Of a DNA stretch of 64,000 nt, positions 1 to 64,000 are shown one piece after another. The notes under the pieces were generated by a model. The model was not told the origin of the DNA. It saw only the letters and a program-made list of their open reading frames with translations, and made no database searches. The first letter of the stretch is position 1, and the number at the start of each line of letters is the position of its first letter. This DNA is from Gramella sp. Hel_I_59. GTDB taxonomy: Bacteria; Bacteroidota; Bacteroidia; Flavobacteriales; Flavobacteriaceae. The stretch is taken from positions 1,302,001-1,366,000 of the forward strand of contig NZ_VFME01000001.1 of assembly GCF_006714895.1 (NCBI RefSeq), read 5' to 3'. The translations under genes were made by a program, and so were the position numbers.

Positions 1-693
1 GAAAGGCCATACCGCCCAGAATGGAATTAAGGATACAAAATGCTCATTCTCATCGAGAATGCGTTCTCCTAAAGTCAGCTCCTGACTTAAATAATCACCA
101 AGAAGGCTGGAGTTGTTCTTTTGCCAGTATGCTTTAAATCTCTCAGATCTTTTCGAAATTTCGGTTGGGATGGACGATTGCGACCATATTTGCCCATGAG
201 GATGCGGATTGCTACACCCCATGATAGCCCCCTTATTTTCAAAGATTTGGATGTAATTGATGTCTGGATTTTTCCCTAGCTCAGAGAATTCGGTTTTCCA
301 GATCTGCACAACCTTCGTGATTTCTGAAACTTCCATCAATGGAAGAGTTAGCGAATGATCTGGAGAGAAACAAACAACTTTGCAAATTCCCCTTTCAGTT
401 TCAGCCTTTAATAAACCATGCTCAAAATTTAATTCAGGAGTATCCGGAAGCAGAGAGCTGTAATCGTTTATGAAAGCATAAGGTTCAGAATATTCCGGAT
501 TAGTTTCTCCACTTGCCCTGGTATTTCCTGGACATAGATAGCAACCCGGATCGAACGAGGCTTTCTCGCTGATTTTATTCTCTTCGGTTTTACCCTGCCA
601 TGGTCTTTTTGTGCGATGCGGAGAAACCAGTATCCATTCACCGGTCAAAATATTATACCTGCGATGCGGTAATTTGTTCAATTCATTATTCAT
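1..693 (-). CDS. galT: galactose-1-phosphate uridylyltransferase, 3' end cut by window edge
   Basis: Reading the minus strand from the ATG at 693 gives 231 open codons that run off the left edge. The protein starts MNNELNKLPHRRYNILTGEW. It contains a DPGCYLCPGN zinc-site motif (about 540-575) and the GalT active-site motif NPHPHGQIW (about 185-215), whose second His is the uridylylated nucleophile in the family. It converts Gal-1-P and UDP-glucose to UDP-galactose and Glc-1-P in the cytoplasmic Leloir pathway. The start overlaps the end of galK by 8 bases, so the two are probably translationally coupled. The C-terminus is not visible. Confidence 0.95.
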   Translation of the reverse strand, partial: MNNELNKLPHRRYNILTGEWILVSPHRTKRPWQGKTEENKISEKASFDPGCYLCPGNTRASGETNPEYSEPYAFINDYSSLLPDTPELNFEHGLLKAETERGICKVVCFSPDHSLTLPLMEVSEITKVVQIWKTEFSELGKNPDINYIQIFENKGAIMGCSNPHPHGQIWSQSSIPTEISKRSERFKAYWQKNNSSLLGDYLSQELTLGERILDENEHFVSLIPFWAVWPF

Positions 694-1861
694 GGGATAC
701 CAGTTTTATTATTTCTGTTCCGGCTGATGGTGCTACTTCAATTGCTTCCGGATAGATCTTGAATCTTTCAAAATACGCTTCGGAAACTTCAGTAATATAG
801 CCTTGAATATTTTCAGAATTGATGAGGTTAATGGTGCAGCCGCCAAAGCCACCACCCATCATCCTGCTTCCATAGATAAATTCTTTTGCTTCAGCATAAT
901 TAACCATAAAGTCCAGTTCCTGACAACTCACCTCATATTGATGCTGCAAGCCGCGATGAGAAGCATACATCAATTTCCCTAGAGATTGAAGATCATTATT
1001 GCGAAGCGCATCTGCAGCTGCCTGCACACGATCGTTTTCCTGTAGTACATATAAACAGCGTTGGTAAGTCTGCTCAGAAAGTTCTGATCGATAATTTTCT
1101 AGCAAGTTAAAGTCCACATCTCGTAAGCTTTTTATTTGCGGATTCTTCAATTGAATTGTCCTGATCGCTGCTTCACATTCCTCACGCCTGGAATTGTAAT
1201 CACTGTCGGCCAGATTATGGGAAACCCTTGTATTTAAAAGGAGCAATTTGAAATTTCCAAGATCTGCAGGAATATATTCAGTAGCAAGACTTCGGCAATC
1301 CAGTTTGATAAAATGATCTTTTTTACTGAGAATGGAAGCAAATTGATCCATGATTCCGCAGTTGGAACCTACAAACCTATTTTCTGCACGTTGAGCCATC
1401 TTTGCGATTTCAATGTCGCTCAAATTCAGATCAAATAATTCATTAAGGCCTGTACAGAATCCACATTCCAGTGCTGCGGAAGAACTTATCCCGGCACCGG
1501 TAGGCAGATCGCTGGAAATTATACAATCAAAACCTTCCAGTATTTTATTCTCCTGCTGAAGTTCGTGAATGATCCCGAGTAAATAATCTCTCCAGTCGCT
1601 TTGCTTTTTTAATGGCTGGTCGAGATGAAATTCAAATCCATTATTAAAAGTATCACTGTATATTCTGCAGAAGTTTTCCGTATCATTTATTCTGAATTTG
1701 AATCTTATATGTTTATCGATCGCTGTGGGCATCACGAAGCCTTCATTATAATCTGTATGTTCTCCAATCAGGTTGATTCGTCCAGGAGAATTTACGAGTA
1801 ATTCCGGTTGGAAATCATCAAAAACCGAAGGCTTCGTAGAAAAAGATCTGATATTTGTCAA
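686..1861 (-). CDS. galK: galactokinase
   Basis: This is a 391-residue GHMP kinase that phosphorylates galactose to galactose-1-phosphate. The N-terminal signature SPGRINLIGEHTDYNEGF, the ATP loop LPTGAGISSSAALE and the C-terminal GSRMMGGGFGGCTINL are all present, and the length is normal. The start used is TTG (codon 1859-1861). No in-frame ATG or GTG lies between it and the upstream stop at 1931-1933, so a non-ATG start seems real. A -7-like box on the minus strand (1885-1892) and the Nudix-regulator operator (1890-1918) lie just upstream. It forms an operon with galT. Confidence 0.95.
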   Translation of the reverse strand: MTNIRSFSTKPSVFDDFQPELLVNSPGRINLIGEHTDYNEGFVMPTAIDKHIRFKFRINDTENFCRIYSDTFNNGFEFHLDQPLKKQSDWRDYLLGIIHELQQENKILEGFDCIISSDLPTGAGISSSAALECGFCTGLNELFDLNLSDIEIAKMAQRAENRFVGSNCGIMDQFASILSKKDHFIKLDCRSLATEYIPADLGNFKLLLLNTRVSHNLADSDYNSRREECEAAIRTIQLKNPQIKSLRDVDFNLLENYRSELSEQTYQRCLYVLQENDRVQAAADALRNNDLQSLGKLMYASHRGLQHQYEVSCQELDFMVNYAEAKEFIYGSRMMGGGFGGCTINLINSENIQGYITEVSEAYFERFKIYPEAIEVAPSAGTEIIKLVSHE

Positions 1862-1884
1862 GACTTGATTAATTTTGAGTAATT

Positions 1885-1892
1885 CAAATATA
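1885..1892 (-). promoter_or_regulatory. -7 box of the galKT promoter
   Basis: On the minus strand the sequence is TATATTTG, a perfect match to the Bacteroidetes -7 consensus TAnnTTTG. It lies about 24 nt upstream of the galK TTG start. I do not see a good -33 TTG. It overlaps the edge of the operator at 1890-1918, so a bound regulator would sit on the promoter. Confidence 0.45.
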
Positions 1893-1918
1893 ATAAACGT
1901 CAGACTTACATTTATTAT
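1890..1918. promoter_or_regulatory. operator 1 for the Nudix-type regulator (galK/regulator divergent gap)
   Basis: This is an inverted repeat with arms ATAATAAACGT (1890-1900) and ACATTTATTAT (1908-1918) and a 7-nt spacer; 10 of 11 positions pair. The same structure, with an identical right arm and identical spacing, recurs at 2683-2711. Its place between divergent galK and the regulator gene fits autoregulation plus control of galKT. Confidence 0.65.
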
Positions 1919-1932
1919 TTCAGAATATAATT

Positions 1933-2661
1933 ATGCATACTAAGAACTCACAACCCGATGTTTTTGAACCAACAGATTTGTACCAGGTCAGGGAGAAAAT
2001 GTATGTCGCAACAGACTGTATCATTTTTGGTTTTCATGAGGGTAAGCTAAAATTACTTGTTTTCGAGCGCCAGGTCGAGCCCTTAAAAGGTTCCTGGTCG
2101 CTAGTTGGTAGCTTTGTACGGCTGGACGAAGATCTGGAAGTGGCAGGGCAGAGAGTTTTAGAAGAGGCTACCGGGTTGAAAGAGGTTTTTATGCAACAAT
2201 TAAAGACCTATGGTAAACAGGACCGTGACCCGGGCTACCGTTGTATTTCTGTAGCTCAGTACGCTTTAATTAGAGTGGAGGATTACATAGACAAACTGGA
2301 AAAACATTATGGTGCCCACTGGTTTGAAATCGATGATCTTCCCGAATTAGTTCTGGATCATGATCAAATGGTACAGGATGCATTGGAACAACTAAGGCAT
2401 AACGCGCGTCATAGACCCATTGGTTTTGAGCTGCTGCCAGAGAAGTTTACCATTCCACAGTTACAGAACCTTTATGAAGCGATCTACCAGAAGCCACTGG
2501 ACGCGAGAAACTTTAGAAAAAAAGTACTATCTCTCAATGTTTTAGAAAAACTGGAGGAAAAAGATAAATCGGGTAGTAAACGCGGTGCTTTTTTGCATAA
2601 ATTCAATAAAGAGAATTACTTACAACTATTAAAAGCAGGATATAATTTCGAGATTTTCTAA
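1933..2661 (+). CDS. Nudix-fold transcriptional regulator of sugar catabolism (NrtR/AraR-like)
   Basis: This is a 242-residue protein with a Nudix-fold N-terminal domain (about 20-150) and a C-terminal winged-helix domain (about 160-242). The Nudix box is degenerate: within SFVRLDEDLEVAGQRVLEEATGL the REUXEE core reads RVLEEAT, so two conserved positions are replaced by Val and Ala. It is therefore probably not a hydrolase. In this family the domain senses an effector and the winged helix binds DNA. It is divergent from galKT, and operator-like repeats lie on both sides of the gene, so it probably controls galKT, itself and the genes at 2735-6202. The effector (galactose, arabinose or a derivative) cannot be read from sequence. 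Confidence 0.85.
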   Translation: MHTKNSQPDVFEPTDLYQVREKMYVATDCIIFGFHEGKLKLLVFERQVEPLKGSWSLVGSFVRLDEDLEVAGQRVLEEATGLKEVFMQQLKTYGKQDRDPGYRCISVAQYALIRVEDYIDKLEKHYGAHWFEIDDLPELVLDHDQMVQDALEQLRHNARHRPIGFELLPEKFTIPQLQNLYEAIYQKPLDARNFRKKVLSLNVLEKLEEKDKSGSKRGAFLHKFNKENYLQLLKAGYNFEIF

Positions 2662-2682
2662 ATCTGAAAATAGTTTCTTTAA

Positions 2683-2711
2683 ATAATAATTGTATGAATT
2701 ACATTTATTAT
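2683..2711. promoter_or_regulatory. operator 2 for the Nudix-type regulator
   Basis: An inverted repeat with arms ATAATAATTGT (2683-2693) and ACATTTATTAT (2701-2711) and a 7-nt spacer. It matches operator 1 at 1890-1918 in spacing and in the whole right arm. It lies 24 nt before the isomerase gene start, which places that gene and the GH5-like enzyme in the same regulon. Confidence 0.65.
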
Positions 2712-2734
2712 TAATTTAGGACAAACATTTCAGG

Positions 2735-3622
2735 ATGGCTAAAGATCAATTTCGTAGAACACTATTAAAGAACCTGGGAATTGGAGCTGGGCTACTTGCT
2801 ATTCCATCATTTTCGAATGCATCCGGTTTCGATGTTGCAAAAATTAATTTAAAGGAATCTACTTCAAAGATCAATCATTCTGTTTGTCGCTGGTGTTATG
2901 CAGATATCCCACTTAAGGAGTTTGCCAAGGCTTGCAAAAAATTAGGAATTAGCGGCATTGATCTTTTAAAACCTTCAGAATGGCAAATTGTGCAGGAAGA
3001 AGGTCTAGCATGTTCTATGGCTACCGACGATTTTATCAGTTTAACCGATGGATTCAATGACCCTGAAAATCATCAGACATTGCAAACTTCTTATAGAGAA
3101 CTCATCGACAAAGCTGCTGATAATAATATACAGAATGTCATCTGTTTTTCTGGGAGTCGGCGTGGGATGAATAATGAAACCGGCTGGAACAACTGTGTAG
3201 AAGGATTAAAGCCCTTATTGGACTATGCTGAATCACGCAATGTTACGCTTGTCATGGAATTGCTGAATAGCAAAGTGGACCATCCAGATTATATGGCAGA
3301 TCATACGGCTTGGGGAGCCGAACTTGCCAGAAGACTGGACAGACCCAACTTTAAATTACTCTACGATATTTACCATATGCAGATCATGGAAGGTGACGTT
3401 ATTCGAAACATTAGAAAATTTCATTCGTACATCAATCACTATCATACCGCGGGAAATCCTGGAAGGAACGAGATCAATAATTCTCAGGAATTAAACTATC
3501 CTGCAATCATTCAGGCGATTTATGATGCCGGTTTTGACGGTTATATCGCTCAGGAATTTATTCCTACCTATGAGAATAAGCTAAAAGCACTCGAAGAAGC
3601 CATCGGGATCTGTACTATCTAA
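2735..3622 (+). CDS. Tat-exported sugar isomerase/epimerase, hydroxypyruvate isomerase-like TIM barrel
   Basis: This 295-residue protein has a twin-arginine signal (FRRTLLK followed by a hydrophobic stretch, residues about 7-30), so it is probably folded before export to the periplasm. The rest is an AP-endonuclease-2/xylose-isomerase-like TIM barrel with candidate metal ligands in VMELLN, LLYDIYHMQ, HYHTAGNPGRNE and YIAQEF. It resembles hydroxypyruvate isomerase (Hyi), but that enzyme is cytoplasmic, so the substrate is unknown; exported members often act on sugars or keto-sugars. The next gene starts 12 nt downstream, and a Nudix-regulator operator lies just upstream. Confidence 0.8.
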   Translation: MAKDQFRRTLLKNLGIGAGLLAIPSFSNASGFDVAKINLKESTSKINHSVCRWCYADIPLKEFAKACKKLGISGIDLLKPSEWQIVQEEGLACSMATDDFISLTDGFNDPENHQTLQTSYRELIDKAADNNIQNVICFSGSRRGMNNETGWNNCVEGLKPLLDYAESRNVTLVMELLNSKVDHPDYMADHTAWGAELARRLDRPNFKLLYDIYHMQIMEGDVIRNIRKFHSYINHYHTAGNPGRNEINNSQELNYPAIIQAIYDAGFDGYIAQEFIPTYENKLKALEEAIGICTI

Positions 3623-3634
3623 ACATAAATTTTA

Positions 3635-6202
3635 ATGACTCGAATTTTCAAATCGATCACTGTTCTTATTGTACTTCTTTTAAATATAAATAAAGCTTAT
3701 TCTCAGGTTACTACAGTTGTAGATGAGAATGGGATAATTCGCTGGGAGCCTTCGGGAGAGGAAGTAAAAGGTTTTGGAGTCAATTATTCGGCACCATTCG
3801 CACATGCTTACCGTTCTGCTGAAAAACTTGGGCTTGATATCAAAGCTGAAATTGATAAAGATCTCTATCATTTTTCCCGGCTCAATTTCGATTTGTATCG
3901 TCTTCACGTCTGGGATACCGAAATTAGCGATGCAGAAGGGAATTTACTTGAAAATAAACACTTGGATGCGTTCGATTATTTGCTGAGTGAACTTAAGAAA
4001 CGTAAGATCAATTTTGTGATCACTCCAATCGCATATTGGGGAAATGGCTGGCCGGAACCAGATGAGGAGACTCCAGGATTTTCCAATAAGTATGGCAAGG
4101 AAGGAAGTTTGACCAATCCAAAAGCGATCGCTGCCCAGCAAAACTATCTTACACAATTTATGAATCACGTGAATCCATATACAGGAATTGCGTATAAAAA
4201 TGATCCGAATCTTATCGCTGTAGAAATTAGCAATGAACCACATCATCGCGGCACTCCTAAGGAGGTTAAAGAATTCATTAATAAACTCGCGAAGGCTATT
4301 CGGGATTCCGGTTCTAAGAAACCTGTCTTTTATAATGTCACCCATAGCGTCCACCTTGCAGACACTTATTTTGAATCTGATATTCAGGGTGGTACTTTTC
4401 AATGGTATCCAACCGGACTTGGTTTTAAGAAGGAAATCCCGGGGAATTTACTTCCCAATGTGAACGATTATAATATTCCGTTCAACAATGCTATCGAAAA
4501 TAATAACGCCGCTAAACTGGTGTATGAGTTCGATGCTGCCGATGTTAATAAATCATATATCTATCCCGCAATGGCACGCAGTTTTCGAGAAGCGGGAATT
4601 CAGATTGGGACGCATTTTGCCTATGATCCATCTTTTCTGGCCTATGCGAATACGGAATATAATACTCATTACATGAATCTCAATTATACTCCGCATAAGG
4701 CTTTAGGTCATATGATCGCCGGGGAGATATTCCATCATACCAAATTAGGCGAAGAGCAGGGAACCTATCCCGACAACTTGAAATTTGGAGATTTTCTTAT
4801 TCAGTATGAGGATGATCTAGCTGTCTATAATTCTGCGGAAAAGTTTATTTACACGAATTCTAATTCTGAAAAGCCTGAAGCTATTTCAGAATTGAGAGAA
4901 ATCGCAGGTCACGGTAGTTCTGAAGTGATCGAATTTGAAGGAAAAGGAGCTTATTTTCTGGATAAATTAGACGAAGGAGTCTGGCGTCTGGAAGTAATGC
5001 CCGATCCTTTTCTTATTCAGGATCCCTTCGGAAATAATAGTCTCGATAAAACGCTTGCCGTGATCAAGTATAATTTAAACGAGATGAAAATAGATCTTCC
5101 CGGGCTTGCTGGAAATTTTGAGTTCAAACAGATAAATATTCCAGAATCTAAAGATCAGAAGGCTAAAGGTGGCGCAATTTCAGTTTCACCCGGCACTTAT
5201 ATTCTTACTGCGGCAGGCAGGGATTTTGAAATTGAAAATTATAAAGGAGACTTTCGCTTGAAACTCGACAACTTTGTGGCGGTGGAAGAGTCGGTTGACC
5301 GTACCTATGTCCTGCATGAAGCCACTAATGCTGCGGAAGCGAATCAGAGCCTTTCTATCGATGCAGAGATCGTTTCAAATGAGGAGGTCACGAAAGCTGA
5401 GATATGGTTTCAGAACGGGAATATCTACGAAGCAGTACAAATGAACGCAGAAAATCAATACGATTATTCCGCAGAAGTACCGCAAAATCTGCTTATACCA
5501 GGAATATTTACTTACCGTATCATCCTGGAAACTGCTGAAGAAAAGCTGACATTTCCTGGTAAGGTTTCGGGTAGTCCGGAGAATTGGGATTTCTATTCTG
5601 AAGATGTTTATGCTACTCGTATTTATGATAAAAGTTCTTTTATCTCGCTTTTCGACGCTTCTATGGATGCAGATATGGTGGTTCATTCTTGGAGACCTGG
5701 CAATAAAATTGTTCCCCTAAATTCTATTGAAGACGAATTTCAGGTAAGACTGGATGAATTATTTTCAGAAGATATAGAGAATAAAAACGCAACTCCAATT
5801 TACAATTACTCTTTTCGATTTAATTTTAAGAAGAAAATAGGAGCAAGGCTTCCTGGAGATCAGAAGGAACTTATCATCAAGGCACGTAATCTTAAATCGG
5901 GTACCGAGAAACTTCAGGTTGCTTTATTAATGGAAAACGGTTCGGCTTTCGGAAAAGTAATCGAATTGGGTCAGGATCTAAAAGAGATAAGGATCAAACT
6001 TGATGAACTTGAGCCAGTAAGAACGGTCACTTTACCACGTCCTTATCCTGGTTTTCTACCCTATTATTTTGAGCATCAGAATCCGCAAGATTTTGATTTG
6101 CAAATGATAGAAGCAATTCAATTTTCTATCGGTCCCGGGATCGAGCGTGAAAATCTTCAGAAGTCACATGAAATTGGTATTGTAAATGTTAAACTTCAGT
6201 AG
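3635..6202 (+). CDS. secreted GH5-like (clan GH-A) glycoside hydrolase with C-terminal beta-rich region
   Basis: This is an 855-residue protein with a type I signal peptide (residues 1-24, no lipobox). The catalytic half (about 30-430) is a GH-A TIM barrel. The acid/base is predicted at E201 in EISNEPHHRG and the nucleophile near E298 in KLVYEFDAADV. The remaining 400 residues look beta-sandwich-like with no catalytic motif I recognise. Substrate cannot be assigned from sequence; co-regulation with galKT hints at a galactose-containing glycan. It is the second gene of an operon with the isomerase and ends at a strong terminator. Confidence 0.75.
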   Translation: MTRIFKSITVLIVLLLNINKAYSQVTTVVDENGIIRWEPSGEEVKGFGVNYSAPFAHAYRSAEKLGLDIKAEIDKDLYHFSRLNFDLYRLHVWDTEISDAEGNLLENKHLDAFDYLLSELKKRKINFVITPIAYWGNGWPEPDEETPGFSNKYGKEGSLTNPKAIAAQQNYLTQFMNHVNPYTGIAYKNDPNLIAVEISNEPHHRGTPKEVKEFINKLAKAIRDSGSKKPVFYNVTHSVHLADTYFESDIQGGTFQWYPTGLGFKKEIPGNLLPNVNDYNIPFNNAIENNNAAKLVYEFDAADVNKSYIYPAMARSFREAGIQIGTHFAYDPSFLAYANTEYNTHYMNLNYTPHKALGHMIAGEIFHHTKLGEEQGTYPDNLKFGDFLIQYEDDLAVYNSAEKFIYTNSNSEKPEAISELREIAGHGSSEVIEFEGKGAYFLDKLDEGVWRLEVMPDPFLIQDPFGNNSLDKTLAVIKYNLNEMKIDLPGLAGNFEFKQINIPESKDQKAKGGAISVSPGTYILTAAGRDFEIENYKGDFRLKLDNFVAVEESVDRTYVLHEATNAAEANQSLSIDAEIVSNEEVTKAEIWFQNGNIYEAVQMNAENQYDYSAEVPQNLLIPGIFTYRIILETAEEKLTFPGKVSGSPENWDFYSEDVYATRIYDKSSFISLFDASMDADMVVHSWRPGNKIVPLNSIEDEFQVRLDELFSEDIENKNATPIYNYSFRFNFKKKIGARLPGDQKELIIKARNLKSGTEKLQVALLMENGSAFGKVIELGQDLKEIRIKLDELEPVRTVTLPRPYPGFLPYYFEHQNPQDFDLQMIEAIQFSIGPGIERENLQKSHEIGIVNVKLQ

Positions 6203-6217
6203 TAGGAATATTTAAAC

Positions 6218-6252
6218 AAAAAAAGGTCTCGTTCTCACGAGACCTTTTTTTC
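6218..6252. terminator. bidirectional terminator between the GH5-like gene and nrdJ
   Basis: Arms GGTCTCGT (6225-6232) and ACGAGACC (6237-6244) close a TCTC loop. They are flanked by seven A on the left and eight T on the right, so the hairpin works in either direction for two convergent genes. Confidence 0.9.
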
Positions 6253-6276
6253 AGTTTAACACTTACAACAATTAAA

Positions 6277-8832
6277 TTATCCACATTTAGAAGAGCCACA
6301 ATCTTTACAGGTGAGGCAACCTTCCTGGTAAATAAGGTTTGAAGAATTACAGTTATTACATTTCTCCTTCTTGGCAACTGTTCCATCAGCAATAAAGCGC
6401 TTAAGAGCTCTTACTACTCCGTTTTTCCAGGTGTTAATGGATTCGTTATCCAGTTGAAGACTGTTGATTAAATCTACCACTTTATCGATAGACATTCCGT
6501 GACGTAACGTGCTGGAGATCAATTTCGCGTAATTCCAGAATTCTGGATTGAATTTATGTGAAAGTCCTTCGATCGTAGTTTTGTAACCACGCTTGTTCTC
6601 ATATTGGAAATCGTAACGAGAAGATCCATCTTCATTTCTAGCTTTGATGATATAACCTTCAGTCACCCAGCGAGGGATAAGAATACCTTCTTCATCATCT
6701 GCAAACCCGGTAAATATCTCATAAGGTCTGTCATCTACAAGTCCGATAAATGCGATCCATTTATCCTTGTTGTTCTGGAATCGAACCACATCTGCAGTAA
6801 GCACATCTGGTCTTTTTAGAGGGAAAGATCCGGAAGTCTGTTCTTCGTCTTCCTCTTTTTTCTCATCATTAGAGATTAAAACACCAGATCTTGAACCATC
6901 ACGATATACAGTAACACCTTTACAACCAGCTTCCCATGCTTCCAGATACAGTTTTCCAACCAGTTCCTCGGTCGCGTCGTTTGGAAGGTTAATGGTCACA
7001 CTAATAGAGTGATCGATCCATTTTTGTACAGCTCCCTGCATTCTCACTTTGCTAAGCCAGTCTACATCATTAGACGTTGCCTGGTAGTAAGGTGAAAGTT
7101 TAACCAGTTTGTCAAGTTCTTCGTTCGAGTAATTCTTATCGGTATCATAACCTTTGGCGCTCATCCACTGCTTAAAACGATGGTGGAAAACCACATATTC
7201 TTCCCATGAATCTCCAACTTCATCAACAAAATCTACGCGAGCTTCCTTGTCATTTGGATTTACTTTTCTTCTTCTTTTGTAAACCGGTAGGAAAACAGGT
7301 TCAATTCCAGAAGTGGTTTGCGTCATAAGACTGGTCGTTCCGGTTGGAGCGATCGTTAATAGCGCGATATTTCTACGACCGTGCTCAAGCATGTCGTAAT
7401 ACAACTTTTCATCAGCTTCTTTTAATCGAAGAATGAATGGGTTGTTTTTCTCTCTTTCTGAATCAAAAATCCCAAAAGCACCTCTTTCTTTCGCAGTTTC
7501 AACGGAAGCTCTATAAGCTTCAACAGCAATATTCTTATGAATGTCTACAGAGAAATCGATTCCTTCCTTGCTACCATATTTAATACCTAAACCGGCAAGC
7601 ATATCACCTTCCGCAGTAATGCCTATTCCAGTTCTTCTACCTTCGTGTGCTTTTTTACGGATATTAAGCCATAGATTTTTTTCTACTGCTTTCACTTCTG
7701 CATTTTCTGGATCTGCATCGATCTTACCAATGATATTGTCGATCTTTTCCAGTTCAAGATCAATGATATCATCCATAATTCTTTGTGCAGCAGAAATATG
7801 TTTTTTGAATAGCTCGTAGTTGAAATGCGCTTTGTCTGTAAATGGCTCTTCTACATAAGAGAATAGGTTGATCGCAAGCAAACGGCAGGAATCATAAGGA
7901 CAAAGTGGGATCTCTCCACAAGGATTGGTAGAAACCGTTTTATAACCAAGATCTGCATAGCAATCTGGTACAGACTCGTTGATTACTGTATCCCAGAATA
8001 GAATTCCAGGTTCAGCCGATTTCCATGCATTATGTACGATCTTTTTCCAGAGTTTATCTGCCTCGATCTCTTTTGAAACCTTTGGCTCTGCGGAAAAGAT
8101 TGGATATTTCTGAGTATAATTAGTAATGTTCTTAACCGCCTTCATGAACTGATCATCAATCCTTACCGAAACATTGGCACCTGTAACTTTGCCCTGTTCC
8201 ATTTTGGCATCGATAAAATCTTCAGAATCTGGATGATTTACTGAAACCGAAAGCATCAAAGCTCCACGACGTCCATCCTGTGCAACTTCTCTTGTAGAAT
8301 TGGAGTAACGCTCCATAAAAGGAACGATCCCGGTAGAGGTAAGCGCTGAGTTCTTTACAGCCGATCCTTTAGGACGTATATGAGAAAGGTCATGACCTAC
8401 ACCACCACGTCTTTTCATTAACTGCACCTGCTCCTGGTCAATCTTCATGATCCCACCATAAGAATCTGAATTCCCATCATTTCCTATCACGAAACAGTTA
8501 GATAATGAACCAACCTGGTAAGGATTCCCAATTCCAGCCATAGGACTTCCCTGTGGAACGATATATTTAAAATCCTTGATAAGATCGAAAACTTCGTCCT
8601 CGGTCATAGGATTTGGATACTTTTTTTCAACTCTTGCGATTTCGCTGGCGATACGTCTGTGCATATCGTTTGGAGTGAGTTCATAAATATTCCCGTCAGA
8701 ATCTTTAAGGGCGTATTTATTTACCCAAACTCTGGCGGCAAGATCATCGCCTTTGAAGTATTTTAGTGAAGCTTCGAAGGCCTGTTCCTGAGTATAAGTC
8801 TTTGGAACAACTGGATTTTCCTGTACAGGCAT
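6277..8832 (-). CDS. nrdJ: adenosylcobalamin-dependent (class II) ribonucleotide reductase
   Basis: This 851-residue enzyme reduces ribonucleotides to deoxyribonucleotides using B12. Visible motifs are GSLSNCFV (N-terminal active-site Cys region), NPCGEIPLCPYDSC (radical-Cys loop), IAPTGTTSLM and GVTVYRDGSRSG. The C-terminus is a Cys-rich zinc-ribbon-like tail (CNNCNSS..CLTCKDCGSSKCG, six Cys) that probably shuttles reducing equivalents. There is no N-terminal ATP-cone. It is monocistronic and convergent with the GH5-like gene. I found no B12-box in the 360 nt upstream. Confidence 0.93.
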   Translation of the reverse strand: MPVQENPVVPKTYTQEQAFEASLKYFKGDDLAARVWVNKYALKDSDGNIYELTPNDMHRRIASEIARVEKKYPNPMTEDEVFDLIKDFKYIVPQGSPMAGIGNPYQVGSLSNCFVIGNDGNSDSYGGIMKIDQEQVQLMKRRGGVGHDLSHIRPKGSAVKNSALTSTGIVPFMERYSNSTREVAQDGRRGALMLSVSVNHPDSEDFIDAKMEQGKVTGANVSVRIDDQFMKAVKNITNYTQKYPIFSAEPKVSKEIEADKLWKKIVHNAWKSAEPGILFWDTVINESVPDCYADLGYKTVSTNPCGEIPLCPYDSCRLLAINLFSYVEEPFTDKAHFNYELFKKHISAAQRIMDDIIDLELEKIDNIIGKIDADPENAEVKAVEKNLWLNIRKKAHEGRRTGIGITAEGDMLAGLGIKYGSKEGIDFSVDIHKNIAVEAYRASVETAKERGAFGIFDSEREKNNPFILRLKEADEKLYYDMLEHGRRNIALLTIAPTGTTSLMTQTTSGIEPVFLPVYKRRRKVNPNDKEARVDFVDEVGDSWEEYVVFHHRFKQWMSAKGYDTDKNYSNEELDKLVKLSPYYQATSNDVDWLSKVRMQGAVQKWIDHSISVTINLPNDATEELVGKLYLEAWEAGCKGVTVYRDGSRSGVLISNDEKKEEDEEQTSGSFPLKRPDVLTADVVRFQNNKDKWIAFIGLVDDRPYEIFTGFADDEEGILIPRWVTEGYIIKARNEDGSSRYDFQYENKRGYKTTIEGLSHKFNPEFWNYAKLISSTLRHGMSIDKVVDLINSLQLDNESINTWKNGVVRALKRFIADGTVAKKEKCNNCNSSNLIYQEGCLTCKDCGSSKCG

Positions 8833-9195
8833 AAAAATGAGATTTTTAGGTTAGAAATGCTCTAATCGGCTGGTATAAAACTAGGCATTATTTCCGGACA
8901 ATTAACAAAGCGTTTGGAAAAAGTTTTCAAACAAAAACAATTAAATAGCTGACTATCAGCTAACTAAATATTTACTAACAATAAAAAGTTGACAAATAAT
9001 GAAAACATTTACTTTACGGTTTGGAAGTTCTATACTATTGAGATTCAGTAGTAGAAATAGGGGATGAGGCTTAAAATTAGGCTGAATTAAATGCTTTTCG
9101 TAGCGTATTCCAGATAAAAAATGAAAAAAAGAGGCCTCACAAATTTGTGAGGCCTTCTTTGAATTAACACCTATGAAAATTCAAAATAAAAATCT
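8833..9195. other. 363-nt gap between nrdJ and the amylase gene
   Basis: This AT-rich gap holds the nrdJ upstream region (8833 to about 9110) and the terminator of the susCDE-amylase operon (9123-9160). I see no ORF with coding character, no riboswitch core and no clear -7/-33 pair for nrdJ. Confidence 0.6.
9123..9160 (-). terminator. terminator of the sus operon
   Basis: A perfect 22-bp palindrome, GGCCTCACAAA/TTTGTGAGGCC (9133-9154), is preceded on the plus strand by an A-run, giving a U-run on the minus-strand transcript. It lies 36 nt beyond the amylase stop. Confidence 0.9.
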
Positions 9196-10650
9196 TTATT
9201 CTGTAATAGACCAAATCGAATATCCATTTGCAGGAGCCTCGATGGTCACCGCTCCATTTTCATCGGAGGTAGGGAAATATGTTGAATTCGAACTATAATC
9301 CTGTAGCGTAACATTACTCCAGTTCGAACTTACTGTTCTTCTTTTTGTACCATTATTGATGCTAATATAAAGAATTAATCCAGGATTAGTACCTGATCCA
9401 TTTCTTTTCATCACATATTCATCCTGGTCTGCATAAAGTAACTCCGTGTCACCAGTAGCAAGACTGTTATGAATCAAAATTAGCGTCTTTAATTCATCTT
9501 TAAATTCTTCATTCTCATAATCTGAATAGAAGATCGTAGGATAGCCTGGGTGAGTTAAGATATATGCATAAGCCTTCATTTTATTGGAGCTCATGATATA
9601 ATTATCCTCGTTAGAATCTTTTTCAGTATCATGATTCGCTGTGAAGGTTACTGCATCTTCAGGATTTGTTTTCCAAAGCATATCACTTTCTAGAATGCTA
9701 AGGTTTTCAAATCTGTCCAGACTTTCTTCGAGTTTATAAAAAGTAGAGAAATCAAATGCAGGTGATCCTGAAGCTTCGATCCAGTCACGAAGTACGTCTG
9801 GATTTCCGTCGAAATTTTCTCCTACAGAGAATCCTCCAACAGCCTCATTCCATTCTTTTACTACCCATGGTTCGAAACCTTTTACATAATCAAAACGCCA
9901 GCCATCAAATCCCATTACGTTCTTGTAATATTTAGCTACTGAATTCTCATCCTTCCATAACCAGTCCTGAACTCTTTCTCTATGGTGGTCAAGGTTGGTC
10001 TCTTCATAAAAAAGACTTCCCGGATCATACTGGCTTACACTATTTGGATAAAAATCCTCGTAAGTTCTATTGAACATCCCTGAAGCATTTCCATTCGCTT
10101 CATCAAATAAAGTATAAGTATCGTAATCCCGGTAAGGATTGTATTGCAAACCTCCACCAGAATTATGATTCAGTACAATATCTGCGATCACTTCTATATC
10201 ATTGCTATGAGCTGTAGCGATTAGATTTTCAAGTTCGGTTCTTGAACCAAATCTTGTTTCCACGGTTCCATGCTGATCATAATCACCAAAATCAAAATAA
10301 TCTGATACATCGTAACCCATAGAATAACCACCAGACTGTCCTTTAGCGGGAGATGGTATCCAGATTCTATCTACACCAGCTGCAGACCATTCCGGTACTT
10401 TTTCGGAAAGATTGTCCCACCAGGCAAATCTTGGTTCAACATCCCAGTAGAATGCCTGCATCATAACCCGGTTGCCATTGTCCAAAGATGCCAGGTCCAA
10501 AGCCTGAGGTTCAGATGTAGCAGGGGTTTCCGGAGTACCAGTGATATCATCTGTCTCATCCACGATGTCATCTGAATCATCACCGGAGCACGACCCCATA
10601 AAGAGTGCACCACCAAGCAGCAGACTGCATAAAAATTTATTAGTATTCAT
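9196..10650 (-). CDS. surface alpha-amylase lipoprotein, GH13 of the archaeal (GH13_7-like) type
   Basis: This 484-residue protein has a lipoprotein signal (lipobox Cys at residue 21, followed by an acidic stretch typical of surface export). GH13 regions are IADIVLNHN (about 156-163), GWRFDYVKG (nucleophile D254), SVGENFDG (acid/base E278) and TANHDTE (D341). The stretch from VMMQAFYWDVEP through PAKGQSGGYSMGYDVSDYFD closely resembles Thermococcales extracellular amylases as I remember them, rather than Bacteroides SusG. It takes the SusG position in the locus, hydrolysing starch at the cell surface. An internal terminator-like hairpin separates it from susE. Confidence 0.9.
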   Translation of the reverse strand: MNTNKFLCSLLLGGALFMGSCSGDDSDDIVDETDDITGTPETPATSEPQALDLASLDNGNRVMMQAFYWDVEPRFAWWDNLSEKVPEWSAAGVDRIWIPSPAKGQSGGYSMGYDVSDYFDFGDYDQHGTVETRFGSRTELENLIATAHSNDIEVIADIVLNHNSGGGLQYNPYRDYDTYTLFDEANGNASGMFNRTYEDFYPNSVSQYDPGSLFYEETNLDHHRERVQDWLWKDENSVAKYYKNVMGFDGWRFDYVKGFEPWVVKEWNEAVGGFSVGENFDGNPDVLRDWIEASGSPAFDFSTFYKLEESLDRFENLSILESDMLWKTNPEDAVTFTANHDTEKDSNEDNYIMSSNKMKAYAYILTHPGYPTIFYSDYENEEFKDELKTLILIHNSLATGDTELLYADQDEYVMKRNGSGTNPGLILYISINNGTKRRTVSSNWSNVTLQDYSSNSTYFPTSDENGAVTIEAPANGYSIWSITE

Positions 10651-10668
10651 AATTAGTTCAGTTTAAAG

Positions 10669-10697
10669 AAAAAAAAGGGGCTAATTAAATTAGCCCC
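10669..10697 (-). terminator. intra-operon terminator or processing hairpin between susE and the amylase
   Basis: GGGGCTAATT (10677-10686) and AATTAGCCCC (10688-10697) form a nearly perfect palindrome. It is followed on the minus-strand transcript by a run of eight U. Because it lies inside the operon it should reduce or uncouple amylase expression relative to susCDE. Confidence 0.75.
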
Positions 10698-10714
10698 GAT
10701 ATAAAATAGTATGA

Positions 10715-11872
10715 TTATTCTCCTGCAGGAATAAGAATATATCTTGCAGTTAGGTCATTAAACCAGATATCATAAACTCCTGCAGTAACAGGGATATTTG
10801 GATCATTTGCATTAGCACCCTGACCGCTGATTGGTGTACTTGCACCCCAGCTTACATCCCATGCGTTGTTTGCTCTGAACTTAAGTTCACCGTCAAACAA
10901 TTCCACATCGTTCATGTACCAGATGTGAGAATCGAAATCTGACTGGGTCATATCCATATCATCATTCCAACCTTCATCTGTACCTGTAGTAGCAGTACCA
11001 ATAATTCCTACCATATCGTACATCGTTGCTGCGGAAACATCCATAGCTTCGAAAGTATAGGTCATATCTTCAGTGTTCAATGAAAGTGTGTAGTATGCGT
11101 CATCTTCTACTGAAATTGCTGCTGGATCATCACTATCACCTGCATTTACTCCTAAAGTTCCATCTGTACCACCCCATTGCGGTTGCCATGCTCCTAGAGT
11201 TTCAAGTAATTTGAAACCTTCTACACCATCACCACCAGCAAATCTACCTGAGAAGTTGAACATGTTATCATTTTCAGGATTTCTGAAAAGTGGCATGTTG
11301 TTGTTGTCATTAGACCAACCAGCGGCAGTCGCGTCACCTACTAAGAATAGATTCATCTTTGAAGGATTCTCTTCCTCTTCAATAATAGCTTCAGGAAGTA
11401 CAACTCTTAAAGACATCACTTCGGAAGTAGCGTTCAGGCCGTTACTTCCGTCAGTTCCTGCATAAGCACGAACTCTGAAGTAGATATCTCCTGCATTTGG
11501 CATTTCGGTTTCAGGGTCGTTATCCAAACCTGCTTCCGTAGCCAAAGACATTAACTGGCTAACTGTAACTCCAAGATTGTTTTCTCCTGTAGTTCCAATA
11601 ATATTGAAAGAAGAGAAATCCGCATCAGATGAACCCTGGAGTTCATAAGTAACAGTGGTTGGAGCATCAAAATCAACTTCACTCCATACAAATCGCTCAG
11701 CGATATTATTTGCAGTTTCTGAAGTTAGAGTGTAGGACTCTGCAGTTGCACTCATAAACATGATCCCATCGGCATCAGGTTGAGCTGTAAAAACCACATC
11801 ATCATCATGTTCACAGGATGTAAATCCTACGAATGCGATCATTATTAATAAGAAAATTGAAAACTTTTTCAT
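10715..11872 (-). CDS. susE: SusE/SusF-family outer-membrane starch-binding lipoprotein
   Basis: This 385-residue protein has a lipoprotein signal with Cys20 (GFTSCEHDDD). The N-terminal region (about 25-155) resembles the SusE Ig-like domain. Two starch-binding-like repeats follow, marked by MNLFLVGDATAAGWSNDN with PLF and by MVGIIGTATTGTDEGWNDD with FRANNAWDVSWG. Such proteins hold starch at the surface for the SusCD complex. It lies 18 nt downstream of susD in the same operon. Confidence 0.88.
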   Translation of the reverse strand: MKKFSIFLLIMIAFVGFTSCEHDDDVVFTAQPDADGIMFMSATAESYTLTSETANNIAERFVWSEVDFDAPTTVTYELQGSSDADFSSFNIIGTTGENNLGVTVSQLMSLATEAGLDNDPETEMPNAGDIYFRVRAYAGTDGSNGLNATSEVMSLRVVLPEAIIEEEENPSKMNLFLVGDATAAGWSNDNNNMPLFRNPENDNMFNFSGRFAGGDGVEGFKLLETLGAWQPQWGGTDGTLGVNAGDSDDPAAISVEDDAYYTLSLNTEDMTYTFEAMDVSAATMYDMVGIIGTATTGTDEGWNDDMDMTQSDFDSHIWYMNDVELFDGELKFRANNAWDVSWGASTPISGQGANANDPNIPVTAGVYDIWFNDLTARYILIPAGE

Positions 11873-11890
11873 TGTTGTAATAGTATTTTG

Positions 11891-13501
11891 TTAGTATCCT
11901 GGATTTTGTGTCAAATTCGTGTTCACTCCTAGATCTGAAGCTGGTATTGGCATCAGGTCTCTGAAAGATTGTGTAGTAGTTCCCTGTGGAACGCCACCTT
12001 TAAATGGCCATACGCCACCATCAGAAAATTGTCCAAATCTTATAAGATCTGTTCTTCTGTGAGCTTCCCAGTAAAGTTCTCTAGCTCTTTCTTCCAATAG
12101 AAAGTTTAGTGTTAGATCTGAAGATGAGATATTGTTGCTATCATCGTTAAAAGCTCTTTCTCTCAACTCATTGATGTAATCTACAGCAGTAGATTCACTT
12201 CCACCACCACCTCTAACTACGGCTTCAGCATACATAAGGTAAGCATCAGCAAGACGGAACATTGGGAAATCTGTATCTGGAAAATCTCCTGTTGGATCTG
12301 ATCCTGCGTTTCCATTTACATCTACGTTCTTGTATTTTGCGACAGCATAACCATCAGTGAAATTTGAGATATTATTGATCTCTTTAGACTGACCGTCTGT
12401 ATAGAAAATAGCTCTTTCATCAGCTACTGTTTCAATATCATCGTCCTCATTTTCAAGGAAATCATTGATAAGAGCAGAAGTGGTTCTTAGACCGGCCCAT
12501 CCACCATTAATTCCGAAGTTATCTGGATCCATAGATCCTCCCACTGCGGCATGAATGATAAAGGTCATTCCACCATATGCCTGAGTATTGATCCCATCAA
12601 AAGTAATCGGGAAAATGATCTCGCTCTGGGCTCCGTTCATGTTATTATCTGCAAGGAACAATTTCTGGTAGTCATCAACTAAAGAAAATCCTGAGTTGAT
12701 CACCTTTTCAGTATAAGTGATCACATCTGAAGATCTATCAGATCCAGTATACTTCTCTGAATTCTGGTAAAGTTTTGCAAGTAACATCCAGGCTGCTGCT
12801 TGATCTGCACGTCCATATTCATTAGCACCGGCAGCGGTTAATTCACTCTCGATTGCTAGAAGTTCACTTTCAATATAAGTGAAAAGCTCTGCTGAATTGG
12901 TTTGCTCCGGAAGGAATGCTCCAACAGGATCCTGCTCTGTAACGAAAGGAGGATTACCGTAAAGGTCAAGTGCATGCCAGTAGCTTAATGCTCTCAGGAA
13001 TCTTGCTTCTGCACGATATACCTGGATATCTGCCTGTGTTGCAGCGTCCACACCACGACCTTCGATTACTGAAGTTTCAGTTTGTCTAAGGAATTCGTTA
13101 GACTGTGCGATCTGGTACATAATTCTGGAATACATCGTACGAATAAATTCGTTTCCTGATGTCCAGTTCTGGTTATGTAGATCTTTGATCGTTCCATCAT
13201 TCCATCCAATTACCGCTTCATCTGTAGTAAGCTCCTGCACCATCCAGTACAATCGCATGTACTGTGAGAATCCTTCATCCAACCCAGAAAGATCGGCATC
13301 ACCGGCAGGACCATCCTGACCACTAATTGCAAAACCTGCATATAGCTTAGCCAAAAACTGTTTGTAAGCTGCGGGATCTTCAAAAGCTGAAGCCGCAGTT
13401 TCCCGGTTATCTTCAGGAGTAAGTTCCAGATCACTTTCGCATGACCATAGAACCGCCATTCCGAAGAGAATAAGGAAAGTAGATTTTAATTTATTAAACA
13501 T
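11891..13501 (-). CDS. susD: SusD/RagB-family starch-binding lipoprotein
   Basis: I choose the ATG at 13501 (536 residues) over the one at 13528, because MFNKLKSTFLILFGMAVLWSC gives a standard lipoprotein signal with Cys21. The longer start only adds nine residues that overlap the susC stop. The body is a TPR-containing SusD fold with the familiar FLRALSYWHALDLYGNPPFV and ARELYWEAHRRTDLIRFGQF segments. It is the glycan-binding lid on the SusC transporter. It is coupled to susC upstream and susE downstream. Confidence 0.93.
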   Translation of the reverse strand: MFNKLKSTFLILFGMAVLWSCESDLELTPEDNRETAASAFEDPAAYKQFLAKLYAGFAISGQDGPAGDADLSGLDEGFSQYMRLYWMVQELTTDEAVIGWNDGTIKDLHNQNWTSGNEFIRTMYSRIMYQIAQSNEFLRQTETSVIEGRGVDAATQADIQVYRAEARFLRALSYWHALDLYGNPPFVTEQDPVGAFLPEQTNSAELFTYIESELLAIESELTAAGANEYGRADQAAAWMLLAKLYQNSEKYTGSDRSSDVITYTEKVINSGFSLVDDYQKLFLADNNMNGAQSEIIFPITFDGINTQAYGGMTFIIHAAVGGSMDPDNFGINGGWAGLRTTSALINDFLENEDDDIETVADERAIFYTDGQSKEINNISNFTDGYAVAKYKNVDVNGNAGSDPTGDFPDTDFPMFRLADAYLMYAEAVVRGGGGSESTAVDYINELRERAFNDDSNNISSSDLTLNFLLEERARELYWEAHRRTDLIRFGQFSDGGVWPFKGGVPQGTTTQSFRDLMPIPASDLGVNTNLTQNPGY

Positions 13502-13527
13502 AGTTCTAGTAATTTTTCTATTATTCA

Positions 13528-16455
13528 TTAAAAAGCAAAATTCAGTCCAAGTACGAATCTTCTTGATCTTGGGTAGAAGTTATTATCAATTCCACCAAAA
13601 ACTTCAGGATCAAGCCCGTCGTAATCTGTGATCGTAAGTACATTTGTCGCCGTTAAAGAAGCTCTGAAATCAACTTTTTCTCCCGGGATTGTGTATCCAA
13701 TGCTTACGTTATCAAGTTTTACGAAATCTGCTGCCTGCAGGTAGTAATCTGAGAAGAACTGACTGTTTACAAAACCTGATTCCAATACATTCGAATTGAA
13801 GTTCGAGTAGTAATTTTCAGGAGTGTTTGTTCCAGCTTCTACGAAACCATTTGCAGATTGCGTGTTGTTATAAATATAGTTTCCAAAACTTCCTCTAAAA
13901 GTAAAGCTGAAGTCAAAGTCTTTATAATTCATGGTGTTAGTTAGACCCATATAATAATCTGGAGTCGCCTTTTTGTACGGCTGCTTATCTGCTTCTGTGA
14001 TCTGGTTGTCACCATTCACATCTACATAAGCACCTTCAATAGGCTGACCGGCATCATTATAAACCTGTCTGAAAACAAAGAAAGTAGATGGGTCATAACC
14101 TTCTTTCCAAAGTTGGATATTGTTCCCAGTACCACCACTAATTCCTCCCTGTGGGATAAAGAAGTTAGCATCATCACCTAAAGAAAGTTCTGTGATCTCT
14201 AATTCCTGGAAGGAAATGTTATAACCTAAAGTCCAGTTAAAATCTTCAGACCTGGCAATATCACCACTTATTCCAATCTCGATACCTTTACTCACAGTCG
14301 TACCAACATTCGTTAATAATTGATCTGAAAGGTTAGCACCTGCTGGTACCGGTACGGTTGCAATAAGATCTTCAGTCTCCCTGTAATATGCGTCTACAGA
14401 ACCACTCAACCTATTATCAAATAAACCAAAGTCAATACCTGCGTTATAGTTGATAAGGCTTTCCCACTTAAGGTCCTCATCATACTCTTCAGGTCTTATG
14501 GTACTTACGAATTCATTTCCAAACTGGTAACTGGCACCACCCTGACTAGGTGTGTATAGACCTAAATATCCATAATTTCTATCGATCTCATAGTTTCCAG
14601 TTTCACCGTAACCACCACGAAGTTTTAATTCATTAAGCACTCTTGAACCTTCAAGAAATTCTTCATTGTGAATTTTCCAACCAATAGAGGCTGCAGGGAA
14701 ATATCCCCAACGATTGTCTGGAGAAACTCTTGAAGAACCATCGGCACGAATACTACCAGAGATCAGGTATCTGTTATTAATGTCAAAACTAGCTCTCGCG
14801 AAGTAAGACTCTAAAGAGTTCCTGTTAATATCTCTTGGAAGTGCTCTAATTTGATCCTGCTCAGTTCCAAAAACATTACTTGTAGAATAAAACTCCTGGT
14901 AAGAATGACCTGCTGTTACATCCACATCTGTTTCAAAGAAACCAAGTTCAGTCTTATAGTTCAAATAAGTATCAAGAAGAAGGTTACGGTTTATATTACT
15001 ATAATCTTCGAATTGATCGATGTTAGAAGTGTTCGACGCTGCAAATACCGGAGTGAATTTATCACCATCAGCTTCAGCGTAATCAAAACCAGCACTTACA
15101 ACTGCTTTAAGACCCGTTAAGAAAGGAACTTTATATTCAGCATTAAGGTTCGTAATAGAACGTCTGGTTTGGTTTCTGTCTGTATTTTGCTCCAGAAGAG
15201 CGATCGGGTTTCTGGTCGCAAGATTTTGTTGCGTGATCTCACCTCCTGAAAGTCTGTTGAATTCAAAGAATCCGCCAAATGGAAGGGTGTCATCATAAAT
15301 AGGTTGTGTAGGATCGAATGCTACTGCAGATCCAATGGCACCACCATTTGAGAACTTGTTCTTATCCAGAGAGTTCTTGGAAGTAAGAGTCAGTTTTAAT
15401 GAATTGTCAAAAAGGTCCTGGTTCAAAGAGATATTAAAAGCATTACGCTCGTAATAATCTTTTCTGATAACTCCGGTTTCAGCAGTATGGTTAAAGTTCA
15501 AACGATAGTAGAAATTCCCGATACCCTGTGTAGCTGTAAAGTTATGAATAGCTCCAACTGAAGTTTCGTAGATCTCATCCTGCCAGTCTGTATTTGCATT
15601 TCCTAATAATGAAGGATCTGTACCCGGAGTATTATTGATCAGGTTTCTAAATTCATCTGCATTTAAAACGTCTACTTTATCTATGACATTTCCAATGGAA
15701 GTTTTTAGATCATACGTAAACTGAAATGGAGAATCCTTTTTACCTTTTTTCGTGGTAATAAGAATTACCCCGTTCGAAGCTCTGGAACCATAAATAGAAG
15801 TTGCCGCAGCATCTTTTAATATAGTGAAATCTTCGATCTCATTTGGGTTAATAGAGTTAAGCGCGTTTCTTGAACCGGCAACTCCACGTTGATCTAATGG
15901 TACACCATCTACTACGATCAAAGGATCGTTAGAAGCCGATAGTGAAGAACCACCACGTATTCTAATTGTTCCTCCCTGTCCTGGAGCTCCACCACCCGGG
16001 GTGATCTGTACTCCGGCAGATTTACCGGCGATCAGCTGTTCCGGGGCAACAACGGCACCCTGGTTAAAAGTTTCCGAAGAAATCTTCTCAACGGCTCCGG
16101 TCGCATCCTGCTCAGAGGTTGCTCCATAACCAATAAGAACGACTTCGTCCAGCGTAGCAGAGTCCTCATCAAGAGTGATGTCTATAGTAGACTGACCCTC
16201 GAAAGGAATTTGTTGTGTTACGAATCCTAAAAAGGAGAAAACAAGTATATCTTCATTAGATACATTAGATATGGTATAATTACCATCAAAATCGGTCGTT
16301 GTACCATTGCTGGTACCCTGAACGATTACGTTCACACCTGGAACCGGAAGGCCTGTGGCAGTCTCTGTCACATTTCCGCTAACGGTGTTTTGTGCAAAAA
16401 AGCTCATTGGTAGCATGAACAGCAAAAACAATGTGCTTTTAATTAAAGTCCTCAT
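13528..16455 (-). CDS. susC: SusC/RagA-family TonB-dependent outer-membrane transporter
   Basis: This is a 975-residue protein with a signal peptide (1-22). An N-terminal carboxypeptidase-regulatory-like domain follows (VSGNVTETATGLPVPGVNV, to about 100), then a TonB box/plug (LDEVVLIGYG, IRIRGGSSLSASNDPLIVVDG) and a 22-strand barrel ending in the aromatic C-terminus FVLGLNFAF. It imports malto-oligosaccharides with SusD. It is the first gene of the minus-strand operon, divergent from the LacI gene, with a perfect palindromic operator upstream. Confidence 0.95.
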   Translation of the reverse strand: MRTLIKSTLFLLFMLPMSFFAQNTVSGNVTETATGLPVPGVNVIVQGTSNGTTTDFDGNYTISNVSNEDILVFSFLGFVTQQIPFEGQSTIDITLDEDSATLDEVVLIGYGATSEQDATGAVEKISSETFNQGAVVAPEQLIAGKSAGVQITPGGGAPGQGGTIRIRGGSSLSASNDPLIVVDGVPLDQRGVAGSRNALNSINPNEIEDFTILKDAAATSIYGSRASNGVILITTKKGKKDSPFQFTYDLKTSIGNVIDKVDVLNADEFRNLINNTPGTDPSLLGNANTDWQDEIYETSVGAIHNFTATQGIGNFYYRLNFNHTAETGVIRKDYYERNAFNISLNQDLFDNSLKLTLTSKNSLDKNKFSNGGAIGSAVAFDPTQPIYDDTLPFGGFFEFNRLSGGEITQQNLATRNPIALLEQNTDRNQTRRSITNLNAEYKVPFLTGLKAVVSAGFDYAEADGDKFTPVFAASNTSNIDQFEDYSNINRNLLLDTYLNYKTELGFFETDVDVTAGHSYQEFYSTSNVFGTEQDQIRALPRDINRNSLESYFARASFDINNRYLISGSIRADGSSRVSPDNRWGYFPAASIGWKIHNEEFLEGSRVLNELKLRGGYGETGNYEIDRNYGYLGLYTPSQGGASYQFGNEFVSTIRPEEYDEDLKWESLINYNAGIDFGLFDNRLSGSVDAYYRETEDLIATVPVPAGANLSDQLLTNVGTTVSKGIEIGISGDIARSEDFNWTLGYNISFQELEITELSLGDDANFFIPQGGISGGTGNNIQLWKEGYDPSTFFVFRQVYNDAGQPIEGAYVDVNGDNQITEADKQPYKKATPDYYMGLTNTMNYKDFDFSFTFRGSFGNYIYNNTQSANGFVEAGTNTPENYYSNFNSNVLESGFVNSQFFSDYYLQAADFVKLDNVSIGYTIPGEKVDFRASLTATNVLTITDYDGLDPEVFGGIDNNFYPRSRRFVLGLNFAF

Positions 16456-16563
16456 AAATTTTTTATTGATTTTTGATAAAAATTAACCTTATACTTTTAC
16501 TTCCTGAGGTTAAATGTATGTAAATTCAAACCCAATATTTGGCGAAACCTTACTATAACTGGA

Positions 16564-16579
16564 ACGAAAACGTTTTCGT
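16564..16579. promoter_or_regulatory. LacI-family operator in the susC/lacI divergent gap
   Basis: ACGAAAACGTTTTCGT is a perfect 16-bp palindrome with the central CG typical of LacI/GalR operators. It lies between divergent susC and the LacI regulator gene. A 13-nt version, CCGAAAACGTTTT, occurs at 25670-25682 upstream of pfkA. Confidence 0.75.
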
Positions 16580-16623
16580 GTTGAAAACTTTTTCTTCTTA
16601 AGAGATTCACAATCAAATAATGC

Positions 16624-16631
16624 TAATTTTG
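16624..16631 (+). promoter_or_regulatory. -7 box of the LacI regulator gene
   Basis: TAATTTTG matches TAnnTTTG exactly and lies 46 nt before the regulator ATG. The operator at 16564-16579 lies about 45 nt further upstream. No convincing -33 element was seen. Confidence 0.5.
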
Positions 16632-16677
16632 CGAGATCTAAAATATATCTTGCCTAAATCACGAATATCCGAAAAGA

Positions 16678-17706
16678 ATGAAGCCGAAATTAACCCTGAA
16701 GAAAATTGCGAAAGAGCTTGATGTATCTATCTCCACCGTTTCAAAAGCACTTCGAGACAGCTCAGAGATTGGTGAAGAAACACGTGCCAAGATCAAGGCT
16801 TTTGCTAAACACTACAATTATAAGCCTAATAACATTGCTTTAAGTCTCAAGAATCGGAAAACCAAGACAATAGGGATTATTATTCCCGAAATTGTACATC
16901 ATTTCTTTACGACAGTTATTAGTGGAGTGGAAAAAGTAGCCAACGAAATGGGATATAACGTTTTGGTATGCCTTTCAGATAATTCATTCGATAAAGAGGT
17001 TCTGAATATGGAAATGCTGGCGAATGGTAGTACTGATGGATTTATTCTATCACTTGCCAAAGAAACCATGCAAAAAGGAGATTATCATCACCTTGCGGAA
17101 GTAATCAACCAGGGAATGCCCTGTGTGCTATTTGACCGTGTTGCTGAGGATATTTCCTGTGATAAAGTGATCATTGATGATGTTACCGGAGGAAAAAAAG
17201 CTGTTCAACACCTTATAGATATAGGCTGCAGGAAGATCGCTCTTATTTCTACCGTGGATTATGTAAGTGTGGGTAAACTACGTACGCATGGTTATAAGCA
17301 GGCTTTAGCTGAAAATGGTATAAGTATAAATGAAGATCTTATTCTGAAGATCGAGGAAATGGAGGACAGTGAAAAGGAAATTGAAGCCTTTCTGAAGGAA
17401 CGCGATGTGGATGGAGTTTTCGCTGTAAATGAACATTTTGCCATTTCTGCTGTTAAATCCATTCAGGATCAGGGGAAAAAGGTGCCAGATGATGTATCTG
17501 TAATTGGTTTTACAGATGGCGAATTATCAAAAAGATTTATTCCGAGTTTGACGACGGTAAGTCAGCATGGGATGAGAATGGGCGAGGAGTCTGCCCGTCT
17601 TTTGATAGAGAAACTTGAGCGCACACCTAGCGAAGATGACTATTACAAGACTATTATTGTAGAGACCGGTCTGGTGGTAAGAGATTCAACAAAATCGAGG
17701 AAATAG
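16678..17706 (+). CDS. LacI-family transcriptional regulator of maltodextrin use (MalR-like)
   Basis: This is a 342-residue LacI/GalR protein. The N-terminal HTH is LTLKKIAKELDVSISTVSKALRDS with hinge helix KPNNIALSLKNRKTKTIG, and a periplasmic-binding-protein-like effector domain follows (about 60-340). It is divergent from susC and upstream of the maltose-use genes, so a maltose or maltodextrin effector is likely. The palindrome at 16564-16579 is the probable operator. A copy before pfkA suggests that it also adjusts glycolysis. Confidence 0.9.
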   Translation: MKPKLTLKKIAKELDVSISTVSKALRDSSEIGEETRAKIKAFAKHYNYKPNNIALSLKNRKTKTIGIIIPEIVHHFFTTVISGVEKVANEMGYNVLVCLSDNSFDKEVLNMEMLANGSTDGFILSLAKETMQKGDYHHLAEVINQGMPCVLFDRVAEDISCDKVIIDDVTGGKKAVQHLIDIGCRKIALISTVDYVSVGKLRTHGYKQALAENGISINEDLILKIEEMEDSEKEIEAFLKERDVDGVFAVNEHFAISAVKSIQDQGKKVPDDVSVIGFTDGELSKRFIPSLTTVSQHGMRMGEESARLLIEKLERTPSEDDYYKTIIVETGLVVRDSTKSRK

Positions 17707-17728
17707 CTATTGCGTTTTAAAAAAACTA

Positions 17729-17736
17729 TATATTTG
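17729..17736 (+). promoter_or_regulatory. promoter (-7 box) of the maltose-use operon
   Basis: TATATTTG matches TAnnTTTG exactly. A TTG at 17710-17712 lies 16 nt upstream and could be the -33 element. The predicted transcript has a 5' UTR of about 90 nt before the transporter ATG at 17836. Confidence 0.5.
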
Positions 17737-17835
17737 CCGTAGTTGAAATTTTATCAGAACTTATATTTTTACTTCCTATCTTTTATAAGTTTTGATAAGT
17801 CTTAGTGCTTATCGTAGAACAATCAAAATCACGAT

Positions 17836-19269
17836 ATGCAAAAACCCCGTTTAAAGTTTTGGGATATCTGGAACATGAGTTTCGGATTTCTGGGTATACA
17901 ATTTGGTTTCGCGCTTCAAGGCTCGACCATGTCCCGTATATTCGAAACATTAGGTGCTGAAAAGGACAACATTCCATTATTATGGATCGCTGCTCCACTG
18001 GCAGGCCTTATCGTGCAACCAATTATTGGTTATTTAAGCGATAATACCTGGCATAAGAGTTTAGGTAGAAGAAGACCATTTTTCCTCCTTGGAGCCATAC
18101 TTAGCTCCATTGCTCTCTTGCTAATGCCATACTCTTCTGCAGTATGGATGGCAGCAGGGTTGTTACTTGTGCTAGATGCCTCCATTAATATATCCATGGA
18201 ACCATTCCGTGCCCTGGTAGCAGATAAGTTACCAGATTCACAAAGAAGTTATGGATTCGTAATTCAGACATTAATCATAGGAATTGGAACCTGGGTGGCC
18301 AGTAACCTCCCAAAATTTATGAATAACGTGCTTAATATTAGTAATGAAGCCGCTCCGGGAGTAGTTCCAGAGTCGGTTCGAGTTGCTTTTATCGTAGGAG
18401 CTGTTGTATTCATTGGGTCTATTCTGGTGACCATTTTCACTACCAAAGAATACACGCCAGAAGAAATGCAAAAATTCGAGGATGGTGATGAACCTGAGAA
18501 AGATCAGGGTATGATCAAAACCATTCTGGGAACCTATGCTTTAATGCCTAAGATCATGAAAAAACTGGGCGTAGTTCAGTTTTTCTCCTGGTTTGCATTT
18601 TTTGCCATGTGGACTTTAGCAAACCCAGCACTTACCAGTCATATTTATAATGCACCGAAACCTCAGATAGAAGAATTCGCCCAGCTGGATAGTGAAGGAG
18701 AACTTCAGTATGACGCAGACAGGGTGATTTTATTTCAGGATGACCAGGCGAGACTGGAATATTCAGCACAGGATAAGAGCTACAATGAAGCCAGTGATGA
18801 TGTAGGATCCAAAATGGGAATCTACGGACTATCATCCATGGCCTTTGCGTTGCTATTAACCTTCTATACTTCAAGATTTGCGATCAATCGTAAACTCGTA
18901 CATATGGGGAGTTTGATTCTTGGAGGCGCCGGATTTTTACTGATGTACTTTATTCCCGGCGACCCAGAAATGTTATATGTATGTTTTGTACTCATTGGTT
19001 TTGCCTGGGGAAGTATACTTTCCATGCCTTATGCAATGCTGTCAAGTTCGGTAGCATCATCAAAAATGGGCTTAATGATGGGTGTTTTTAATATGTTCAT
19101 CGTGATTCCACAAATTATCGCAGCACTTGGAGGTGTTGTTTTTCTACAAAAACTTATTGGAGAAGAATCGATCCATGCAATGACCGTGGCAGGTGTATTC
19201 CTCTTATTCGCGGCATTTTCAAACTTATTAATTACAGATAGAAAAGCTATTAAATATGACCCAGCATAA
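17836..19269 (+). CDS. MFS maltose/maltodextrin transporter of the inner membrane (SLC45/GPH-like)
   Basis: This is a 477-residue protein with about 12 hydrophobic helices. The N-terminus has FGFLGIQFGFALQGSTMSRIFETLGA, and IIGYLSDNTWHKSLGRRRPFFLLG contains the MFS loop 2-3 signature. It resembles the MFS disaccharide carriers found next to maltose phosphorylase in Bacteroidetes. It should bring maltose made in the periplasm into the cytoplasm. Its stop overlaps the pgmB start by 14 nt. Confidence 0.88.
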   Translation: MQKPRLKFWDIWNMSFGFLGIQFGFALQGSTMSRIFETLGAEKDNIPLLWIAAPLAGLIVQPIIGYLSDNTWHKSLGRRRPFFLLGAILSSIALLLMPYSSAVWMAAGLLLVLDASINISMEPFRALVADKLPDSQRSYGFVIQTLIIGIGTWVASNLPKFMNNVLNISNEAAPGVVPESVRVAFIVGAVVFIGSILVTIFTTKEYTPEEMQKFEDGDEPEKDQGMIKTILGTYALMPKIMKKLGVVQFFSWFAFFAMWTLANPALTSHIYNAPKPQIEEFAQLDSEGELQYDADRVILFQDDQARLEYSAQDKSYNEASDDVGSKMGIYGLSSMAFALLLTFYTSRFAINRKLVHMGSLILGGAGFLLMYFIPGDPEMLYVCFVLIGFAWGSILSMPYAMLSSSVASSKMGLMMGVFNMFIVIPQIIAALGGVVFLQKLIGEESIHAMTVAGVFLLFAAFSNLLITDRKAIKYDPA

Positions 19270-19936
19270 AAAGGATACCAAAGCTGCCGTGATTTTTGAT
19301 CTCGACGGAGTGATCGTCGATACGGCAAAATTTCATTTTCAAGCCTGGAAAAAACTGGCTAATGATCTTGGTTTTGATTTTACTCAAGAGCAAAACGAGC
19401 AATTAAAAGGAGTGAGCAGGGTAGAATCATTGAAAAAGATCCTTCAATGGGGAAATATGGAACTTTCTGAAGAAGAATTTAATAGACAGATGGCATTGAA
19501 AAATGAAAATTATCTGGGCTATGTTGAAAAAATGGATGAATCTGAAATCCTTCCGGGAGTTAGAAAAATCCTTGACTATTTAAAGCAGAATAATATTCCA
19601 TTCGCTTTAGGTTCTGCCAGCAAGAATGCGCGCCGAATTTTAAAGCAGATCAATTTATATGAAGAATTTGATGCGATCGTAGATGGAACAGATGTTTCAA
19701 AAGCGAAGCCAGATCCGGAAGTTTTCCTGATCGCCGCCGTAAAACTTGGTGCGCAAGCGCATGATTGTGTGGTATTTGAAGATGCTCTGGCCGGAGTTCA
19801 GGCTGCCAATGCAGGAAATATGACTAGTATCGGTATTGGGTCTGCCAGTGTTCTAGGTGAAGCAGACCATGTCTTTAATGACTTTACCGAGATCGAGATA
19901 GAATTTATAGAAAAATTATTGAGAAACGAGAAGTAA
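19256..19936 (+). CDS. pgmB: beta-phosphoglucomutase
   Basis: This is a 226-residue HAD-superfamily protein. Motif I is FDLDGVIVDT (D15 nucleophile, D17), the cap region has LKGVSRVESLKKIL, motif II is LGSAS and motif III/IV is KPDPEVF..VFEDALAG. It converts beta-Glc-1-P, the product of maltose phosphorylase, to Glc-6-P. It overlaps the transporter gene upstream and shares one base (TAATG) with the maltose phosphorylase start. Confidence 0.93.
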   Translation: MTQHKKDTKAAVIFDLDGVIVDTAKFHFQAWKKLANDLGFDFTQEQNEQLKGVSRVESLKKILQWGNMELSEEEFNRQMALKNENYLGYVEKMDESEILPGVRKILDYLKQNNIPFALGSASKNARRILKQINLYEEFDAIVDGTDVSKAKPDPEVFLIAAVKLGAQAHDCVVFEDALAGVQAANAGNMTSIGIGSASVLGEADHVFNDFTEIEIEFIEKLLRNEK

Positions 19937-22242
19937 TGAATCAGGATTATATAAAACCGGACGAGTGGTCCATCATTGAAGAAGAATTTGACGCAGGTAG
20001 AGTGAAATCCTCAGAAAGCCTTTTCAGTATTGGAAATGGAGCCATGGGGCAGCGTGCAAATTTTGAAGAACAGTATTCCGGACCAAGTTTCCAGGGAAGT
20101 TATATTGGAGGGGTTTATTATCCCGATAAAACCAAAGTAGGCTGGTGGAAAAATGGTTATCCCGAGTATTTTGCGAAAGTATTGAATGCTCCTAACTGGA
20201 TTGGAATCAATGTTTTCGTAAACGAAGAACCACTGGATCTGTTCAATTGTAAATCGGTTAAAAACTTTCGCCGTGAATTAAATATGAAAGAGGGTACGCT
20301 TTCCAGAAGTTTTGAAGCCGAGCTTCCAAACGGAATTGAAGTGGAAGTAAAAGCTTTGCGTTTCGTTTCTATTGTTGAAGACGAGCTTGGAGCGATAAAA
20401 TTTGAAGTAACTCCGTTAAATCAGGATGCTGAGATCAGGTTCGATCCTTATCTTGATGGGAGCATTACTAATACTGATGCAAACTGGGAAGAACGATTCT
20501 GGGAAACTCTGGATGTAAAGGAAGATTCTCGGCGTGCCTATATCGTAAGTAAAACACTGAAAACTGGTTTCCATGTAGGCACCTTTATGCAGTCTGAAAT
20601 TTTGCTGAATAATGAAAAAGTTACTACTGAAGCAACTTCTTCAGTTGGAGAAGATCGCATCTCATTTGCTTATAAAGTAAAGACCGCAAAACAGGAAACG
20701 GCTGCTATTATTAAGTATGCTGGTTATGTTTCAGATATGAACCATAAGAAAGAGCAACTGATCCAGGCGGCAGGCAAAGTTCTTGACTCGGCGACTTCAA
20801 AAGGATTTGAATCTTTAAAGAATGATCAGAAAGAAGCATGGGCTTCGATCTGGGAAATGGCAGATATTACAATTTCCGGCGATGTAAAAGCTCAGCAGGG
20901 AATCCGTTTCAATATTTTTCAGCTTAATCAAACTTATTTAGGAGAAGACGAACGCCTGAATATTGGACCTAAAGGATTCACGGGTGAGAAGTATGGAGGT
21001 AGCACCTATTGGGATACAGAAGCTTATTGTATTCCTTTTTATATGGCGACCAAAGATCAAAAAGTAGCACGAAAGCTACTTACGTATCGCTATAATCACC
21101 TTCAGAAAGCCAAAGAGAATGCAGGAAAATTAGGCTTTTCGAATGGTGCCGCGCTTTACCCAATGGTAACTATGAACGGTGAGGAATCCCACAATGAGTG
21201 GGAGATCACATTCGAGGAAATTCATAGAAACGGTTCTATGATCTTTGCGATTTATAATTATGTGCGTTACACCGGCGACTTCAGCTATATTCCTGAAAAA
21301 GGACTGGAAGTAATGATCGCCGTAGCCAGGTTCTGGCACCAAAGATCAAACTTCAGTAAGGATAAGAATAAATACGTCATCCTTGGAGTGACCGGTCCTA
21401 ATGAATACGAGAACAACGTAAACAATAACTGGTACACTAACTATCTTGCTAAATGGTGTATCGAATACTGTCTTGAAACTATCAATAAAGTGAAAGATGG
21501 TCATCAGGAAGATTACGCGAGAGTGATGGGTCTAACAGATCTAAACGATGGTGAATTAGCCAAATGGAGAGAAGTTGCTGAAGAAATGTACTTCCCGTAT
21601 TCTGAAGAAGATAACGTGTATCTGCAACAGGATGGTTTTCTTGATAAAGAGATCATCCCGGTAAAAGATCTGGAGAAAAAACATAGACCAATTAACCAGA
21701 AATGGAGCTGGGATAGGATTCTTCGTTCCTGTTATATTAAACAGGCAGATGTGCTGCAGGGATTTTATTTCTTTGAAGATCATTTCAGCAAGGAGCAACT
21801 AGAAAAGCATTTCGATTATTATGAGCCGCTAACGGTTCATGAGTCTTCACTATCTCCTTGTGTCCACAGCATTCAAGCTGCGGTTCTGGGAAGAATGGAA
21901 CAGGCTTATGAGTTTTATGTGAGAACTTCGAGATTGGATCTTGATGATTATAATAAGGAAGTAGAAGAAGGATGTCACATTACCAGTATGGCTGGAACCT
22001 GGATGAGTATTGTAGAAGGTTTTGGAGGTATGCGTGTGGAAAATGACCAGTTGTCATTTAAACCACAAATCCCTGAAAACTGGAATGCATATTCTTTTAA
22101 AGTAAACTTTAGAGACCGCATTGTCAAGGTTTCAGTTTCTTCCAAGGGAACCGAGTTCTCTCTGGAAGGATCTGAATCGCTGGATATCCAGGTAAATAAT
22201 AAGGAGCTTACTTTAGTTCCTAACGAACAAATTACGGCTTAG
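19936..22242 (+). CDS. malP: maltose phosphorylase (GH65)
   Basis: This 768-residue GH65 protein splits maltose with phosphate into glucose and beta-Glc-1-P. The catalytic Glu is predicted at E490 in VTGPNEYENN. Other family segments are KYGGSTYWDTEAYCIPFY, MNGEESHNEWEITFEEIHR and the phosphate-site region YEPLTVHESSLSPCVHSI. Adjacent pgmB makes maltose rather than trehalose or kojibiose the likeliest substrate, although trehalose phosphorylase belongs to the same family. A terminator follows before the next GH13 gene. Confidence 0.9.
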   Translation: MNQDYIKPDEWSIIEEEFDAGRVKSSESLFSIGNGAMGQRANFEEQYSGPSFQGSYIGGVYYPDKTKVGWWKNGYPEYFAKVLNAPNWIGINVFVNEEPLDLFNCKSVKNFRRELNMKEGTLSRSFEAELPNGIEVEVKALRFVSIVEDELGAIKFEVTPLNQDAEIRFDPYLDGSITNTDANWEERFWETLDVKEDSRRAYIVSKTLKTGFHVGTFMQSEILLNNEKVTTEATSSVGEDRISFAYKVKTAKQETAAIIKYAGYVSDMNHKKEQLIQAAGKVLDSATSKGFESLKNDQKEAWASIWEMADITISGDVKAQQGIRFNIFQLNQTYLGEDERLNIGPKGFTGEKYGGSTYWDTEAYCIPFYMATKDQKVARKLLTYRYNHLQKAKENAGKLGFSNGAALYPMVTMNGEESHNEWEITFEEIHRNGSMIFAIYNYVRYTGDFSYIPEKGLEVMIAVARFWHQRSNFSKDKNKYVILGVTGPNEYENNVNNNWYTNYLAKWCIEYCLETINKVKDGHQEDYARVMGLTDLNDGELAKWREVAEEMYFPYSEEDNVYLQQDGFLDKEIIPVKDLEKKHRPINQKWSWDRILRSCYIKQADVLQGFYFFEDHFSKEQLEKHFDYYEPLTVHESSLSPCVHSIQAAVLGRMEQAYEFYVRTSRLDLDDYNKEVEEGCHITSMAGTWMSIVEGFGGMRVENDQLSFKPQIPENWNAYSFKVNFRDRIVKVSVSSKGTEFSLEGSESLDIQVNNKELTLVPNEQITA

Positions 22243-22249
22243 TAATAAT

Positions 22250-22282
22250 GGCTCTCTTTTCAGGAAGGGAGCCTTTTTTTTT
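22250..22282 (+). terminator. intra-operon terminator after maltose phosphorylase
   Basis: GGCTCTC (22250-22256) pairs with GGGAGCC (22267-22273) with one G-U pair, followed by nine T. It sits inside what would otherwise be the first codons of an over-extended start of the next gene. This supports ATG 22290 as that gene's true start. Confidence 0.75.
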
Positions 22283-22289
22283 AAATAAT

Positions 22290-24158
22290 ATGAGAAAAAT
22301 TTTAATGCTTTGTGGTCTGTTTATCGGGCTACAGGCTTTTGCGCAAATCGAGCGCGTGGAACCACCTAACTGGTGGACAGGTTTTGAACAGGATAGTTTG
22401 CAGTTAATGCTCTACGGAAGCAATATTGGTTCTGCGGAAGTATCTTCAAATTACCAGGGAGTTGAAGTGCTGGGAACAGAAAAAGCAGATAGCCCGAATT
22501 ATTTATTCGTAAATCTTGTAATTACTGAAGCAGCCAGGCCCGGTAACATGAAACTGAATTTCAAATTCGAAGACGGTTCTTCTGAAGTCATTGATTACGA
22601 ATTAAAAAAACGTGAGCAGGCTGCTGAAGATTTTGTGGGATTTGACAATTCTGATGCAATCTACCTGATCACCCCAGACCGTTTTGCTAATGGTGATTAT
22701 AGTAACGATATAGACGAAAGTCTTAATGAGAAAACTATTGATCTCGAGGATGATTACGCCCGTCATGGTGGTGACATTCGTGGAATTATAGATCATCTTG
22801 ATTATATAGATGAAATGGGATTTACTGCTATCTGGTCTTCTCCATTATTGATCAATGACATGGAGTCCGGCTCTTATCACGGTTATGCAATGACCGACTT
22901 CTATAAAGTAGATCCTCGTTTTGGAACTCTGGAAGAATACAAGGAACTGGCACAAAAGGCAGACGAAAGAGGTATCAAATTGATTATGGATATGGTGGCA
23001 AATCATAGTGGCGTTGAGCATTGGTGGATGGATGATCTTCCATTTAATGACTGGATCAACTACCAGGAAAAATTTCTAAATAATGAAGAGTTGATTTATT
23101 CTAATCACCGTAGAACTGCTAACCAGGATCTATATGCTTCCGAAGCAGATAAAAAGGTGATGAGCAATGGTTGGTTCGTGGAAACAATGCCAGATCTAAA
23201 TCAAAAAAATCCTTTTCTGGCGAAATACATTATTCAGAATAATATCTGGTGGGTGGAAACTTTGAAGCTGGGAGGCATCAGGCAGGACACTTATCCTTAT
23301 CCAGATATGGAATTTATGAGTGATTGGGCCGGAGCGATCATGAAGGAATACCCGAACTTCAACATTGTTGGAGAAGAATGGTCTAATAACCCACTACTTA
23401 TTCGTTACTGGCAGGATGGTATTGAAAATGGATATGATTCTAACCTGAAATCTACGATGGATTTTGCCATGCAAACCAATATCGTAAAAGGACTGAACGA
23501 GGAATCTGGCTGGGACACAGGATTGCAACGTTTATATGACGGACTGGCGAACGATTTCGCCTATGCCTCACCTGAAAATATTATGATCTTTCCAGACAAT
23601 CATGATATGAGCAGGATCTATACTCAGCTTAATGAAGATGTGGAAAATACGAAGATGGCGCTTAGTTATATTTTGAGCCTTCCGCGTATTGCCCAGATTT
23701 ACTACGGAACTGAAATTCTTATGAATGATACTGCAAAACCAGGTGATCATGGTCTTATTAGAACCGATTTTCCAGGTGGCTGGAAAGATAGCGATAGGAA
23801 CGCATTTACCGGCAAAGGACTTTCCGAAGAAGAAAAAGACATGCAGAATTTCCTTAAAACGGTACTGAATTACAGAAAGTCCAGTAAAGCCATCCAGGAA
23901 GGAAATCTGGTGCATTTTACTCCACAAAATAAAATCTACTTGCTCTCAAGAACTTCTGGAGATGAGACGATCGTGCTAATTCTTAACAAAAATGAAGAAT
24001 CTGTAGATCTTGATCTTTCCAGGTTTGCTGAACTTGAACTTGAGGGAAAGCAGTTTCAAAATCTTATAACCAACGAAAAAATGACCTGGGGTAAAAGCCT
24101 GGAACTTCCATCTCGTGGAGCATATTTTTTCACTACAAAAATGAATAATTCAAAATAA
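22290..24158 (+). CDS. periplasmic GH13 neopullulanase/cyclomaltodextrinase-like enzyme (SusA-type)
   Basis: I place the start at 22290 (622 residues), giving the signal peptide MRKILMLCGLFIGLQAFAQ; an upstream in-frame ATG at 22248 would translate through the terminator hairpin. An N-terminal beta domain (about 25-120) is typical of cyclomaltodextrinases. GH13 regions follow: MDMVANHSG, GGIRQDTY (nucleophile Asp), NIVGEEWSN (acid/base Glu) and FPDNHDMSR. It should cut imported malto-oligosaccharides or cyclodextrins in the periplasm, as SusA does in Bacteroides. Confidence 0.88.
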   Translation: MRKILMLCGLFIGLQAFAQIERVEPPNWWTGFEQDSLQLMLYGSNIGSAEVSSNYQGVEVLGTEKADSPNYLFVNLVITEAARPGNMKLNFKFEDGSSEVIDYELKKREQAAEDFVGFDNSDAIYLITPDRFANGDYSNDIDESLNEKTIDLEDDYARHGGDIRGIIDHLDYIDEMGFTAIWSSPLLINDMESGSYHGYAMTDFYKVDPRFGTLEEYKELAQKADERGIKLIMDMVANHSGVEHWWMDDLPFNDWINYQEKFLNNEELIYSNHRRTANQDLYASEADKKVMSNGWFVETMPDLNQKNPFLAKYIIQNNIWWVETLKLGGIRQDTYPYPDMEFMSDWAGAIMKEYPNFNIVGEEWSNNPLLIRYWQDGIENGYDSNLKSTMDFAMQTNIVKGLNEESGWDTGLQRLYDGLANDFAYASPENIMIFPDNHDMSRIYTQLNEDVENTKMALSYILSLPRIAQIYYGTEILMNDTAKPGDHGLIRTDFPGGWKDSDRNAFTGKGLSEEEKDMQNFLKTVLNYRKSSKAIQEGNLVHFTPQNKIYLLSRTSGDETIVLILNKNEESVDLDLSRFAELELEGKQFQNLITNEKMTWGKSLELPSRGAYFFTTKMNNSK

Positions 24159-24163
24159 TACAT

Positions 24164-25609
24164 ATGAAGAAGATAACCTTTATACTGGCACTTATGATCC
24201 TTTTTGTTTCTTGTAAGAACGAAACAAATCAGCCAGAGAATGCAGAGAATGAAACTGAAAAAGACTCACTGGCGCCAGTGAATGACGATATGCTTGAGTC
24301 GGCTATAATTTATGAAGCCAATATCAGGCAGTATTCTCCAGAAGGTACATTTGATGCCTTTACCCAGGATATTCCGCAGCTTAAAGAACTGGGAGTAAAA
24401 GTGATCTGGTTAATGCCAATGTATCCTATTTCCATGAAGAAAAGGAAAGCGACCGGAGATAAATCGATTGAGGATATTGAAGATCCGGAAGAGCGTAAAA
24501 AGTATCTGGGAAGCTATTATGCAATTTCAGATTACAAGGCGGTAAATCCAGATTTTGGAACCATGGAGGATTTTGATGAACTGGTTCAAACTGCCCATGA
24601 AAATGATATGTACGTTATTCTTGACTGGGTGGCGAATCATACCGGCTGGGATCATGCATGGATTGAAGAACATCCTGAATATTATACCAAGAATGACAAA
24701 GGTGAGATCACAGATCCTATTAACGATGCAACCGGAGAGCCTTGGGGCTGGACAGATGTTGCCGATCTAAATTTCGATAATGAAGGCCTAAGAGAAGCGA
24801 TGAAAAAAGACATGCTTTTCTGGATCGAGGAACACGATATCGATGGTTACCGTGCAGACGCTGCACACTCGGTTCCTACAGATTTCTGGGAGGATATCGC
24901 TGCTGAATTGCGTGAAGTAAAGCCGGTTTTTATGCTGGCTGAAGCAGAAAGTCCTAAAGAATTATTCCACAATGCTTTTGAAATGGGATACAACTGGGAA
25001 GGACACCATATCATGAATAGCATTGCGCAGGGAGATAAAACTGCCAAAGACTGGGATAATTATATGCAAAAAGTGGATTCTACATTTCAGGAGGATGATT
25101 ACCTGATGAATTTTGTAACCAATCACGATGAGAATTCATGGGCTGGAACCGTAGAGGAAAGAATGGGAGATGCTTCGGAAGCGATGCTTGCCATGACCTA
25201 TACATTACCGGGAATGCCTTTGATCTATAGCGGACAGGAATATGATATGAACAAAAGACTGGAGTTTTTTGTAAAAGATACTATTCCGAAGAAAAAAGGA
25301 AAAGTATATCCACTACTTGAAAAACTTGGTAATTTAAAAACTTCCAGTGTGGCACTGCATGGAGGGAAGTCGGCTGCCTCTTATAACGATGTTGCAACAT
25401 CTGCAGATGAAAAGGTTCTGGCGTTCAAAAGAGAGAAGAATGGAGAAACTCTTTATTATATAGCAAATATGACTGCGGAACCTGTAGAATTTTCAGCAGA
25501 AATAGAAGGTGATTTTACAGATTATATGAGCGATTCTGAAATGAAACTTACCAAAGATCAACAGATGAATTTTAAAGGCTGGGAATACCGAATTTTGATA
25601 AATAAGTAA
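24164..25609 (+). CDS. GH13 alpha-amylase-family lipoprotein
   Basis: This 481-residue protein has a lipoprotein signal with Cys17 (LFVSCKNE). GH13 regions are VILDWVANHTGWDH, IDGYRADAAHSVP (nucleophile Asp), FMLAEAESP (acid/base Glu) and NFVTNHDENSW. It lies five nt after the SusA-type gene and is the last gene of the cluster. It probably completes periplasmic maltodextrin breakdown; the exact linkage specificity cannot be told. Confidence 0.85.
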   Translation: MKKITFILALMILFVSCKNETNQPENAENETEKDSLAPVNDDMLESAIIYEANIRQYSPEGTFDAFTQDIPQLKELGVKVIWLMPMYPISMKKRKATGDKSIEDIEDPEERKKYLGSYYAISDYKAVNPDFGTMEDFDELVQTAHENDMYVILDWVANHTGWDHAWIEEHPEYYTKNDKGEITDPINDATGEPWGWTDVADLNFDNEGLREAMKKDMLFWIEEHDIDGYRADAAHSVPTDFWEDIAAELREVKPVFMLAEAESPKELFHNAFEMGYNWEGHHIMNSIAQGDKTAKDWDNYMQKVDSTFQEDDYLMNFVTNHDENSWAGTVEERMGDASEAMLAMTYTLPGMPLIYSGQEYDMNKRLEFFVKDTIPKKKGKVYPLLEKLGNLKTSSVALHGGKSAASYNDVATSADEKVLAFKREKNGETLYYIANMTAEPVEFSAEIEGDFTDYMSDSEMKLTKDQQMNFKGWEYRILINK

Positions 25610-25633
25610 TTAAACTGCCAATAAATTGAAAAA

Positions 25634-25657
25634 AGCCACATTAATGTGGCTTTTTTT
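25634..25657 (+). terminator. terminator of the maltose-use operon
   Basis: AGCCACATTAATGTGGCT (25634-25651) is a perfect 18-bp palindrome. It is flanked by A's on the left and followed by seven T. Confidence 0.9.
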
Positions 25658-25669
25658 ATTAGTTATCAA

Positions 25670-25684
25670 CCGAAAACGTTTTAG
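25670..25684. promoter_or_regulatory. probable LacI-family operator upstream of pfkA
   Basis: CCGAAAACGTTTTAG shares the core CGAAAACGTTTT with the perfect palindrome at 16564-16579 and differs only at the 3' end. It lies about 36 nt upstream of the pfkA -7 box, in a position suited to activation or repression. Confidence 0.6.
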
Positions 25685-25720
25685 TTTTTTCCGAAATTAG
25701 GTAATTGGTTTGAAAGAAGT

Positions 25721-25728
25721 TAGCTTTG
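25721..25728 (+). promoter_or_regulatory. -7 box of pfkA
   Basis: TAGCTTTG matches TAnnTTTG exactly and ends 6 nt before the ATG at 25735, so the pfkA mRNA would have almost no 5' UTR. The upstream in-frame TTG at 25726 lies inside this box, which argues against it as the start codon. Confidence 0.5.
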
Positions 25729-25734
25729 AGGATA

Positions 25735-26721
25735 ATGGTTGAAAAAATTAGAAACATCGCTGTTCTAACTTCCGGAGGAGATGCTCCGGGAATGAATGCT
25801 GCTATAAGAGCAGTTGTTCGTGCCTGTTCATATCATGATCTTGAATGTACAGGAATCTTTCGTGGATATCAGGGGCTTATCGAAGCAGATTTTGAGCCAC
25901 TAGATGCACGTTCAGTTAGAAATATAATCAATAGAGGAGGGACTTTTCTGAAGTCTACCCGTTCCAAAGAATTTCAGACTAAAGAAGGTCGTAAAAAAGC
26001 TTACGAAAATCTTAAAGCAAACAATGTAGATGCACTTATAGTAATTGGTGGAGATGGTACTTTTACCGGCGGACAACTATTTAGTAAAGAATTTGGTTTT
26101 CCGGTAGTGGGAATTCCTGCGACCATCGATAATGATATTAATGGAACCGACTTTACCCTGGGTTACGATACTGCTTTGAATACAGTCGTTGAGGCGATCG
26201 ATAAGATTCGTGATACGGCAAGTTCCCATAACAGGTTGTTCCTGGTAGAAGTGATGGGACGTGACGCTGGTGATATCGCTTTAAATAGTGGTATTGGTGC
26301 TGGTGCTGAAGAAATCTTGATCCCTGAGGAAAATCTTGGTGTGGAAAGACTACTGGATTCACTAAGAAAGAGTAAAAAGACTGGTAAAACTTCCAGTATC
26401 ATCGTGGTTGCGGAAGGGGATAAGAGCGGGAAGAATATTTTCGAACTCGCCTCATTTATAGAAGAGAATCTCGATGAATACGAAGTAAGAGTTTCTGTAT
26501 TAGGTCATATACAGCGTGGAGGTTCTCCAAGTTGTTTTGATCGTGTTCTGGCTAGTAAGTTAGGAGTTGGAGCAGTAGAAGCTTTGATGAACGGAGAAAC
26601 CGAGATCATGGTAGGAATTCACCACCAGAAAGTCGTTAATGTAGATTTACTAACGGCTATCAAAGGTGAAGCAAAAATAGATAAAGAATTACGAAGGGTG
26701 GCAGACATCACTTCGGTATAA
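25735..26721 (+). CDS. pfkA: ATP-dependent 6-phosphofructokinase
   Basis: This is a 328-residue bacterial-type PFK that phosphorylates fructose-6-P to fructose-1,6-bisphosphate. Motifs are LTSGGDAPGMNAAIR (ATP), VIGGDGTFTGG, IPATIDNDINGTDFTLGYDTA (catalytic Asp in TIDND) and VMGRDAGDIA. I take ATG 25735; the longer TTG start at 25726 falls in the -7 box. It is followed 16 nt later by gapA, forming a glycolytic operon, with a LacI-type operator upstream. Confidence 0.95.
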   Translation: MVEKIRNIAVLTSGGDAPGMNAAIRAVVRACSYHDLECTGIFRGYQGLIEADFEPLDARSVRNIINRGGTFLKSTRSKEFQTKEGRKKAYENLKANNVDALIVIGGDGTFTGGQLFSKEFGFPVVGIPATIDNDINGTDFTLGYDTALNTVVEAIDKIRDTASSHNRLFLVEVMGRDAGDIALNSGIGAGAEEILIPEENLGVERLLDSLRKSKKTGKTSSIIVVAEGDKSGKNIFELASFIEENLDEYEVRVSVLGHIQRGGSPSCFDRVLASKLGVGAVEALMNGETEIMVGIHHQKVVNVDLLTAIKGEAKIDKELRRVADITSV

Positions 26722-26725
26722 TTAA

Positions 26726-27736
<1,011 letters not shown>

Positions 27737-27758
27737 TTCATTCTGAATAAAAATAAAT

Positions 27759-27790
27759 AGCAGTTCGGTCTTACAGCTGAACTGCTTTCT
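27759..27790 (+). terminator. terminator after gapA
   Basis: AGCAGTTC (27759-27766) and GAACTGCT (27779-27786) form an 8-bp stem with a 12-nt loop, followed by a T-rich stretch (TTCTTTTC). The next ATG is 25-30 nt further on. Confidence 0.7.
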
Positions 27791-27814
27791 TTTCAATTTA
27801 ATCCATCTCAGAAC

Positions 27815-28672
27815 ATGATATTGATTGCCGATGGCGGGTCCACAAAATGTGACTGGATCTTACTGAACAATGAGGGTGAGCAGATTTTTAAAACCAGAAG
27901 TAAAGGTTTGAATCCTGCTGTTTTTAAGGAAGCCGTTCTTGAAGAACGCCTTGCTGAAAATCCTGAACTTGCTGAAGTAAGAGATACGATCGAAAAAGTA
28001 CATTTTTATGGTGCCGGTTGCGGTACACCAACTCCTACTGAACTTCTTAGAAGCATTATCGCGAACTATTTTACGAATGCAGATGAGGTAAAAGTGATGG
28101 AGGATACGGTAGCAGCTGTTTATGCTGCGACCACCGAGCCTGGTATCGTGTGTATTCTTGGTACGGGATCCAATAGCTGTTATTTTGATGGTGAAAATAT
28201 CACTCAGGCAGTTGCTTCTCTCGGTTATATTCTAATGGATGAAGCCAGTGGTAATTACTTCGGAAAAAGACTGATCCGAGATTATTACTACAAAAGAATG
28301 CCTCCTGAAATTGCTGAAAAATTTGAGCAAAAGTTCGATCTCAATTCAGATACCATTAAGATGAACCTTTATCGTAAGGATAATCCTAATACGTATCTCG
28401 CACATTTCGCAGAATTTATTTTTACGAATGAGCGTAATGGCTACTTTTATAAGTTGCTCCACGAAGGTCTTTCAGATTTTGTTCATTCTAGAGTGATGAG
28501 CTATCCACAGGTGACATCTGTTCCTGTTCATTTTATAGGATCTATCGCATATTTCAGTCAGGATATAATTAAGGCAGTTTTGCAACCATACGGGATAGAA
28601 GTTGGAAATATCGTTAGAAGACCAATTGATGCATTAATTGAATATTACCGTCAAAATGTGATTGGTAAATAG
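27815..28672 (+). CDS. BadF/BadG/BcrA/BcrD-type ATPase, N-acetylglucosamine-kinase-like
   Basis: This 285-residue protein has an ASKHA-fold start, MILIADGGSTKCDWILLN (phosphate 1). CILGTGSNSCYFDG is the phosphate 2 loop, and LGYILMDEASGNYFGKRLIRDYY is typical of GlcNAc-kinase relatives. Members phosphorylate amino sugars or related hexoses; the true substrate here is not known. It follows gapA and is closed by its own terminator, so it is probably part of the same sugar-use neighbourhood. Confidence 0.8.
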   Translation: MILIADGGSTKCDWILLNNEGEQIFKTRSKGLNPAVFKEAVLEERLAENPELAEVRDTIEKVHFYGAGCGTPTPTELLRSIIANYFTNADEVKVMEDTVAAVYAATTEPGIVCILGTGSNSCYFDGENITQAVASLGYILMDEASGNYFGKRLIRDYYYKRMPPEIAEKFEQKFDLNSDTIKMNLYRKDNPNTYLAHFAEFIFTNERNGYFYKLLHEGLSDFVHSRVMSYPQVTSVPVHFIGSIAYFSQDIIKAVLQPYGIEVGNIVRRPIDALIEYYRQNVIGK

Positions 28673-28692
28673 TACAACTCATTTTCTTATTT

Positions 28693-28723
28693 AATAAAAG
28701 CCTGCCTCGAGCAGGCTTTTATT
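28693..28723 (+). terminator. terminator after the BadF-type kinase
   Basis: AATAAAAGCCTGC (28693-28705) and GCAGGCTTTTATT (28711-28723) are perfect complements around a CTCGA loop. The U-rich side lies at the 3' end. Confidence 0.9.
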
Positions 28724-28812
28724 TAACGTTTTTCATATGAAAATTGGGATAATCCGTTCAGAATTAAGTTTTTACTTAATATTGTCTTAATTTAGCTTTC
28801 AAAACGTTAAAA

Positions 28813-29955
28813 ATGACCGCCGCATCTCAATTAATTACAGATAAGAGCTCAGAGATCATGGATTTATGGGCTTCAAGGGTTAAAAAAAATATCCCGGCTG
28901 CTAATGAATCCAGTGAACTAGCGTTAAGAAATCAACTAACCAATGTTCTGGAGGATTTAGCAGACATCATGGACAGGTATGATGGTAAAAGCGATGTCGA
29001 TGAATATGAGAGTTATCAGGAAATAATTGAAAATAGTCTAGAGCATGGTCGTCACCGTGCTACGTCTTCACATTATACTATAAAACAGATTCTTGAGGAG
29101 TATATAATTTTCCATCGTGTACTCACAGAATTACTTATTGAAAAGGATGTATACACGAAAGAGGTCGGGATTGTTTTAAAGTACAGCATCGAAACAGCTA
29201 TGTTTAACTCTGCAACTTCCTTTAGTGATTCTATACAGGAAATGCGAGAAAAATTGATAGGTACTCTGGCTCATGATATTAGGAATCCAATATCATCCGC
29301 TTATTTTGCTTTAGATATTATTCGTCATAATGATGATAAAGACCGGTTGGATAATCTGAAAAAGATGGGATTGCGTAGTCTGAATAAAGCAGTAGAGCTT
29401 TTAGAGGGCTTACTTGATGCAATCGCTGTTAAGGCTGGGGAAGGAATCAGTATGAATTTCGAAGAAATTGACATACTGAAAGAAATTCGTTGGGTTTATA
29501 ATGAAGCTGAGGAAATCTATACTAATGATTTTGTATTCGATAGTTCGGTAGATGAAATAAAAGGAGTTTTTGATGGAACTGCTATTCGCCGAGTGATAGA
29601 AAATTTGGTTACGAATGCAGTGAAATATGGTTCTCGTGATACTCCTATAACCATAAGGATTGAAGAAGATCAGGATGATGTTCTCATTGAAGTTCAAAAT
29701 TTTGGTAATCCTATCGCAAAACAAGATCAGAATGATATTTTCAAATTTTTGAACAGAGGACACGAGAATCAAAATTCTACGCTGGATAGTTGGGGAATGG
29801 GTCTTACGTTAGTAAAAACAGTCGCCCAGGCTCATGGAGGAAAAGTAGACGTAGTAAGTAATGAAAAAGAAGGAACTACATTTTCGATCCACCTTAAAAA
29901 ACAGGCAAACAAACCTGGAAAAATTCGTACCGAATTAAATTATTCTAAAAATTAA
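28813..29955 (+). CDS. soluble sensor histidine kinase with RsbRD-like N-terminal domain
   Basis: This 380-residue protein has no membrane segment. Residues about 1-150 are helical and resemble the RsbR/RsbRD N-terminal (non-haem globin-like) domain. They are followed by a HisKA domain with H-box LIGTLAHDIRNPISSAYFALD, the N-box VIENLVTNAVKYGS and the G-box GMGLTLVKTVAQAHGGKV. It should autophosphorylate in response to a cytoplasmic cue. No response regulator is next to it, so it is an orphan whose partner is unknown. Confidence 0.88.
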   Translation: MTAASQLITDKSSEIMDLWASRVKKNIPAANESSELALRNQLTNVLEDLADIMDRYDGKSDVDEYESYQEIIENSLEHGRHRATSSHYTIKQILEEYIIFHRVLTELLIEKDVYTKEVGIVLKYSIETAMFNSATSFSDSIQEMREKLIGTLAHDIRNPISSAYFALDIIRHNDDKDRLDNLKKMGLRSLNKAVELLEGLLDAIAVKAGEGISMNFEEIDILKEIRWVYNEAEEIYTNDFVFDSSVDEIKGVFDGTAIRRVIENLVTNAVKYGSRDTPITIRIEEDQDDVLIEVQNFGNPIAKQDQNDIFKFLNRGHENQNSTLDSWGMGLTLVKTVAQAHGGKVDVVSNEKEGTTFSIHLKKQANKPGKIRTELNYSKN

Positions 29956-30026
29956 TTTGCTTTCATTTTAAAGTGTAATTTCCGGAAAAATTTAAGGACC
30001 CTACCTTTAATTAAATCTGGATATAC

Positions 30027-31565
30027 ATGCTAGTTAAGGTTTATGGGAGTGCTGTTTTTGGTGTTGATGCCACCACTATTACTATTGAAGTTAATGTAGC
30101 ATCTGGTATTGGATACCATCTTGTAGGCTTACCAGATAACGCAGTAAAGGAGTCCAGTTACCGCATTACTGCTGCCCTTCAGAATAACGGGTACAAATTA
30201 CCAGGTAAAAAGATCATCGTAAACATGGCACCTGCCGATCTTAGGAAGGAAGGTTCAGCTTATGATCTAAGCTTTGCCATGGGAATTTTGGCTGCATCAT
30301 CGCAAATAACCGCGAATAATATTTCAGATTATATCATTATGGGGGAATTGTCTCTGGACGGCAGTCTTCAACCCATAAAAGGAGCTCTCCCAATCGCAAT
30401 TCAAGCTAAGAAAGAAGGTTTTAAAGGTTTTATTCTGCCTGAGCAAAATGCGAGGGAAGCAGCCATCGTATCAGGACTGGATGTATTCGGAGTAAGTAAT
30501 ATCAAGGAAGTGATCGATTTTTTTCATTCCGGAAAGAAGTTGGAACCTACCATTATTAATACCAGGGAAACTTTTTACCAGGATCTCGATAATCTTGAGC
30601 ATGACTTTGCTGATGTAAAAGGTCAGGAATCTATCAAGAGATGTATGGAGATCGCTGCTGCGGGAGGTCATAACATAATTCTAATTGGACCGCCGGGTGC
30701 GGGAAAAACCATGCTTGCCAAAAGGTTGCCCAGCATTCTGCCACCAATGACTTTGCAGGAAGCACTGGAAACCACAAAAATACATAGTGTAGCTGGCCGA
30801 ATTAAAGACAATGTTGGCCTGCTGGCTCAACGTCCATTTAGGAGTCCGCATCATACGATTTCTGATGTTGCACTTGTCGGCGGGGGTGGATATCCACAAC
30901 CGGGTGAGATCTCACTATCTCATAATGGCGTACTGTTTCTGGATGAGCTGCCAGAATTTAAAAGAAGTGTTTTGGAAGTGATGCGGCAACCTCTGGAGGA
31001 CCGGGAGGTTACCATCTCTAGAGCTCGATTCACAGTCACCTATCCTTCCAGTTTTATGCTTGTCGCCAGTATGAACCCAAGTCCAGGTGGATATTTCAAT
31101 GATCCCGATGCGCCCGTATCTTCATCTGCTTATGAAATGCAACGATATCTGGGAAAGATCAGTGGACCGTTGCTCGATAGAATTGATATTCATATTGAAG
31201 TAACTCCGGTTCCATTTGATAAACTTAGCGAAGAACGCAAAGGCGAATCCAGTAAATCTATTCGTGAGAGAGTAAGCAAGGCTAGAGGTATTCAATCTGA
31301 AAGATTCCATGATCTTGAAAATGTACATTATAATGCCCAGATTGGTCCAAGGCAGATAAGAGAGCATTGCCAGTTGGACGAAGCATCGAAGACATTATTG
31401 AAAACGGCGATGGAAAAACTAAATCTCTCTGCCCGTGCTTACGATCGTATTCTGAAAGTTTCCAGAACGATTGCAGATCTGGCTGGGAGTTCTCAAATAC
31501 AGGGAGAACATATAAGTGAAGCAATACAATATAGAAGTCTGGACCGGGAAGGATGGCTGGGTTAA
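30027..31565 (+). CDS. comM: YifB/ComM-family Mg-chelatase-like AAA+ ATPase
   Basis: This 512-residue protein has an N-terminal Lon-protease-like domain (VNVASGIGYHLVGLPDNAVKES). A central AAA+ module has Walker A GPPGAGKTM, a sensor/Walker B region FLDELPEF and the chelatase signature RSPHHTISDVALVGGGGYPQPGEIS. ComM relatives are hexameric helicases that promote branch migration in natural transformation. It appears monocistronic. Confidence 0.92.
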   Translation: MLVKVYGSAVFGVDATTITIEVNVASGIGYHLVGLPDNAVKESSYRITAALQNNGYKLPGKKIIVNMAPADLRKEGSAYDLSFAMGILAASSQITANNISDYIIMGELSLDGSLQPIKGALPIAIQAKKEGFKGFILPEQNAREAAIVSGLDVFGVSNIKEVIDFFHSGKKLEPTIINTRETFYQDLDNLEHDFADVKGQESIKRCMEIAAAGGHNIILIGPPGAGKTMLAKRLPSILPPMTLQEALETTKIHSVAGRIKDNVGLLAQRPFRSPHHTISDVALVGGGGYPQPGEISLSHNGVLFLDELPEFKRSVLEVMRQPLEDREVTISRARFTVTYPSSFMLVASMNPSPGGYFNDPDAPVSSSAYEMQRYLGKISGPLLDRIDIHIEVTPVPFDKLSEERKGESSKSIRERVSKARGIQSERFHDLENVHYNAQIGPRQIREHCQLDEASKTLLKTAMEKLNLSARAYDRILKVSRTIADLAGSSQIQGEHISEAIQYRSLDREGWLG

Positions 31566-31606
31566 TATCTTGAGTTTTAATTAACGAAACCTTTGCCTGT
31601 TTTTTA

Positions 31607-31614
31607 TATTTTTG
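31607..31614 (+). promoter_or_regulatory. -7 box of the DUF2891-pxp operon
   Basis: TATTTTTG matches TAnnTTTG and lies 64 nt before the first gene. A TTG at 31593-31595 is closer than the usual -33 spacing, so the -33 element is doubtful. Confidence 0.4.
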
Positions 31615-31678
31615 GATAAAACCTACTAAATCAATCTGTAAATTTCGAAATTCACCGAAAGAGACGCAATTATAACCA

Positions 31679-32839
31679 ATGAAACAATTTCTTTTAGCCT
31701 CCGTATGTTTGCTTATTCTATCCTGTAAAGGAAATTCAGAAGATCCTGACGAAAATCCTGGAGATACTGACACTTTGATAACTGAGAGTATCCTGCCAGA
31801 TGCACTCAAAACTACAGATAAAGTAACCTTAAATCTTACTGAAGCTAACAATCTTGCGGAATTACCTTTAGGTTGTTTAAATACAGAATACCCTAATAAA
31901 TTGGGACAAACTCTCGAAAATGCAGAGGCGATGGATGAACCCAAAGCTTTGCATCCAGCCTTTTATGGGTGTTTTGACTGGCATTCTTCTGTTCATGCCC
32001 ATTGGTCACTGGTGAGTTTGTTGAAGCAGTTTCCAGATCTTGAGAAAAATGAGGAGATTCGTGAAAAGTTAAAAACTTCTCTCTCTTCAGAAAATATTGA
32101 AGGAGAGGTTGCATACTTCAATCGTAAGGAAAGCACAGTATATGAACGTACTTATGGCTGGGCATGGTTGCTGAAGTTGTCACAGGAGCTAAAGTCCTGG
32201 GAAGATCCTCTTGGACAGGAACTTGCTGCAAATCTTCAACCACTTACAGATCTAATAACTACGCGATTCATTGAATTCCTTCCGAAGTTAAATTACCCGG
32301 TAAGAGTAGGAGAACATACCAATACTGCATTCGGGCTTGCTTTTGCATATGATTATGCAGAAGCCACCGAGAACCAGGAGTTAATGGAAGTGGTCAAGAA
32401 AAGTGCACAGAATTTCTTCCTGAAAGACGACAACTGCCCGGTAAGCTGGGAACCAGGAGGCTACGACTTTATTTCTCCATGCCTGGCAGAAGTGGATATC
32501 ATGAGAAGAGTTCTTCCAAAAAGTGCTTTTAACCTTTGGATAGAAGATTTCATGCCGCAATTGAAAAATGAAGATTTTGAAATGGAAGTTGGTGAAGTTT
32601 CAGATAGATCTGATGGTAAACTGGTTCATCTGGATGGTCTTAACTTCAGCAGAGCCTGGATTTTCTCTGGTCTTGCCAATCAATACCCTGAAAAATTCGG
32701 TCATTTAAGGTCTCTAGCTAATGAACATGTGGCCTATTCCTTTCCAAATGTTTCCGGTGACGGTTATGAAGGTGGTCACTGGCTAGGAACTTTTGCGATT
32801 TATGCTTTACAGGAATCTGGAAAGCAACCCGTAAAATGA
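31679..32839 (+). CDS. DUF2891 lipoprotein
   Basis: This 386-residue protein has a lipoprotein signal (lipobox LILSCKG, Cys16). The body matches the DUF2891 family as I know it (HPAFYGCFDWHSSVHAHWSL, ERTYGWAWLLKLSQEL, GEHTNTAFGLAFAYDYA, CPVSWEPGGYDFISPCLAEVDIM) and is predicted all-helical. The biochemical function is unknown. Its stop overlaps the NRAMP-like gene start (ATGA), so it is translationally coupled to the 5-oxoproline genes. Confidence 0.88.
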   Translation: MKQFLLASVCLLILSCKGNSEDPDENPGDTDTLITESILPDALKTTDKVTLNLTEANNLAELPLGCLNTEYPNKLGQTLENAEAMDEPKALHPAFYGCFDWHSSVHAHWSLVSLLKQFPDLEKNEEIREKLKTSLSSENIEGEVAYFNRKESTVYERTYGWAWLLKLSQELKSWEDPLGQELAANLQPLTDLITTRFIEFLPKLNYPVRVGEHTNTAFGLAFAYDYAEATENQELMEVVKKSAQNFFLKDDNCPVSWEPGGYDFISPCLAEVDIMRRVLPKSAFNLWIEDFMPQLKNEDFEMEVGEVSDRSDGKLVHLDGLNFSRAWIFSGLANQYPEKFGHLRSLANEHVAYSFPNVSGDGYEGGHWLGTFAIYALQESGKQPVK

Positions 32840-34056
32840 AAAACTTCTTCAGAAATCTAGGTCCTGGAATCCTTGTTTCTGCTGCATTTATTGGTCCTGG
32901 AACCGTTACCGTATGTAGTCTTGCAGGGGTGGAATTTGGTTATAGTCTGCTATGGGCTTTACTGGTTTCAATAATTGCGTGTATCGTATTGCAGGAAATG
33001 TCTGCCAGGCTTGGCTTGGTAACAGGCAGAGGATTAAGTGATTCCATACGGCAATCCATAACCTCTCCGGTATTCCGAGTAGTAGCTCTAATTCTGATTT
33101 TCTCTGCAATTGTAATTGGGAATGCCGCTTACGAAGCTGGGAATATATCTGGTGCGGTCATGGGTGTGCAGAGTATCATGCCTATTGAGGAAATATCAAT
33201 TTCGGGAAATGCTATCAATCTTTGGAGCTTTATCATTGGAGGCTCCGCATTTCTACTTCTTTATTTAGGAAGTTACAAGAAGCTGGAAAGGGTATTTATA
33301 GGATTGGTGGTTTTAATGAGCCTTGCGTTTATTATCACAGCTTTTCTAACCCAGCCATCCTGGTCGGGTGTTTTTAAAGGCTTTGTGCCGACATCCATAA
33401 GTGATGAAATTTTAACGATCATCGCATTGGTGGGAACCACCGTGGTACCTTATAATTTGTTTTTACATGCATCTTTGATTGGTGAGAAATGGACCGGCCT
33501 TAATCATCTCAAAACCGTACGGAGAGAACTCGTGTTCTCGATCATTCTGGGTGGCCTGGTTTCCATGGCGATCCTAATATGTGCAGCTTCTTCCGGATTA
33601 AGTTCTATTAATGATGTAGCCGGTCTGGCAGTAGGACTGGAGCCATTGTTTGGAAATATGGCCACTACTTTTCTAGCAGTTGGATTACTGGCAGCTGGGA
33701 TTACCTCATCCATAACAGCTCCTTTGGCGGCAGCATATGTTGTGAAAGGTTGTCTTGGGTGGCAGTCTGGAATGTCCGACTGGCGGTTTAAAGCAGTTTG
33801 GATGAGCATAATTATCCTTGGTGTATTGTTTAGTTCCCTGGGAATAAAACCGGTCGAGATCATTCAGTTTGCGCAAGTAGCCAACGGAATTGTGCTTCCT
33901 GTCATTGCGATATTTCTCTTATGGATCGTCAATCAAGAATCTATCCTGGGTAAATTCAGAAATTCAGCCTTTCAAAACATAATTGGTATCTTGGTAATTG
34001 TCCTGGCCATATTCCTTGGTGCAAAATCAATTTATACAGTAATACAGAATTTATGA
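32836..34056 (+). CDS. NRAMP-family transporter lacking the canonical metal-binding residues (YcsG-like)
   Basis: This 406-residue protein has about 11 membrane helices. It is NRAMP-like throughout (LGPGILVSAAFIGPGTV in TM1, RLGLVTGRGLSDSIRQ after TM2). The TM1 metal motif DPGN is GPGT here (G20, T23). In TM6 the usual MPHNL is VPYNL (V204, Y206). Asp, Asn and Met metal ligands are thus all lost, so transport of Mn or Fe is unlikely. It overlaps pxpA by 4 nt. By context it may carry 5-oxoproline or a related compound; that is inference. Confidence 0.85.
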   Translation: MKNFFRNLGPGILVSAAFIGPGTVTVCSLAGVEFGYSLLWALLVSIIACIVLQEMSARLGLVTGRGLSDSIRQSITSPVFRVVALILIFSAIVIGNAAYEAGNISGAVMGVQSIMPIEEISISGNAINLWSFIIGGSAFLLLYLGSYKKLERVFIGLVVLMSLAFIITAFLTQPSWSGVFKGFVPTSISDEILTIIALVGTTVVPYNLFLHASLIGEKWTGLNHLKTVRRELVFSIILGGLVSMAILICAASSGLSSINDVAGLAVGLEPLFGNMATTFLAVGLLAAGITSSITAPLAAAYVVKGCLGWQSGMSDWRFKAVWMSIIILGVLFSSLGIKPVEIIQFAQVANGIVLPVIAIFLLWIVNQESILGKFRNSAFQNIIGILVIVLAIFLGAKSIYTVIQNL

Positions 34057-34793
34057 TTAAAGAAACCATCCATATAAATTGTGATCTTGGAGAAGGGGGA
34101 GAGTTTGACGATAAGTTAATGCCACTAATTTCTGCTTGCAATATTGCCTGTGGAGGACATGCTGGAAACCTCGAAACCATGCATAGAACTGTTCGTCTGG
34201 CTCTTGAAAATAACGTGGAAATTGGAGCACATCCATCCTATCCAGACCGGGCAAACTTCGGAAGAAATCATATGGATATGACTGCTGAAGAATTGAAACT
34301 TTCCATAGAAGGACAGGTGCTAAGTCTGAAGCAAATTGTGGAATCTGAAGGAGGGAAACTAAGTCACGTGAAACTGCATGGTGCTCTCTATAATGACGCT
34401 GCTAAGGATAGGAATATTTCCAAGATAGTAGTGAGGAGTCTTGAACATTTTGATGATGATTTGAGGCTGTTTGTGCCTCTCAATTCCCAACTCGGAGAAC
34501 TCGCTTTAGGCAGATTTGAACTCTATTATGAAGCATTTGCAGATCGAAACTATGAGGATGATTATGGTTTGGTTCCTCGATCAAAATCGTATGCAATCAT
34601 CGAAGATAGGGAAGTGGTTTTTCAGCACGTGAGAAGTATCTATAAAGAGAACAAAATCTTATTGCCGAACGGCGAATTTTTAGAGGCTCAGGCAGACACA
34701 TTTTGCGTGCATTCTGATACCCCTTCGGCGGTGGAAATTTTACAATATCTACAACGTAAATTAGCTGCAGAAAATATCTATATTAAATCCTGA
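34053..34793 (+). CDS. pxpA: 5-oxoprolinase subunit A (LamB/YcsF family)
   Basis: This 246-residue protein has the family signature INCDLGEGGEFDDKLMPLISACNIACGGHAGN, continuing GAHPSYPDRANFGR and VKLHGALYNDA. Together with PxpB and PxpC it hydrolyses 5-oxo-L-proline (pyroglutamate) to glutamate using ATP in the cytoplasm. It starts inside the end of the NRAMP-like gene and is followed 2 nt later by pxpB. Confidence 0.93.
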   Translation: MIKETIHINCDLGEGGEFDDKLMPLISACNIACGGHAGNLETMHRTVRLALENNVEIGAHPSYPDRANFGRNHMDMTAEELKLSIEGQVLSLKQIVESEGGKLSHVKLHGALYNDAAKDRNISKIVVRSLEHFDDDLRLFVPLNSQLGELALGRFELYYEAFADRNYEDDYGLVPRSKSYAIIEDREVVFQHVRSIYKENKILLPNGEFLEAQADTFCVHSDTPSAVEILQYLQRKLAAENIYIKS

Positions 34794-34795
34794 AA

Positions 34796-35527
34796 ATGAT
34801 CAAGTGGAAGAGTGTTTCGAGAATGGGAGATCGCGGAATTCTGATAGAATTCCCTCAGGAAATTTCAGAAAAAATACTTCAAACTATACTAGAGGTAAAA
34901 ACTGCGCTATCAAAAATAAAGCTTGAGCAAAAGGTTGAAATAACTAATACATACAACTCGTTATTAATAAGTTATCCTTCAGCTATAAGATATATCTATA
35001 GTGAGTTAAAAGTCGTTTCCAATACTCTTAGAGCTACGAATATATCAAAAAACATCGACAAGCGAATTTTCAAGATTCCTGTTTGCTATGAAGCAGAATA
35101 TGCTCCAGATTTGAATGAGGTAGCCGAGCTTAAAAACATAAAAAAGGAAGAGCTGATTTCCCTTCACTCCACTCCAGAATACCTAGTTTATTTTACCGGG
35201 TTTTTACCGGGCTTTTTATACCTGGGTGGGTTGAATCAAAAAATTGCAACGCCACGAAAAATCACTCCGCGTAAAATTGTAGAAAAAGGAAGCGTGGGAA
35301 TCGCAGAAGATCAAACCGGAATTTATCCACAAGAGAGTCCGGGTGGATGGCAAATAATTGGTCGAACACCTCTGGATCTTTTTAATGCGAACAGCAAAAT
35401 TCCCAGTCCATTTAATGTTGGAGATTTCGTTCGATTTCATCCGGTAAGTAATTTGGAATATATCCAAATTCAAAAAAAGGTGAAGCAAGGAAAATATGAA
35501 TTCGAAATTATCAAATCCAATGGGTGA
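34796..35527 (+). CDS. pxpB: 5-oxoprolinase subunit B (KipI-type)
   Basis: This 243-residue protein has the KipI/carboxyltransferase-like domain segments YFTGFLPGFLYLGGL, RVxxP-like ATPRKITPRKIVEKGSVGIA and IYPQESPGGWQIIGRTPLDLF. It forms the PxpBC complex. It starts 2 nt after pxpA and its stop overlaps the pxpC ATG (ATGGGTGA). Confidence 0.92.
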   Translation: MIKWKSVSRMGDRGILIEFPQEISEKILQTILEVKTALSKIKLEQKVEITNTYNSLLISYPSAIRYIYSELKVVSNTLRATNISKNIDKRIFKIPVCYEAEYAPDLNEVAELKNIKKEELISLHSTPEYLVYFTGFLPGFLYLGGLNQKIATPRKITPRKIVEKGSVGIAEDQTGIYPQESPGGWQIIGRTPLDLFNANSKIPSPFNVGDFVRFHPVSNLEYIQIQKKVKQGKYEFEIIKSNG

Positions 35528-36371
35528 AGTTGTTGTTAAGCAGCCAGGATTATTCTCCACGATTCAGGATTTTGGAAGATTTGGATCGAGAAAATATGGT
35601 GTTCCTGAGAGCGGAATTATGGATAGATATGCCTTCAAAATTTGCAATCTAATTCTCGGCAATTCTGAAAATGATGCGGTGCTGGAAATAACATTTGTTG
35701 GGCCTGTTCTTGAATTTAATGCAGCTACAAATATTTGTGTTGGAGGGGCAAATCTCAGTCCGAAGATTAACGATTTAGAGATCAATTTAAATACGGCCTA
35801 TCAGGTTAAGGCTGGAGATATTCTTTCCTTCGGAAAAAGAAAATCTGGATTCCGATCCTATCTCGCGATTAAATATGGTTTTCAATCTCCGGAAATTCTG
35901 GGAAGTCGAAGTTGGTTCGAAGCTGTTACAGGAAATCATAGACTTCAGAAGAACCAGCTTTTACATTATCAAACTTCAGAAGCTATCAACAATAATCCTC
36001 ATTCAACTATTCACGTAAATACAGATTACCTCAATTCAGAAATGATCGAAACTTATGGAGGGCCAGAATTTGCAGAGCTAACAGAATCTTTGCAAAAACT
36101 TATTTTTCAGAAGAAATTTAAGGTGAGTGGTGATAGCAACCGGATGGCTGTACAATTTGAAGAAGGTTTTAATAATGATCTCAAAGGCATTCACACTTCC
36201 CCGGTTATGCCGGGAAGCGTTCAACTTACCCCATCAGGAAAACTGATTGTGCTTATGAGGGACTGTCAAACTACGGGAGGTTATCCAAGGGTTTTACAAC
36301 TATCAGAATATGGAATCCAGGTACTCTCTCAAAAAATGCCTGGTGAAATTGTGCAATTCCACAGGAAGTAG
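35520..36371 (+). CDS. pxpC: 5-oxoprolinase subunit C (KipA-type, biotin-dependent carboxyltransferase family)
   Basis: I prefer ATG 35520 (283 residues, MGEVVVKQPGLFSTIQDFGR), which overlaps the pxpB stop in ATGGGTGA. An earlier ATG at 35496 would add eight residues with no family counterpart. The KipA signatures GLFSTIQDFGRFG, YGVPESGIMDRYAF and MRDCQTTGGYPRVLQLSEYG are present. It is the last gene of the operon. A long-looped terminator-like pairing (36389-36400 with 36457-36468) follows. Confidence 0.92.
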   Translation: MGEVVVKQPGLFSTIQDFGRFGSRKYGVPESGIMDRYAFKICNLILGNSENDAVLEITFVGPVLEFNAATNICVGGANLSPKINDLEINLNTAYQVKAGDILSFGKRKSGFRSYLAIKYGFQSPEILGSRSWFEAVTGNHRLQKNQLLHYQTSEAINNNPHSTIHVNTDYLNSEMIETYGGPEFAELTESLQKLIFQKKFKVSGDSNRMAVQFEEGFNNDLKGIHTSPVMPGSVQLTPSGKLIVLMRDCQTTGGYPRVLQLSEYGIQVLSQKMPGEIVQFHRK

Positions 36372-36388
36372 AATAGTTTGCAAATAGC

Positions 36389-36470
36389 AAAAAGTGCCAA
36401 CTAAGTTTATTAATGCTATAGAAAAGACCCTACTCAGAACTACAACTAAACTATGATTGACACTTTTTTT
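36389..36470 (+). terminator. possible long-loop terminator after pxpC
   Basis: AAAAAGTG-CCAA (36389-36400) can pair with TTGACACTTTTT (36457-36468) with one mismatch, followed by more T. The loop is about 56 nt, so this is weaker than the other terminators in the window. Confidence 0.35.
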
Positions 36471-36501
36471 GTCCCCAAAACATTCTAGATAAACTAAAAT
36501 G

Positions 36502-36552
36502 ACTCTACAAATATAGATACAGTAGAGGCTGTAGAGTAGGGGAATTTTCCCC
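36502..36552 (+). promoter_or_regulatory. compact structured leader before the uncharacterised gene at 36625
   Basis: CTCTAC (36503-36508) can pair with either of two GTAGAG copies (36522-36527 and 36531-36536). A second hairpin, GGGGAA/TTCCCC (36539-36552), follows with a short pyrimidine run. The two choices for the first stem are mutually exclusive. No coding ORF overlaps it. Confidence 0.3.
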
Positions 36553-36624
36553 TTTCTTGCAGATAAGCTCCATTTCATTATTAGAAATTATATTTTAGAG
36601 GCAGATAATCAAACCCTTATAATC

Positions 36625-37017
36625 GTGAATCCACCAAATAAGTGCATTACTGTTCAGAAAGCTAAAGAGCTCCAAAAAGAATGGCGTGAAACCAGGTCTA
36701 TAGTTACTACAAATGGAAAAGAACATAAAGATACCTGTGAGTTCCATTTTGATCTGGAAGAACTTCAGGAATATATCAATTACGTTCGTGAACAATCTCA
36801 GCAGAATAAAGCTGAAAGGCCAGGTATCAATGTCTGGCTCGGTGCTTATCAGGATGAGGGCGATAAACCTAGTCTTAATACCGTGTTTTTCTCTGCAACG
36901 CGTAAAATGAAAGCTGAAGAGGAAGATGGTTCTGGAAGAGACTACCTCGAAAATGGCGAAATTGAACCAATGAATACTGTGGGAGGTATGTGGCCTCCGT
37001 TACCATATAAAGGCTAG
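36625..37017 (+). CDS. uncharacterised small cytoplasmic protein
   Basis: This 130-residue protein starts at GTG. It has no signal or membrane segment and is charged, with a short acidic helix (CEFHFDLEELQEYINYVREQ) and a conserved-looking end GGMWPPLPYKG. I do not recognise a characterised family. It lies 8 nt before a membrane-protein gene and upstream of a two-component pair, so all four may be one unit. Confidence 0.7.
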   Translation: MNPPNKCITVQKAKELQKEWRETRSIVTTNGKEHKDTCEFHFDLEELQEYINYVREQSQQNKAERPGINVWLGAYQDEGDKPSLNTVFFSATRKMKAEEEDGSGRDYLENGEIEPMNTVGGMWPPLPYKG

Positions 37018-37025
37018 GATTTTCT

Positions 37026-37763
37026 GTGTTAAAATTTATTATTGAAAACAAGCTGTACATAGGATATCTTATGGAATTCATTGCGGCTTGTGCTGGAACA
37101 ATACACCTTATTAAAGCCCGGAATTTAAGAACTGGTGTAAAACTTTTTGTTGGATTTCTTTGGTTCAATTTTTTCTACGACCTGCTTGGCATGTACCCAA
37201 TCTGGGCGTATTATGATAATTACCAGTTGGCACCATTTTTAAAAGACACTGCTTTCGCACGTAATTTCTGGTATTATAATAATTTCTATGTCATAAAGTA
37301 TTTTGTGCTGGGGCAGTTATTTATTTTGCAGTTAACCCATCCTGAAAGTCAAAGTGCGAAGAAAATTTTTGGTAAGCTAAAATGGGCTTTTGTCATCTAC
37401 AGTGTTATATGCTTTGCCAGTTTTGGTAACTATTTGTATCAATATGACTATACGGTCATCATATTTGGAACATTCTTTCTCGTAGGCTGCATCATGGCGT
37501 ACCTCATTCAAATGCTTCGAACAGATGAAATTCTTCAATTTAAGTCAGATGTAATTTTTTATATCTCGGTAGCGCTTATCCTTTACGAATTATGCATTGC
37601 GCCAATTAATATTTATGGAGGATATTTCAATGAAGGTAATATGGAATTCGTCCAGTTTTATGCGCGTATTCTCAGGTACGGGAATATTTATTTATACGGA
37701 ATCTTCATCATAGGTTTTCTAATAACTTTGAGGAATGGAAGAAAAACTGATACCTTAGCTTAG
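37026..37763 (+). CDS. uncharacterised multi-pass membrane protein
   Basis: This 245-residue protein from a GTG start has about six to seven hydrophobic helices separated by short charged loops (YLMEFIAACAGTIHLI, GFLWFNFFYDLLGMYPIWAYY, LGQLFILQL, FVIYSVICFASF, IIFGTFFLVGCIMAYLI, IFYISVALILYELCIAPI, YGIFIIGFLITLRN). I recognise no family with a known function. The gene lies 58 nt upstream of the histidine kinase, so a role as membrane sensor or accessory is possible. Confidence 0.7.
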   Translation: MLKFIIENKLYIGYLMEFIAACAGTIHLIKARNLRTGVKLFVGFLWFNFFYDLLGMYPIWAYYDNYQLAPFLKDTAFARNFWYYNNFYVIKYFVLGQLFILQLTHPESQSAKKIFGKLKWAFVIYSVICFASFGNYLYQYDYTVIIFGTFFLVGCIMAYLIQMLRTDEILQFKSDVIFYISVALILYELCIAPINIYGGYFNEGNMEFVQFYARILRYGNIYLYGIFIIGFLITLRNGRKTDTLA

Positions 37764-37821
37764 AAAAATGTATAAAGCTAACAGCTAAATTAGGTTTACC
37801 AGTATTTAAAATCCAATAGAA

Positions 37822-38610
37822 ATGCTTCGGAAAGAAGAGATCATTCTAATTCTCTATTTTATATTGGTGATTGTACTTCTCACCGTATTCACCGTCTTTT
37901 TTGTTATCACTTATCAGAAGCGAAAGAATAAGATTCTGCAAGAGAAATTTGAAGCAGAACAACAATTTTTAATAGAACTAAATAATACAAAAATCGAGAT
38001 ACAGGAAGCTACATTGAAGAATGTAAGCTGGGAACTCCATGACAATATTGGTCAGTTACTATCAGTCGCCAGTATCCAGTTGAACATACTTTTAAAGAGA
38101 TCCAAAGACGATGCTAGTCCAGCGGTTACAGAGATCAAAGAAATGGTGGCAAATTCGTTAAACGAAGTTCGTTCACTTTCCAGGACTCTCAATAATGAAG
38201 TTATCCATAATACCGGGTTGCATAAGTCTGTTCGCGACGAGCTGGAGCGCTATAATCGTATGGACATCCTCCAGGCAGAATTGGAAATTACAGGGGAATC
38301 CAGGGAAATTAAACCTGAAAGTGAGATCATTATATTCCGGATCATGCAGGAGTTTTTTAATAATGTCATCAAATATGCTGAAGCCTCTTCACTTCAGGTT
38401 CAGTTAAACTATCTGGAAGATTCACTGCAGATTCATGCAAAGGATAACGGGAAAGGTTTCGATGATACTGAAGTAGAAAAAGGTTCCGGAATAATCAACA
38501 TGTATAGCAGGGCCAAGCTAATCAATGCTCAAATTGATATCCAAAGTAAAGTTGGAGAAGGAACTTCTCTGAAATTAAACTATCCTATTCAAATAACCAG
38601 CAATGTCTAA
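37822..38610 (+). CDS. membrane sensor histidine kinase of the NarL-partner type (HisKA_3)
   Basis: This 262-residue protein has one N-terminal membrane helix (residues about 7-31), a coiled coil, a HisKA_3 H-box (NVSWELHDNIGQLLSVASIQL) and an HATPase domain with N-box MQEFFNNVIKYAEAS and G-box DNGKGFD..GSGIINMYSRAKLI. There is no periplasmic sensor domain, so sensing may depend on a partner such as the membrane protein upstream. It overlaps the response-regulator gene by 8 nt. Confidence 0.9.
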   Translation: MLRKEEIILILYFILVIVLLTVFTVFFVITYQKRKNKILQEKFEAEQQFLIELNNTKIEIQEATLKNVSWELHDNIGQLLSVASIQLNILLKRSKDDASPAVTEIKEMVANSLNEVRSLSRTLNNEVIHNTGLHKSVRDELERYNRMDILQAELEITGESREIKPESEIIIFRIMQEFFNNVIKYAEASSLQVQLNYLEDSLQIHAKDNGKGFDDTEVEKGSGIINMYSRAKLINAQIDIQSKVGEGTSLKLNYPIQITSNV

Positions 38611-39235
38611 AAATATAAGCATAGTCGATGATCATAAGCTGTTCGCAAGTTCACTTCGGGTTCTGGTGAATTCCTTCGACGGTTTCCAGGTGCTTGATTT
38701 TTTTAAGAATGGGCAGGAGCTTGTAGACCATGTTGAGAATGGTCTGGAACTTCCAGATGTTTTACTGCTGGATATGAGAATGCCTGTAATGGACGGTCTG
38801 CAGACAATGACATGGTTAAAACAACATCAGCCAGATCTTAAAGTTCTTGCTCTGACTGTAGATCAGGAAGATGAAACGATCATTAAAATGTTGAAACTCG
38901 GTGCTCGCGGATATCTTCTGAAGGATATAGATCCAGATGAATTTGAACTTGCTTTAAACAGGATCGTTGATACTGGTTATTATACAAATCAGTTGATTTC
39001 TGAAGCTTATAGAAATGAAGGAAAGGCTGATAAATATGAGGTTCTTACCGGCAGGGAGCAGGAGTTTTTAAGTTACGCCTGTAGTGAACTTACTTATAAA
39101 GCGATCGCTTCAGAAATGAATCTTAGTCCTAAAACTGTAGAAAACTATCGGGAGAGTCTCTTTAGTAAGTTACGGGTTAAGAGTAGAGTAGGCCTTGTTA
39201 TGGTGGCTATCAAAGAAGGGTATTTCAAGATCTAA
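38603..39235 (+). CDS. NarL/LuxR-family response regulator
   Basis: This 210-residue protein has a receiver domain (phosphoacceptor Asp in VLLLDMRMPVMDG, conserved Thr/Lys in LALTVD and YLLKDI). The C-terminal LuxR HTH reads LTGREQEFLSYACSELTYKAIASEMNLSPKTVENYRESLFSKL. It is the partner of the overlapping histidine kinase. The targets are not visible here. Confidence 0.92.
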   Translation: MSKNISIVDDHKLFASSLRVLVNSFDGFQVLDFFKNGQELVDHVENGLELPDVLLLDMRMPVMDGLQTMTWLKQHQPDLKVLALTVDQEDETIIKMLKLGARGYLLKDIDPDEFELALNRIVDTGYYTNQLISEAYRNEGKADKYEVLTGREQEFLSYACSELTYKAIASEMNLSPKTVENYRESLFSKLRVKSRVGLVMVAIKEGYFKI

Positions 39236-39325
39236 AAATTTAAGAATACTTTATATCAAAAGCAGCTTTGCGTCATTACTTAATTCGCGAACTGCAGTAT
39301 CTTCGTACTTTCAAATTAAATATTC

Positions 39326-40849
39326 GTGATAGATTCAGCAAAAATAGAACTTCGGAACTTACAGGTTAAAGATTACGAGGAATTGAAGATTTCCATGGTC
39401 AAAAGTTACCAGGCTATGCCAGATGAATACTGGAGCAAGGCTGAGATCAAAACATTGATCAGTAAGTTTCCTGAAGGCCAGTTGTGCATCATAATAGACA
39501 ATCGAATTGCGGGATGTGCGCTTTCTATTACCGTAGATTACGACAAATTTGATGATAATCACACCTACGAGGAGATCATTGGGGGAGAAAACTTTTCCAC
39601 GCATACCAAAAACGGGAATGTACTCTACGGAATCGATGTATTTATTCACCCGGAATTCCGCGGAATGCGATTGGGTCGAAGACTGTATGAAGCTCGAAAG
39701 GAATTATGTGAGCATTTAAATCTGAAAGCGATCGTTTTTGGAGGTAGAATTCCGAATTATGCAAAGTATGCAGATGAGTTAACTCCGAAGCGTTATATCG
39801 AGAAAGTAAAGCTGCAGGAAATTCATGATCCTGTATTATCATTTCAGTTAAGTAATGACTTTCACGTAAAGAAAGTGATCAAGGGATATCTTTCCGGAGA
39901 TCATGAATCCAAGGAATTTGCTACTTTGATGGAATGGAATAACATCTATTATTCTAAACCTCAAAAGCTGGTAAATACTACCAAAACAGTGGTTCGACTT
40001 GGGCTTGTGCAATGGCAGATGCGCTTGTTTAAAGATTATGAAGCGCTGGTTTCCCAGATAGAATTCTTTGTGGATGCAGTGAGTAATTATCAGAGTGATT
40101 TTATACTTTTTCCAGAGCTTTTCAATGCGCCATTAATGGCTCAGTTCAATCATCTTTCTGAGCCGGAAGCCATTCGTGCATTATCAGACTATACCGAGAA
40201 ATTGCTGGAAACCTTCCGGGAATTCGCGATCAACTACAACATTAATATCATTACCGGAAGTATGCCAATGCCAGAAGGTGAGCATATGTACAACGTAGGA
40301 TATCTTTGCAGAAGGGATGGAAGCTACGAACGCTATGAAAAACTGCATATTACTCCTGCAGAAGAAACTGCCTGGGGAATGAAGGGCGGTAACAGACTGG
40401 AAACTTTTGATACCGATTGTGGTAAAATTGGTGTACTAATTTGCTATGATGTGGAATTCCCTGAAGTTTCGCGATTACTGGCAGAGGAAGGAATGAATAT
40501 CTTATTTGTACCGTTCATGACCGATACCCAGAATGGTTACTCTCGCGTAAAGATCTGTGCTCAGGCACGTGCGGTAGAAAATGAATGTTATGTAGCCATC
40601 GCTGGTTCTGTTGGAAATTTGCCGAAGGTTGATAATATGGATATTCAATACGCTCAAAGTGCTGTATTAACGCCTTCAGATTTTGCTTTTCCTGTAAACG
40701 GAATCAAAGCGGAAGCTACTCCAAATACTGAAAGTACTTTACTGGTAGATGTCGATCTGGATCTTCTAAAAGAGTTACATAACTTCGGAAGTGTTCGAAA
40801 TATGAAAGACAGGAGAAAGGATCTATATTCATTGCGAAGAAAAAAATAG
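39326..40849 (+). CDS. GNAT acetyltransferase fused to a nitrilase-superfamily hydrolase
   Basis: This 507-residue protein starts at GTG. The N-terminal GNAT domain (about 5-200) has the acetyl-CoA loop FRGMRLGRRLYEAR. The C-terminal carbon-nitrogen hydrolase (about 220-507) has the E-K-C triad in LFPELFNAP, YEKLHITPAE and GVLICYDVEFPEVSR. The pairing suggests coupled acylation and amide hydrolysis, or hydrolysis of an acylated amide; the substrate is unknown. It appears monocistronic, upstream of the ilv leader. Confidence 0.9.
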   Translation: MIDSAKIELRNLQVKDYEELKISMVKSYQAMPDEYWSKAEIKTLISKFPEGQLCIIIDNRIAGCALSITVDYDKFDDNHTYEEIIGGENFSTHTKNGNVLYGIDVFIHPEFRGMRLGRRLYEARKELCEHLNLKAIVFGGRIPNYAKYADELTPKRYIEKVKLQEIHDPVLSFQLSNDFHVKKVIKGYLSGDHESKEFATLMEWNNIYYSKPQKLVNTTKTVVRLGLVQWQMRLFKDYEALVSQIEFFVDAVSNYQSDFILFPELFNAPLMAQFNHLSEPEAIRALSDYTEKLLETFREFAINYNINIITGSMPMPEGEHMYNVGYLCRRDGSYERYEKLHITPAEETAWGMKGGNRLETFDTDCGKIGVLICYDVEFPEVSRLLAEEGMNILFVPFMTDTQNGYSRVKICAQARAVENECYVAIAGSVGNLPKVDNMDIQYAQSAVLTPSDFAFPVNGIKAEATPNTESTLLVDVDLDLLKELHNFGSVRNMKDRRKDLYSLRRKK

Positions 40850-40889
40850 AATATTCAGCTGAAAATGAGGAGGTTTTAGAACTTTTTAC

Positions 40890-40897
40890 TAGTTTTA
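40890..40897 (+). promoter_or_regulatory. -7-like box of the ilv operon
   Basis: TAGTTTTA resembles TAnnTTTG with one mismatch at the last base. It ends exactly 4 nt before the ATG of the ilv leader peptide, the same spacing as the arg leader promoter at 47937-47944. I see no good -33 element. Confidence 0.4.
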
Positions 40898-40901
40898 AAC
40901 C

Positions 40902-40955
40902 ATGATTAGCATTGTTGAAAAATTCGTTGTGGCGGTGTTGGAAATTTTGTTCTAA
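40902..40955 (+). CDS. ilvL: ilv operon leader peptide (Ile/Val/Leu-rich)
   Basis: A 17-residue ORF, MISIVEKFVVAVLEILF, ends in TAA at 40953-40955. Nine of 17 residues are Ile, Val or Leu, with V-V-A-V-L in the centre. It is 250 nt upstream of ilvD. A hairpin overlaps its end (GTTGGAAATTTT 40937-40948 with AAAATTTCAAC 40956-40966, one bulge), and a terminator follows at 40992-41018. This is the classic plan of ribosome-mediated attenuation by all three branched-chain amino acids. It is too short to score as a protein gene on its own; the context makes the case. Confidence 0.7.
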   Translation: MISIVEKFVVAVLEILF

Positions 40956-40991
40956 AAAATTTCAACATTCCATTTTATCATAAGCTCACGA

Positions 40992-41018
40992 AGCCACCAT
41001 TTCTGGTGGCTTTTTTTA
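40992..41018 (+). terminator. attenuator terminator of the ilv operon
   Basis: AGCCACCA (40992-40999) and TGGTGGCT (41004-41011) with loop TTTC are followed by seven to eight T. It lies 37 nt after the leader-peptide stop. The following 190 nt to ilvD hold no further signal I can name. Confidence 0.85.
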
Positions 41019-41206
41019 ATCCGGTAATATTAATTTCTGCTCAGAAAAAGTTCCAGAGATCGTAAATAAAAGCTATTTAAAACATTGATCTTCAGTTATA
41101 TAAATAGTTACTTCTTCAATTAGCGTTCACTCAGTCATTTATTATCATGACCTAAGGTGTTCGATTCCCAGTATTTTTAATTCTTACAGAACAGAATTGA
41201 AATTTA

Positions 41207-42880
41207 ATGAATACCAAATATAGCAGTACCATAACGCAAAGTGATTCTCAGCCAGCTTCCCAGGCCATGCTCCACGCCATTGGATTGAGCAGGGAAGATC
41301 TTAAAAAACCATTCGTAGGGATAGGAAGTACCGGTTATGAAGGAAATCCTTGTAACATGCACCTCAATGACCTTGCAAAAGAGGTTAAAAAAGGAACGCA
41401 GCAAGCAGGTATAAACGGACTTATTTTTAATACGATTGGAGTGAGTGATGGAATTTCCATGGGAACTCCAGGAATGCGTTTTTCACTTCCTTCACGGGAT
41501 CTAATCGCAGATTCTATGGAAACGGTGGTTAGCGGAATGTCTTATGACGGACTCGTAACTGTAGTCGGCTGTGACAAGAATATGCCGGGTGCGCTCATGG
41601 CAATGTTAAGATTGAACCGACCTTCGGTATTAGTATATGGAGGAACGATCTCTTCGGGTTGTCATAATGGAAAAAAATTGGATGTGGTTTCGGCTTTTGA
41701 AGCCTGGGGTTCTAAGGTTTCAGGGGAAATGCAGGAAGAGGAGTATCAGCAGGTCATCGAAAAAGCCTGTCCTGGTGCCGGAGCATGTGGAGGTATGTAT
41801 ACAGCAAACACTATGGCTTCAGCAATTGAAGCTCTGGGAATGAGTCTGCCATTTAATAGCTCTAATCCCGCAACCGGGCCTGAAAAGGTCAAGGAAAGTG
41901 TAAAAGCTGGGGAAGCTATGCAACTGCTACTTGAAAAAGATCTCAAACCTAAAGATATCGTATCAGTCAAATCTCTGGAGAATGCCATTAGATTATTGAC
42001 CGTACTTGGTGGTTCTACCAATGCTGTGCTGCATTTTCTGGCGATCGCTAAAGCTGCGGAAATCAATTTCGGATTAAAGGATTTTGAAAGAATTTGTGAA
42101 GAAACTCCGTTTCTGGCAGACCTCAAGCCTAGTGGTAAATATCTAATGGAAGATATACACAGGATTGGTGGGATTCCGGCCGTTATGAAATACATGCTGG
42201 AGAAAGGACTGCTCCACGGCGATTGCATGACGGTTACCGGCAAAACTATAGCAGAAAATCTTCAAGAGGTAGAACCTATGCCATTTGATCAGGATGTGAT
42301 CCACCCGGTAGAAAAACCTATCAAAGCAACCGGGCATATTAGAATACTTTACGGGAATCTCGCTCAGGAAGGTTCAGTAGCAAAAATAACAGGTAAAGAA
42401 GGTTTGAAATTCCACGGTAAAGCGAAAGTTTTCAATGGTGAATATGATGCCAATGAAGGTATTTCATCTGGAAAGGTGAAAAAAGGTGATGTAGTCGTCA
42501 TTAGATATGAAGGTCCTAAAGGGGGTCCTGGAATGCCTGAAATGCTAAAACCTACTTCAGCAATTATGGGAGCTGGTCTTGGTAAGGATGTGGCTTTGAT
42601 CACTGATGGTAGATTTTCTGGAGGAACTCATGGATTCGTAGTGGGACATATTACTCCGGAAGCACAACAGGGCGGACTGATTGGATTGCTGAAGGATGGC
42701 GATGAAATAAGTATCAATGCCGAAACCAATAAGATCGAAGCTCATTTGAGTGAAGAGGAAATAAGTGAAAGAAGAGCCGTATGGAAAGCGCCCGCTTTCA
42801 AGGCAAAAGGAGGCGTACTTTATAAATACGCAAAAACAGTAGCATCAGCATCAGAAGGATGCGTGACAGATGAATTTTAA
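41207..42880 (+). CDS. ilvD: dihydroxy-acid dehydratase
   Basis: This is a 557-residue IlvD/Edd enzyme that dehydrates 2,3-dihydroxy-3-methylbutanoate or 2,3-dihydroxy-3-methylpentanoate to the 2-keto acid in Val/Ile synthesis. The iron-sulfur-cluster Cys residues lie in [18 protein letters not shown] and [35 protein letters not shown] is also typical. It is the first gene of the ilv operon, behind the attenuator, and ilvB starts 11 nt after it. Confidence 0.96.
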
Positions 42881-42891
42881 TTAGGTGAAAT

Positions 42892-44625
42892 ATGGAGGTT
42901 AAAACAGCAAGTTTCGAAAAGCAAAGCACGAAAAAAAGCCTGACCGTATCAGGAGCAGAGGCGGTGATCAAATGTTTGCTCGAAGAAGGTGTAGATACTA
43001 TTTACGGATATCCAGGAGGGGCGATCATGCCTGTATATGATGAACTGTATAAATATCAGAAAGAAATTCACCATGTGCTCACCAGGCACGAACAGGGAGC
43101 AACGCATGCTGCCCAGGGTTATGCCAGAGTTTCAGGAAAAGTAGGGGTCGCTGTGGCAACTTCCGGTCCTGGAGCTACCAATCTTGTAACCGGGATTGCA
43201 GATGCGCAAATCGATTCCACTCCAATGGTTTGTATCACTGGCCAGGTTGGGTCTCATCTTCTGGGTTCAGATGCTTTCCAGGAAACCGATATTGTAGGTA
43301 TTTCTACACCGGTAACTAAATGGAACTACCAGATCACCAATGCTGAAGAGATTCCGGAAGTAATGGCGAAAGCTTTTTATATCGCCAGGTCAGGAAGGCC
43401 AGGACCGGTACTAATCGATATTACCAAGGATGCCCAGTTTGCCTCGTTAGAATTCAGTTATAAAAAATGTTCTGGAATAAGAAGTTATCAGGCGATCCCG
43501 GAATTAAATCTTCTGGAAGTACAACGCGCTGCAGAAGTGATCAATAATGCTAAAAAACCAATGATCGTTTGGGGACAGGGAGTGATCCTGGGAGGAGCTG
43601 AAGATCTATTCAAACAGGTTGTAGAAAAATCTGGAATTCCTGCTGCATGGACGATTCTGGGACTTTCGGCATTACCAACAGATCACCCATTGAACGTAGG
43701 AATGGTGGGCATGCATGGAAACTACGCACCAAATATGCTAACCAATGAATGCGATGTTTTAATTGCAATTGGGATGAGGTTTGATGACCGGGTTACGGGA
43801 AATCTTGAAAAATACGCAAAACAGGCGAAGATCATTCATTTCGAGATAGACCCGGCTGAAATTAATAAAAATGTACACGCAGATTACCCGGTTCTGGGGG
43901 ATGTAAAAGAAAGTCTGAAGGCATTACTTGAATTACTGGAGCCATATTCACATAAAGAATGGCACCAGAAGTTTAAGGATATGTATAAAACTGAATATGA
44001 GAAAGTGATTCAGGGAAATTTAGACATAAACAAGAAAGATTTGGGAATGGCTGAGGTCATTCAGGAAGTAAATATTCAATCTAAAGGAGATGCGATCATT
44101 GTTTCAGATGTTGGTCAGCACCAGATGGCAGCCTGCCGTTATGCCAAATTCAATCAGTCGAGAAGTAATGTGACTTCCGGGGGATTAGGAACTATGGGAT
44201 TCGCGTTACCAGCAGCCATCGGGGCAAAAATGGCAAGACCAGAAAGAGATGTTGTCGCGGTGATAGGTGATGGCGGTTACCAGATGACCATTCAGGAATT
44301 AGGAACCATTTTTCAGACCAAAGTTCCAGTCAAGATCGTGCTTTTAAATAACGGATTCCTGGGAATGGTAAGACAATGGCAGCAAATGTTCTTTGATAGA
44401 CGTTATGCTTCTACAACCATGGTGAATCCGGATTTTATAACGATCGCCAAAGGTTATCACATTAAAGCAAACCAGGTGACCGAAAGGAGTCAGCTTGTGT
44501 CGGCAGTAAAAGAAATGATGCAAAGTGATGAAGCCTATTTCCTTGAAGTAAAAGTTGAACAGGAAGAAAATGTGTTCCCAATGATCCCAACCGGAGCATC
44601 AGTTTCAGAAATATTATTAGAGTAA
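42892..44625 (+). CDS. ilvB: acetolactate synthase large subunit
   Basis: This is a 577-residue ThDP enzyme that condenses pyruvate with pyruvate or 2-ketobutyrate. Motifs are YGYPGGAIMPVYDELY, HEQGATHAAQGYAR (catalytic Glu) and the ThDP/Mg motif GDGGYQMTIQELGT..LNNGFLGMVRQWQ. It shares one base with the ilvN start (TAATG). Confidence 0.96.
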   Translation: MEVKTASFEKQSTKKSLTVSGAEAVIKCLLEEGVDTIYGYPGGAIMPVYDELYKYQKEIHHVLTRHEQGATHAAQGYARVSGKVGVAVATSGPGATNLVTGIADAQIDSTPMVCITGQVGSHLLGSDAFQETDIVGISTPVTKWNYQITNAEEIPEVMAKAFYIARSGRPGPVLIDITKDAQFASLEFSYKKCSGIRSYQAIPELNLLEVQRAAEVINNAKKPMIVWGQGVILGGAEDLFKQVVEKSGIPAAWTILGLSALPTDHPLNVGMVGMHGNYAPNMLTNECDVLIAIGMRFDDRVTGNLEKYAKQAKIIHFEIDPAEINKNVHADYPVLGDVKESLKALLELLEPYSHKEWHQKFKDMYKTEYEKVIQGNLDINKKDLGMAEVIQEVNIQSKGDAIIVSDVGQHQMAACRYAKFNQSRSNVTSGGLGTMGFALPAAIGAKMARPERDVVAVIGDGGYQMTIQELGTIFQTKVPVKIVLLNNGFLGMVRQWQQMFFDRRYASTTMVNPDFITIAKGYHIKANQVTERSQLVSAVKEMMQSDEAYFLEVKVEQEENVFPMIPTGASVSEILLE

Positions 44626-45164
44626 TGGAAAAACAGAACTATACAGTTTCGATTTATACCGAAAATAATCTTGGTCTACTTTCAAGGATCGCGGCTATCT
44701 TTTTAAAAAGGCATATCAATATTGAAAGTATTACGGCTTCCCCCAGTGAGGTGACTGAAGTGATGCGCTTTATTATTATTGTAAAGGTTTCCGAAGAACA
44801 GATCAAGAAGATCGTAGGACAGATCGAAAAGCAGATCGAGGTGATCAAGGCTTTTTATCATATCGATGCTGAAACGATCTTTCAGGAAACAGCTTTGTAT
44901 AAGATCAAATCTGAAGATTTTCTGGATGACCATAATATTCAGGATTTTATTAAAGAGACCAATGCGCGAATTGTGACCGTAACCAGGCAGTTTTTTGTGA
45001 TCGAAAAGACCGGAAAACGCACTGAAGTCGATCAGCTTTATGAAAAACTAAAACCCTACGGACTCATGCAATTCGTAAGGTCTGGAACCATCGCGGTCAC
45101 CAAGAACGAAATGCCAATATCAGGAATACTAGAAAAATTTAATACCACAAACTCATTATCATGA
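44625..45164 (+). CDS. ilvN: acetolactate synthase small (regulatory) subunit
   Basis: This 179-residue protein has an N-terminal ACT domain ([31 protein letters not shown]) and a C-terminal small-subunit domain (about 95-170). It gives valine feedback on IlvB. It starts inside the ilvB stop and overlaps ilvC by 4 nt, so all are coupled. Confidence 0.94.
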
Positions 45165-46636
45165 CCAACTATTTTAACAGCCTGTCCAAAGCTGAAAAAC
45201 TCGATCAATTAGGTACCTGTAGATTTATGGAACTGGACGAATTCAGTAAAGAAGCAGATGCTTTGAAAGATAAGAAAATAGTCATTGTAGGCTGCGGTGC
45301 GCAGGGTCTCAATCAGGGACTTAATATGCGCGACAGCGGTCTGGATATTTCATATGCACTTAGAGAAAGCGCGATCAGGGAAAAACGTCAATCCTGGAAA
45401 AATGCTTCAGAAAATGATTTCACCGTTGGAACTTATGAAGAGTTGATCCCGGATGCAGACCTGGTTATTAACCTTACTCCAGACAAGCAGCATACCTCGG
45501 TGATTAAGGCCATCCAGCCACACTTAAAACAAGGAGCCGTTTTATCCTATTCTCACGGCTTCAATATCGTAGAAGAAGGAATGAAGATTCGGGAGGATGT
45601 TACCGTAATTATGGTCGCTCCAAAATGTCCCGGGTCTGAAGTTAGAGAGGAATACAAACGTGGTTTTGGAGTACCTACATTAATCGCAGTTCATCCTGAA
45701 AATGATCCGAAAGGCTTGGGACTGGAATGGGCGAAAGCCTATGCGTATGCCACGGGAGGTCATCGTGCCGGAGTACTGGAATCTTCTTTTGTTGCTGAAG
45801 TAAAATCTGATCTTATGGGTGAGCAAACTATCCTTTGTGGTGTTTTACAAACCGGATCCATTCTAACTTTTGACAAAATGGTTTCTGAAGGTCTGGATAA
45901 GAACTATGCAGCAAAATTAATTCAGTATGGTTGGGAAACGATTACGGAAGCTTTGAAGCACGGCGGAATCACCCAGATGATGGACAGACTTTCTGATCCT
46001 GCAAAGATGAGAGCTTATGAAATTTCAGAAGAGCTAAAGGAAAAAATGCGACCGTTATTTCAGAAGCATATGGATGATATTATTTCCGGAGAGTTTAGTA
46101 GCAGGATGATGCGGGACTGGGCGAAAGATGATACCGAGTTGCATACCTGGAGAGCTGAAACTGAGAATACAGCTTTTGAGAAAACTGAAGCAACTTCAGA
46201 AGAGATTACAGAACAGGAGTATTTTGATAAGGGAGTTCTACTGGTTGCCTTTGTGAAATCTGGGGTGGAACTAGCCTTTGAAACTATGGTAGATGCCGGG
46301 ATTATCGAGGAGTCAGCTTATTATGAATCCTTGCATGAAACTCCCCTTATCGCGAATACCATCGCCAGGAAAAAACTTTACGAGATGAACCGTGTAATTT
46401 CAGATACGGCGGAATATGGATGCTATTTGTTCGATCACGCAGCCAAACCATTGATCAAGGACTATGTGAATTCTCTGGAACCTGAAGTTGCCGGAAGAAA
46501 ATTTGCTTCAGAAGACATAGGTGTGAATAATGAGAAATTGTCAAAAGTAAATGAAGAGATCAAAGAACATCCCGTAGAGAAAGTAGGCGCAACTTTACGA
46601 TCTGCGATGACTGCAATGAAGAAAATATACGCTTAA
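45161..46636 (+). CDS. ilvC: ketol-acid reductoisomerase, long (class II) form
   Basis: This 491-residue protein is about 150 residues longer than class I enzymes and has a duplicated knotted domain, like the E. coli IlvC. NADPH-binding [20 protein letters not shown] is present, with metal ligands in the [15 protein letters not shown] region. It turns acetolactate into dihydroxyisovalerate. It overlaps ilvN by 4 nt and ilvA by one base. Confidence 0.95.
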
Positions 46637-47910
46637 TGGAAACTCTGCTGGAAAAAGATACGATTTACAAACCTAGTCTTGAAGCGGTTAAAGAGGCTTC
46701 GGAAAGGATCTCAAAGGTGGTGCTGAAAACTCCTTTAGCTGAATCTTTTACCTATAGCAAGCGCTTTGATGCAAAGGTAATGCTGAAGCGTGAGGATCTG
46801 CAACAAGTTAGATCTTACAAAATTCGAGGAGCCTATAATAAGATCTCCAGTTTACCACAGGAACAGCTTGAAAAAGGAGTGATCTGTGCCAGTGCGGGGA
46901 ATCATGCTCAGGGTGTTGCTTTTGCATGCAATAAGCTGAAAGTTAAAGGAGTAATCTATATGCCTGGCACCACGCCACAACAAAAGGTGGAACAAACTGA
47001 AATGTTCGGTGGTGAATGGGTGGAAGTAGTGCTGAAGGGTGATACCTATGATGATTCCTATAAGAGTGCTATGGCTCATATGGCTGAAAAAGGACTTATT
47101 TTCATTCATCCTTTCGATGATGAAAAAGTTATTGAAGGTCAGGCGACCATAGCCCTGGAGATCCTTGAGCAAGCAAATGAACCTATAGATTATGTTTTTG
47201 CTCCACTTGGCGGCGGCGGACTCCTGGCAGGAATTTCTTCCATGTTCAAGGAACTATCGCCCAATACTAAGATTATTGGCATCGAACCTCAGGGTGCACC
47301 ATCGATGAAGACCTCTCTGAAAGAAGGTAAAGTAGTCGAACTGGATCATATAGAACGATTTGTAGATGGCGCCTCTGTCCAGAAAGTTGGAACGCGAAAT
47401 TTTGCTATTTGTAAGGAAAATCTGGATGAAATGATCACAGTGCCGGAAGGAAAGATCTGCCAGACCATCCTTGATCTCTATAACCAGGATGCCATGGTAG
47501 TGGAACCTGCCGGAGCCATGGCGATATCAGCCCTGGATCTGTATGCTGAAAAGATCAAGGGTAAGAATGTTGTATGTATCGTTAGTGGCAGTAACAACGA
47601 TATCATCCGGATGGCCGAAATCAAGGAACGTGCATTACTATATTCCGGATTAAAGCATTATTTCGTAATCGTTTTCCCTCAAAGGGCAGGGGCCTTAAAG
47701 GAATTTGTAGCGAAAGTCCTGGGACCAAATGATGATATTACCCATTTTGAATATTCTAAAAAGCATAACAGGTCGAACGGGCCAGCGGTTGTGGGTATTG
47801 AGCTGAAGGATCCAGCTGACTTTGAACCCCTGGTAGAGAGAATGAAACAGAAGAATTTTTATGGGGAATATTTGAATAATAATCCAAATTTATTTCAATT
47901 TTTGATCTAG
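46636..47910 (+). CDS. ilvA: threonine deaminase (biosynthetic)
   Basis: This 424-residue enzyme makes 2-ketobutyrate for isoleucine. The PLP Lys lies in RSYKIRGAYNKIS, the phosphate loop is GGGGLLAG and the substrate loop is SAGNHAQGVAF. The C-terminus (about 335-424) has a single ACT-like regulatory domain (FVIVFPQRAGALKEFVAKVL) rather than the two found in E. coli. It is the last gene of the ilv operon. No terminator is seen before the arg leader 38 nt downstream. Confidence 0.94.
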   Translation: METLLEKDTIYKPSLEAVKEASERISKVVLKTPLAESFTYSKRFDAKVMLKREDLQQVRSYKIRGAYNKISSLPQEQLEKGVICASAGNHAQGVAFACNKLKVKGVIYMPGTTPQQKVEQTEMFGGEWVEVVLKGDTYDDSYKSAMAHMAEKGLIFIHPFDDEKVIEGQATIALEILEQANEPIDYVFAPLGGGGLLAGISSMFKELSPNTKIIGIEPQGAPSMKTSLKEGKVVELDHIERFVDGASVQKVGTRNFAICKENLDEMITVPEGKICQTILDLYNQDAMVVEPAGAMAISALDLYAEKIKGKNVVCIVSGSNNDIIRMAEIKERALLYSGLKHYFVIVFPQRAGALKEFVAKVLGPNDDITHFEYSKKHNRSNGPAVVGIELKDPADFEPLVERMKQKNFYGEYLNNNPNLFQFLI

Positions 47911-47936
47911 AACTGCCTGTACCTTAAAAATTTATA

Positions 47937-47944
47937 TACATTTG
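47937..47944 (+). promoter_or_regulatory. -7 box of the arg operon
   Basis: TACATTTG matches TAnnTTTG exactly and ends 4 nt before the first leader ATG at 47949. A CTG at 47913-47915 is at roughly -33 distance but is not the consensus TTG. Transcription would start at or next to the leader ATG. Confidence 0.55.
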
Positions 47945-47948
47945 TAAT

Positions 47949-48011
47949 ATGATTTCGATCAATAAGATAATATTAGTCCGTTTCAATTTCAGGCCCCGCC
48001 GCCGCTTCTAG
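47949..48011 (+). CDS. argL: arg operon leader peptide 1 (Arg-rich)
   Basis: A 20-residue ORF, ending TAG, with Arg at positions 11, 15, 17, 18 and 19; the C-terminus is RFNFRPRRRF, with three consecutive CGC codons at 47997-48005. The gene-poor 335-nt gap between ilvA and the arg operon contains it, a second Arg-rich ORF and a long hairpin that encloses the Arg codons (47964-48048). This fits a stalling sensor of charged tRNA-Arg. Evidence is composition and position; no homology was tested. Confidence 0.65.
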   Translation: MISINKIILVRFNFRPRRRF

Positions 48012-48048
48012 GCAGCACCCCGAAACGACTTTTTATTAATATTATCTT
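47964..48048 (+). promoter_or_regulatory. arg attenuator hairpin enclosing the leader 1 Arg codons
   Basis: The outer stem is AAGATAATATTA (47964-47975) with TAATATTATCTT (48037-48048), a perfect 12-bp match. The inner stem is AGTCCGTTTC (47975-47984) with GAAACGACT (48022-48030), one bulge, followed by TTTTTATT, which looks like a terminator tail. A ribosome stalled on the Arg codons (47991-48005) would prevent the inner stem. The exact alternative folds need computation. Confidence 0.55.
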
Positions 48049-48122
48049 ACATCCCAATTTTGAACTACATAAACGGCATAGAATACAAATTAAATATTAG
48101 ATCATTTTCTGATATTTCCCTT

Positions 48123-48152
48123 ATGCGCCGCCGTTTTCCCCGTCGCACGTAA
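48123..48152 (+). CDS. arg operon leader peptide 2 (Arg-rich)
   Basis: A nine-residue ORF, MRRRFPRRT, ends in TAA at 48150-48152; five of nine residues are Arg. It shares the RRRF string with leader 1 and is in the same frame: only the leader 1 TAG (48009-48011) interrupts an otherwise open 67-sense-codon stretch from 47949. A small stem, CGCAC/GTGCG (48044+100 to 48157, i.e. 48144-48148 with 48153-48157), overlaps its stop. No T-run terminator follows. An upstream in-frame TTG at 48060 could give a longer version. Confidence 0.5.
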   Translation: MRRRFPRRT

Positions 48153-48245
48153 GTGCGTCTATATATCTATGGAACTTAGGTGAGTCCGGTTCCGCTCTCG
48201 AAAACCCAGATCAAAATATAATTTCCAACATAAATCTTTTAGCAG

Positions 48246-48878
48246 ATGAAAATTCTCATTGCTAATAAATCTCACGCTTCCTATGCTGAGATCATTTGTA
48301 ATACTATCGAAGAATCGGCAAAGGTTCGGGGTACTGGTATTGCGCGCAGAACTCCTGAATATATCATCAATAAGATGGAGAGAGGAAACGCTGTGATCGC
48401 TCTCGAAGAGGAAAAGTTTGCCGGTTTCTGTTATATAGAAACCTGGAGCCACGACAAGTATGTGGCCAATTCCGGACTCATTGTCCATCCCGATTTTAGA
48501 AATCAGGGACTGGCGAAAGATATCAAAAATGTCATTTTTGATCATTCCCGTAAGAAATATCCGGAAGCTAAAATATTCGGGATCACCACAGGTTTAGCAG
48601 TCATGAAGATCAATTATGATCTGGGCTATCAACCGGTCACCTTTTCTGAACTTACCGATGATGAGACATTCTGGAAAGGATGCCAGACCTGTAAGAATTA
48701 CGATGTACTTACCCGAACAGATCATAAGATGTGTTTGTGTACAGGAATGATGTATGATCCCGAGAAGAAGAAAAATCCTAAGATGGTCGAGAAGCCTAAA
48801 AGTAAATTCAACGAAAAGGCATTTCAGCGATTAAAGCATATCAAGCAAACTCTTTTCTATAAGAAGGAAAAGGGTTGA
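48246..48878 (+). CDS. GNAT acyltransferase of the arg operon, candidate N-acylglutamate synthase
   Basis: This 210-residue protein has a GNAT fold (about 1-140) with the acyl-CoA loop HPDFRNQGLAKDI (81-93). A C-terminal extension carries four Cys (C146, C149, C163, C165; CQTC and CLC), possibly a metal site, and ends in a basic tail. It is the first gene after the arg leaders. No other enzyme for the first arginine step (argA or argJ) is in the operon, so it may make N-succinyl- or N-acetylglutamate. The function is inferred from context. Confidence 0.75.
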   Translation: MKILIANKSHASYAEIICNTIEESAKVRGTGIARRTPEYIINKMERGNAVIALEEEKFAGFCYIETWSHDKYVANSGLIVHPDFRNQGLAKDIKNVIFDHSRKKYPEAKIFGITTGLAVMKINYDLGYQPVTFSELTDDETFWKGCQTCKNYDVLTRTDHKMCLCTGMMYDPEKKKNPKMVEKPKSKFNEKAFQRLKHIKQTLFYKKEKG

Positions 48879-48986
48879 ATGCAGATACGAAAACCCGAAC
48901 TGGATTTGTAAAAGATCCTTCAGTGTAGAATGAAAGTTAAATCGACCTGAATTATTGCTGGTTGAATCATAGAATAATAGTTAGTT

Positions 48987-50174
48987 ATGAAAAAAGTAGT
49001 TATAGCATATAGTGGAGGACTGGATACCTCATATTGTGCAAAATATTTATCTGAAGAAGAAGGTTTTGAAGTTCATGCCGTAAGTGTGAATACCGGAGGA
49101 TTTTCAGAAGAAGAAATAAAAAATATTGATGAAAACGCTAAAAAAATAGGAGCAAGTAGCTTCAAAAATATCGATGCGGTCAACTCTTTTTACGAAAAAG
49201 TGGTGAAATATCTCATATTTGGAAATGTTCTAAAGAATGATACCTATCCTTTATCTGTAAGTGCAGAGAGGATCGTACAGGCCATGGAAATCGTGAATTA
49301 CGCGAAAAAAACAGGTGCTGGATATATCGCCCATGGCAGCACCGGTGCAGGAAACGACCAGGTTCGATTTGATATGATCTTCCAGATCATTGCTCCAGAT
49401 ATACAGATTATAACTCCTATAAGAGATAAACAACTAAGCAGACAGGAAGAGATTGAATACCTTAAAAGTAAAGGGGTCGAGATGAACTGGGATAAAGCAA
49501 AGTATTCGGTTAATAAAGGCCTTTGGGGAACCAGTGTTGGAGGAGCAGAAACTTTAACTTCAGAAAAAGCATTGCCGCAAGAGGCTTTCCCTTCTCAATT
49601 GGAGGCAAAGCAACCAAAGCAAATTAAGTTATCATTTACACATGGTGAGCTTACTGCTATTGATGGAAATGAAAACAAACCTGTGCAGAATATAGAAATC
49701 CTCGAAGGTATCGCCTCAAAATATGCAATTGGGAGAGACATTCATGTAGGTGATACGATCATAGGAATTAAAGGCAGAGTAGGTTTTGAAGCAGCTGCAG
49801 CACTTATCACTATTAAAGCGCATCATCTTCTAGAGAAGCATACCCTAAGCAAATGGCAATTACAACATAAAGATTATACCTCGAACTGGTATGGGATGCA
49901 TCTGCATGAAGGATTATACCTGGATCCTGTAATGAGAGATTTCGAAGCCCAGTTACAGAGTTCTCAATCCAAGGTCACCGGTGATGTTTTTATAAGCCTG
50001 AAACCTTACCATTTTACGCTGGATGGGATTAGCTCGCCGAATGACCTTATGAACAGCAGCTTTGGGAATTATGGTGAGGAGAACAAAGCCTGGACAGCCG
50101 AAGATGCCAAAGGATTCATTAAAATCCTTTCTAACTCAGGAAAGATATACCAACACGTAAATCAGGATTCATGA
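48987..50174 (+). CDS. argG: argininosuccinate synthase
   Basis: This 395-residue enzyme ligates citrulline and aspartate with ATP. The PP-loop VIAYSGGLDTSYCAKYL and the family segment AHGSTGAGNDQVRFD are present. It lies 108 nt after the GNAT gene, and argC starts inside its stop (ATGA-type overlap of 4 nt). Its early position, before the acyl-ornithine steps, is common in Bacteroidetes arg operons. Confidence 0.95.
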   Translation: MKKVVIAYSGGLDTSYCAKYLSEEEGFEVHAVSVNTGGFSEEEIKNIDENAKKIGASSFKNIDAVNSFYEKVVKYLIFGNVLKNDTYPLSVSAERIVQAMEIVNYAKKTGAGYIAHGSTGAGNDQVRFDMIFQIIAPDIQIITPIRDKQLSRQEEIEYLKSKGVEMNWDKAKYSVNKGLWGTSVGGAETLTSEKALPQEAFPSQLEAKQPKQIKLSFTHGELTAIDGNENKPVQNIEILEGIASKYAIGRDIHVGDTIIGIKGRVGFEAAAALITIKAHHLLEKHTLSKWQLQHKDYTSNWYGMHLHEGLYLDPVMRDFEAQLQSSQSKVTGDVFISLKPYHFTLDGISSPNDLMNSSFGNYGEENKAWTAEDAKGFIKILSNSGKIYQHVNQDS

Positions 50175-51136
50175 TAGAGGCAGGAATTATTGGAGGAGCA
50201 GGTTATACTGCGGGAGAATTGATCAGGATTTTATTATACCATCCTGAAGTAAACCTGAATTTTGTCTACAGTACTTCTCAACCCGGCAAGCCTGTTCACA
50301 GTATTCATCAGGATCTTATTGGAGAGACTGAACTTAAGTTCACCAACCTGATCAATAAGGAAGCAGATGTAGTTTTTCTTTGTCTTGGACATGGAAATTC
50401 CAGAAAGTTTCTTTCAGAGAATGAGTTTTCAGAAAGAACGAAAATCGTAGATCTAAGCACAGATTTCAGAATGAAATCGAATGATCACGCTTTTGTTTAT
50501 GGTCTTCCGGAAATAAATAAGGATAAGATCCAGTCTGCGAGTTTTATTGCGAACCCGGGATGTTTTGCTACTGCGATTAGCCTGGCAATTCTTCCATTGG
50601 CGCAGGCAGGTTTACTGCTGGAAGACGTCCATGTGAATGCCGTAACGGGTGCGACGGGTGCCGGTACTTCGCTTTCTAAAACAACACAATTTACCTGGAG
50701 AGACAATAATTTTTCAGCATATAAAAGTTTTGAGCATCAGCATTTGCAGGAAATCGGGCAGAGTCTAAAGCAGCTTCAGGAAAATCATAGTGCCGCGATC
50801 AATTTTATTCCGAATAGAGGAAATTTTTCAAGAGGTATTCATGCAACTGCATACACAAAATTTGAAGGTGAGCTGGAAGAGGCAAAATTGATGTATTCTG
50901 AATTCTATAAAAATGCTGCATTCACTTTTGTTACTGAAGAGGAATTACACTTAAAGCAAGTAGTGAATTCTAATAAGTGCTTGTTGAGGTTGCAAAAATT
51001 TGATGACAAATTATTGATTACAAGTGTGATCGATAATTTACTGAAAGGTGCTTCTGGACAGGCTGTTCAAAATATGAATCTAATGTTTGGCTTTGAAGAG
51101 AAAACAGGTTTAAATCTAAAAGCAAGTTATTTCTAA
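50171..51136 (+). CDS. argC: N-acyl-gamma-glutamyl-phosphate reductase
   Basis: This 321-residue protein has the NADP-binding start AGIIGGAGYTAGELIRILLYHPEV, the active-site Cys in IANPGCFATAISLAILPL and the VTGATGAG turn. It reduces the acyl-glutamyl phosphate made by ArgB to the semialdehyde. Whether the acyl group is acetyl or succinyl is not decided by ArgC; see the argF' entry. Confidence 0.94.
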   Translation: MIEAGIIGGAGYTAGELIRILLYHPEVNLNFVYSTSQPGKPVHSIHQDLIGETELKFTNLINKEADVVFLCLGHGNSRKFLSENEFSERTKIVDLSTDFRMKSNDHAFVYGLPEINKDKIQSASFIANPGCFATAISLAILPLAQAGLLLEDVHVNAVTGATGAGTSLSKTTQFTWRDNNFSAYKSFEHQHLQEIGQSLKQLQENHSAAINFIPNRGNFSRGIHATAYTKFEGELEEAKLMYSEFYKNAAFTFVTEEELHLKQVVNSNKCLLRLQKFDDKLLITSVIDNLLKGASGQAVQNMNLMFGFEEKTGLNLKASYF

Positions 51137-51194
51137 AATTTCAGAATTGGATGATTTTATCTATTACACAAGAATGATTGATAATTAAAGCGAT

Positions 51195-51989
51195 ATGAAA
51201 ATAGCAATTATAGGTGCAGGGAATCTGGGTGTTTCCATAGCGAAGGGCCTTATCTTCAGTAATGCGTTTACCACGCTTTACCTAAGTAAAAGAAAGATTG
51301 AAGATATCCAGGATTTTGAAGAATATGCAAAGGTTCATGTAACTTCAGATAACCTGAAGGCAGTAAGAAATTCTGACATTCTGATCTTTGCCGTGCAGCC
51401 CACGCAGTTTGAACGCATTCTTGAGGAGATCAAAGATGAACTTACAGATAAGCATGTTTTGATCTCAACAGTAACCGGTTTTAAGATACCCAGAATCGAA
51501 GCGATCATTGGTCAGGATCATTACATTATCAGGTCAATGCCCAATACGGCGATTGCTGTTGGGAAATCCATGACCTGTTTGTGTAGTAATGAAGCAGGTG
51601 AAAAAAGAATTAAGATCGCTGAAGCTATTTTTAACAGGCTTGGAACAAGTATTATCATTCCTGAGAACAAAATGCAGGCTGCGACGGTTATTTGCGCGAG
51701 TGGTGTCGCATTCTGGCTGCGTTTAATACGTGCGACCACTCAGGGAGCTGTACAACTCGGGTTTGATGCGAAAGATGCTCAGGAGCTTTCTATGCAGACC
51801 TGCTTGGGAGCCGCCAGTCTTTTGATAGAATCCGGAAAACACCCGGAGGAAGAGATCGATAAGGTAACCACTCCACGAGGCTGCACCATAGAAGGTCTTA
51901 ACGAGATGGAGCATAACGGCCTGAGTTCCTCGCTAATTAAAGGGATACAAGCCTCTTTTAAAAAGATTAATACAATATCAGACCAGTAA
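51195..51989 (+). CDS. proC: pyrroline-5-carboxylate reductase-like protein in the arg operon
   Basis: This 264-residue protein has the Rossmann start KIAIIGAGNLGVSIAKGL. The ProC signatures are IIRSMPNTAIAVGKSMTCL and, at the C-terminus, VTTPRGCTIEGLNEME (family: TSPGGTT..L). It would reduce pyrroline-5-carboxylate to proline. It is 2 nt before argD. Its presence in an arginine operon suggests a link between glutamate semialdehyde, ornithine and proline. Confidence 0.88.
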   Translation: MKIAIIGAGNLGVSIAKGLIFSNAFTTLYLSKRKIEDIQDFEEYAKVHVTSDNLKAVRNSDILIFAVQPTQFERILEEIKDELTDKHVLISTVTGFKIPRIEAIIGQDHYIIRSMPNTAIAVGKSMTCLCSNEAGEKRIKIAEAIFNRLGTSIIIPENKMQAATVICASGVAFWLRLIRATTQGAVQLGFDAKDAQELSMQTCLGAASLLIESGKHPEEEIDKVTTPRGCTIEGLNEMEHNGLSSSLIKGIQASFKKINTISDQ

Positions 51990-51991
51990 TT

Positions 51992-53146
51992 ATGGAGTTA
52001 TTTGATGTTTACCCATTATACGATATCACGCCGGTAAAAGGCGATGGTTGCTATGTTTATGATGAAAGCGGCAGGAAATACCTGGATCTTTATGGAGGTC
52101 ACGCGGTCATCTCAATTGGTCATGGGCATCCAAACTATGTACAGGCCATACATGCTCAGGTGGCACAACTTGGCTTTTATTCCAATTCCATCAAAAATCC
52201 CCTGCAAAATGAACTTGCTGGTAAACTGGAAGAAATTTCTGGAATCAGGGATTATACGCTGTTCTTATGTAGCTCTGGAGCTGAAGCGAATGAAAATGCA
52301 CTAAAAGTTGCTTCTTTCCATACGGGCAAGGACAGGATCATTTACTTCGAGAATGCTTTTCACGGTAGAACTTCTGGCGTAGTGGCGATTACCGATAATG
52401 AAACTATCAAAGCACCATTTAATAAAGGTCATAAGGCTACCCGATTGGCATTTAATAATATAGCTGCATTAGAAACTGAATTTAGAAAAGGGGATGTTGC
52501 GGCGGTTATTTTTGAAGTGATCCAGGGTGTTGGCGGACTGGATGAAGCAGACTCCGGTTTCTACAAGGCTGCGGCCGATATTTGTAAGGAGTACGATGTC
52601 ATGCTAATCGCAGATGAGGTACAGTCTGGTTTTGGTAGAACCGGTGATTTCTTTGCTTTTCAGAAGCATGGCATCAGGCCAGATATTATTAGTATGGCTA
52701 AAGGGATGGGTAATGGTTTCCCTGTTGGCGGAATTTTGATCGACCGTAATATTTCTCCTCGCTACGGAATGCTGGGTACGACTTTTGGCGGAAATCATCT
52801 CGCTTGTGCTGCGGCGATTTCAGTTTTGGATACTATCAAAGAAGAAAACCTGATGCATAATGCTGCTGAAGTTTCAGAATATATTCGGGAGGAAGCAGCT
52901 AAGATTTCAGAAATAAAAAAGATAAAAGGTCGTGGTTTGATGATAGGACTGGAGTTTGACTTTGAAATCGCTGCACTTCGGAAGGAGCTTCTATTTGACT
53001 TCCAGGTATTCACCGGGGCTTCATCTAATAAAAAACTACTGCGAATCCTTCCACCATTAAATATTCAGAAAAAACATTTTCAAGTCTTTTTTGAAGCTTT
53101 ACAGCAAGCATTAAAAAATCAAAAAATAAGCTCTGAAACTTCCTAA
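51992..53146 (+). CDS. argD: N-acylornithine aminotransferase
   Basis: This 384-residue class III aminotransferase has FLCSSGAEANENALKVA, the PLP region IADEVQSGFGRTG and the Lys motif ISMAKGMGNGFPVGGIL. It converts N-acylglutamate semialdehyde to N-acylornithine. It starts 2 nt after proC and is followed 64 nt later by argF'. Confidence 0.93.
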   Translation: MELFDVYPLYDITPVKGDGCYVYDESGRKYLDLYGGHAVISIGHGHPNYVQAIHAQVAQLGFYSNSIKNPLQNELAGKLEEISGIRDYTLFLCSSGAEANENALKVASFHTGKDRIIYFENAFHGRTSGVVAITDNETIKAPFNKGHKATRLAFNNIAALETEFRKGDVAAVIFEVIQGVGGLDEADSGFYKAAADICKEYDVMLIADEVQSGFGRTGDFFAFQKHGIRPDIISMAKGMGNGFPVGGILIDRNISPRYGMLGTTFGGNHLACAAAISVLDTIKEENLMHNAAEVSEYIREEAAKISEIKKIKGRGLMIGLEFDFEIAALRKELLFDFQVFTGASSNKKLLRILPPLNIQKKHFQVFFEALQQALKNQKISSETS

Positions 53147-53210
53147 GGAACACTTCAGAAAAAATAATTAGCAGAGTTAGTAAACTTCGGTTTTCAGAAA
53201 AAATATAAGA

Positions 53211-54158
53211 ATGAAAAACTATATAAACCTATCAGATATTGAGGATCTTAAAACTTTGATCCATGACGCAAGAGGTATGAAATCGAATCCTTCAGAAGAA
53301 AAACCTGGAAAAGGTAAGACTCTGGGGATGTTATTCTTCAATCCAAGTCTTCGTACCCGTCTAAGCACTGAAAAGGCGGCCAGATTATTGGGTATGGAGG
53401 TGATGGTCATGAATGCTGATAAAGATGGTTGGGCCTTGGAATTTGAGGATGGTGCGATTATGAATTCAGACAAGGCAGAACATATAAAAGAAGCAGCTGC
53501 TGTACTTTCACAATATTGCGATATCATCGCGGTACGGGCATTTCCAGGCCTTAAAGACAGGGAGAAGGATGAAACTGAAGTGGTGATGAATAGTTTTAAA
53601 AAGTACGCTTCAGTTCCCATAGTGAATCTGGAAAGCGCTACTGGCCACCCGTTGCAGGCTTTAACAGATGCGATTACCATTCAGGAATTAAGTGGGAAAT
53701 CTCGACCAAAGGTAGTATTGACATGGGCTCCGCACCCAAAAGCCTTACCACAATCTGTAGCGAATTCTTTTACTGAAGTGATGCAGAAAATGGAAGTTGA
53801 TCTTGTGATCGCTAATCCTGAAGGTTATGATCTGGATCCAAAAATTCGAAAGAATGTTCGTGTGGAGCATGACCAGAAAAAAGCCTTTAAGGACGCCGAC
53901 TTTGTGTATGTAAAAAACTGGAGTAGTTATGAAAAATACGGTCAGGTACTCGAGGTTGAAGAAAATTGGACCGTAGATCAGGCTAAATTAAAGAAAACCA
54001 ATAACGCAAAAGTGATGCATTGTCTTCCTGTTAGAAGAAACGTCGTGATCGCTGATGATATCCTGGATAGTGATAATTCTATTGTGATCCAGCAGGCGAA
54101 TAACAGAACCTATGCAGCACAAGCGGTGTTAAAAAAATTATTGGAATGCTCGAAATAG
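53211..54158 (+). CDS. argF': N-acylornithine transcarbamylase (N-succinylornithine type)
   Basis: This 315-residue transcarbamylase has the carbamoyl-phosphate loop SLRTRLSTEKAA, the segment ESATGHPLQALTD, WAPHPKALPQSVANSF and HCLPVRRN. It resembles Bacteroides fragilis N-succinylornithine transcarbamylase along its length as I remember it. At the position whose swap (Pro90 in B. fragilis, Glu in acetyl-type enzymes) is known to set acyl specificity, this protein has Ala89 (DKAEH). Its 3' end overlaps argB by 13 nt. Confidence 0.9.
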   Translation: MKNYINLSDIEDLKTLIHDARGMKSNPSEEKPGKGKTLGMLFFNPSLRTRLSTEKAARLLGMEVMVMNADKDGWALEFEDGAIMNSDKAEHIKEAAAVLSQYCDIIAVRAFPGLKDREKDETEVVMNSFKKYASVPIVNLESATGHPLQALTDAITIQELSGKSRPKVVLTWAPHPKALPQSVANSFTEVMQKMEVDLVIANPEGYDLDPKIRKNVRVEHDQKKAFKDADFVYVKNWSSYEKYGQVLEVEENWTVDQAKLKKTNNAKVMHCLPVRRNVVIADDILDSDNSIVIQQANNRTYAAQAVLKKLLECSK

Positions 54159-54946
54159 TTCATAATCCGGCGACAGATGTTCTTAATGTCATTAAAATAG
54201 GAGGTAAGCTCATCGAAAACCAAGAGCTGCTCGATTCTTTCCTCAAAGATTTTGTTCAGCTGAAAGGTCCTAAGATCCTTGTACACGGAGGTGGAAATAA
54301 AGCTACTGAAGTCGCAGGAAAATTAGGCTATAAGACTCAGATGATAGATGGCAGAAGAATTACAGATAAGAATTCTATGGAAGTGATCACGATGGTTTAC
54401 GGCGGACTTTTAAACAAAAGTATCGTTGCAAAATTGCAGGGAAATAAACAAAACGCGATCGGACTTTGCGGAGCAGATGCTAACGTACTAATTTCTAGAA
54501 AACGTGAAGTTAAAGAAATTGATTATGGCCTGGTAGGGGATGTGGTCAAGGTAAATACAGAATTTATCAAATCACTCTTGAAACAGGAGATCGTGCCCGT
54601 GTTTTCAGCGATTTCTTCTACGGAAGAAGGAGTTTTGCTAAATACTAACGGAGATTCGGTAGCTTCAGAAATAGCGATTGCTATGAGCAGTATCTATACA
54701 ACCCAGCTTTTTTACTGTTCAGAAAAGAAAGGAGTTCTAAAGAATATGGATGATGATGATTCAGTAATTGCTGAATTGAATTCAGATAATTATCAGCAAT
54801 TGAAAGCTTCGAAAGTGATCACAGATGGGATGTTGCCAAAACTTCATAATTGCTTTGAAGCGATCAATAGGGGAGTTTCAACCGTCTTTTTAGGAGATGC
54901 AGAACTTTTGAAAAAGGGTTCAAAACATACAAAAATTTTAAACTAA
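54146..54946 (+). CDS. argB: N-acylglutamate kinase
   Basis: This 266-residue amino-acid kinase has the glycine-rich VIKIGGKLI, LVHGGGNKATEVAGKLG, GLCGADANVL and the C-terminal SKVITDGMLPKLHNCFEAI. It phosphorylates N-acylglutamate. It starts within the end of argF', shares its last base with argE, and is expected to act on the product of the GNAT enzyme. Confidence 0.93.
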   Translation: MLEIVHNPATDVLNVIKIGGKLIENQELLDSFLKDFVQLKGPKILVHGGGNKATEVAGKLGYKTQMIDGRRITDKNSMEVITMVYGGLLNKSIVAKLQGNKQNAIGLCGADANVLISRKREVKEIDYGLVGDVVKVNTEFIKSLLKQEIVPVFSAISSTEEGVLLNTNGDSVASEIAIAMSSIYTTQLFYCSEKKGVLKNMDDDDSVIAELNSDNYQQLKASKVITDGMLPKLHNCFEAINRGVSTVFLGDAELLKKGSKHTKILN

Positions 54947-56016
54947 TGCAGATTAAAGAACTTCAGAAGGAAGCATTGCAACTATTGCAGAACCTCATCA
55001 GGACCCAATCTTTTTCAGGGGAAGAAGATAAAACTGCAGACTGGCTTGAACGATGGTTTACAGACCACAATATTCCGCATCAGCGAAGCCTCAATAATGT
55101 CTGGGCGACCAGTAAGCATTTCGATGATACAAAACCAAATCTGTTGCTGAATTCACATCATGACACGGTAAAACCAAATTCAGCTTACACCAGAGATCCT
55201 TTCAAGGCAAAAATTGAGAATGGTAAATTATATGGTCTTGGTAGCAATGATGCTGGTGGATGCCTTGTTTCTCTGTTGGCTACATTCACATACCTTTATT
55301 CTGAAGAGAATTTAGGTTATAATATCATTTTCGCCGGAACCGCGGAAGAGGAGATCAACGGAAAGAATGGGATTGCAGAACTATTACCAAAATTACCGAA
55401 GATAGATGTTGCGATTGTTGGCGAACCAACCCTGATGAATCTTGCAGTAGCTGAAAAAGGTCTTATCGTTTTCGATGCCGTAGTAAAAGGAACTCCTTCG
55501 CATGCGGCTCATCCAAATACTGTTAACTCGATCTATAAAACTGCGAGAGTTCTAAACTGGTTCGAAAACTTTAAATTAGAGAAGGTCTCAGAGAGTCTGG
55601 GAGAAGTGAAAGTGACGGTCACGCAGATCAAGGCTGGAAGTCAGCATAATGTAGTGCCCGCTAAGACGCATTTGGTGATAGATGTTAGGGTAAACGATAG
55701 ATATAGTAATGCAGAGATCGAGCAAATATTAAAAGAAAGAGCGCCAGTAGATGAGATCACTGCGAGAAGTTTAAGATTGAATTCGTCTTCGATCCCACTA
55801 GATCATGACCTTGTAAAAGCAGGAATAGAAATAGGGATGGAAACTTATGGCTCGCCAACACTTTCAGACCAGGCGATGTTGAGCTGTCCTTCACTAAAAT
55901 TAGGACCGGGAGATTCTACCAGATCACATTCGGCTGATGAATTTATTTATGTAAAGGAGATCGAAGAAGGTATTGAAAAGTATATAAAATTGCTTGAAAA
56001 AACACTTAGGAAATAA
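54946..56016 (+). CDS. argE: M20-family N-acylornithine/N-acylcitrulline deacylase
   Basis: This 356-residue metallopeptidase has zinc ligands in LLNSHHDTV, LGSNDAGG and GTAEEEINGKNG (catalytic Glu), and GEPTLMNLAVAEKG. It removes the acyl group; after ArgF' the substrate is N-acylcitrulline. It is coupled to argB. A REP-like hairpin lies in the 164-nt gap to argH. Confidence 0.9.
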   Translation: MQIKELQKEALQLLQNLIRTQSFSGEEDKTADWLERWFTDHNIPHQRSLNNVWATSKHFDDTKPNLLLNSHHDTVKPNSAYTRDPFKAKIENGKLYGLGSNDAGGCLVSLLATFTYLYSEENLGYNIIFAGTAEEEINGKNGIAELLPKLPKIDVAIVGEPTLMNLAVAEKGLIVFDAVVKGTPSHAAHPNTVNSIYKTARVLNWFENFKLEKVSESLGEVKVTVTQIKAGSQHNVVPAKTHLVIDVRVNDRYSNAEIEQILKERAPVDEITARSLRLNSSSIPLDHDLVKAGIEIGMETYGSPTLSDQAMLSCPSLKLGPGDSTRSHSADEFIYVKEIEEGIEKYIKLLEKTLRK

Positions 56017-56032
56017 TATCACTGAAATTGTT

Positions 56033-56067
56033 GCACTGAGCCTGTCGAAGTGCGACAAGCTCAGTGC
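56033..56067. repeat. REP-like palindromic element between argE and argH
   Basis: GCACTGAGCCTGTCG (56033-56047) and CGACAAGCTCAGTGC (56053-56067) pair at 14 of 15 positions around an AAGTG loop. The core (CACTGAGC..GTCGAAGTG) resembles a short repeat common in intergenic regions of Bacteroidetes and other bacteria, as I remember it. No T-run follows, so it is not a typical terminator. Confidence 0.7.
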
Positions 56068-56180
56068 AGCGATGGTAATAATGTTAGGCTGAAATTGTTC
56101 AACTTCTCATAAGATCTTGAATTCAGAAATTCAGCGAAGTCAAACCAGTTTAGAATAACGGATACTAAAAAATAAAAACT

Positions 56181-57458
56181 ATGAAACTCTGGGATAAAGG
56201 CATTTCAATAGATAAGCAGATCGAGAAATTTACCGTGGGAAACGATCGTGAACTCGATATGCATCTAGCTAAATATGATATACAGGCGTCCACAGCGCAC
56301 GCGAAGATGCTAGGGAAAGTTGGAATTCTGGAAGCACAGGAAGTAGATTTATTAGTTTCAGAATTGGAGCTATTGAACCAGCAACTCGAAAATGGTGAAT
56401 TTAAGATCGAAGAAGAATTTGAAGATGTGCATTCCAAAATCGAATACGAACTCACTTCCAAACTGGGAGATACTGGAAAAAAGATTCATACGGCCCGATC
56501 AAGGAACGACCAGGTTCTTGTAGCTCAACAATTGTATTTTAAAGAAAACCTGCTAGAGATTTCTGGAAAGACCAGGAATTTGATCGATGTACTTTTAAAC
56601 CTTGCAGAGGAACATAAGGAAAAATTGCTTCCCGGGTACACACATCTACAGGTGGCGATGCCTTCATCTTTTGGTTTATGGTTTTCAGCTTACGCAGAAT
56701 TATTAATTGATGATCTATACTTACTCGATGCCGGGCTAAAGATCGTGGATCAAAATCCGCTGGGTTCTGCTGCAGGATATGGCTCTTCATTTCCTATAGA
56801 CAGGGAATTTACCACCAAAGAATTAGGCTTTGCAACCCAGAAGTATAATGTTGTAGCTGCCCAGATGAGTAGGGGGAAATGTGAGCGCACGGTTACTTCC
56901 AATATCTCATCTCTTGCAAACACACTTTCCAGGTTCGCTATGGATATTTGCTTGTATATGAGTCAGAACTTTGATTTTATCACTTTTCCGGATGAGTTAA
57001 CAACCGGTTCCAGTATCATGCCGCACAAGAAAAATCCTGATGTTTTCGAACTCGTCAGGGGAAAATGCAATAAGCTGCAGGCAATCGCAAATGAAATGAT
57101 CCTGATCACTAATAATCTTCCAAGTGGATATCACAGGGATTTCCAGCTTATCAAAGAGAATAGTATTTATGCGGTAGAAACTATCAAAGAAATCCTGGAT
57201 GTTTTCACCTATTCCATCAGCAAGATCATTGTGAAAGATATCGATATCACGGACGAGAAATATAAATATCTGTTTACCGTAGACAGTATCAACGAACTTG
57301 TGATAGGAGGGAAGTCATTTCGGGATGCGTACAAGATCATTGGAGAACAGGTCCAAAATGACACTTATAAAGCTACCGAAGGCATGCAGCATACTCATTC
57401 CGGTAGTAAGGATAATCTTTCACTAAATATGATCAGGACAAAATTGCAGCAGTTATAA
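56181..57458 (+). CDS. argH: argininosuccinate lyase
   Basis: This is a 425-residue fumarase/aspartase-superfamily enzyme with the signature GSSIMPHKKNPDVFELVRGK and the catalytic region HTARSRNDQV. It releases arginine and fumarate. It is the last gene of the arg operon, separated from argE by 164 nt that contain the REP-like repeat, and convergent with leuB. Confidence 0.95.
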   Translation: MKLWDKGISIDKQIEKFTVGNDRELDMHLAKYDIQASTAHAKMLGKVGILEAQEVDLLVSELELLNQQLENGEFKIEEEFEDVHSKIEYELTSKLGDTGKKIHTARSRNDQVLVAQQLYFKENLLEISGKTRNLIDVLLNLAEEHKEKLLPGYTHLQVAMPSSFGLWFSAYAELLIDDLYLLDAGLKIVDQNPLGSAAGYGSSFPIDREFTTKELGFATQKYNVVAAQMSRGKCERTVTSNISSLANTLSRFAMDICLYMSQNFDFITFPDELTTGSSIMPHKKNPDVFELVRGKCNKLQAIANEMILITNNLPSGYHRDFQLIKENSIYAVETIKEILDVFTYSISKIIVKDIDITDEKYKYLFTVDSINELVIGGKSFRDAYKIIGEQVQNDTYKATEGMQHTHSGSKDNLSLNMIRTKLQQL

Positions 57459-57466
57459 AACGACAC

Positions 57467-57495
57467 GCCTCCTGAAAAATAAATTTCCAGGAGGC
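57467..57495. terminator. shared hairpin between convergent argH and leuB
   Basis: GCCTCCTG (57467-57474) and CAGGAGGC (57488-57495) form an 8-bp stem. No long T-run follows on either side, so termination strength is uncertain. Confidence 0.5.
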
Positions 57496-57521
57496 TACTG
57501 TCTACAAACATGAACTAAAAT

Positions 57522-58637
57522 TTAAATAATGGTCGTTTGCCCTAAACTCAGGTTTTCCTTATTTACAATATGATTTTCAGTGTCACTAATGACGCTTTCC
57601 AGAAAATCTCCAACCCTTTCGGTTGAGTAATGATTATCTTTATTAATGTCTATAGTACAAACATTAAGTTTTAAGCTTAGATCTACCGCCATCCTAACCG
57701 TTTCAGCTTCAGTTTTAAGTCCTAAATGATCAAGTAGCATCGCAGCAGAAAGTACAGAAGCCAAAGGATTTGCAACTCCCTGCCCGGCGGCCTGGGGATA
57801 TGATCCATGTATGGGTTCAAAAAGTGCATTTTCATTTCCTACGGAAGCAGATTCCAATAGTCCGATACTACCACCAATAACACTCGCTTCATCTGAAATA
57901 ATATCACCAAACATATTTTCGGTCAGAATCACATCGAATTGTCTGGGATTGAGGATCATTTGCATGGCTGCATTATCCACGAATAAGTAGTCCACTGCTA
58001 CTTCAGGGTACTCCTTAGCGATTTTAGTAACCGTTTTTCGCCATAAACGAGATGTTTCCAGCACATTAGCTTTATCTACCAGCGTTAATTTGTTCCTCCT
58101 TGTTTCCGCAGCTTTAAAAGCGAGGTGAGCTACGCGTTCAATTTCTTCTACGGAATAGGTGCAAAGATCTGAAGCGCTTTGACCGTCTTCAGAAGTGCTT
58201 TTCTCGCCAAAATATATTCCGCCGGTAAGTTCTCTGAAAATGATCATATCTGCTCCCTCAATATTTTCTCTTTTAAGCGGTGACTGGTGTATAAGACTTT
58301 CATGAGCTTTTACGGGTCTAATGTTAGCGAAAAGGCCTAATTCTTTTCTTAGGCGTAGCAAGCCCTGTTCCGGCCTTACTTTCGCTGAAGGATCATTGTC
58401 ATATTTAGGATCACCAATCGCCCCAAAAAGCACAGCGTCAGATCTTTTACAGAGTTCCAGTGTTGTCTCAGGCAATGGATCCCCCAACTTATCAATTGCT
58501 ACCGCGCCAACTTCAGCTTCTTCAAAATTGAACTCATGATCAAATCTATCTGCAACAGCCTTCAGCACTTTCATTGACTGCTGTGTTATTTCAGGACCAA
58601 TCCCGTCCCCGGGAAGTACAGCTATATTAAATTTCAT
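57522..58637 (-). CDS. leuB: 3-isopropylmalate dehydrogenase
   Basis: This 371-residue enzyme starts MKFNIAVLPGDGIGPEI, with FGAIGDPKYD, metal-binding TENMFGDIISDEAS and EPIHGSYPQAAGQGVANP. It oxidises 3-isopropylmalate to 2-oxoisocaproate. It is the last gene of the leu operon, 9 nt downstream of leuD. Confidence 0.96.
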   Translation of the reverse strand: MKFNIAVLPGDGIGPEITQQSMKVLKAVADRFDHEFNFEEAEVGAVAIDKLGDPLPETTLELCKRSDAVLFGAIGDPKYDNDPSAKVRPEQGLLRLRKELGLFANIRPVKAHESLIHQSPLKRENIEGADMIIFRELTGGIYFGEKSTSEDGQSASDLCTYSVEEIERVAHLAFKAAETRRNKLTLVDKANVLETSRLWRKTVTKIAKEYPEVAVDYLFVDNAAMQMILNPRQFDVILTENMFGDIISDEASVIGGSIGLLESASVGNENALFEPIHGSYPQAAGQGVANPLASVLSAAMLLDHLGLKTEAETVRMAVDLSLKLNVCTIDINKDNHYSTERVGDFLESVISDTENHIVNKENLSLGQTTII

Positions 58638-58646
58638 ACATTATTT

Positions 58647-59264
58647 TTATAAGGTTTCCTGTGGTACAGGTTCTATGGCTTTACGTTTCTGCTCAAATTT
58701 CTCAATAGCTTCCAACTTACTCGTTAGAAAATCTATATCATCATATCCATTGATCAGGCAGGTTTTTTTGTAGGGATCTATGTCAAAATGTTCTTTTTCA
58801 GCAGAACCTTCAATTTTTATAAATTGATTCTGAAGATCTATGATGAATTTTTCTTCCGGATCTTTCTCTACTGAAATAAGCAGCTTATGAAGAAAATCGG
58901 GACTTACCTGAACGGGAAGTAGTCCGTTATTTAATGCATTACCCTTAAAAATATCTGCAAAGTAACTGGACACAACAACTTTAAAACCATAAGCTTTTAT
59001 AGCCCAGGCGGCATGTTCACGGCTTGATCCACATCCAAAATTATTTCCGGCGATCAATATCGAACCTGAAAACCTATCCTGGTTTAATACAAAATCCTCA
59101 TTTGGATCTCCATTTTTATCAAATCGCCAGTCCTTAAAAAGATTTTCACCAAAACCAGCTTTGTCTGTCGCTTTTAGAAAACGAGCAGGAATGATCTGGT
59201 CTGTGTCTACATTTTCATCATCCAAAGGAACGGCGGTATCTGTAAGTGTTATAAATTTCTCCAT
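58647..59264 (-). CDS. leuD: 3-isopropylmalate dehydratase small subunit
   Basis: This 205-residue swivel-domain protein has the [11 protein letters not shown] and [21 protein letters not shown] motifs. With LeuC it isomerises 2-isopropylmalate. Its start shares one base with the leuC stop. Confidence 0.95.
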
Positions 59265-60646
59265 TAGTTCAATGTTAGCGTATAATCTGAAATCTTTCCT
59301 GAAATAGCAGTCGCTGCGGCGGTCAATGGACTTGCCAGAATTGTCCTGGAACCGGGTCCCTGCCTTCCTTCAAAATTTCTATTACTGGTGGATACACAAT
59401 ATTCACCTTCCGGGATCTTGTCATCGTTCATTGCCAGACATGCCGAACATCCTGGTTGTCTTAAAGTAAAACCGGCTTCTTCAAATACCTTGTCCAGTCC
59501 TTCTTCCTTGATCTGTATGGCCACCTGCTGGCTTCCGGGAACGATCAAAGCATTTACATTTTCTGCTTTCTGTTTTCCTTTGATATAAGATGCCGCAACT
59601 CTAAAATCTTCAATTCTGGAATTCGTGCAACTACCAATAAAAATATAGTTGATAGGTTTATCAAGTAAAATTTCTCCCGGCTTGAAATCCATATAAGCTA
59701 AAGCCTTGGCATCGCTTTTATTTCCTTCCACAGGAATACTACCGGTGAGTTTAATGCCCATTCCCGGGTTTGTTCCGTAGGTGATCATGGGTTCTATGTC
59801 TTCAGCTTCAAACGAATATTCCTGGTCAAATTCTGCTTCCGGATCAGTTTTCAATATTTCCCAATATGCGGTCATTCTATCAAAATCAGCGCCTTTAGGA
59901 GCAAATTCTCTGCCTTCCACGTAATCTATCGTAGTTTGATCTGGAGCAATAAGGCCACCACGCGCTCCCATTTCTATACTCATATTGCAAACCGTCATTC
60001 GGCCTTCCATAGACATTTCTTCAAACACTTCTCCTGCGTACTCACAAAAGTATCCGGTACCTGAGTTTGTTCCCAGTTTACTTATAATGTACAGGATTAC
60101 ATCCTTAGGTAAAACTCCCTTCTTCAGTTTTCCATTCACATTCACCCGAAGTTTTTTTGGTTTTTCTACCAGTAGACACTGGCTTGCAAAAACCTGAGTT
60201 ACCTGGCTGGTTCCTATTCCGAAGGCAATCGTTCCAAAAGCGCCATGAGTAGAAGTATGGCTGTCACCGCAAACTATGGTCATGCCGGGCTGAGTGATTC
60301 CCAGCTCCGGGGCCATAACATGAACGATCCCATTATAGGGATGTCCCAGGCCATAAAGCGTAATATCGTTCTCTTCACAGTTCTGACTCAACTCCTTTAG
60401 TTGCTTTCTGGATAAAAGATCTCTGACCGGTAAATGCTGATCCTGGGTTGGCGTATTATGATCTGCCGTAGCCACGATCTGTTCCGGCCGAAATACGGGA
60501 ATGTTTCTTTCCTTCAACTCATTAAAAGCCTGAGGACTGGTCACTTCGTGTATCAAATGTTTATCGATATACAAAATGTCCGGCCCGTTAGGTATGCTTT
60601 CAACAACATGGGAGTCCCAAATTTTATCAAATAAAGTTTTCTTCAT
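59264..60646 (-). CDS. leuC: 3-isopropylmalate dehydratase large subunit
   Basis: This 460-residue aconitase-family protein has the 4Fe-4S ligands in [15 protein letters not shown] and [11 protein letters not shown], and the [23 protein letters not shown] segment. It lies 6 nt downstream of leuA and one base overlaps leuD. Confidence 0.96.
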
Positions 60647-60652
60647 AATAAA

Positions 60653-61825
60653 TCAGGCAATTGCTCGTGAACTCTTTTTGAAGATATCCATGATTATATG
60701 AATATCAGTGTCTGCCACCTGTTTCTTAGCATCTGCAAAACTTAAGAACTCAAGGTAAACATGATCCAGTTCTATCTTAGTTAGATCATAACCCATTTTT
60801 TTAGCTTTGTAAGCAAGCGCTGCTCTACCACTACGGGCAGTTAAAACAATAGCCGACTCGGTGACCCCGACATCGGCTGGATTAATGATTTCATATGTTT
60901 CTCTATTCTTGATGACGCCATCCTGGTGAATCCCAGAACTATGAGCAAATGCGTTGGCACCCACGATTGCTTTGTTTGGCTGTACGTACATACCCATCTC
61001 TCTCGAGACCATATTACTGGTGTCGTACAACAACTGCGGATTAATATCTGTATTCAAATCAAGATATGGATGTTGTCTTAAGATCATGACGACCTCTTCC
61101 AAGGCCGTATTTCCAGCACGTTCTCCTATCCCATTGATGGTGCATTCTATTTGCCTGGCTCCATTGGTAATACCGGCAATTGCATTTGCAGTAGCCAGTC
61201 CAAGGTCATTATGGCAATGGCAGGAAATGATCACATTCTCGATCCCAACCACATTTTCTTTTAAGTATTTTATCTTTCTGCCATATTCTTCTGGTAAGCA
61301 ATATCCTGTTGTATCTGGAATATTTATAACGGTAGCACCGTTTTTCACAGCTTCGGTACAAACTTTTGCCAGGAATTCATTTTCAGTTCTTCCAGCATCT
61401 TCCGCATAGAATTCAACATCGTCCACGAAGCTTTTAGCATAAGCTACGGCTTCACCAGCTCTTTCGATAATCTCTGGACGACTGGACTTGAACTTATATT
61501 TAATATGAGAGTCTGAAGTTCCAATTCCTGTGTGAATTCTGGGCTTTCGGGCATATTTGAGCGCATCTGCAGCAACCTTGATGTCGTTTTTTACGGCGCG
61601 GGTAAGTCCGCAAACCGTCGCATTTTTTACGAGTTTTGAGATTTCGGTAACAGATTGAAAGTCGCCAGGACTTGAAACCGGGAAACCTGCTTCAATAACA
61701 TCAACACCAAGTTCATCGAGTCGTGCAGCGATCTTCTTCTTCTGTTCCGTATTCAATTTGCAGCCGGGGACTTGTTCTCCGTCCCTCAATGTAGTGTCAA
61801 AAATTTCTACCTTTTCAGTACGCAT
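60653..61825 (-). CDS. leuA: 2-isopropylmalate synthase, short form
   Basis: This 390-residue enzyme has the DRE-TIM start [16 protein letters not shown], the metal ligands in [14 protein letters not shown] and the [10 protein letters not shown] signature. It is about 130 residues shorter than the E. coli enzyme and lacks the C-terminal LeuA dimer (leucine-binding) domain, so direct leucine feedback is not expected. Homocitrate/citramalate synthase relatives are similar, but the leuCDB genes next to it decide the call. It is the first gene of the leu operon. Confidence 0.93.
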
Positions 61826-61973
61826 GTGAGATTTATTTTGCTTTATCTTTAACTAATGTATCAGTCTCACTACAAGTTTTCTGGTCACAGTCTCAACATG
61901 TTACAGTAATTAAAACGAAGGAAAAAGTACATAACTAACTGAATCACAAAGAACTAGTAAACCTGCTTTTACA

Positions 61974-63518
61974 ATGACCAATGATCTAACCGAAAATCTG
62001 TTTTCTTTAATCAAATCCTTATCTGCTTCAGAAAAAAGACAGTTTTCGCTTTATGTTGGAAGAATTGGGGTGAATTCAGACTCAAAATTCCTGAATTTAT
62101 ATAAAGTAATTTCAAAACAGAAAAAATACAATGAAGCTGAAATTCTTGAAAATACCAGTATTACGAAGCTTCAGCTTTCCAACGTCAAAACGCATCTATA
62201 CAAGCAGCTTTTAATTTCTCTAAGGCTCAATCCAGCACACCAGAGTATTCCGGTTCAAATTCGGGAACAACTTGATTTCGCCTATATCTTATATCACAAA
62301 GGTTTATATAAGCAGAGCTTAAAGTTGCTGGACAAAGTGAAGTTGCTGGCACTAAATTTTGAAGAGAAGAACCTTGCTTACGAAGTTCTGGAGCTTGAGA
62401 AGATCATAGAGTCGCAGTATATCACCCGGAGTATGAATAACAGGGCAGATATACTTATTCGTCAAACCCGAGAGATCAGTGCGCTAAATTCATTGTGGGG
62501 AGATCTATCGAATCTTTCTTTGGAATTATATGCAATATTTTTAAAACAGGGCTATTGCCGTACTGAAGAAGAAGCAATTTCCATCAAGGAATATTTTAAA
62601 AAGCAACTTCCCGATTATACATTTTCAGAGCTTGGTTTTCGAGAGAAATTATGGGTTTATAAATCCCATATGTGGTATAGTTTTTTAATTCAGGATTTTT
62701 TGGGCTGTTACCGCTATTCGATGAAATGGAAAGAACTTTTCGTAGAATATGATCATATGATTCCCGTGCATCCTGTTTCTTATTTAAAAGGTAATCATTA
62801 CCTGTTGGAATCACTGTTTTATTTAAATCATACAGAGCTTTTTGAAAAGACTTTAATACAATTAGAAAGTTCTTTAAGAGATGCACAGATCCCACATAAT
62901 GATAATATTGCTGCACTTTCTTTTCTCTACGTCTATTCCAATAAACTGAATTTAAAGTTTATGAAAGGGGAGTTTGGAGATAACCAGGAGCTCGTCAAAA
63001 AGATCACAGATAAGATCACAAAATTTAAGGGCAGGTTGGATGAGCACCACATAATGGTATTTTACTACAAGATCGCCTGTTTGTACTTTGGGGATGGGGA
63101 TAATAAAAAGTGTATTGCTTTTCTAAAAAAGATCATCACTAATAAATCACTGGGAATGCGGGAAGATCTTATGTGTTTCTCTCGAATTCTCAATCTTGTA
63201 GCACATTATGAGGCCGGGCTCGATTATCATCTGGATCATCTTGTGAAATCCACCTACAAGTTTCTTATTAGAATGAACGATCTGCATGAAGTTCAGAAAG
63301 AGATGATCAAATTCTTGAGAAAGCTACCGGATGTTTCTCCTCTGGATATTAGAGATGAATTCAAGAAATTACATGCTGTTCTCAAAGTTTTCGAGCAACA
63401 TCCTTATGAAAGAAGGGCTTTTTTATACCTGGATATCATTAGCTGGCTGGAAAGTAATATTGAAAATGTTCCAGTAAAAACTATCATTCAGCAAAAAACT
63501 GCCGCATCTTCGCGTTAA
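61974..63518 (+). CDS. uncharacterised helical-repeat protein
   Basis: This 514-residue cytoplasmic protein has no signal peptide or membrane segment. It is leucine- and lysine-rich and predicted almost all-helical, with TPR-like spacing (LDFAYILYHKGLYKQSLKLLDKVKLLA, then FYYKIACLYFGDGDNKKCIAFLKKII). The N-terminus, LFSLIKSLSASEKRQFSLYV, resembles many Bacteroidetes proteins without known function. It is divergent from leuA and lies 8 nt before the EamA gene. Confidence 0.7.
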   Translation: MTNDLTENLFSLIKSLSASEKRQFSLYVGRIGVNSDSKFLNLYKVISKQKKYNEAEILENTSITKLQLSNVKTHLYKQLLISLRLNPAHQSIPVQIREQLDFAYILYHKGLYKQSLKLLDKVKLLALNFEEKNLAYEVLELEKIIESQYITRSMNNRADILIRQTREISALNSLWGDLSNLSLELYAIFLKQGYCRTEEEAISIKEYFKKQLPDYTFSELGFREKLWVYKSHMWYSFLIQDFLGCYRYSMKWKELFVEYDHMIPVHPVSYLKGNHYLLESLFYLNHTELFEKTLIQLESSLRDAQIPHNDNIAALSFLYVYSNKLNLKFMKGEFGDNQELVKKITDKITKFKGRLDEHHIMVFYYKIACLYFGDGDNKKCIAFLKKIITNKSLGMREDLMCFSRILNLVAHYEAGLDYHLDHLVKSTYKFLIRMNDLHEVQKEMIKFLRKLPDVSPLDIRDEFKKLHAVLKVFEQHPYERRAFLYLDIISWLESNIENVPVKTIIQQKTAASSR

Positions 63519-63526
63519 ATTCAGAT

Positions 63527-64000
63527 ATGACCGCACCAAAGTCTACCAATATTTCGAATATTCTAATGCTCAACCTGGCGGTGTTGCTTATAAGCACATC
63601 CGGAGCCTTGGGTCGTTATATCACATTAGATCCCATAATTACCATTTTCTATCGCTGTGTTTTGGCAGCTGTGATATTTTATGCCTATTGCAAGTGGCAG
63701 GGAATAAGCCTGAAAATCGCTTCGAGAAAAGATGTTCTTAAAGTGATTTCTGGAGGACTGCTTATGGGTGCTCACTGGGTGACTTATTTCTATTCCCTTA
63801 AATATTCCAGCGTTGCCATAGCTTTATTATCCTTATTTACATATCCGGTTATCACTGCGTTTCTGGAGCCATTATTATTTAAAACCCGATTCAATAAGAT
63901 TCATGTTGCACTGGGATTTTTAGTGCTGTTCGGGGTATATTTTCTTAGTCCCGATTTCGATCTGGAGAATAACTCATTTATAGCCGTACTCTTCGGAATT
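63527..64000 (+). CDS. EamA/DMT-family transporter, 3' end cut by window edge
   Basis: The ATG at 63527 opens a frame that stays open for 158 codons to the window end. The protein has successive hydrophobic helices and the EamA repeat features AVLLISTSGALGRYITLDPIITIFYRC and GGLLMGAHWVTYFYSLKYSSVAIALLSLFTYPV. It is probably a metabolite exporter or permease; the substrate is unknown. Confidence 0.88.
   Translation, partial: MTAPKSTNISNILMLNLAVLLISTSGALGRYITLDPIITIFYRCVLAAVIFYAYCKWQGISLKIASRKDVLKVISGGLLMGAHWVTYFYSLKYSSVAIALLSLFTYPVITAFLEPLLFKTRFNKIHVALGFLVLFGVYFLSPDFDLENNSFIAVLFGI

Follow-up and report, generated by a model that had tools for sequence, protein, structure and literature searches.

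The arginine operon of Gramella sp. Hel_I_59 is probably controlled by two tandem leader peptides with clustered Arg codons, which would sense charged tRNA-Arg in a ribosome-mediated manner and take the place of ArgR. The comparison of related loci supports that both leader ORFs are translated, that their Arg codons are conserved and their stems paired, that the leaders are tied to the arg operon, and that ArgR is absent. At this level of sequence comparison, Arg-codon sensing is well supported; we infer the promoter, the stalling of the ribosome, the direction in which the operon responds, and the step that yields the output.

The preliminary description of the region had proposed tRNA-Arg-sensing attenuation of an operon that is normally under ArgR in better-known bacteria. 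The proposal gained from conserved Arg codons, compensated stems, and the lack of ArgR in 149 of 149 family genomes, but its layout was incomplete: it corresponded to the upstream half and missed the widely conserved second leader (48060–48152) and the hairpins at 48138–48195.

Structure of the Arginine Operon Locus

The genome is a single contig of 3.44 Mb, and the window, the whole stretch of 64,000 nucleotides that was analysed, is part of it. The nearest named relatives belong to Christiangramia/Gramella, with 93–94% identity in the query protein. A gap of 335 nt between the ilvA stop (47910) and the start of the arg operon (48246) holds the leaders, and the gene matches bore out the earlier placement between ilvA and the arg genes. 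The operon was annotated as follows:

48246..48878, + strand: GNAT-like acetyltransferase, operon gene 1 (Pfam PF00583 above the cut-off)
48987..57458, + strand: argG, argC, proC, argD-like, N-acetylornithine carbamoyltransferase family, argB, argE/dapE-like, and argH

IlvA, ArgG, ArgC, ProC, N-acetylornithine carbamoyltransferase, ArgB, and ArgH scored above their NCBIfam cut-offs, and the ArgD-like and ArgE/DapE-like genes scored below. The first gene is a weak GNAT match (26.2 bits, cut-off 20.7), for which NCBIfam gave no model.

The ilv operon was found to have a leader ORF of its own (MISIVEKFVVAVLEILF, read by eye) close downstream of a TAGTTTTA box, and a terminator-like hairpin with a T-run lies upstream of ilvD (leader region at 40903–40956 and 40990–41013 of the window). 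This leader looks like an ordinary Ile/Val/Leu attenuator.

The First Leader, LP1

The features of the first leader are as follows:

47937..47944, + strand: TACATTTG, a predicted −7 promoter box that fits the TAnnTTTG pattern of flavobacterial sigma-A
47949..48011, + strand: LP1, 20-codon leader ORF MISINKIILVRFNFRPRRRF, open in 15/15 Christiangramia-group loci
47963..47975, + strand: 5′ arm of the LP1 outer hairpin, inside the ORF and ahead of the Arg codons
48037..48049, + strand: 3′ arm of the LP1 outer hairpin
47975..47984, + strand: 5′ arm of the inner LP1 stem AGTCCGTTTC, a stem that is clear in the window and its nearest relative alone
48022..48030, + strand: 3′ arm of the inner LP1 stem GAAACGACT, then TTTTATT

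The 20-codon ORF with five Arg codons that had been described is present at 47949–48011. Its Arg codons start at 47979, 47991, 47997, 48000, and 48003, and the three consecutive ones are CGC.

The TACATTT of the −7 box is invariant, and its distance to the start codon is constant in 15/15 loci. The passages of PMC9723704 on F. psychrophilum place the −7 box at −12 to −5. With this spacing, the predicted transcription start is the A of the LP1 ATG, so LP1 would be leaderless; the same passages give leaderless mRNAs as merely 5.5% in that species. Under strict scan settings, 11/54 loci had a TAnnTTTG box a short way ahead of a small ORF with two or more Arg codons, and in at least one of them (L014) this is another ORF.

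The segment folded better than all 200 dinucleotide shuffles, both as 47949–48062 (z −4.1) and as 47900–48120 (z −4.2), which agrees with the structure first described. The outer stem, reported there as a perfect 12-bp stem, is indeed perfect but spans 13 nt (47963–47975 with 48037–48049). The ORF and the outer hairpin were conserved in 15/15 Christiangramia-group loci. Over these loci, the 12 pairs of the stem were paired in 98.9% of cells, both unpaired cells lying in L034, and double changes occupied 6 cells in two compensated base pairs. The covariation score exceeded all 500 shuffles and all slid versions of the stem; the number of doubly changed pairs did not exceed the shuffles (159/500). 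The inner stem followed by T's exists as described, but it contains one bulged C and is absent from the consensus fold of the genus group.

A T-run follows the outer stem in 12/15 loci and is broken in the window genome and two close relatives. With these T's and a hairpin that starts 53 nt past the ilvA stop, the structure could be read as merely the terminator of the upstream ilv operon. We consider this quite improbable, since the ORF that contains the 5′ arm is open, conserves its Arg codons, and sits right at the predicted promoter, and since the Arg-rich LP1 of other loci has an A-rich/U-rich stem of a different kind (by eye).

The Second Leader, LP2

The second leader lies between LP1 and the operon and comprises the following features:

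48060..48152, + strand: LP2, 30-codon leader ORF LNYINGIEYKLNIRSFSDISLMRRRFPRRT with a TTG start, open with TTG in 15/15 loci
48092..48117, + strand: P0, candidate hairpin within LP2 ahead of the Arg codons (arms 48092–48101 and 48108–48117)
48144..48157, + strand: P1, stop hairpin CGCAC-GUAA-GUGCG, from comparison, with CG-to-AU compensation
48171..48193, + strand: P2, bulged hairpin GGAACU-UA-GG-UGAGU-CC-GGUUCC, 5/6 lower-stem pairs doubly changed
48138..48195, + strand: covariance-model match, 75.7 bits with model R1 and 77.8 bits with model R2 (both models include this locus)

The Arg codons of LP2 are CGC CGC CGT (48126–48134) and CGT CGC (48141–48146). An internal ATG at 48123 would give the short form MRRRFPRRT; the ATG is gone in L033, so this short form is not a fully conserved start. 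The support for P0 was modest (mean z −1.01 over 54 loci, z below −1 in 27). When the LP2 stretch of the window (48060–48200) was folded alone, z was −2.2 and 6/200 shuffles were as good.

The last Arg codon lies in the 5′ arm of P1, and the UAA stop sits in the GUAA loop of this hairpin. The 54-locus alignments and counts were made after near-duplicates and loci without the motif had been removed. Among these 54 loci, the stop of the ORF lies within the P1 loop in 44, and no stop was placed there in the other 10; P1 was placed by script, and its placement is probably wrong in L005, L045, and L073, which are among the 10. The peptide ends in Arg-Pro-stop in most of the 54 loci and in Arg-Thr in Christiangramia, and it is variable outside the Arg run.

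Nascent-peptide arrest is known from TnaC, SpeFL, and fungal AAP. The Arg-Pro-stop ending could accordingly be taken to mean that the ...RRRP peptide at the stop codon senses arginine within the ribosome. Such an arrest is very improbable here: the terminal Pro is replaced by Thr in Christiangramia, where P1 changed by compensation, the 10 loci above have no stop placed inside the P1 loop, and the rest of the peptide varies, without the conserved peptide that characterises such systems.

A spacer separates P1 from P2. The core of P2 (A-GG-UGNGU-CC) is near-invariant while its stem covaries. We asked whether P2 could be part of a general amino-acid attenuator; among the 8 exact pattern matches in its own genome, only the arg copy has the stem, and this candidate was not supported (the reversed-pattern control gave 15 matches in the same genome). 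Plasmid and viral collections contained no relative. A kissing contact between the P2 loop and the Arg codons may occur, since such duplexes form in every locus, but it is unsupported by co-change, as the loop stays AGGTGAG where the P1 of Christiangramia changes.

The near-invariant core and the uniqueness of P2 among the genome pattern matches suggest that P2 is recognised by a specific factor. Another reading goes further and takes P2 to bind a hypothetical partner, namely an arginine-specific protein, arginine, or tRNA, the leader peptide only gating P2. The nearly invariant loop and bulge over a covarying stem and the lack of a second stem-bearing copy among the pattern matches are in its favour; against it, P2 has no Rfam relative, and we regard this reading as unlikely.

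Comparative Evidence for Translation, Structure, and Codon Use

The alignment of the 15 loci showed that gaps respect the reading frames of both leaders. All gaps inside LP1 (6 rows at one placement) and inside LP2 (2 rows at one placement) were 3 nt long. Between the LP1 stop and LP2, there were 36 row-gaps at 6 placements, and after P2 there were 23 at 5 placements; none of these was a multiple of 3. The variable codons were mostly non-synonymous (13/15 in LP1 and 19/25 in LP2), with no synonymous excess, so the case for translation rests on the open frames, the gap sizes, and the Arg codons. The comparison thus supports the translation of both LP1 and LP2, and constraint seems limited to the stems, the reading frame, and the run of Arg codons.

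For model R1, 22 rows selected as one structural type were used, and the 78 matches of R1 served to build R2. The LP2 element was found in 78/86 sources, 22 of which had built the model, and 69 of the 78 matches were distinct. In the alignment of the 78 matches, which was fitted to the model and hence leans towards the structure, 97.1% of cells were paired and 7/13 pairs were doubly changed in 57 cells. Its covariation was 0.313, compared with at most 0.101 for slid structures, and 0/500 shuffles reached it. The MAFFT alignment of the 22 sequences gave 95.4% paired cells, five doubly changed pairs in 13 cells, and a covariation of 0.255 (0/500 shuffles); the number of further pair types in it was not beyond the shuffles (142/500).

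Over the final 13 codons of LP2 in 51 loci, Arg was encoded by CGC (123), CGU (89), and others (14), i.e., CGC/CGU made up 212/226. In 22 genes of the window, CGC and CGU accounted for 56/275 Arg codons, and AGA and AGG for 161/275. This bias points to a CGN-reading isoacceptor as the one read by the sensor, unless pairing within P1 explains it. Two marks of a ribosome-mediated attenuator were found here: Arg codons clustered in short ORFs, and hairpins that a stalled ribosome could mask.

ArgR and the Distribution of the Leaders

Arginine operons are textbook targets of ArgR. A search with PF01316 found ArgR in 0/149 Flavobacteriaceae genomes, including the genome of the window, and in 9/14 control genomes. 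In a phylum sample of 345 genomes, ArgR was present in 122, the GNAT gene in 142, and both in 4. The arg operon type marked by the GNAT gene and ArgR are thus nearly mutually exclusive across this sample. Two of the four overlaps are clear ArgR genes (G372 and G380, family f11). In both, ArgR shares the strand of the GNAT gene and lies approximately 320–360 nt ahead of it (for G380, L169 at C1:650000–651310), as if repressor and leader were alternatives in this family. The ArgR match of G199, which carries the LP2 element, is doubtful at 26.9 bits in a 312-aa frame (27.3 bits with neighbours; cut-off 27), and so is that of G176, with five matches of 33.4 bits in 127-aa frames.

With R1 (E ≤ 0.1), exactly one copy of the element was found in 93/149 Flavobacteriaceae genomes; the GNAT gene was found in 98/149. 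The two occurred together in 91 genomes, with the element 40–243 nt upstream of the gene match. Seven genomes had the GNAT gene alone, and two (G084 and G027) had the element alone. In G084, the element (L118 1299–1354) is followed by an ORF without a Pfam match, argG, and an argC-type semialdehyde-dehydrogenase gene, which indicates that the element tracks the arg operon rather than the GNAT gene. The ORF that replaces the first operon gene there is unrelated to it by the search used. The R1 match of G027 (E 0.04) was taken as chance. Six of the seven element-less genomes were read: L121 has an LP1-type leader, L120 has LP1 with the decayed remains of LP2, the Arg-containing leaders of L123 and L125 have diverged, the leader of L122 is of another sort, and none was seen in L124.

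All 15 matches of R2 in the phylum sample were in Flavobacteriaceae. The element was lacking in 22 of the 37 Flavobacteriaceae genomes of the sample that have the GNAT gene, and 21 of these 22 are from one genus (g128). A different leader precedes the arg operon in the four of five g128 members that were read (L122 and L188–L190; L191 being the fifth). It ends in ...SPEVRML or SPEVRMLS(I/L), and CTCCCGAAGTACGGATGCTAT is conserved.

The tandem of LP1 and LP2 was found in Christiangramia and Salegentibacter (L042, L043). A tandem with a different A-rich/U-rich LP1 stem, judged by eye, was found in loci such as L018–L020, L022, L023, L026–L028, L030, and L053. The other loci compared have a single leader.

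Outside Flavobacteriaceae, 8/35 loci read were judged to have an Arg-clustered leader near the gene, a count made with no chance control; GC-rich loci outside the family list Arg-rich ORFs of accidental appearance. Seven came from the ORF list (L156, L158, L161, L162, L172, L174, and L175) and L157 was found by eye. The three loci of family f2 (L153–L155) showed no Arg-clustered leader near the GNAT gene. A Saprospiraceae MAG (L076 2746–2820) has a leader MLSNTTTYNFTSLTRRNRRVRRRP that ends in RRRP, with a P1-like stop hairpin CGCCC-GTA-GGGCG and a second hairpin unlike P2. In the Bacteroidales loci L077–L080 and L082, the GNAT gene is preceded by a conserved type of leader ORF MNRDFFIFSFDGETFRVRR together with a hairpin GGAGGGATGTCCCTCC. 

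Proposed Mechanism

We propose that one transcript, beginning at or beside the LP1 ATG, carries both leaders. When charged tRNA-Arg of the CGN-reading isoacceptor runs short, the ribosome would stall on the CGC/CGU codons. At the first Arg codon of LP1 (47979), the stalled ribosome would hide the 5′ arm of the terminator-like hairpin, which is long and AU-rich, and transcription would continue. A stall on the last Arg codons of LP2 would cover P1 and leave it unformed. When arginine is plentiful, the ribosome would finish and depart, P1 and the LP1 hairpin would form, and expression would be shut off. P2 may serve as a fixed recognition hairpin that links this state to the output, be it termination by Rho, decay of the RNA, or the action of a factor bound there.

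Scanned for perfect stems, none of 54 loci had a terminator-like site after P2, and for this reason the output of LP2, whether through Rho, through decay of the RNA, or through a factor that binds P2, is one that we infer. A U-rich tail was found after P1 in 26/54 loci and after P2 in 2/54. The cross-species duplex permutation (48 loci, 13 region pairs, uncorrected) showed no clear conserved antiterminator pairing for LP2. Only the arms of P2 itself stood out (0/2000 permutations), and weak signals came from LP2 coding/spacer, Arg region/P1 3′ arm, and LP2 coding/Arg region (p 0.022, 0.037, and 0.044, respectively).

These results bear on classical transcription attenuation at both leaders, with mutually exclusive antiterminator and intrinsic terminator in the style of his and trp. 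The T-run after the LP1 outer hairpin in 12/15 loci and the leader ORF and terminator of the adjoining ilv operon speak for it; the empty scan after P2, the lack of a clear competing LP2 pairing, and the broken LP1 T-run of the window genome speak against it. We hold it to be somewhat unlikely, and a classical terminator attenuator is evident at neither leader of the window genome.

An output through Rho or RNase, as in Salmonella speF/orf34, where the position of the ribosome on the Arg codons decides between termination and degradation, is a possibility that we take seriously, though we would not assume it. The precedent with two consecutive Arg codons described in the passages of PMC6386406 fits, as does the lack of a terminator-like site after LP2, but the mRNA that low arginine stabilises in that system belongs to a polyamine gene and not to an arg operon. 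The three output readings (terminator, Rho/RNase, and P2 factor) are all compatible with the codon-sensing step of the tandem-leader model.

We speculate, with some doubt, that ArgR was replaced in Flavobacteriaceae by a new class of RNA regulator, consisting of a leader with its stop codon in a hairpin loop and an arginine-specific P2, without an intrinsic terminator. A second, leaderless attenuator would then have been stacked on it in some genera for sharper control.

Comparison with Known Systems

Control by ArgR and its operators concerns the same regulated genes; the difference is that ArgR was found in 0/149 genomes of the family. Much of Flavobacteriaceae appears to sense arginine via ribosome stalling on CGN codons instead of ArgR.

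In the passages seen of PMC6386406, ribosome pausing at consecutive Arg codons of the Salmonella speF leader orf34 controls the downstream gene via Rho and RNase G. That leader differs in that it controls ornithine decarboxylase rather than arginine synthesis and belongs to a different lineage.

Leader-peptide attenuators have been reported in flavobacteria (PMC9723704), and Bacteroid-trp RF01692 is listed in PMC2864571; as far as the passages of these two papers go, both resemble the present leaders as leader-based control of amino-acid operons in Bacteroidota. The passages of PMC9723704, as distinct from the 64 structured 5′ regions in its Table S7, name no arginine leader. PMC2864571 also lists, with no Rfam accession in the part seen, the GUCCY-hairpin, a motif of Bacteroidetes and Proteobacteria; its name recalls the GUCC of P2, a comparison by name only, consensus aside. 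Rfam, including T-box, gave no match at the gathering threshold in the window or 10 loci, and none up to E 5 within 47880–48260. The literature searched, mostly outside subscription journals and supplementary files, contained no paper on a Bacteroidota arginine leader.

Ribosome-mediated attenuators are known for the his, trp, leu, ilv, thr, and phe operons. The present system is like them in having, upstream of a biosynthetic operon, overlapping hairpins and a short leader ORF in which codons for the amino acid that the operon makes are abundant. It differs from them in serving an arginine operon, with two leaders in series, a stop codon in a hairpin loop, a near-invariant P2 hairpin, and no terminator-like site after LP2. 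Attenuation of this kind is known; what appears to be new, within the searches made, is its arginine version, the arrangement of two leaders in tandem, and P1–P2. With the element, attenuation that has no obvious terminator can be studied in a compact form open to genetic tests, and LP1–LP2 offers a natural design of tandem attenuators.
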